This document shows, in pieces, positions 1 to 20,954 of a DNA stretch of 20,954 bases. The notes beneath the pieces were generated by a model. It made no database searches and was not told the origin of the DNA. It saw only the letters and a list, made by a program, of their open reading frames with translations. The number at the start of each line of letters is the position of its first letter. Positions within the stretch are counted from its first letter, which is position 1. Source of the DNA: a virus. The position numbers and the translations under genes were made by a program. Location: positions 1 through 20,954 of IMG/VR virus record IMGVR_UViG_3300045968_000340. One strand, 5' to 3'.

Positions 1-18
1 AGAAGCGTCGACAGATCC

Positions 19-60
19 CGACCAGGGAACTGTCCCGCGGTGACACGCGGGACCTGGTCG
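19..60. repeat. Two-part inverted repeat (hairpin)
   Basis: The inner arms GTCCCGCG (32-39) and CGCGGGAC (46-53) pair perfectly around a 6-nt loop. The outer arms CGACCAG (19-25) and CTGGTCG (54-60) continue the stem after a one-sided bulge at 26-31. No T-run follows, so it does not look like an intrinsic terminator. The GTG that could start the first ORF lies in the loop, so a structural or operator role is possible. Confidence 0.6.
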
Positions 61-393
61 TTGGGGTGTAGAGGGGTTTGGTGTCCTTTGGTGTCCGTCA
101 AATATAGCACGCCTGATCCGCGGGTACAAGTCGCGTGTTCCTCGTACTGGGAGGACTGCGGCCCCTATTCGTGCCGTCAATTTGCGATCGACTGCGCCTG
201 GTGCGGCTGTGAGCTGCGTACAGGGGATCGATCGCTCCCGGTGTCGCACGGCATCTGCCCAGCCTGTGCCGTCACGTTCGAGAACGCCTCAAGTGAGGGC
301 GCGCGGACTCGCCAGCTTTCACAACCCACCACGTCGATCGCGCCTCGGGGGGTGGCGCGTCCGCGTGCCTTCTGTGGAGAGGAGGACGCATAG
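40..393 (+). CDS. Small Cys-rich (zinc-ribbon-like) protein, start uncertain
   Basis: I do not recognise a named family. The believable part is residues 48-80, with a CAWC knuckle (Cys52, Cys55), a spacer with acidic and basic residues, then SHGICPAC (Cys73, Cys76). This C-x2-C...HGICPxC arrangement is common in small zinc-ribbon proteins and some signalling-protein tails. The first 45 residues look less protein-like. The frame is open to the left edge of the window, so the gene may begin upstream, at the GTG at 40, or at the TTG/GTG at 88/91. None of these has a good ribosome binding site. It ends about 85 bp before the replication initiator and lies on the same strand. The tail after residue 85 is low-complexity and may be poorly conserved. 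Confidence 0.42.
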   Translation: MTRGTWSLGCRGVWCPLVSVKYSTPDPRVQVACSSYWEDCGPYSCRQFAIDCAWCGCELRTGDRSLPVSHGICPACAVTFENASSEGARTRQLSQPTTSIAPRGVARPRAFCGEEDA

Positions 394-477
394 GGTCCGG
401 AGGAAGACAAGGGACTTCCAACCTTGCGAGCGCCCCGGCGTGGCTGCCCAGCCTGCGTCCGTGCGCCGCTCTTCCAG

Positions 478-1650
478 ATGTCGGGTGACACCGATGACGC
501 GACGAACGTGCGGGCGGTGGCGGTGATGGACCGGCCATCGATCGCGGAACGGATTACATGGACCAGCGGACAACTCTCGGGTGCGGAGGTCAAGGTGCTA
601 GCCGCGCTCTCCTCGTTTGGTGATTACGAAACGGGGCGCAACTGCCGGCCGTCGCACAAGACGCTCGTCGCGCGGGCTGGCAGCTCGTCGGGAACGGTGA
701 AGCGGGCTCTCCGGCGCCTCCTCGACACCGGGCAACCCGGCGGCGCCTTCGTCGTCGCCCGGCGGCGGCATCGGCATCCCACCACCTACGACATCTGCCT
801 CGAGCGCCTCGCGACCCAGCCGCCGCAGGCGCAGCAAGTGGCGATACTTTCGCCTCCCGTGGCTGACCGATCTGAGGATCATTTTGATCCGCAACCCGAC
901 CGATCTGAGGATCATTTTGATCCGCAAACCCGATCTGAGGATCAAAATGATCCTCAAACCGACCGCGCCGAGCGATCTGAGGATCAAAATGATCCACCAC
1001 CTCTTCAGATCAGATCAGAACACACACACACAGCGCGCGATCCTCAACCGGCCCCCGGCGCCTTGCCGCTTCTCGGCCGACTTTCGCCTCCCCGTTGCGC
1101 CCACCCCAACGCCCACGCCTGGTGCGACGGCCGCGTCCACGTACCGCGCATCCTCCACTTCGAGTTCCTCGACCGGCTCGATACCCGACCGGGCGAATCC
1201 CGCGAGGCAAAAGCTACTCGGCTCAAGCAGTTCTACGCCGACACCCTGGCGGCGATCCCCGCGACGCAGGTGATCGTCGAGGACGACTACAGGTTCTGGC
1301 GGAAGGCGTTCGCCGCGGCCTTCACCCCGCCGGGCGAGCTGACTCGATCGCCACAGGATGAACGCCGTCAGGCGCGGGCAGTCCCCCCGCCGCACGAGCC
1401 GTACGACTCGCCGGCGTCAGTGGTGAAGCGGCAGCGAGAAGAGCACGCGAGACGAGAGCAGGATTCCCGTGAGGCGGAGGCGCGCGCCGCGATCGCGGCG
1501 ATGGACTCGGTCACGTTTGCGGCGCTTCAGTCCGACGCCGAACCGGAGATTGCGAAGTTTAAGGGTCGAATGGCGCCCGAGGTGTACGCCGAGACCGTGC
1601 GCCGGGCGATGGTGCGTCTCCTCATTGAACGCGCGCGGAGGTCGGCATGA
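478..1650 (+). CDS. Helix-turn-helix replication initiator-like protein with in-gene origin
   Basis: Probable phage replication protein of the lambda O-like type. The N-terminal ~85 residues after the Met at 526 (ERITW...LSGAEVKVLAAL...CRPSHKTLVARAG.SSGTVKRALRRL) read as a winged helix-turn-helix of the kind found in phage and plasmid initiators. A Pro/Asp-rich linker follows, in which the 9-residue unit RSEDHFDPQ or RSEDQNDPQ occurs four times. These units are encoded by the iterons described separately. The C-terminal half, with many Arg, Glu and Ala residues, looks helical and may bind other replisome proteins. I chose ATG 478. TTG 424 and ATG 526 are in frame, and none has a strong ribosome binding site. 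The gene leads the early operon, and its stop overlaps the next ATG (TGATG at 1648-1652). Function is inferred from domain type and repeat placement. Confidence 0.8.
   Translation: MSGDTDDATNVRAVAVMDRPSIAERITWTSGQLSGAEVKVLAALSSFGDYETGRNCRPSHKTLVARAGSSSGTVKRALRRLLDTGQPGGAFVVARRRHRHPTTYDICLERLATQPPQAQQVAILSPPVADRSEDHFDPQPDRSEDHFDPQTRSEDQNDPQTDRAERSEDQNDPPPLQIRSEHTHTARDPQPAPGALPLLGRLSPPRCAHPNAHAWCDGRVHVPRILHFEFLDRLDTRPGESREAKATRLKQFYADTLAAIPATQVIVEDDYRFWRKAFAAAFTPPGELTRSPQDERRQARAVPPPHEPYDSPASVVKRQREEHARREQDSREAEARAAIAAMDSVTFAALQSDAEPEIAKFKGRMAPEVYAETVRRAMVRLLIERARRSA
868..999. repeat. Four palindromic iterons: candidate phage replication origin
   Basis: Four 27-bp direct repeats start at 868, 901, 931 and 973. 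Each begins CGATCTGAGGATCA. Each contains a dyad, GGATCA-N3-TGATCC (876-890, 909-923, 939-953, 981-995). The central triplet is TTT in copies 1-2 and AAA in copies 3-4. Copy 3 has 9-bp perfect arms (936-956). Spacings are 33, 30 and 42 bp. A run of GATCAGATCAGA and CACACACACAC (1006-1031) follows, less GC-rich than its surroundings and a possible unwinding region. Lambda carries four dyad iterons inside gene O with an AT-rich flank, so an origin role is a reasoned inference. Confidence 0.75.
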
Positions 1651-1724
1651 TGGCTCGCACCTGCGACGGCTGCCACACGTTGATCCTCGCGGTAGTGGAC
1701 GCCGTGCACGAAAGGGAACCGTGA
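1650..1724 (+). CDS. 24-residue Cys-containing micro-ORF
   Basis: This tiny reading frame links the replication gene to the next zinc-ribbon gene. Its ATG overlaps the stop of the initiator gene (TGATG at 1648) and its TGA overlaps the next ATG (TGATG at 1722). The product begins MARTCDGCHTL, with one C-x2-C pair, then a hydrophobic stretch LILAVVDAV and a charged end. The perfect coupling on both sides is the main argument that it is translated. The peptide is too short to assign a function. It may be real, or it may serve as a translational coupling leader. Confidence 0.4.
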   Translation: MARTCDGCHTLILAVVDAVHEREP

Positions 1725-1900
1725 TGCAGACGTACATCATCCTGGTGGGCGCGACGCCGACGGATCCGCCCGCGATCAAATGCCTCATCTGCGAGCGCGT
1801 GAGCTACCACCCGAAGGACATCAGCGAGCGGTACTGCGGGTTCTGCCATCGGTTCCACGACGACATGGCGCGCGAGGTGACCCGGGAGCACGGCGAGTGA
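1724..1900 (+). CDS. Small zinc-ribbon protein
   Basis: A 58-residue protein with two cysteine knuckles: IKCLICERVSYHP (Cys at about 20 and 23) and RYCGFCHRFHDD (about 38 and 41, followed by two His). This CxxC...YCGxCHxFHDD pattern is a recognisable small zinc-ribbon type found repeatedly in phage early regions and bacterial genomes, with no settled function. A four-metal-ligand fold is expected. It starts at an ATG overlapping the stop of the preceding 24-aa ORF, and its stop overlaps the GTG of the next gene (GTGA at 1897), so translation is probably coupled. It acts presumably in the cytoplasm, as there is no signal peptide or membrane segment. Confidence 0.72.
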   Translation: MQTYIILVGATPTDPPAIKCLICERVSYHPKDISERYCGFCHRFHDDMAREVTREHGE

Positions 1901-2031
1901 CGACAACGATCGTGGTGCACTTCACCGGCGACGCCGATCACACGGTGGTCGAGGTCGAGATCACCGACGACCAGGCCGCGGCGCTCGAGGCGCAGCTGTA
2001 CGCCGAGACGTTCGGACCAGAGGAGGAGTGA
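1897..2031 (+). CDS. Small acidic protein
   Basis: A 44-residue acidic protein, beginning VTTTIVVHFTGD and ending in a Glu-rich FGPEEE. The first half alternates hydrophobic and polar residues, as in beta strands (TIVVHF, TVVEVEI). The second half, DDQAAALEAQLYAE, is helix-like. I do not recognise a family. It starts at GTG 1897, sharing four bases (GTGA) with the upstream stop. Its own stop overlaps the ATG of the next gene at 2031. Acidic phage micro-proteins of this size are often inhibitors or DNA mimics, but nothing in the sequence proves that here. Confidence 0.58.
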   Translation: MTTTIVVHFTGDADHTVVEVEITDDQAAALEAQLYAETFGPEEE

Positions 2032-2351
2032 TGCTGAGGCCAGGTCGCTGTCGCTGGTGTCGCTGCACCTACGAGGAACCCTGTCCTGGGTCGTGCGGCT
2101 GGGCGAATCGGGAGCAGACGCTCTGCACGGCGTGCGTCGATGTCGAGCGCGCCTGGCGCCGGCTGCCGACGAAGAAGCCGAACATGGTGCGCGCGTTCTT
2201 TCGCGGCTTCATGGTCGGCGCGGACGACGAGCGCGCGATCGATCACCCCCGGGGCCGGCAGGCTGTGGCCCACAACCCGTACTCGGCGAACGGACAGACG
2301 GCGCCGTACTGGTCGGCCGGATTCACTGCTGGACGGCGCGAGGCGCGATGA
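2031..2351 (+). CDS. Zinc-knuckle protein with RMF/CrpP-like C-terminus
   Basis: A 106-residue protein with two parts. Residues 1-40 hold a Cys cluster: CRWCRCTYEEPCPGSCGW, then LCTACVD. This type (CxxCxC...PC..GCxW...LCxxC) is frequent in small phage proteins and is expected to bind zinc. Residues 55-106 contain FFRGFMVGA, NPYSANGQTAPYW and SAGFTAG. That resembles the ribosome modulation factor/CrpP pattern G-[YF]-x2-G...NPY...W-x2-G-[FW]. RMF dimerises stationary-phase ribosomes, while CrpP-type proteins occur on mobile elements. Whether this fused version binds ribosomes is inference. It starts at ATG 2031 on the upstream TGA, and GTG 2028 is an in-frame alternative. It ends in a four-base overlap (ATGA, 2348) with the next gene. 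Confidence 0.75.
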   Translation: MLRPGRCRWCRCTYEEPCPGSCGWANREQTLCTACVDVERAWRRLPTKKPNMVRAFFRGFMVGADDERAIDHPRGRQAVAHNPYSANGQTAPYWSAGFTAGRREAR

Positions 2352-2572
2352 CGGAGAGCGCCTTCCTGCGTCGCGTGCGCCAGCCGGATCCGCTGCTGCA
2401 GGAGCTCGCGCGCCAGGCCGTCGACGAGCTCGAGACGCAGCAGTACCTGAAAGACGAGAGTCCCGGCAGCGTCCGGCGGCTCGCCGACCTGGCGCACCGC
2501 TACGGCGTGCCGATGGCCTACGTGCTCGACGAGCGCGAGCGCAGGGTGCGCGCGGGAGGCGGAGGTGCGTGA
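2348..2572 (+). CDS. Small hypothetical phage protein
   Basis: A 74-residue charged protein with no Cys cluster or membrane segment. The middle (PLLQELARQAVDELETQQ) looks like an amphipathic helix. Residues 38-60 (GSVRRLADLAHRYGVPMAYV) resemble a helix-turn-helix pair of the kind used by small DNA-binding or scaffold proteins. I do not recognise the family. The start ATG is locked by the ATGA overlap with the upstream gene, and the stop TGA overlaps the next ATG at 2572. It is part of the coupled early-gene chain that runs from the replication gene to the ATPase. Confidence 0.68.
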   Translation: MTESAFLRRVRQPDPLLQELARQAVDELETQQYLKDESPGSVRRLADLAHRYGVPMAYVLDERERRVRAGGGGA

Positions 2573-2823
2573 TGGACCCAGAGACACCCGAGGAGTGGCG
2601 GGACGCGGTCGAGTGGGCGGAGGTGATGCTGCTGCTGGACAGCGCCCGAAAGTACGGCATGGTGACCGGCGGCCCCGAGGTCGACGTCGCGCGGTGCCTC
2701 GAGCTCCAGGCGCGCGGCCAGGCGCTCGGGCACGTGCCGACGACGCCGGGCACCGAGGCGCGGATCCAGACGCTCCTCGGGTCGCACATGAAGTGGCGGC
2801 GCCGGCCCAGCGGTTCGCGCTGA
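2572..2823 (+). CDS. Small hypothetical phage protein
   Basis: An 83-residue, mostly helical protein of unknown family. The first half is acidic and Trp-containing (MDPETPEEWRDAVEWAEVMLLLDSA). The end is strongly basic (MKWRRRPSGSR), so the molecule has a charge gradient that could suit nucleic-acid or partner binding. The start is fixed by TGATG overlap at 2570-2574 and the end by the same arrangement at 2821-2825. Spacing leaves no room for a separate promoter, so it is co-transcribed with its neighbours. Confidence 0.68.
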   Translation: MDPETPEEWRDAVEWAEVMLLLDSARKYGMVTGGPEVDVARCLELQARGQALGHVPTTPGTEARIQTLLGSHMKWRRRPSGSR

Positions 2824-3026
2824 TGCTGGTCGACGGGGCGGCCACCTGGGTGCTGCTGACCGATCGCACCTGGGCGGCGCTGGCCGCGTTCGTCGATCCG
2901 ACCTATCCGCTGTTCGGCCACTACACCACGCGGGTCCGCATCTTCACGTCGCGGCGCCGCGCGCAGGCCTTCCGCCACGACGTCCCGGGGTGGCAGGAGC
3001 TTGGGATTGGCATCGTGCCGCTATGA
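2823..3026 (+). CDS. Small hypothetical phage protein
   Basis: A 67-residue protein reading MLVDGAATWVLLTDRTWAAL, then a Tyr/Phe-rich middle (YPLFGHYTTRVRIFTS) and a basic RRRAQAFRH. It probably has a small beta-rich fold with one helix. No motif of known function is visible. The start ATG overlaps the upstream TGA, and the stop overlaps the ATG of the ATPase gene (ATGA at 3023), so it sits directly ahead of a motor protein. A role as accessory factor for the ATPase is possible but only suggested by position. Confidence 0.62.
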   Translation: MLVDGAATWVLLTDRTWAALAAFVDPTYPLFGHYTTRVRIFTSRRRAQAFRHDVPGWQELGIGIVPL

Positions 3027-4840
3027 GGCTGCCCGATCGTACGGTCCGTCTCGGTTACGCCGTCGGCACCGGCGAGCGCGTCGACATCCCGATCCGGCAC
3101 ATGGTCGTCTGCGGTCAGACGCAGGAGTCGGGCAAGACGACGACCCTCGAGGCGCTGCTCGAGCGCGCCGGGATGCAGGCGCTGACCTTCGTCACCAAGC
3201 ACGGCGAGGGCGCCTTCCGCGGCGCGCGCCAGGTCGAGCCCTACTTCCAGGAGCAGTCTGACAACCGCTGGCGGTTCGTGGCCTCGATGCTCGAGGCGCA
3301 CCTGGGCGAGCGGATGAAATTCGAGCGCAATTGGATCGAGCAGGCTGCACGCGGCACCACCACGCTCGAGCAGGTCCGCGTGAACGCGCGCCGGTTGGCG
3401 GAGACGTCGAAGGGCGGCTTCAACCAGGACCAGTTCCGCATGCTGGCGGTCTACCTCGAGGAACTCGTCCCGCAGCTCGAGGCGGTGACCTGGGCCCGTC
3501 GCGTCCAGCTGCAGCCGCGCATCGTCAGCTGCATGGACCTGGTGGGCATGCCGACGGCGCTGCAGCACCTGGTCATCCGCTCGGCGCTCGAGTGGGTGCA
3601 GACCCACGCGCACGACACGCTCGTCGTCGTGCCCGAGGCCTGGCAGTTCATCCCGCAGGACCGCAGCACGCCGGTGAAGCTCGCCGCGGTGAGCTACATC
3701 CGCCAGGGCGCGGCGCTCCGGAATTACCTCTGGATGGACAGCCAGGACATCGGCGGCATCGACAAGGAGCTGCTCCGGTCGGTGGTGGTCTGGCTCGTCG
3801 GGGTGCAGCGCGAAGCGAACGAGGTCAAGCGCACGCTGGCCAACATCCCGGCGCCGGCGCGCCCGAAAGCCGAGGCCGTCGCGCTGCTCGAGCTCGGGCG
3901 GTTCTTCGCGTGTTGGGGGAAGCACGCGGTCCACACCTACGTGCAGCCGGCCTGGCTGCCGGAGGCGCACGCGGTCCGGATTGCGCAGGGCGGCGAAGCG
4001 ATCGACGACGAGTACGTGCGCGACGCGCGGCCGCCGGTCGCGCGGGAAGGGTGGCGCGATGGCGAAGCAGCAGGAGCAGGACCGCAGGCGGGCGGAGGAC
4101 GCGTTGAAGGCGCAGCGGCAGATCACCGGCGCGCTCACGAAACTACTCGACCGCGTGGTCCGGAATCTGGGGGACGTGCAGTTTCAGTTCTGGCTGGTCA
4201 ACCGGCGGCTGGATCGGCTCGAGGGTTCGACGAGCTCGAGTCGTTCGCCGCGCGCGGCCGCCGCGCGCAAGCGGCCGTCGACCAGGTCATCGCGCAGCAG
4301 CAGGAGGAGGTCATGAACCCGCAGCAGGAGAGGAAGCTCGATCAGGTGCTCGAGGCCAACCGCGAGCTCGCGACGTCGATCAAGGCGCTGGTGAAGTCGC
4401 TCGACGGCCGCGGCGCCGCGGCGCCATCGCCGGCGACAGCGGCCGCGGGCGTGCCACGTGGCAGCGGCGAGTGGTACGACGTTGAGCAGCTCTACGCGGA
4501 GTTCAAGCGGCGCCTGATCGGCGAGGCCTCGGAGGATCCACAGATCCTCGAGGTCCTCGTCCGCCAGCCGGCGATCCGTGTGAAGGTCGAGCGGCACACG
4601 ATCCAGGTCGACAGCGACACACTGCGCGGCCGCATCGCGCTGCTCATCTCCGAGGGCTTTCTCGATTCGAAGATCGAAGCGGGGAAGGTCTTCGGCGCGC
4701 TCGGGAACCGCGGCTTCCGGACCGCGCATCCGAACGTCGTGAAGGAACTCGACGAGCTCACGCGCATGGGATTCCTGACGAAAGCGGGGAAGTGGTACAC
4801 GACCGTCGAGGCGATGAAGCGCCACGTCCAGGAGGCCTGA
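3023..4840 (+). CDS. HerA/FtsK-like P-loop ATPase fused in frame to a winged-helix-like domain
   Basis: The 605-codon frame has two parts. Residues 1-345 form a P-loop ATPase. Walker A is GQTQESGKTT (31-40) and the Walker B-like strand is TLVVVPEAW (199-207, Glu205 as likely catalytic base). A later QDIGGID segment (241-247) resembles the region after Walker B in HerA/FtsK-type DNA pumps. Residues 431-605 look like an independent helical region with winged-helix character (RGRIALLISEGFLDS...ELTRMGFLTKAGKWYTT). The stretch from about 346 to 410 is Gly/Ala/Arg-rich and reads poorly. In the same bases another frame (4059-4316) gives a good coiled coil, and a strong AGGAGG precedes an ATG at 4313. 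The ATPase may therefore end near 4060-4250 in relatives, with this one a read-through fusion. It probably acts in DNA translocation or replication. Confidence 0.72.
   Translation: MRLPDRTVRLGYAVGTGERVDIPIRHMVVCGQTQESGKTTTLEALLERAGMQALTFVTKHGEGAFRGARQVEPYFQEQSDNRWRFVASMLEAHLGERMKFERNWIEQAARGTTTLEQVRVNARRLAETSKGGFNQDQFRMLAVYLEELVPQLEAVTWARRVQLQPRIVSCMDLVGMPTALQHLVIRSALEWVQTHAHDTLVVVPEAWQFIPQDRSTPVKLAAVSYIRQGAALRNYLWMDSQDIGGIDKELLRSVVVWLVGVQREANEVKRTLANIPAPARPKAEAVALLELGRFFACWGKHAVHTYVQPAWLPEAHAVRIAQGGEAIDDEYVRDARPPVAREGWRDGEAAGAGPQAGGGRVEGAAADHRRAHETTRPRGPESGGRAVSVLAGQPAAGSARGFDELESFAARGRRAQAAVDQVIAQQQEEVMNPQQERKLDQVLEANRELATSIKALVKSLDGRGAAAPSPATAAAGVPRGSGEWYDVEQLYAEFKRRLIGEASEDPQILEVLVRQPAIRVKVERHTIQVDSDTLRGRIALLISEGFLDSKIEAGKVFGALGNRGFRTAHPNVVKELDELTRMGFLTKAGKWYTTVEAMKRHVQEA
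4059..4316 (+). CDS. Nested coiled-coil ORF in alternative frame
   Basis: An 85-residue frame inside the ATPase ORF. It begins at an ATG in ATPase codon 346 and ends with a TGA overlapping the ATG at 4313. The first 56 residues (MAKQQEQDRRRAEDALKAQR...LLDRVVRNLGDVQFQFWLVNRRLDRL) are a convincing amphipathic coiled coil. The host frame over the same bases is low-complexity Gly/Ala/Arg. After about base 4225 quality reverses: this frame becomes Ser/Arg-rich while the host frame becomes helix-like (FDELESFAARGRRAQAAVDQ). Either two genes overlap, or a one-base change near 4225 split one gene. No clear ribosome binding site precedes 4059. Confidence 0.45.
   Translation: MAKQQEQDRRRAEDALKAQRQITGALTKLLDRVVRNLGDVQFQFWLVNRRLDRLEGSTSSSRSPRAAAARKRPSTRSSRSSRRRS
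4313..4840 (+). CDS. Alternative independent start for winged-helix-like protein
   Basis: The C-terminal part of the long ATPase frame has its own excellent initiation signal: AGGAGG at 4302-4307, a 5-nt gap, then ATG 4313. That ATG overlaps the TGA of the nested coiled-coil ORF (ATGA), exactly as in the other gene junctions here. From this start the product has 175 residues. It opens with a coiled-coil helix (MNPQQERKLDQVLEANREL), then an Ala/Pro linker, then a domain with EWYDVEQLYAEFKRRL and a winged-helix-like end. It may be made separately, as well as or instead of the fusion. This entry overlaps the 605-codon ORF and should be read as an alternative model. Confidence 0.45.
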   Translation: MNPQQERKLDQVLEANRELATSIKALVKSLDGRGAAAPSPATAAAGVPRGSGEWYDVEQLYAEFKRRLIGEASEDPQILEVLVRQPAIRVKVERHTIQVDSDTLRGRIALLISEGFLDSKIEAGKVFGALGNRGFRTAHPNVVKELDELTRMGFLTKAGKWYTTVEAMKRHVQEA

Positions 4841-4841
4841 C

Positions 4842-5132
4842 GTGGGCGACATGGCCCCCCGTCCGCGCGGCGGCTGGCAGGTCGGGACCTCCTTCGCGCG
4901 GACGCAGCGCGCGATCGCGGAGTACCAGCTCGACGATCCCGCCCCGGACGTGTACACGGTCCAGCGCCTCGCCGGAGGCGACTGGCGGGTGACGCACTAC
5001 CGGCACCGGGACGATCGGCAGGCCTGCTGCGTCCGCGAGGTGACACCGCGGCCAGGGGAGTCGGAGATCGAGACCCTGGCGCGCACGTATCCCCCGTTCG
5101 CGCTCTGCGCGCGGCACACCCAGGAGACGTGA
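4842..5132 (+). CDS. Small hypothetical phage protein
   Basis: A 96-residue protein. The start GTG at 4842 has GGAGG at 4831-4835 with a 6-nt gap, better than the in-frame ATG at 4851. The core DVYTVQRLAGGDWRVTHYRH looks like beta strands. It contains adjacent cysteines (ACCVRE) and a late CARH. No family is recognised. It lies 1 bp after the ATPase stop and 1 bp before the next gene, so it is part of the same transcript. Confidence 0.68.
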   Translation: MGDMAPRPRGGWQVGTSFARTQRAIAEYQLDDPAPDVYTVQRLAGGDWRVTHYRHRDDRQACCVREVTPRPGESEIETLARTYPPFALCARHTQET

Positions 5133-5133
5133 G

Positions 5134-5667
5134 GTGAGGGTGGACATGGACAGCGTGGACAGGGACACGTGGGGCACCAAAACAGAGGCCGCGAGGCGGG
5201 GCCGCGTCAGCCTGAAAACGATCCAGCGGCACGTGGCCGCCAATCGGATCGAGACGAAGGCCGTGCCGGACCCACATGCGCCCGGCGGCCAGATCTGGCT
5301 GTACAACCTCGCGGACGTCGATCGCATCGCCTCCAAGGGGCAGCCAGCCGTCCGGCCAGCCGTTTTCGCGCCCGACCGGACCCCGACTGGGAACGGAAAC
5401 GGCGTCGGTCACGCGCTTGAGGCCCGGACATCCCCAGACGCGCTGGCGGTCCTCCCCGCCTCCCAGGCCGCCGCGATCGCGGCAGTCGTGCAGCTCGTGT
5501 CCAGGCAGATGTCCAGGGTGTCCATCCAATTCCTGACCATCGCGGAGGCTTCGGCCGAGACCGGCCTGACGCAGGCCTACATCAAACGCGCGATCGCCGA
5601 CGGCACGCTGCCGGCCGTGCGCGATCGTGGCTGGCGCATCCGTCGGCGTGACCTGGAGGGGTTGTAG
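5134..5667 (+). CDS. Double helix-turn-helix (excisionase-like) DNA-binding protein
   Basis: A 177-residue protein with two similar DNA-binding segments. The first, residues 13-65 (WGTKTEAARRGRVSLKTIQRHVAANRI...GQIWLYNLADVDRIA), reads as a helix-turn-helix followed by a short wing. The second, residues 133-177 (FLTIAEASAETGLTQAYIKRAI...RDRGWRIRRRDLEGL), matches the MerR/excisionase-type HTH_17 layout. There a recognition helix is followed by a wing with Trp/Arg, then a helix that closes the fold. The linker (66-130) is Ala/Pro-rich. Possible roles are transcription regulator or recombination directionality factor. The broken serine recombinase 1.3 kb downstream makes the latter imaginable but unproven. 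It starts at GTG 5134, with ATG 5146 as an alternative. Confidence 0.75.
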   Translation: MRVDMDSVDRDTWGTKTEAARRGRVSLKTIQRHVAANRIETKAVPDPHAPGGQIWLYNLADVDRIASKGQPAVRPAVFAPDRTPTGNGNGVGHALEARTSPDALAVLPASQAAAIAAVVQLVSRQMSRVSIQFLTIAEASAETGLTQAYIKRAIADGTLPAVRDRGWRIRRRDLEGL

Positions 5668-5913
5668 ATGGCAAAGGAGATGGCGATCGGTCCCGGGAGG
5701 AAGACGCCGAATACCGACAGCCGGCGCTATCTCGCGATGCCGTTTACGAAATCGGAAGTCCTCGCCCGGCTCCGTGCGATTGAGACTCGGTTACAGGCCG
5801 GCATACCGGCTGAGGACCGATGCACGTTCACCTTGACCGTTCGATGGGTGACGCGCGGGGGAGAGCCGACCTCGGTCACATGGATGAGCAAGCGGCGGAC
5901 CGGTAGGCCATGA
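5668..5913 (+). CDS. Small hypothetical phage protein
   Basis: An 81-residue basic protein starting at the ATG directly after the upstream TAG. Its N-terminal third is Gly/Arg/Thr-rich (GPGRKTPNTDSRRYLAM). The middle is a predicted helix (KSEVLARLRAIETRLQAG), and the rest looks beta-like (CTFTLTVRWVTRGGEPTSVTWMS). No known motif was recognised. The stop overlaps the next ATG (ATGA, 5910), so translation of the pair is likely coupled. Confidence 0.66.
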   Translation: MAKEMAIGPGRKTPNTDSRRYLAMPFTKSEVLARLRAIETRLQAGIPAEDRCTFTLTVRWVTRGGEPTSVTWMSKRRTGRP

Positions 5914-6263
5914 CCAGCCGGCAACAGCGGCGCGCGGCGGAACGCCAGGCGGTGAAGGATGCCCGGCGTCAGCGGTTCGAGGCGATTCACGGGCAGGTAC
6001 TCGCGGCCAAGACCGTGGGGCATCTGTGGCGGACCTACCGTGACGGCCGGTTCCGGACGGACGGCATGGACGATATCGACCCGGCGCACCGCGCGGCGGT
6101 CGAGGAGCTGGCGCAGCATGCGTTCTATGCCGGCGCGGCGTCGATGTTCGAGCTGGTCACGCGCGTGGCACCCGACGACGTCAGCGAGGACGTGGGCGTT
6201 GAGATGCTGAGCCGCCTACAGGAAGAACTCGAGACCTACGCGCGCGGCCGTCGGACGAACTGA
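5910..6263 (+). CDS. Small helical phage protein
   Basis: A 117-residue protein. It starts with the Arg/Gln-rich helix MTSRQQRRAAERQAVKDARR, a beginning seen in many small phage proteins. A charged middle follows, then a long helical part (AAVEELAQHAFYAGAASMFELV...EMLSRLQEELETYARG). It is probably all-alpha and could form a homo-oligomer. The function is unknown. The start is fixed by a four-base overlap with the upstream stop. The codon pattern (GC-rich third positions) is like the neighbours. Confidence 0.72.
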   Translation: MTSRQQRRAAERQAVKDARRQRFEAIHGQVLAAKTVGHLWRTYRDGRFRTDGMDDIDPAHRAAVEELAQHAFYAGAASMFELVTRVAPDDVSEDVGVEMLSRLQEELETYARGRRTN

Positions 6264-6267
6264 GGGA

Positions 6268-6636
6268 ATGTGGACCGACCGCTATCGCGGGACGGATAGG
6301 TTCCTCGGCCGCGTCGTGCAGCACTGGGACGTGTTCGTCATTTGGATGTGGTTCCGGCTTTCACCGTCGGCACAGTTGTTACGGCGGGCGCGGCGGGAGG
6401 CACTGGTGCGGCGGGAGGCACTGATGAACAACTCTGACTTTCCGACCGTCCCGCCCAACCGCGAGATTCGCCAAGGCGACATCCCCGTCCCGAAGCAAGC
6501 GCGCGAGCTCCACCCCGTCGGCGCAACCGACCTGGCGCGCGAGCATCGCCGGGCGATGGCGGCCGCGCGGCGCCGCGTGACGCTCCTCCTGGTCGTCGCG
6601 ATCGCGGTGGCGCTCGTCGGCTGGTGGATCTGGTAG
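6268..6636 (+). CDS. Small C-terminally anchored membrane protein
   Basis: A 122-residue protein with a basic region followed by a single strong membrane segment at the very end (VTLLLVVAIAVALVGWWIW). This is typical of a tail-anchored inner-membrane protein, or of a holin/spanin-like small protein. The N-terminal part has a second hydrophobic patch (VFVIWMWFRL). Three in-frame starts are possible. ATG 6268 has GAGGG just before it. GTG 6406 and ATG 6424 lie at the ends of two copies of an 18-bp tandem repeat that carries GGGAGG. The shortest form (MNNSDF..., 70 aa) would lack the N-terminal hydrophobic patch. There are no lysis-gene neighbours, so a lysis role is not supported. Confidence 0.68.
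   Translation: MWTDRYRGTDRFLGRVVQHWDVFVIWMWFRLSPSAQLLRRARREALVRREALMNNSDFPTVPPNREIRQGDIPVPKQARELHPVGATDLAREHRRAMAAARRRVTLLLVVAIAVALVGWWIW
6391..6426. repeat. 18-bp tandem duplication carrying RBS and start codon
   Basis: CGGCGGGAGGCACTGGTG (6391-6408) is followed at once by CGGCGGGAGGCACTGATG (6409-6426), 17 of 18 identical. Each copy has GGGAGG about 5 nt before a potential start (GTG 6406, ATG 6424) in the frame of the surrounding gene. In protein it duplicates RREALV/RREALM. Confidence 0.8.
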
Positions 6637-6640
6637 ACCC

Positions 6641-6871
6641 ATGGCTGAGGACGAGGATATCGAGGACCTGGGCCCCTGCTGCGCGTGCGGCGGCTCAGGC
6701 GCGCGCAATCTGAGGATGCTGCCGTGGAAGGCGCCGATGCCCGGCCGCGGGTGGGGCTGCGTGGTGTGCGGGTTGGCGCCAGACGGTGCCATCGCCGTGC
6801 TCTGCGACAGAAGTTCGCCACCACACCGAAGCCCCCGAACAGTCCGCCGGCCACGGACGCGCTCCGCCTGA
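6641..6871 (+). CDS. Zinc-ribbon phage protein, probably frameshifted at its end
   Basis: A 76-residue frame. It begins with a Cys knuckle (CCACGGSGARNL), then the conserved-looking stretch APMPGRGWGCVVCGLAPDGA followed by IAVLCD. That GWGCVVCGLxxDGAxAVLCD signature belongs to a small zinc-ribbon type I recall from many phage genomes, function unknown. After LCD the frame turns into Ser/Pro/Arg-rich sequence (RSSPPHRSPRTVRRP) that does not look natural. The next frame from 6808 (QKFATTPKPPNSPPATD...) reads better and stays open to 7026. A lost base near 6808 would explain this. The gene sits 4 bp after the membrane-protein gene. Confidence 0.62.
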   Translation: MAEDEDIEDLGPCCACGGSGARNLRMLPWKAPMPGRGWGCVVCGLAPDGAIAVLCDRSSPPHRSPRTVRRPRTRSA

Positions 6872-6894
6872 ACGGCCGGAATCAGTCGCAAGTC

Positions 6895-7026
6895 GTGACC
6901 GCCGCATGCGGCTGCCTGGTGCTCGATGACGAGCGCTGCCGCGAGTGTGGACGATGCGGTAGCCGCGGAACCGAATGGGCCGGCTGCTGCGATTGTCCAG
7001 AAGGAGACGACAATGGCCACCGATAG
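6895..7026 (+). CDS. Small Cys-rich ORF, possibly the 3' part of a frameshifted gene
   Basis: A 43-residue frame from GTG 6895, with eight cysteines: ACGCLVLDDERCRECGRCGSR and then GCCDCPEGD. The cysteine spacing (CGC...CxxCxxC...CCDC) suggests zinc binding. The frame is open back to about 6808, where it could join the upstream zinc-ribbon ORF if one base were missing there, giving a protein of about 128 residues. As an independent gene its start has no good ribosome binding site. Its end overlaps the start of the recombinase remnant by 14 bp. Confidence 0.35.
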   Translation: MTAACGCLVLDDERCRECGRCGSRGTEWAGCCDCPEGDDNGHR

Positions 7027-7280
7027 ACCGCTGCGCGCTGCCCTCTACGCCCGTGTCAGCACCACCGACCAGACGACCGAGAACCAGGTAATGGAGCTCC
7101 GGCGCTACGCCGAGGCCCGCGGCTGGACCGTCGCCGACTACATCGACAACGGCATCAGCGGGACGAAGGAACGCCGGCCGGCACTCGACCGGCTCATGGC
7201 CGATGCCCGCCGCCGACGCTTCGACGTGCTGATCGTCTGGCGGCTCGACCGGCTCGGCCGCGACCTGAGCGTCGAGATCG

Positions 7281-7403
7281 ATGCCGAGATTCTCTATGCG
7301 TGCGCCGGCTATCCGGCGAGTGTTCCTGCTCCAGCGCCCCGATCGGGATGCGTCCGTAGGTCGCCACGCGCACGACGAGACGAAGCACCGGGAGGACGGG
7401 TAG
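7281..7403 (+). CDS. Short ORF between recombinase remnant and repeat (doubtful)
   Basis: A 40-codon frame, ATG 7281 to TAG 7401, ending in a charged His/Asp/Arg-rich stretch (VFLLQRPDRDASVGRHAHDE). The TAG is followed directly by a GTG (7404), which opens the first copy of the 38-bp repeat, like the gene junctions elsewhere. It could be the 3' end of a lost gene that came with the recombination junction. There is no known motif and no good ribosome binding site. Confidence 0.22.
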   Translation: MPRFSMRAPAIRRVFLLQRPDRDASVGRHAHDETKHREDG

Positions 7404-7406
7404 GTG

Positions 7407-7444
7407 CCGCGCCGCGCGGAAGCGCCGCCGATGCACTTCGACGG
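7407..7444 (+). repeat. 38-bp direct repeat, left copy
   Basis: Matches 7929-7966 at 36 of 38 positions, with an exact offset of 522 bp. It encodes PRRAEAPPMHFDG after a GTG at 7404, the same protein start as the intact gene at 7923-8147. It is therefore a duplicated 5' gene end flanking the regulator gene. Seven bases separate it from the regulator's stop codon. Confidence 0.8.
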
Positions 7445-7450
7445 TCTGGA

Positions 7451-7792
7451 TCAGGCGGCGCGCACGGTGAAGTCCACACGGATGGCATCGAAGGGGAACA
7501 CCACGCGGCCGGTTTCGGTCGTGTCCACGAGGCCGGCATCGATCAGGGCATGGACGTCACCGTGAACAGCTTTCACGTCGCGGGCGACCCGGCGGGCGAC
7601 GTCGCGATAAGTGAGTGGCCCTTGACCGGCCATCGCCTTGAGCACTTCCCAGCGCTTGGCGGTGAGCACCTTCCAGAGCAGTTCTGGCGAGGCAAAGCTG
7701 ATCCGGGCTCCGTGTTTCTTGCCGCGGAACGCGTCGAGCGCGCGGCGTGTCACCTCGTCCCGTGACGCGACCTCCAAGGTTACCGTCTTCAT
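7451..7792 (-). CDS. Orphan antitoxin-like winged-helix regulator (HVO_A0114-type)
   Basis: A 113-residue protein starting MKTVTLEVASRDEVTRRALD. A segment ISFASPELLWKVLTAKRWEVLKAM leads into a winged helix (GPLTYRDVARRVARDVKAVHGDVHALIDAGLV) and a short beta end (GRVVFPFDAIRVDF). I recognise the layout as the HVO_A0114-type predicted regulators, usually partnered with a small toxin gene next door. No partner is visible here, so it seems orphaned. ATG 7792 has GGAGG 8 nt upstream. A TTGACA promoter and an inverted repeat lie upstream (7826-7865), fitting autoregulation. The gene runs against all its neighbours and is bracketed by the 38-bp direct repeat, so it is probably an insertion. Confidence 0.78.
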   Translation of the reverse strand: MKTVTLEVASRDEVTRRALDAFRGKKHGARISFASPELLWKVLTAKRWEVLKAMAGQGPLTYRDVARRVARDVKAVHGDVHALIDAGLVDTTETGRVVFPFDAIRVDFTVRAA

Positions 7793-7825
7793 CGTCGTGG
7801 CCTCCAGGCGTCCACGTCCGCCCAG

Positions 7826-7865
7826 GAATACCAACCGCGCCGGTGTGTTGTCAATTACTCCAACA
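7826..7865 (-). promoter_or_regulatory. Promoter and candidate operator of the orphan regulator
   Basis: On the minus strand, -35 TTGACA (7854-7849) and -10-like GTATTC (7831-7826) are separated by 17 bp. An inverted repeat TGTTG-N10-CAACA (7846-7865) overlaps the -35 box, placed as expected for a repressor site of the gene at 7792. Confidence 0.55.
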
Positions 7866-7922
7866 GCATAGGCGCCCGCCGGGCGAGGCGCTGCGGCTGG
7901 GCGTGGCCGAATGGGGCGAGTC

Positions 7923-8147
7923 GTGACCCCGCGCCGCGCGGAGCCGCCGCCGATGCACTTCGACGGGGTCTTCCACTGGTACACGGAGTGGTTCAGCGAA
8001 TCGGATGATCGCTGCTGCTACTGTCGCGGGCCGATCGCCGAGGACAGCGTGCCGCTGATTCTGTGGAAGGACGTCGGGCGCCAGACGTGGATGGCGCGGT
8101 TCTGCGAGACGTGTACGCCGCGGTTGCTGGCGCGGCTGGGAGGATGA
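7923..8147 (+). CDS. Small zinc-finger-like phage protein
   Basis: A 74-residue protein, start GTG 7923 chosen because the duplicated copy upstream also begins with a GTG at the same place (7404); ATG 7911 is an in-frame alternative. After PRRAEPPPMHFDG it reads FHWYTEWFSES, then CCYCRGPIAEDSVPLILWK and RFCETCTPRLL. Those two CxxC-type knuckles (about 30-33 and 62-65) fit a small zinc-ribbon. Such proteins are common among phage early genes, with unknown function. The first ~14 residues exist a second time at 7404-7446, upstream of the inserted regulator. Confidence 0.65.
   Translation: MTPRRAEPPPMHFDGVFHWYTEWFSESDDRCCYCRGPIAEDSVPLILWKDVGRQTWMARFCETCTPRLLARLGG
7929..7966 (+). repeat. 38-bp direct repeat, right copy
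   Basis: Second copy of the repeat at 7407-7444, with mismatches at 7943-7944. It lies inside the intact gene 7923-8147, near its start. The pair brackets the minus-strand regulator and its promoter. Confidence 0.8.
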
Positions 8148-8333
8148 ATGCCCCCGACATTCAAGAGCTTCAAGAACACGTCGGATCGTCTTCGCGAACA
8201 GTGGCTGAAGGCGCCGCGTGCATCACTGCCGCTTGGCGGTCGAAACGTGAGGTCGGCTCAATGTCAACCGATTTATGACATGAGAAACCAAACGTCGATG
8301 CTTGACTTGCGGCGATTGGGCATGTTGATCTAA
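8148..8333 (+). CDS. Short hypothetical ORF, perhaps truncated
   Basis: A 61-residue frame from ATG 8148, preceded by GGGAGG (8138-8143) at a usable distance. An overlapping frame from ATG 8144 (44 aa, ATGA junction) is also possible, but the ribosome binding site would be too close. The first 30 residues, MPPTFKSFKNTSDRLREQWL, are plausible. The end (RNVRSAQCQPIYDMRNQTS) comes from lower-GC sequence unlike the phage genes, so the original gene was perhaps cut by arrival of the accessory island near 8230. Function unknown. Confidence 0.38.
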   Translation: MPPTFKSFKNTSDRLREQWLKAPRASLPLGGRNVRSAQCQPIYDMRNQTSMLDLRRLGMLI

Positions 8334-8339
8334 CTCAAC

Positions 8340-8374
8340 GAAACGGACCGTCATCGTTAGTGACGGCCCGTTTC
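8340..8374. terminator. Strong hairpin, possible terminator before the HNH-helicase operon
   Basis: GAAACGG-A-CCGTCA (8340-8353) pairs with TGACGG-C-CCGTTTC (8361-8374) around a 7-nt loop, giving a 14-position stem with a single A/C mismatch. The 3' side ends TTTCTC, a weak U-tract. It separates the truncated early genes from the accessory operon, so it probably insulates that operon from read-through. Confidence 0.55.
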
Positions 8375-8487
8375 TCGCCCTCGCTCGGCGCTGCGGTGAC
8401 AGCCCGACTCGAAAGCTGAAACCAAACATAGCGCAGGTCACGTCGGTAAGCGCGCGCGGGCCTTCCTCAAACAAGGAGCGCACACCT

Positions 8488-10611
8488 GTGTCTCGGCACT
8501 TACATCGGTGGTCCCCCGGCGATCGACGCATCCTCTTCACGACGAGTGGTGGCAAGTGCAAGAAGTGCGGCGCTTCCATCACGTTCGATAACTTCCATGC
8601 GGCGCACATGCGCGCAGCCAGCCACGGCGGCCCGCCGATCCCCTCGAACGGCGAGGCATGGTGCGGACCCTGTAACTGGAAGAACCAGGACCGCGATGTT
8701 CGCGACACCCGCGTAACACCCCGGCCATGGCAGCACGAGGCGCTCCCGATCGTTCTCGAAGCCCTCGCAATGCAAAAGGTGGCGACGGTGATGGCCGCGC
8801 CCGGCGCTGGAAAGACGATATTTGCGGGGCTTGTGTTCGCTGCGGGCCAACACGCTGGACGCTGGAATCGTTTGCTGGTTTTGGTACCACGATTACCGCT
8901 GGTGGAACAGTGGGCCGACGACTTACTGGAGAGCTATCACATCGAACTCGACACATACACCGGCGCGCGGACGACTGGGCTCGAACTGGAGAAGACCGAT
9001 GGTATCTGCATGACGTACCAGGCCCTGCTGATGCCGCGCGTCCAGGAGCTCCATCGACGCGCCATGGCGAGGACGCCGACCCTGGTCGTCCTCGACGAGG
9101 TGCATCACCTCGGCGAGCCCGTACAGAAAGACGAGGATCCACGAGCCTGGGCGAGTGCGGTGCGAGAGGTAGTCGGTGACCTCGAAGTTGGCCTCAATGT
9201 GGCTGGCGTAATGAACCTCTCCGGAACTCTGTTCCGTACGTCCCCACGGGAACGGATCTCCACTGTCCAGTACACAGATGTCGTCGGCGAGCAGGACGCC
9301 CCCCGCATCGAAGCAATCGCGAATTACGCCATCCACCCGGAGCGCCTCGTACGTGAGGGCGTCCTCCGGCCTCCTGATTTGTACCGTCTCGACGCAAAAG
9401 TCGAGCTCGTGAACTTGGCCAGTGCAGAAATGACGTCTGCCCGAGTCGCAGATCTTACAGACGACGCGGAGAAACGGGTGACGTTGCGCCGCCTTCCGCA
9501 GACGCCCGAATGGATCTCGCACATGGTCGCCGTGACGTTGCGCCAACTCAGAAAGCGTCACGAAGACAGCAAGGGTGCTCCGGTGAAGGCGCTTATCGTC
9601 GCCTCGAGGCAGACCATGGCGGCCGCATTCGCCGAAGAAGTCAACAGGCAGATGAAGGCCGCCGGCCTGCAGCCTTTGGCGGAATGCGTGGTGTCGGCTG
9701 ACGGTGCCGATGCCTATCGCAGGTTGGATGCGTTCAGAAAGAAGGATCGGGTAGGAGTGCTGTGCACCGTAGGGATGGCGGGCGAAGGTTACAACTGCCC
9801 GGATATCGCCGTTATCACGTACGCCACGAACATTCAGACGGTTCAGTACGTGCGTCAGGTCGTGGCGCGAGGCCAACGCGTGACCGAACGGGAAAAGAGG
9901 AACGGCCAGGTGCTGACCACGGCCATCATCTTGCCGGACGTGCAGGGGCTCGTCGATCTGTTTACGGACATCCTTGCCCCAATGGTGCACAACATCGCCG
10001 CGCCGACCGATGGCGCCAGTAATCCAACGGTTGGGCCAGACAAGACGCCATCCGGGTCGCCAGCGGCGCCGGCGTGGAGCGACACCGATCTGGTCGGTGT
10101 CCACGATCCGGCGGTCAACATCGTGTCTACGGTGGGCACCGGTGGAACATTCGACGTGAATCCGATCTATGAAGAGGTCGTAGGACCGGCTTTACGCGAA
10201 GTGGATCTACCTCAGACGTGGTGGCCGCGCGTTACACATGCGATTCAGGCACTCGATGTGAGAAGACCGTTTCAACCGGCCATCCTTGGTGCGACTCCAA
10301 CGGCGGTGATCGAGGGTGGCGATCCAGTGCGCCGGCCCTTGACTCAGCGCGAACATCACCAGGTTTATCGCGACCGATTCAAGCAGGCCCACAAGTGGTG
10401 GGCGGCGATCCCGGCGCGTAGCGGGGGCCAAGCCATCGACCATTTCATCGCGGAGATTAAGGAGAAAGCCGGCATCCGGGACATCGATCGTGCGACACCA
10501 GAGCAACTGAAACGAGCTTGCTCGATCGCGCTGTCTCGCATTCGAGAGTGGTGCGATCGAATGGGAACCCGGTTGCCGAGGTGGGCTCGCGCCGTAGAGG
10601 ACGAGTCATGA
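8488..10611 (+). CDS. HNH nuclease-SF2 helicase fusion protein
   Basis: A 707-residue protein starting at GTG 8488, with AAGGAG at 8474-8479. Residues 20-70 form a zinc-type HNH nuclease: Cys24/Cys27, AAHMRAASHGG (His40, His46), Asn54, Cys59/Cys62. A superfamily 2 helicase core follows: WQHEAL before the P-loop, APGAGKT (104-110), DEVHH (203-207), SGT (245-247), VGMAGEGYNCPD (428-439), and RQVVARGQR (456-464), a motif VI in which the usual Gly is Ala. Residues 500-707 match nothing I know. The layout suits a DNA-translocating nuclease that attacks invading DNA, or a replication/repair enzyme. It overlaps the next gene by ATGA. GC content is visibly lower than in the head genes, suggesting transfer. 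Biochemical role is inference. Confidence 0.8.
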   Translation: MSRHLHRWSPGDRRILFTTSGGKCKKCGASITFDNFHAAHMRAASHGGPPIPSNGEAWCGPCNWKNQDRDVRDTRVTPRPWQHEALPIVLEALAMQKVATVMAAPGAGKTIFAGLVFAAGQHAGRWNRLLVLVPRLPLVEQWADDLLESYHIELDTYTGARTTGLELEKTDGICMTYQALLMPRVQELHRRAMARTPTLVVLDEVHHLGEPVQKDEDPRAWASAVREVVGDLEVGLNVAGVMNLSGTLFRTSPRERISTVQYTDVVGEQDAPRIEAIANYAIHPERLVREGVLRPPDLYRLDAKVELVNLASAEMTSARVADLTDDAEKRVTLRRLPQTPEWISHMVAVTLRQLRKRHEDSKGAPVKALIVASRQTMAAAFAEEVNRQMKAAGLQPLAECVVSADGADAYRRLDAFRKKDRVGVLCTVGMAGEGYNCPDIAVITYATNIQTVQYVRQVVARGQRVTEREKRNGQVLTTAIILPDVQGLVDLFTDILAPMVHNIAAPTDGASNPTVGPDKTPSGSPAAPAWSDTDLVGVHDPAVNIVSTVGTGGTFDVNPIYEEVVGPALREVDLPQTWWPRVTHAIQALDVRRPFQPAILGATPTAVIEGGDPVRRPLTQREHHQVYRDRFKQAHKWWAAIPARSGGQAIDHFIAEIKEKAGIRDIDRATPEQLKRACSIALSRIREWCDRMGTRLPRWARAVEDES

Positions 10612-11342
10612 ACTCGAGAGAGCTCAAGACCCACGGCGCTCGAGTCGATCAATTTGCGCGCGCCGTCCCCAACATGGGTCGACTGGGCGATCTCACACGC
10701 GCCGCAGTAGAGATGCTGCGGTCGAGCGATTGGCGCGATTACAGCGACGCGACTGGCTCTTACCACTTCCTCCCCGGCGAGTTCGACTACTTCCTCGCGC
10801 TGCAGACGGTAGATGCGCGCGACGTCGCGAGGTTCTTGTTGTCGCCGGAAGAGCGGATGGAGCTCGCCCAGGCGATGGATCACACCCGGACCGGTGAAGA
10901 GAGTTACCGGCGAACGCTTGAGCAGGTTGCGACGGAGCATCCGCATGCGGCGCGGAGCCTCACAGATTACTGGGGCCGATTCGGATGGGGTGACGGAAAG
11001 CATCCGGTCAGCACGCGTACGCTCATTCGCGCCCGCACCGGAGTGACTCCAGAAGAGCACGCTCGGCAAACCCGCATGAAGCGGCTGCGACAGCTCGCGA
11101 ACGGCTGGCGGGATCGCGTCGCCCGCGTCGTCGAGGCCGCGGAGGGCTTTTCCCGGGAGGAGCTCCTCGCCGCGATCGAGGCGCTTCAGGAGCTCGCGCG
11201 TGAGGCACCTAAACTCGCGGGCGCTGAAACGTGGCGACGCGATGCCGAAGAGCTCGATTGGTCTGATGTGGAATGCGCTAAACGCTGGAAGGTGTCTCGG
11301 TCGACGGCAAGCTCGCGCCTGGCCCGCCTCCGCGCCGAATGA
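10608..11342 (+). CDS. Partner of the HNH-helicase, with C-terminal helix-turn-helix
   Basis: A 244-residue protein whose ATG overlaps the helicase stop (ATGA), so the two are almost certainly made together. I do not recognise the first 130 residues (...YHFLPGEFDYFLALQTVDARDVARFLL...). Residues 155-215 are a long charged helical region (FSREELLAAIEALQELARE). The last ~25 residues, DVECAKRWKVSRSTASSRLARL, have the form of a helix-turn-helix. It may recruit the helicase to DNA, or regulate the operon by binding the 27-bp palindrome that starts 10 bp after its stop. Coupling and proximity support a functional pair; the mechanism is unknown. Confidence 0.75.
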   Translation: MNSRELKTHGARVDQFARAVPNMGRLGDLTRAAVEMLRSSDWRDYSDATGSYHFLPGEFDYFLALQTVDARDVARFLLSPEERMELAQAMDHTRTGEESYRRTLEQVATEHPHAARSLTDYWGRFGWGDGKHPVSTRTLIRARTGVTPEEHARQTRMKRLRQLANGWRDRVARVVEAAEGFSREELLAAIEALQELAREAPKLAGAETWRRDAEELDWSDVECAKRWKVSRSTASSRLARLRAE

Positions 11343-11351
11343 TTTTAGAGA

Positions 11352-11378
11352 TGCTGCATTATCGTCGATAATGCAGCA
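11352..11378. promoter_or_regulatory. 27-bp near-perfect palindrome
   Basis: The arm TGCTGCATTATCG (11352-11364), a single central T (11365), then its exact complement CGATAATGCAGCA (11366-11378). The stem is AT-balanced and no T-run follows, so an operator or protein-binding site is more likely than an intrinsic terminator. It lies between the HNH-helicase pair and a small ORF starting at 11395. Confidence 0.75.
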
Positions 11379-11394
11379 AGGGGCGGAGACCTCA

Positions 11395-11589
11395 ATGCCA
11401 AGTGCGGAGCGCTGGAGCGAGCAGTTGACCAAGGCACGAGCCGACGCGGCGCTCAGCGCGTACTCGACCGCGCTGGACTGGCTCCGACGCTATCCCGCGG
11501 CGGAAGTGGAACGACTTCTGGAAGAGAAGGTCGAAGAGAAACGCGCGGCGCTCCGGGAACGACTGCGGCGCGAGGCGGACCGGATTTAG
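11395..11589 (+). CDS. Small coiled-coil protein
   Basis: A 64-residue, highly charged, all-helical protein: MPSAERWSEQLTKARADAAL, then VERLLEEKVEEKRAALRERLRRE. GGAG at 11385-11388 lies 6 nt before ATG 11395. An in-frame ATG at 11371 sits inside the right arm of the palindrome. It follows the HNH-helicase operon on the same strand and may be a third member, under control of the palindrome. Its TAG overlaps by 3 bp the stop of the convergent minus-strand gene. No family is recognised. Confidence 0.62.
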   Translation: MPSAERWSEQLTKARADAALSAYSTALDWLRRYPAAEVERLLEEKVEEKRAALRERLRREADRI

Positions 11590-11873
11590 TCCAGCGGTTC
11601 TATCCACCAGGTGCGCAACGTCACTTCTCCTCCGCCACGCAACGCGACGAGATAGGACGCGCGCACGTCTCCGGTGCGCACCACCTGTGCGGTGCGCCCC
11701 CGGTAGGCGAGGGGCGCCGTCTCCTTGACGCGGACGCGCTCGCCAGGCTGGTACTTGGGCTTCCGGCCCGCGAGCTGCGCATTGCGCTTCAGTGCGGCCA
11801 GCTTGCGTTCGGTCATCACCGAACCGCCGAGGCGCCCGAGTGCGACGGCGTGCGGGTTCTTCCGCTTCGCCAT
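11586..11873 (-). CDS. Third gene of the toxin-antitoxin operon (SH3-like small protein)
   Basis: A 95-residue basic protein, starting MAKRKNPHAVALGRLGGSVM, with KLAALKRNAQLAGRKPKY. That is followed by a beta-rich part, YQPGERVRVKETAPLAYRGRTAQVV, ending in LRTWWIEPLD. The GERVRV...A.YRGRTAxVV layout looks like an SH3/KOW-type small barrel. Similar proteins occur as stand-alone small genes in many bacteria; no function is known to me. ATG 11873 overlaps the TGA of the zinc-finger antitoxin gene by one base, so it is the last gene of a three-gene minus-strand operon. TTG 11876 is an alternative start. Confidence 0.68.
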   Translation of the reverse strand: MAKRKNPHAVALGRLGGSVMTERKLAALKRNAQLAGRKPKYQPGERVRVKETAPLAYRGRTAQVVRTGDVRASYLVALRGGGEVTLRTWWIEPLD

Positions 11874-12115
11874 CAAGCGACCTTTGCGGCGAAGTCGCGC
11901 ACGGCGTAGGTCACACCAGACGCCAGCACGGACTCGTGCAGGCGCTCGAGCTGGCGCACGATCTCGCCATCGAAATACGCATGGCCGCAGTTGTCGCAGA
12001 TGTCCGCGGGGATGTGCTGCACGATGACGGCGGTGGCCTCGCGCGTCAAGGTCAGCGAGGCCTCGCCGGCGGCCAGCTCGCCAGTCTTGCAGAACACGCA
12101 GCGGGAGGCGCTCAT
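11873..12115 (-). CDS. YgiT-type zinc-finger antitoxin (MqsA-like N-terminus)
   Basis: An 80-residue protein with MSASRCVFCKTGEL (Cys6, Cys9), then a strand-rich middle and ADICDNCGHAYFDGEIVRQLERL, holding the second CxxC. This is the zinc-binding domain known as the YgiT-type finger, found in MqsA and in short antitoxins that lack MqsA's DNA-binding half. It is usually paired with a DUF4258 or MqsR-like toxin gene immediately upstream, as here (ATGA-like overlap, 12112-12115). Expected role: bind and neutralise the toxin. With no C-terminal HTH, it probably cannot repress the operon by itself. Assignment rests on the Cys pattern and the neighbour. Confidence 0.82.
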   Translation of the reverse strand: MSASRCVFCKTGELAAGEASLTLTREATAVIVQHIPADICDNCGHAYFDGEIVRQLERLHESVLASGVTYAVRDFAAKVA

Positions 12116-12396
12116 CGCCGCACCCGCGTGCGGAAGTCCGGGCTCCAACGCGCCGGATCGGGTTGATAGACGGTGATCACGATGTGCTCCTGTTCCGCGG
12201 CATTGACCGCGTAGACGACGTGCAGTGGACGCTGGGCGACCCACGCGAGCACCAATCGGCTGGGGTGCGGGCGATCGTCGAGATAGTCGCGCAGGGTTTC
12301 GCCAGCCGCCATAACAGACTCCACTTCGTCGGCGGTGATCCGGCGCTCACGCATCCGCAGAAGAGCTTCGTCGCTGTATCGGATGCGCACTGACAT
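12112..12396 (-). CDS. DUF4258 toxin (MqsR/RelE-like fold)
   Basis: A 94-residue protein: MSVRIRYSDEALLRMRERRI, TADEVESVMAAGETLRDY, PHPSRLVLAWV, LHVVYAVNAAEQEHIVITVYQPDPARW. That is the DUF4258 pattern (helix with 'H/R...RM.eRgIt.deV...l', central strands, and final 'VxTVY.Pd...W'). Such proteins are predicted mRNA interferases and pair with YgiT-type finger proteins. It is the first gene of the operon. The promoter (-35 TTGACA, -10 TAGTAT) lies so close that transcription should start near codon 3, a GTG at 12390. The functional start may therefore be that GTG on a leaderless message rather than ATG 12396. Confidence 0.82.
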   Translation of the reverse strand: MSVRIRYSDEALLRMRERRITADEVESVMAAGETLRDYLDDRPHPSRLVLAWVAQRPLHVVYAVNAAEQEHIVITVYQPDPARWSPDFRTRVRR

Positions 12397-12425
12397 ATAC
12401 TAGTCTATACGCTTTGATTTGTCAA
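12397..12425 (-). promoter_or_regulatory. Near-consensus promoter of the toxin-antitoxin operon
   Basis: On the minus strand, a perfect -35 TTGACA (12425-12420), a 17-bp spacer, and -10 TAGTAT (12402-12397). The -10 box ends directly against the annotated ATG (12396). The stretch is strikingly AT-rich for this genome. Confidence 0.75.
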
Positions 12426-12446
12426 TTGGTTCCATCCGCAGCGCTG

Positions 12447-12472
12447 GACCCGGGCTGTCACGCCCTCGGGTC
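12447..12472. other. Small GC-rich hairpin upstream of homing endonuclease gene
   Basis: GACCC-GGGC (12447-12455) pairs with GCCC-(TC)-GGGTC (12462-12472) around TGTCAC, with a two-base bulge. It lies 15 bp before GTG 12487 and could affect translation or be a remnant of an insertion border. Confidence 0.4.
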
Positions 12473-12486
12473 AGACTGCCCGCCGC

Positions 12487-13002
12487 GTGGAACTTCCGCT
12501 CGACGATCCGGAGGAGACGTGGGCGCCGATCGCCGAGGCGCCGTCCTACCAGGTGTCGACACGAGGACGCGTCCGCCGCCTGGTCGACGGCGTCGAGCTC
12601 GACGTCGCCACCTGGCAGAACAAAGGGCGCTACGTCTGCGTCAATCTGGATCTGCCGGACGGCCATCCGGTCTTGCGCTATGTCCACCGCCTGGTCGCCA
12701 CCGCGTTCCGGTCGAATCGACCCAGTGACGCCACGCAGGTCAACCACGAGAACGGGCTGAAGCCGGACAATCGCTTAGAGAATCTCGCGTGGACGACCCC
12801 TCGAGGGAACGTCCAGCACGCCCGGGACACTGGGTTAATCCACCCACGGCCGCCTCAGGACACGTGCGCGCATGGCCATCCCCGCGACCAGGCCTACCAG
12901 CTGCACGGCCGCCCAGGACGGCGCTGCGCGCGCTGCCGCCGGGTCCGCGCGCGCGAACGGCGCTATGGACAACCCGCGCTCCTGGCGCTACTCAACGGGT
13001 GA
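12487..13002 (+). CDS. NUMOD4/HNH homing-type endonuclease
   Basis: A 171-residue protein. Residues 9-31, EETWAPIAEAPSYQVSTRGRVR, are a NUMOD4 motif. Residues 62-115 are an HNH_3-type nuclease: YVHRLVATAF (His67), VNHENGLKPDNRLENLAWTT (Asn86-His87, Asn95, Asn99) and GNVQHARDTG. The C-terminus adds a Cys/His cluster (DTCAHGH...RRCARC), often seen after such nucleases. These are mobile endonucleases that cut phage or host DNA, typically free-standing between phage genes. GTG 12487 is the start. No intron or split gene is evident around it. It is separated from the toxin-antitoxin operon by a 90-bp divergent promoter region and is convergent with the regulator at 13011. Confidence 0.85.
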   Translation: MELPLDDPEETWAPIAEAPSYQVSTRGRVRRLVDGVELDVATWQNKGRYVCVNLDLPDGHPVLRYVHRLVATAFRSNRPSDATQVNHENGLKPDNRLENLAWTTPRGNVQHARDTGLIHPRPPQDTCAHGHPRDQAYQLHGRPGRRCARCRRVRARERRYGQPALLALLNG

Positions 13003-13010
13003 CTCGGCCG

Positions 13011-13337
13011 CTACCGCCCGCGGGGCGCCGCGGTCGTCTGCAACCGAATGCCTTCGACCTGTTGCAGCTGCACCAGCACTAGAAAGAGGTTCTGCGCCTG
13101 CGGATTGCCCGTGCGACTCAACATGCGCATGAGACTCTTGCTCGGGAGCTTCGTGCGCTGACTGAGGCCTTCGAAGCCGATCGTCGCATTGATGTAGTTG
13201 CGCAACATGCTTTTGGCTGGTCCGACGTCGCCACCGAGCAAGCAATCCATCGCCTCGCAGAGTAACGCGCGACGAAACTTCGGATCGCGCGCGGCGCGTG
13301 CGCGTACGACATCGTCAAAGGATGCGGCTCGTTCCAT
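13011..13337 (-). CDS. HigA-like (COG3636-type) orphan antitoxin/regulator
   Basis: A 108-residue protein. The C-terminal half, IGFEGLSQRTKLPSKSLMRMLSRTGNPQAQNLFLVLVQLQ, is a Cro/XRE-type helix-turn-helix of the group annotated as addiction-module antidote or DNA-binding protein. The N-terminal half (RAASFDDVVRARAARDPKFRRALLCEAMDCLL...AKSMLRNYI) is the matching helical part. Such genes normally follow a RelE/HigB-like toxin gene. Here the gene is first behind its own promoter and no toxin is adjacent, so it is orphan, perhaps a lysis-lysogeny-like or anti-addiction regulator. A strong inverted repeat lies 10 bp upstream of ATG 13337. Confidence 0.8.
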   Translation of the reverse strand: MERAASFDDVVRARAARDPKFRRALLCEAMDCLLGGDVGPAKSMLRNYINATIGFEGLSQRTKLPSKSLMRMLSRTGNPQAQNLFLVLVQLQQVEGIRLQTTAAPRGR

Positions 13338-13345
13338 TCACGGTC

Positions 13346-13375
13346 ATAGTAACCCATACGTTACTACGTGTCCAA
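13346..13375 (-). promoter_or_regulatory. Promoter and operator of the HigA-like regulator
   Basis: On the minus strand, -35 TTGGAC (13375-13370), an 18-bp spacer and -10 TACTAT (13351-13346). The inverted repeat TAGTAAC-N6-GTTACTA (13347-13366) covers the -10 and most of the spacer, an ideal position for autorepression. Confidence 0.65.
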
Positions 13376-13474
13376 TCGCCCGAGCGACGCCATCGACGAT
13401 CAGGAACGGTTGGATCGCGCTCGCCAGCCACGCTATCCTTCGCCAGACGCATCGATCAACGGGAGATCCTGCTG

Positions 13475-13747
13475 ATGGACATCGCGGATCCGCGCGTGCA
13501 TCCGTCGTTGGTTCCGAACGGCTCGAGAGCCCAGGTGATCAACGGGCCGCGCGGCGACGAGTATCAGGACCTGCCCTCGATTCGTACCCCGAATGGGTAC
13601 GTCATCACGCGCTGGTCACTGAGCGAGGAGGAACGCGCGGCCATCACGCGCGGCGAAGACATCTACGTCACGCTGCTATCGGGCGGCGCGATCAATCCGT
13701 TCTTCGTCACCGTCGGGCCCGTCGACTGGACGACGGTCAGATCCTGA
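13475..13747 (+). CDS. Small phage protein preceding the HNH/terminase genes
   Basis: A 90-residue protein starting at ATG 13475, with GGGAG about 9 nt upstream. The C-terminal half, ITRWSLSEEERAAITRGEDIYVTLLSGGAINPFFVTVGPVDW, is a pattern I associate with small phage proteins of the form 'WxLxxEERxxIxxGEDIYxTL...GxPxxPxxVTVGP'. They are often found near endonuclease or head genes; the role is not known. The first ~35 residues are Pro-rich and look disordered. Its stop overlaps the next ATG (TGATG, 13745), so it is coupled to the HNH gene. It opens the rightward packaging operon. Confidence 0.75.
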   Translation: MDIADPRVHPSLVPNGSRAQVINGPRGDEYQDLPSIRTPNGYVITRWSLSEEERAAITRGEDIYVTLLSGGAINPFFVTVGPVDWTTVRS

Positions 13748-14271
13748 TGGCGCTCGCTCCTCCGCGTCCCTGCTCGTATCCGAAGTGCCCGAACCTGGAT
13801 TGTCAGGAGCACCAGGTCCCCGCGTGGCGTACCCTCGATCGACTCGAGGTGCCCCGCATCCGCGGCCGCGAGCTGCAGCGTCGACGCGCCCGCCTCTTCG
13901 CGCGCGAGCGCTGGTGTCGAGCGTGCGCGCAGGATGGACGTCGCATCCTCGCCACCGTCCGCGATCACATCGTGCCGCTCGCGGAAGGGGGAACCGAGGA
14001 CGACAGCAACATCCAACCTCTGTGCTTGGACTGCAGTGATGCGAAGACGGAGCGCGAGTCGCGGCGTGGCGTGCAGCGATCACAGATGACCCCGCGCTTC
14101 AGGAAGAGCGCGACCCCGCGTGACAGCGCAGGTCACTTCGTCACCCGACGTCAACAGATGATCGAGGACGCGCGACGCGACGCGCGACGCGACACACCCG
14201 ACGATCCGATCACACGCGATGCGAGAAACGTCGCACGTGTTAAGCAACTAACACCGAGACGCGCGCGATGA
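13747..14271 (+). CDS. HNH endonuclease of the packaging module
   Basis: A 174-residue protein. The HNH core spans residues 50-100: WCRAC (Cys57, Cys60), the catalytic VRDHIVPLAEGGT (Asp73-His74), DDSNIQPLCLDC (Asn88, Cys93, Cys96) and DAKT. In HK97-like phages an HNH nuclease gene commonly lies just upstream of the terminase genes and is needed for efficient cos or terminase cleavage. The position here (two genes upstream of the small terminase) fits that role. The N-terminus has an extra Cys cluster (CSYPKCPNLDC), and the C-terminus is a basic tail rich in Arg/Asp repeats. The start is fixed by overlap with the upstream stop. Confidence 0.87.
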   Translation: MALAPPRPCSYPKCPNLDCQEHQVPAWRTLDRLEVPRIRGRELQRRRARLFARERWCRACAQDGRRILATVRDHIVPLAEGGTEDDSNIQPLCLDCSDAKTERESRRGVQRSQMTPRFRKSATPRDSAGHFVTRRQQMIEDARRDARRDTPDDPITRDARNVARVKQLTPRRAR

Positions 14272-14294
14272 GGGAGGGGGGGCTCGCAATCGCT

Positions 14295-14330
14295 GCCAGG
14301 GCCGGCGGCCCGGAAACCGCGCCGGCTGGC
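14295..14330. other. GC-rich stem-loop in the gap before the cupin gene
   Basis: GCCAG-(gg)-CCGGCG (14295-14307) pairs with CGCCGG-CTGGC (14320-14330), an 11-bp stem with a two-base bulge and a 12-nt loop. The stem is followed about 30 nt later by an isolated T6 tract (14362-14367). The 108-bp gap (14272-14379) between HNH and cupin genes has no ORF and is one of the few non-coding stretches in the head module. Confidence 0.5.
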
Positions 14331-14379
14331 ACCGTGCGCGTGGTCAGCAAATGAAAGTTGATTTTTTGGGCCACTTTGC

Positions 14380-14838
14380 ATGACCAGGCGGGTCGCGCGC
14401 CTCAACGTCGCCGGGGAACGGGCCGCGCGCGCGTGGTGTCAGATGCTCGCGCGGGCGTTGGCCGTGCAGCGGATCGACCGCAACGGGCGGCCATATCTCG
14501 AGCGGTACTTCGCCGCCGGCTGGAGTCCCACGAACACACGATCCGGTCCCGCGATCTTCCTGCATCACTTCGTCGCCTCGGACGACGCCGACCAGGTGCA
14601 TTCGCATCCGTGGGGGTGGAGCGCCAGTCTGATTCTCGCCGGCGGTTATCGCGAGGAGCGATGCGGACCGGACAATACCATCGTCGCGCGCGAGTACCGT
14701 CCCGGCGACGTGAACGTGTTGGAGGCGGATGCCCGGCACCGGATCGATCTCCTAGCGGAGGACTGCTGGACAGTCTTTCTTGCCGGGGAGTACGCGCAGC
14801 CGTGGGCTTTTACCCCCTCGTGCGGTGGAGATCGCTGA
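14380..14838 (+). CDS. Cupin-like small phage protein
   Basis: A 152-residue protein with IFLHHFVASDDADQVHSHPW (His74, His76 of an HxH pair), then WSASLILAGGYREERC, REYRPGDVNVLEADARHRIDL (His120) and CWTVFLAGEYAQPWAF. That order (strand, HxHPW, glycine turn, PGD, conserved His) is a cupin barrel with probable metal ligands His74/His76/His120. I recall similar 'cupin' proteins in other phage genomes, but their substrate is unknown to me. ATG 14380 lacks a clear ribosome binding site. The stop overlaps the small-terminase ATG (14838), so it is coupled to packaging genes although it is not a standard member of the module. Confidence 0.75.
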   Translation: MTRRVARLNVAGERAARAWCQMLARALAVQRIDRNGRPYLERYFAAGWSPTNTRSGPAIFLHHFVASDDADQVHSHPWGWSASLILAGGYREERCGPDNTIVAREYRPGDVNVLEADARHRIDLLAEDCWTVFLAGEYAQPWAFTPSCGGDR

Positions 14839-15413
14839 TGGCAGGGACCTCGAGCTCGGGCGGCCGCAACCGCAAATCGCAGCGCGAGCACGCGCTTGCC
14901 GGTACCGGTCGCACAGATCGCGGGACGAAGCCGAAGGGGAAAACCACAGATCCAGATCCGCCGCGCGGCCGGCCACCCACGCCGAAAGGGCTCGTCGGGA
15001 TGGCGCGCGAGGAATGGGCACGAATGGTCAATCGCCTCGAGGCGGCGAAGATTTTGTCAGTCGTCGATGATGCGGCGCTCTATCAGTACTGCTGCCTCTA
15101 CGCGGAAACGGAAGGCATTCGCGCCTCGCGCATGACGAACGCGCGGCTCCTCGCGAAGCTCGAGGCGGCGCTCGAGCGTGTGCGCCACGAGGACCAGATT
15201 GCTGCCGTCGCCAGCGCGATCGGAGACCTGCAGCGCGTCGACGCCAAGCATCTGCAGCAACTGCGGCAGGGGCATATGGCGATCCGCCAGTACCTCGTCG
15301 AGTTCGGGATGACGCCGGCAGCCCGGTCGCGGGTGCGGGCTACCGACGCGCCGGCGCCCGAGGATCCGTTCGCCGAGTTCGACAGCCCCGCCGCCACCGA
15401 CTCGACCCATTGA
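14838..15413 (+). CDS. terS: Terminase small subunit, P27 family
   Basis: A 191-residue protein. After a basic, Gly/Ser-rich N-terminus (residues 1-45) comes RGRPPTPKGLVGMAREEWARMVNRLEAAKILSVVDDAALYQYC. This is the hallmark of P27-family small terminases ('P..L...ar.eW.r....L...gils..D...l..yc'). A helical C-terminal half follows. The subunit recognises phage DNA and hands it to the large subunit for packaging. The start is set by overlap with the upstream stop, and it ends 1 bp before the large-subunit gene. The family assignment is firm because of the motif and the neighbour. Confidence 0.88.
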   Translation: MAGTSSSGGRNRKSQREHALAGTGRTDRGTKPKGKTTDPDPPRGRPPTPKGLVGMAREEWARMVNRLEAAKILSVVDDAALYQYCCLYAETEGIRASRMTNARLLAKLEAALERVRHEDQIAAVASAIGDLQRVDAKHLQQLRQGHMAIRQYLVEFGMTPAARSRVRATDAPAPEDPFAEFDSPAATDSTH

Positions 15414-15414
15414 G

Positions 15415-17178
15415 ATGACGACGATGCCCCCGCGGCGCCGGAGGAGCCTCAATGTCGTCGACGCCTACGCGTCCGACGTCGTCGAGGGCCGCGTGCCGGC
15501 AGGGAAGTATCACCGCCTGGCGTGCGAGCGGCATCTGCGCGATCGCGCCCGCGAAGGGACCACGGGCTTCCCGTACCGCTTCGACCTGGCCAAGGCCGAG
15601 CGGTACTTCCGGTTCGCCTCCAAGCTGAAGCACTACAAAGGCGAGTGGGCGGGGCAGTTCATCGTGCTCGAGCCGTGGCAGCAGTTCCGCCGTGGCAGTT
15701 TCTTCGGGTGGGTCCACGTCGACACCGGGCTCCGGCGGTTCCGGACGTCCTACGACGAGGTGCCCAGGAAAAACGGCAAGACGCTCGACCAGGCGATCGC
15801 CGCGCTGTACATCACGTTCTACGACGGCGAGCCCGGAGCTGAGGGGTACTGTCTTGCCACGACGCGGTTCCAGGCTGGCCTCGTTTTCGGAGACGCCAAG
15901 AAACTCGTCCGGTCCTCCGGGCTGAAGGTCCGCCTGAAGGTCCTGACCAAGAACATCCACCGCGTCGACACCGACAGCAAGCTCGAGCCGCTCGGCGCGC
16001 ATCCGGTGGACGGGCTGAATCCGCATTTCATCGGGATCGATGAACTGCACAAGTGGAAGACCCGCGACCGCCTCGATGTGATGGAGACGGCGACCGGCTC
16101 ACGCCGGCAGCCGGTCATCGCGCAAATCACGACCGCCGGCGACGACCTCGTCAGCGTGTGCGGCGATCAGCACGACTACGCGTGCAAGATTCTCGATCAG
16201 GTACTCGTCGACGAGACCTTCTTCGCCTTCATCGCCCATGCGGACATCGGCATCGCCGGCGTGCCGGATGATGACTGGACCCTCCCCGCGACGGCCATCA
16301 AGGCGAACCCGAATTACGGCGTCTCGATCAAGCCGGCGGATCTGGCGGCACTGCGCGAGAAGGCGATCCACATGCCGAGCGCGGCTGCTGCCTACCAGCA
16401 GGATCGCCTCAACGTGTGGGTCAACACGGATGCGCCCTGGCTGTCGATGGAGGGGTGGAAGCGCGGGCAGAGTGCGTGGTCGGCGGAGGAGCTGCGCGGG
16501 GAGACGTGCTTCGGCGCGATCGACCTCGCGAGCAAGATCGACCTGGCCGCATTCGCGCTGTGCTTCCCGCCGACCACGACGCGCACGCGCTGGCGGTACC
16601 TCGTGCGGTGCTTCACGCCGCTCGATACGCTCGTCGCCCGGGCCCGCCGCGACCGCGCGCCGTATCTGCAGTGGGCGGAGATCCAGATTCCCGGCTCGCC
16701 CGTGCCCGCGGCCGAGATGAAGATTCCCGGCACGCCCTGGTCGTACCTGACGACCAACCCCGGCAACCGGATCGATCAGGACGCCATCCGCCAGGCCGTG
16801 AACGACGCGCGCGATCGCTTCGACCTGCAGATCCAGCAGATCGGCTTCGACCCGTGGAACGCGGCGAACATCGAGGACGACCTCGCCGGCGACGGGTTCG
16901 AGGTCGTCGAGATCCCGCAGACGATCAAGCACATGAGCCTGCCCACGAAGGACTTCGGGGCGGAGGTGCTCGACGGGCTCGTCGACACCGGCGGCAATCC
17001 GCTGATGGCCTGGAAGGCGTCGAACGTCGTCGTCGACGAGGATGGGCCCGAGAACGTCAAGCCTGTGAAGAAGAAGAGCCGCGGGCGCATCGACGGGATT
17101 GTCGCCTCGATCATGGCGCGGAAACTCGCGGGGCTGGACGAAGGGGCCTCTGATGGGCCGCTGGTGGTGGCCGCATGA
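15415..17178 (+). CDS. terL: Terminase large subunit (HK97-type)
   Basis: A 587-residue packaging motor of normal length for this type. The ATPase half has YFRF..LKHYKGEWAG, FIVLEPWQQF (adenine-motif region), a deviant Walker A VPRKNGKT (116-123), Walker B HFIGIDE (204-210) and the coupling motif QITTAG (237-242). The nuclease half starts at CFGAIDLASKIDLAAF (Asp370, likely metal ligand). It continues with QIGFDPWNA and a late RIDGIVASIMA (Asp as further ligand). It pumps DNA into the prohead and cuts it. ATG 15415 is 1 bp after the small-subunit stop. The last codons form an ATGA with a spurious frame at 17175. Confidence 0.95.
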   Translation: MTTMPPRRRRSLNVVDAYASDVVEGRVPAGKYHRLACERHLRDRAREGTTGFPYRFDLAKAERYFRFASKLKHYKGEWAGQFIVLEPWQQFRRGSFFGWVHVDTGLRRFRTSYDEVPRKNGKTLDQAIAALYITFYDGEPGAEGYCLATTRFQAGLVFGDAKKLVRSSGLKVRLKVLTKNIHRVDTDSKLEPLGAHPVDGLNPHFIGIDELHKWKTRDRLDVMETATGSRRQPVIAQITTAGDDLVSVCGDQHDYACKILDQVLVDETFFAFIAHADIGIAGVPDDDWTLPATAIKANPNYGVSIKPADLAALREKAIHMPSAAAAYQQDRLNVWVNTDAPWLSMEGWKRGQSAWSAEELRGETCFGAIDLASKIDLAAFALCFPPTTTRTRWRYLVRCFTPLDTLVARARRDRAPYLQWAEIQIPGSPVPAAEMKIPGTPWSYLTTNPGNRIDQDAIRQAVNDARDRFDLQIQQIGFDPWNAANIEDDLAGDGFEVVEIPQTIKHMSLPTKDFGAEVLDGLVDTGGNPLMAWKASNVVVDEDGPENVKPVKKKSRGRIDGIVASIMARKLAGLDEGASDGPLVVAA

Positions 17179-17213
17179 CGCACATCGTCGTGGTGATGGC
17201 GCCCGGTGACGCG

Positions 17214-17618
17214 CTACTGAGCCCCTTGGAATCGGCGTTCGAATTCTTCGGCCGACACCGACTCGCCGTTGATCGTGAACCAGAGCAGCCCCTGGATCAT
17301 CTGCCTCGTGTCATCGGCGCGATAACGCGGCTCGATGCGCTCACCGCAGTCTCGGCATTCGTGATGGCCGATCGAGTAGCGTTCGCCGTCCTCGTAATAG
17401 CCCCAATCGTCATGCACCCAGCGCAGCGTCGGCGTCTCGTACTTGGCGTCCGGGCGATACGACTCGGCAGGTTGGCCGTTGGCGTACCAGCGGTGTGTGT
17501 GACTGGCGACGTCGACCGCACGCCAGCTCGTATCCGGCCGATGCAGGCTGGTGACATCGATGAGATCACAGCCGGCTTCGAAGACGACGTCGCCACGGCG
17601 GTGCACCATGGACGGCAT
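17214..17618 (-). CDS. Minus-strand accessory protein inserted in the head operon
   Basis: A 134-residue protein on the opposite strand between large terminase and portal. The middle is Trp/Tyr-rich (WRAVDVASHTHRWYANG, LRWVHDDWGYYEDGERYS). The C-terminal part has HHECRDCGERIEPRYRADDTRQMIQGLLWFTINGESVSAEEFERRF, with one CxxC pair plus two His, a possible zinc site. I recall similar small proteins in phage and prophage genomes but no function. ATG 17618 is 5 bp from a 17-bp palindrome; ATG 17609 is an alternative. It is divergent from a ribbon-helix-helix gene, so it looks like an independently regulated moron. Confidence 0.75.
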   Translation of the reverse strand: MPSMVHRRGDVVFEAGCDLIDVTSLHRPDTSWRAVDVASHTHRWYANGQPAESYRPDAKYETPTLRWVHDDWGYYEDGERYSIGHHECRDCGERIEPRYRADDTRQMIQGLLWFTINGESVSAEEFERRFQGAQ

Positions 17619-17622
17619 AGGG

Positions 17623-17639
17623 GGAATCTAGCAGATTCC
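17623..17639. promoter_or_regulatory. 17-bp palindrome between divergent genes
   Basis: GGAATCT-AGC-AGATTCC is a perfect inverted repeat with 7-bp arms and a 3-bp centre. It lies 4 bp before the start of the minus-strand gene (17618) and 35 bp before the ribbon-helix-helix gene (17675). It is well placed as operator of this regulator. Confidence 0.65.
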
Positions 17640-17674
17640 TCAGGCGGATTATCGCTATCCCAGGGGATCCGGCC

Positions 17675-17863
17675 ATGACGCGCACCCATGCGGGCCGGCC
17701 GCGCATCGACGACGAGGACGAGACGACGAAGGCCAGCTTTCGGCTGCCGGCGAAAGAGTTCGATCGCGCGTGGTCGCAGGCGCGGCGCGATCGCGAGTCC
17801 CTCTCGGATCTGATGCGCCGCGGGCTCAAGCGGGAGCTCGATGGGGCGGCCAAAGGCGAATAA
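17675..17863 (+). CDS. Ribbon-helix-helix DNA-binding protein
   Basis: A 62-residue protein. After a flexible start (THAGRPRIDDEDET) comes KASFRLPAKEFDRAWSQARRDRESLSDLMRRGLKREL. This is a short strand (KASFRLP) plus two helices, the ribbon-helix-helix fold of CopG/Arc-type repressors and antitoxins. It probably dimerises and binds an inverted repeat. The palindrome 35 bp upstream, shared with the divergent gene, is the obvious target. No toxin-like gene is adjacent unless the divergent 134-aa gene plays that part, which nothing proves. ATG 17675 is the start, and the gene is on the same strand as the head genes. Confidence 0.75.
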   Translation: MTRTHAGRPRIDDEDETTKASFRLPAKEFDRAWSQARRDRESLSDLMRRGLKRELDGAAKGE

Positions 17864-17914
17864 CGTCGGACGTAAATAGGCGGTTCGCCCGCCGACGCTC
17901 ATACTCCGTCCGGA

Positions 17915-18157
17915 TTGTGGGCTGCCTTCTTCCGCTGGTGCTGCTTCTGGCGACCGCCCTGCCTGTATCGGCGGGTGATCGTGAACTTCACGGCCGATCC
18001 GTCGGAAGCGCTGGAAGGCGTCCTCTGGTCGTATCGGTGGCGCTGGCTGACCCTCACGGATGTCTCAGCGCTCAAGGGCGGGGCGACGCCCGAGAAGATC
18101 ATCGGCGACGCCGTCCTGCACCGCACGCAGATCAAGTTCCTGCAGGTGCTCCCGTGA
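17915..18157 (+). CDS. Small protein coupled to the portal gene
   Basis: Up to 80 residues from TTG 17915. The N-terminus MWAAFFRWCCFWRPPCLYRR is Trp/Cys-rich and may be membrane-seeking. The more convincing part begins at GTG 17975 (VIVNFTADPSEALEGVLWSYRWRWLTLTDVSAL...KFLQVLP), a small beta-rich fold. Similar ~60-80-residue proteins precede portal genes in other phages as I recall; their job is unknown. The TGA overlaps the portal GTG (GTGA, 18154), giving translational coupling. Which start is used cannot be settled from sequence alone. Confidence 0.65.
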   Translation: MWAAFFRWCCFWRPPCLYRRVIVNFTADPSEALEGVLWSYRWRWLTLTDVSALKGGATPEKIIGDAVLHRTQIKFLQVLP

Positions 18158-19674
18158 TCGTCCGGACGTTCGAGGGCCTGCAGGCGCTGACGACGCCGGC
18201 CACCACGCCGAGCTCGTATCCGTCCTCGAGCCTCACCCTCTACGGCTTCACGCAGGCCTACGCCGAAATTTTCCGCACGCAACCGAATGTGCGCATCTGT
18301 GTTGAATTTCTGGCCCGGAACTACGCGCAGATTCCGATGCACACGTTTCGACGGGTGTCGGATACCGATCGCGTGCGGCTGGCCGATCACGACGTCGCGC
18401 GCTGGCTCGGCCACCCGAATCCCGCCACGACCGAATACCGCCTGATGGAGTCGCTCATGGGCGACATGGGCGTCTACTTCAAAGCGGCGCTCCTCAAGGT
18501 GCGCTACGTCGCCGCCGATCGGCGCAACGGGATCGGCCTGGTCCGCATTCCGCCCGAGCAGATTCGCGCGGAACCGCAGGGCAAGCTCCTGCCCGAGTAC
18601 TTCGTGTGGACCGACGTCACCGGCCGCTCGCGCGAGTTTCCGCTCAGCGAGATCGTCTACTTCAACGGCTACAACCCCTGTCATCCCTTTGAAGGCCTCT
18701 CGCCGATGGAAACGCTACGGGGGATCCTCGCCGAGGAAGCTGCCGCCGCCGCGTATCGCGAGCAGTTCTGGCGCCGCGGCGCCCGCCTCCCGGGCGTCGT
18801 GACCCGACCCGCGACCGCAAAGCGGTACGACCGGACCCAGGCGGCCGACTGGCGGGACCAATGGCGGGCGGCCTACGGCGGCCCCAGCGGGGAGGACACC
18901 ATCCTCCTCCAGGAGGGCGAGACGTTTCATCAGACGTCCGCGAACGCGAAGGACTCGGAGTACACGGTCGGCGGGAAGCTCCGCCGCGAAGTCTGCGCCG
19001 CGGCGTACCACATTCCGCAGCCGCTCGTCGGGATTCTCGAGCACGCCACGTTCTCCAACATCCGCGAGCAGGACAAGCACCTCTACAAGCACTGCCTGGG
19101 CACGTGGTTCGAGATGACCACGCAGGAGTTCGAACGGCAGCTGCTGATCGAGAGCGAGGACCAGGACCAGGTCTATCTCGAGTTCGCTCTCGATGCGCAG
19201 CTGGCCGGGACGCCGGAAGAACGCGCGAGCTCGATGCACACCTCGATTGGCCGGCCGTGGCGCACCGTGAACGAAGGGCGCGCCCTCGACAACCTGCCGC
19301 GCATCGACGATCCCGAATTCGATCGACCGGCGCCGCAGCAGGGCGGCCCGTCCGACGCGACTGCGCATCCCGACCGTCCCCCGGATGACCCGTCGCCGTC
19401 GGCCGCCGGCGACGACGACGACGAGGAGGAGGAGGATCTCGAGGCGCGCGTCGCGCCGATCCTGCAGGCCGCCCGGCTCCGGCAGAAGGCGCGGCTCGAG
19501 AAGCTCCATCTCTTCGAGCGTGCGGCAGCCTTCTACGACCAGCGGGTGCGCTGGACCCAGGAACTGACCGCCGATCTGACGCCGATCCTCGGCGCGGAGG
19601 CCGCGGCCGCGCGCGCCCACGACATCACCGAGGCCACGCTCGATCGGTTGATCGCCTTGGAGGCCGTCACATGA
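18154..19674 (+). CDS. Phage portal protein (HK97-type)
   Basis: A 506-residue protein from GTG 18154 (overlapping the upstream TGA). Features of the HK97 portal group are FRTQPNVRICVEFLARNYAQIPMHTF, LLGHPNP-like WLGHPNPATTEYRLMESLM and ILAEEAAAAAYREQFWRRGARLPGVV. Next comes the stem-helix region with LLQEGETFHQTSANAKDSEY, followed by VGILEHATFSNIREQDKHLYKHCL. The C-terminus has an acidic run (DDDDEEEEDLEA) and a coiled-coil tail. It forms the dodecameric ring at the capsid vertex, through which DNA is pumped. It lies upstream of the protease, as usual. Confidence 0.93.
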   Translation: MIVRTFEGLQALTTPATTPSSYPSSSLTLYGFTQAYAEIFRTQPNVRICVEFLARNYAQIPMHTFRRVSDTDRVRLADHDVARWLGHPNPATTEYRLMESLMGDMGVYFKAALLKVRYVAADRRNGIGLVRIPPEQIRAEPQGKLLPEYFVWTDVTGRSREFPLSEIVYFNGYNPCHPFEGLSPMETLRGILAEEAAAAAYREQFWRRGARLPGVVTRPATAKRYDRTQAADWRDQWRAAYGGPSGEDTILLQEGETFHQTSANAKDSEYTVGGKLRREVCAAAYHIPQPLVGILEHATFSNIREQDKHLYKHCLGTWFEMTTQEFERQLLIESEDQDQVYLEFALDAQLAGTPEERASSMHTSIGRPWRTVNEGRALDNLPRIDDPEFDRPAPQQGGPSDATAHPDRPPDDPSPSAAGDDDDEEEEDLEARVAPILQAARLRQKARLEKLHLFERAAAFYDQRVRWTQELTADLTPILGAEAAAARAHDITEATLDRLIALEAVT

Positions 19675-20675
19675 CAGGCCGCTACGAACACGTCCTCGGC
19701 TTCGCGCTGGCGCATCCCTGGTCGGTCTTGCCCGAGATGCTGCAGATCATCGCCGGCATCCTGGCGCACCGGATCGCCGGCGTGGCGATGGACCAGGCCA
19801 CGATCGAAGCCGCGCTCGTCAATCGGAAGAACCTCCCGCAGCCGCGCGTGGGCAGCGTCGCCGTGATTCCCGTCTATGGCGCGCTTGCGCCGCGCATGAA
19901 CCTGCTGAGCGAGATGTCGGGCGGCACGACCTACCAGAAGCTCACGAGCCAGATCCGGGAGGCGGTCGCGGATAAAGCCGTCCGCACGATCGTGCTGGAT
20001 GTCGACTCCCCTGGCGGCAGCTTCGCGGGGAGCGTCGAGCTCGCAGCCGACATCATGCGCGCCCGGACGAAGAAGCCGATTATCGCGCAGGCGCAATTCC
20101 TGATGGGCTCCTCCGCCTATCAGCTCAGCGCGGCCGCCACCGAGATCGTCGCCGCGCCCACGGCGCGCGTCGGCGGCATCGGGACCTACGCGATCCACAA
20201 CGATCTGAGCAAGGCGCTCGAGCAGCTCGGCGTCAAGCGCACGTATCTGTCGAAGGGCGAGGGCAAGGTCGACGGCAACGAGACGGGGCCGCCGAGCGAG
20301 GCCTTCCTGGCGCGCGCGGATGCGCTCCTCGAGGACGCCTTCAATCAGTTCGTCGGCAACGTCGTGCGGGGGCGCGGCGCCGGTATGACGACCGAGCGCG
20401 TCAAGAAAGAGTGGAAAGCGTACGTCTACACCCCCGACGAAGCGAAGGCGCTCGGGATGATCGACTCCATCGGCACGCTCGACGAGACGCTCGCGCGCTT
20501 GCTCTCCGAATCCCCGGACGCCGCCGATCGCCAGGCGGCCGAACTCTTGTCCGCCCCGATCGCTGCCACCGACCAGGAGCGGCCGCCCGTCGCGGCTGCC
20601 ACGTCGCAGGAGCGGCTATTGGAGGTGGCTTGGCAGCACGCGATCGAGCGCGAGCTGCTCGAACTCGAGCTCTGA
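19671..20675 (+). CDS. S49 family prohead protease
   Basis: A 334-residue protein with an SppA/S49-type serine peptidase core. VAVIPVYGAL begins the fold, TIVLDVDSPGGSFAGSVELA (about 107-126) gives the oxyanion-hole region, and AQFLMGSSAYQLSAAA carries the likely nucleophile (Ser147). KRTYLSKGEGKVDGNE holds the general-base Lys (about 199). The C-terminal part after ~290 is Ala/Glu/Pro-rich and may be a scaffold-like or autocleaved tail. In HK97-like phages this gene between portal and capsid matures the prohead. The start is fixed by overlap with the portal stop (ATGA, 19671). Family assignment is strong; exact catalytic numbering is approximate. Confidence 0.9.
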   Translation: MTGRYEHVLGFALAHPWSVLPEMLQIIAGILAHRIAGVAMDQATIEAALVNRKNLPQPRVGSVAVIPVYGALAPRMNLLSEMSGGTTYQKLTSQIREAVADKAVRTIVLDVDSPGGSFAGSVELAADIMRARTKKPIIAQAQFLMGSSAYQLSAAATEIVAAPTARVGGIGTYAIHNDLSKALEQLGVKRTYLSKGEGKVDGNETGPPSEAFLARADALLEDAFNQFVGNVVRGRGAGMTTERVKKEWKAYVYTPDEAKALGMIDSIGTLDETLARLLSESPDAADRQAAELLSAPIAATDQERPPVAAATSQERLLEVAWQHAIERELLELEL

Positions 20676-20687
20676 AGGACGCGAATC

Positions 20688-20954
20688 ATGAACGTTACGC
20701 AACTCGAAACGAAGCTCCGGGAGCTGCAGACCAAGGCCAAGACCCTACTCGAAACGCACATGCGCGCGTGCGAAGACCACGTCGTCACGCCCGCAACCGC
20801 CACCACGCCCGAGGTGAAAGGCCGTCTGCGGACGGACGAGGAAAAGGCCGCGGTGCAGGCGATCCTCGACGAGGCCAAAGGCCTCAAGGCGCGGATCGAT
20901 GCGGCGAAGAACGACAGCAGCATGCTGGCGGAACTCGACCGGCTGACCGCAGGC
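20688..20954 (+). CDS. Major capsid protein, N-terminal scaffold part (cut by window edge)
   Basis: The first 89 codons of a gene starting at ATG 20688, 12 bp after the protease stop. The visible part (MNVTQLETKLRELQTKAKTL, EEKAAVQAILDEAKGLKARIDAAKN, MLAELDRL) is a charged coiled coil. That is the expected delta (scaffolding) domain of an HK97-type major capsid protein, removed by the protease during maturation. The shell-forming domain lies beyond the window. Assignment rests on gene order plus the coiled-coil character, since no capsid-fold residues are included. Confidence 0.8.
   Translation, partial: MNVTQLETKLRELQTKAKTLLETHMRACEDHVVTPATATTPEVKGRLRTDEEKAAVQAILDEAKGLKARIDAAKNDSSMLAELDRLTAG

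What the first reader, a model, noticed from the sequence alone, without database searches (positions are those of the whole stretch)
8488..11342. Two-gene HNH-helicase operon, candidate undescribed defence or exclusion system
An HNH nuclease domain lies N-terminal to an SF2 helicase in one 707-aa chain. It is coupled by ATGA to an unrecognised 244-aa protein with a C-terminal helix-turn-helix. The pair sits behind a terminator-like hairpin, in lower-GC DNA, next to toxin-antitoxin, homing endonuclease and orphan regulators. Motif VI reads RQVVARGQR instead of RQxxGRxxR. A nuclease-helicase plus a specificity-like partner, carried by a phage, is the usual shape of an anti-phage or superinfection-exclusion module.
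Basis: partly seen in the sequence, partly recalled or inferred. Interest (0 to 1): 0.85.

Follow-up and report, generated by a model that had tools for sequence, protein, structure and literature searches.

The report
Mobile two-gene HNH-helicase module
The window carries a pair of overlapping phage genes, a helicase fused to a nuclease-type domain and a variable partner protein, that travel together through unrelated phages, plasmids and bacterial defence islands; no named family or described system was found for the pair, and it may be an uncharacterised way of fighting rival phages.

Summary
In detail: 707-aa HNH-SF2 helicase (8488-10611) plus 244-aa partner (10608-11342), ATGA-coupled, in lower-GC DNA. 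The pair is real: 46 non-redundant HNH-helicase loci have a coupled 185-253-aa downstream gene, 31 with exactly a 4-nt overlap; helicase and partner distances correlate (r=0.91). In nine further actinobacterial genomes found through the partner profile alone, the HNH-helicase was always adjacent. No Pfam, PHROGs, NCBIfam or PADLOC family and no solved fold covers the partner; the helicase core resembles RadD and HsdR. Close relatives (57-68% identity) sit in phages that share few or no other genes, so the pair moves as a unit. It occurs in phage recombination modules, behind lysis cassettes, by integrases, on plasmids, and next to Hma-like and PDC-M02 defence genes. The partner keeps its N-terminus but varies at its C-terminus, like a specificity subunit. 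Best reading: uncharacterised anti-invader module (~0.5); chief rival: phage recombination helicase (~0.3). No activity is shown.

The parts
8339..8436 (+). Conserved noncoding leader: strong hairpin (8340-8374) followed by a conserved tail with two mutually exclusive stems; begins about 150 nt before the helicase start
   Evidence: 73-88% identical in L003, L013, L096 although 4-fold synonymous sites of the genes behind it are 32-49% identical; found in all viral contigs only in front of this helicase; 2 compensatory pairs in 4 sequences; no Rfam match; absent in L095
8488..10611 (+). HNH-SF2 helicase, 707 aa: HNH residues about 10-72 (Ala39 where relatives have Asp), RadD/HsdR-like helicase about 76-500, C-terminal domain about 531-707
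10608..11342 (+). Partner protein, 244 aa, all-helical model; conserved N-terminal domain (1-75), variable C-terminal part ending in a helix-turn-helix (206-243)
   Evidence: no family in Pfam, PHROGs, NCBIfam, PADLOC, no fold match
11352..11378 (.). Perfect 13-bp-arm inverted repeat TGCTGCATTATCG/CGATAATGCAGCA just after the pair; terminator or operator, unproven; not in related loci

Best explanation
The pair is a self-contained, horizontally moving cargo module that most likely protects the cell (or the prophage living in it) from other invading DNA. Proposed mechanism: the partner docks on the helicase through its conserved N-terminal domain and supplies target recognition through its variable C-terminal DNA-binding part; the RadD/HsdR-like SF2 motor then translocates on or remodels the invader's DNA, and the N-terminal HNH domain cuts it. 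In the window's clade the HNH motif has lost its metal-binding Asp, so there the effect would have to come from the motor itself (blocking or unwinding replication intermediates), or from an HNH that uses another ligand. Shown by computation: the pairing, translational coupling, co-divergence, movement as a unit, partner variability, leader conservation, defence-gene neighbours. Inferred: complex formation, DNA recognition, cleavage, defence.
For: Pair conserved and coupled: 46 non-redundant loci, 31 with exactly ATGA/GTGA overlap; mirror-tree r 0.91, Mantel p 0.0005; partner profile alone leads to the HNH-helicase in 9 of 9 further genomes read, and it is sporadic (8 of 393 Streptomyces, 2 of 249 in another actinobacterial family with full-length matches). 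Moves as a unit: the 38 kb held of phage G001 share only the pair (64/68% identity) with the window. Defence neighbours: L017 and L224 beside PDC-M02A/B (in L224 apparently one operon), L221 0.8 kb from an HmaA/B/C-like gene set, L016 between a DNA methylase-like gene and a weak PD-(D/E)XK hit. Prophage cargo positions: after lysis genes (L104, L106, L118, L146, L099, L218) or beside an integrase (L095, L096, L003, L007, L014). Specificity-like variation: four relatives in one MAG are 84-100% identical in leader and HNH start and 74-95% in the gene after the pair, but one partner's C-terminus is only 4-17% identical; in the window clade partner N-terminus 71-83%, HTH 25-50%. Fold neighbours include HsdR, LlaBIII, SauUSI, ZorD.
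Against: About a third of the phage loci read lie in recombination/replication modules. Best fold match is RadD, a repair helicase. HNH Asp is lost in the window clade. Defence-gene proximity was judged from a handful of loci without a matched control. PADLOC contains no close model (best 37.7 bits). No experiment.
Confidence: 0.5

Rival explanations
1. Phage DNA-metabolism module: the helicase is a RadD/UvsW-type recombination or branch-migration helicase with an HNH resolvase-like domain, and the partner is its DNA-loading or annealing co-factor, helping the phage's own recombination-dependent replication.
For: L110: exonuclease-RecT directly in front with a 4-nt overlap; L151: exonuclease-Erf; L216: Sak4/RecT-like gene in front, replication initiator behind; L219: replication initiator and DnaB; L111/L114/L121: SSB in front, replication initiator overlapping behind, RecT and exonuclease further on; L109, L102, L139 similar. 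RadD is the best fold match. PIS 136 has it in its early region.
Against: PIS 136, L139 and L219 carry their own DnaB, so it is not the replicative helicase. The pair is also on plasmids and in chromosomal loci beside Hma-like and PDC-M02 genes. Close relatives of the window pair sit in otherwise unrelated phages, by integrases or on the strand opposite to the structural genes. C-terminal hypervariability of the partner is unexpected for a replication factor.
Confidence: 0.3
2. Counter-defence or host-takeover pair: an early phage/plasmid module that disarms host restriction or repair (as anti-restriction proteins do) rather than attacking other phages.
For: Found in phages and plasmids, often in early regions; L003 has an ArdC-like gene shortly after the pair (recognised by eye only).
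Against: Chromosomal copies beside defence genes and the catalytic helicase-nuclease make-up fit attack on DNA better; no specific evidence.
Confidence: 0.12
3. Homing or otherwise selfish element: the HNH domain cuts empty sites and the pair spreads by copying itself.
For: The pair moves between unrelated phages with a fixed left boundary at the leader.
Against: The HNH motif has lost its Asp in the very clade where movement was seen; no conserved right end; a helicase plus partner is not the make-up of homing endonucleases.
Confidence: 0.05

Closest known systems
Hna (helicase-nuclease abortive infection; PMC13381803)
   Same: SF2 helicase and nuclease domain in one chain; proposed DNA-directed anti-phage action
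   Different: Hna is a single gene with a C-terminal PD-(D/E)XK nuclease; here the nuclease-type domain is an N-terminal HNH, there is a second coupled gene, and no anti-phage test exists
Hachiman, Gabija, Nhi, AbpAB (helicase-nuclease defence systems; from PMC13381803 and PMC10732053)
   Same: helicase and nuclease functions cooperate
   Different: none of their partner proteins matches; PADLOC models do not match the partner at all and match only the helicase core weakly
Type I restriction HsdR with HsdS specificity subunit
   Same: RadD/HsdR-like SF2 motor plus a separate protein whose recognition-like part is hypervariable
   Different: no methyltransferase in the module, HNH instead of PD-(D/E)XK, partner unrelated to HsdS
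RadD / UvsW-type repair and recombination helicases
   Same: best fold match of the helicase core, E 1.7e-13; recombination-module position in some phages
   Different: N-terminal HNH and coupled partner; NCBIfam RadD model only 21 bits against a cut-off of 720
Chromosomal actinobacterial DEAD/DEAH helicase without HNH (for example next to DUF3039/DUF3099, L010)
   Same: nearest cellular sequence relatives of the helicase core
   Different: no HNH domain and no consistent coupled partner in 87 loci

Membership tests
Hna | single effector: SF2 helicase with C-terminal PD-(D/E)XK nuclease | tested here: not met
   HNH is N-terminal, no nuclease domain found at the C-terminus, second gene conserved
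Type I restriction-modification | HsdR, HsdM and HsdS genes together | tested here: not met
   no methyltransferase or HsdS in the pair; type I/EcoAI models only 22-32 bits, core only
Zorya (type II) | ZorAB plus ZorE HNH nuclease | tested here: not met
   no ZorAB or ZorE model hit for either protein
Hachiman / Gabija / AbpAB | their named partner proteins next to the helicase | tested here: not met
   partner has no PADLOC hit at E up to 1
RadD repair helicase | RadD-type SF2 fold | tested here: met
   Foldseek 7r7j E 1.7e-13
RadD repair helicase | score above the curated NCBIfam RadD cut-off | tested here: not met
   21.3 bits against 720
HNH nuclease (active) | two CxxC, general-base His, Asn, and an acidic/His metal ligand just before the His | tested here: inconclusive
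   CxxC pairs, H40, N54, N63 present; the ligand position is Ala39 in the whole window clade, Asp in nearly all others
OMEGA (IscB-type) RNA-guided nuclease | RuvC plus HNH with upstream guide RNA | tested here: not met
   no RuvC domain; IscB model hits only the HNH of one relative at E 0.0045; L095 lacks the leader
anti-phage defence system | measured protection against phage or plasmid | not testable with these tools

The most novel reading that the evidence does not exclude
An uncharacterised class of mobile DNA-defence module in which an HNH-SF2 motor is aimed by a rapidly diversifying partner protein, widespread in phages, plasmids and defence islands; in the window's clade it has turned into a motor with a catalytically dead HNH and is preceded by a strongly conserved structured leader that takes part in its control or action.
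Probability: 0.4. Interest if true: 0.78.

Novelty: new variant of a known kind. Interest (0 to 1): 0.62.

Why it matters
If true, it adds a widespread helicase-nuclease system with an undescribed partner family to phage biology. The natural set of partner alleles (conserved N-terminus, swapped C-terminus) gives a direct way to ask what such systems recognise, and the Ala/Asp split in the HNH motif gives a ready-made test of whether the motor alone suffices. If it is instead a recombination module, it names the function of a gene pair found in many actinobacterial and other phages that is now annotated only as helicase plus hypothetical protein.

Tried and rejected
Family-wide upstream hairpin: not enriched. 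34 loci gave mean z -1.07 against -0.83 for 36 control upstream regions, and several look like terminators of the gene in front, so only the window-clade leader is claimed. Guide-RNA idea (OMEGA-like): rejected as unsupported, since L095 has the pair without the leader, directly behind an integrase (not used). Rfam: nothing. Partner by fold: no match in PDB or BFVD. Single-protein scans of viral contigs found nothing or one locus until alignments were used. Partner in the annotated phage and plasmid collections by tblastn: none. Direct homology of the window-clade partner (A5) with the actinobacterial partner family (A6): only N-terminal 93 columns, P 1.4e-4, probability 52%, so likely but not proven; A6 with A7 is clear, E 1e-31. 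Divergent 200-aa genes in front of the Streptomyces plasmid pairs gave no defence hit. Literature searches found no description of an HNH-SF2 plus partner pair in the open-access library, which is not exhaustive.

Full report
What is there. The window is a 20,954-base virus record with a replication-initiator-like gene, an ATPase, small early genes, the pair, a toxin-antitoxin-like pair, an HNH homing-type gene and then terminase, portal and protease genes. The pair is as described: a 707-aa protein with an N-terminal HNH and an SF2 helicase (8488-10611) and a 244-aa protein (10608-11342) coupled by ATGA, in DNA of 61-62% GC.

The pair is not a chance neighbourhood. Relatives of the helicase with the HNH were found in IMG/VR phages, Streptomyces plasmids, a sequenced phage (Saccharomonospora phage PIS 136) and genomes. 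In the annotated records the HNH part is often cut off by a start codon placed too late; it is there in the DNA. In 46 non-redundant loci with the HNH, a gene of 185-253 aa begins within -28 to +7 nt of the helicase stop, 31 times with exactly a 4-nt overlap; the helicase and partner distances correlate with r 0.91. Because the downstream gene was sought near the stop, this count alone is biased; two checks are independent. First, 87 related helicases without HNH, mostly chromosomal, show no consistent downstream gene. Second, the partner profile was searched on its own in 393 Streptomyces genomes and 249 genomes of another actinobacterial family; all nine further full or strong matches that were read lie next to an HNH-helicase. 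Exceptions exist (L127 and L022 lack such a partner).

The partner. It has no family in Pfam, PHROGs, NCBIfam or PADLOC and no fold match. The model is all-helical and ends in a helix-turn-helix. Partners of the actinobacterial and other groups are homologous (hhalign E 1e-31); the window-clade partner aligns with them only over its first 93 residues at moderate confidence. In four relatives from one Microbacteriaceae MAG the leader and HNH start are 84-100% identical and the next gene 74-95%, but the partner of one copy has only 4-17% identity at its C-terminus. In the window clade the partner N-terminus is 71-83% identical and the HTH 25-50%. A conserved docking part with a swapped recognition part is the simplest reading; it is an inference.

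The helicase. The model (pLDDT 85, pTM 0.83) matches RadD best, then HsdR, LlaBIII, SauUSI and ZorD. Motif VI differs by one Gly-to-Ala change, shared by the clade. In the HNH motif, the residue before the general-base His is Asp in nearly all relatives but Ala in every member of the window clade: window, L003, L013, L095, L096, L097, L014, the L015 group, L016 and L099. From what is known of HNH nucleases (own knowledge), that residue binds the metal, so this clade may not cut DNA with its HNH.

It moves as a unit. Phage G001 carries a pair 64/68% identical to the window's, yet the 38 kb held share nothing else with the window at protein level; G003 and G004 share only the pair and, in G003, a distant terminase; G002 has a related terminase and several other genes, but its pair lies directly behind an integrase. 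In G003 and G004 the pair runs opposite to the structural genes.

A conserved leader. 98 nt (8339-8436) in front of the window's pair recur in L003, L013 and L096. Identity is 73-88%, while 4-fold synonymous sites in the genes behind are 32-49% identical; flanking noncoding DNA does not align. Scanning all viral contigs finds its core only in front of this helicase. It can form a strong hairpin with two compensatory pairs, then either of two mutually exclusive stems; four sequences are too few to prove an RNA structure. No Rfam family matches. L095 lacks it, so it is not obligatory. Strong hairpins are not enriched across the wider family.

Where it lives. (a) Recombination or replication modules: L110, L151, L216, L219, L111/L114/L121, L109, L102, L139. 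(b) Behind lysis genes: L104, L106, L118, L146, L099, L218. (c) By integrases: L095, L096, L003, L007, L014. (d) Plasmids of Streptomyces. (e) Chromosomal loci beside defence genes: PDC-M02A/B in L017 (near tRNA-Pro) and L224, HmaA/B/C-like genes in L221, a methylase-like gene and a weak nuclease hit in L016. Context (e) and the cargo positions favour defence; context (a) favours recombination. Neither is decisive, and context (e) has no matched control.

Verdict. A real, mobile, conserved two-gene module with an undescribed partner family. Defence against other invading DNA is the best single reading at about 0.5, a phage recombination module at about 0.3. The nuclease step is doubtful for the window's own copy. 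Known helicase-nuclease defence systems (Hna, PMC13381803; AbpAB, PMC10732053) work in a comparable way but are not its family.

Noticed in passing
window 11352-11378: Near-perfect 27-bp palindrome (13-bp arms, 1-nt centre) between the partner gene and a small 65-aa gene; not in any related locus held.
   Followed up: partly
window 11873-12396 (-): MqsA-like antitoxin (PF15731, E 2e-5) and DUF4258 protein (PF14076, E 8e-19), a likely toxin-antitoxin pair.
   Followed up: no
window 12487-13002 (+): NUMOD4 plus HNH_3 homing-type endonuclease in front of the terminase genes.
   Followed up: no
window 6926-7765 (+): Serine resolvase N-terminal domain (residues 38-115) followed by unrelated sequence: a broken or truncated resolvase.
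   Followed up: no
window 2990-4840 (+): 616-aa P-loop ATPase of uncertain kind (weak terminase-type PHROG hit, E 6e-5; no Pfam hit).
   Followed up: no
L096 5989-8120: The helicase relative is split into two overlapping frames (421 and 311 aa); frameshift or sequencing error.
   Followed up: no
L015, L193, L198, L200 (one Microbacteriaceae MAG): Four copies of the module on short contigs with shared ends, near-identical leaders and an own strong hairpin, but different partners; a natural allele series.
   Followed up: partly
L224 6323-10886 (-): HNH-helicase, partner, PDC-M02A and PDC-M02B on one strand, apparently one four-gene operon; L017 has the same four genes in convergent order.
   Followed up: partly
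L008 and L011 (plasmids of Pseudomonas and E. coli): HNH-less helicase relatives preceded by an overlapping 190-225-aa gene; in L011 a CBASS operon lies nearby.
   Followed up: no
L002, L005, L007: Deposited annotations start the helicase too late and miss the HNH domain.
   Followed up: yes
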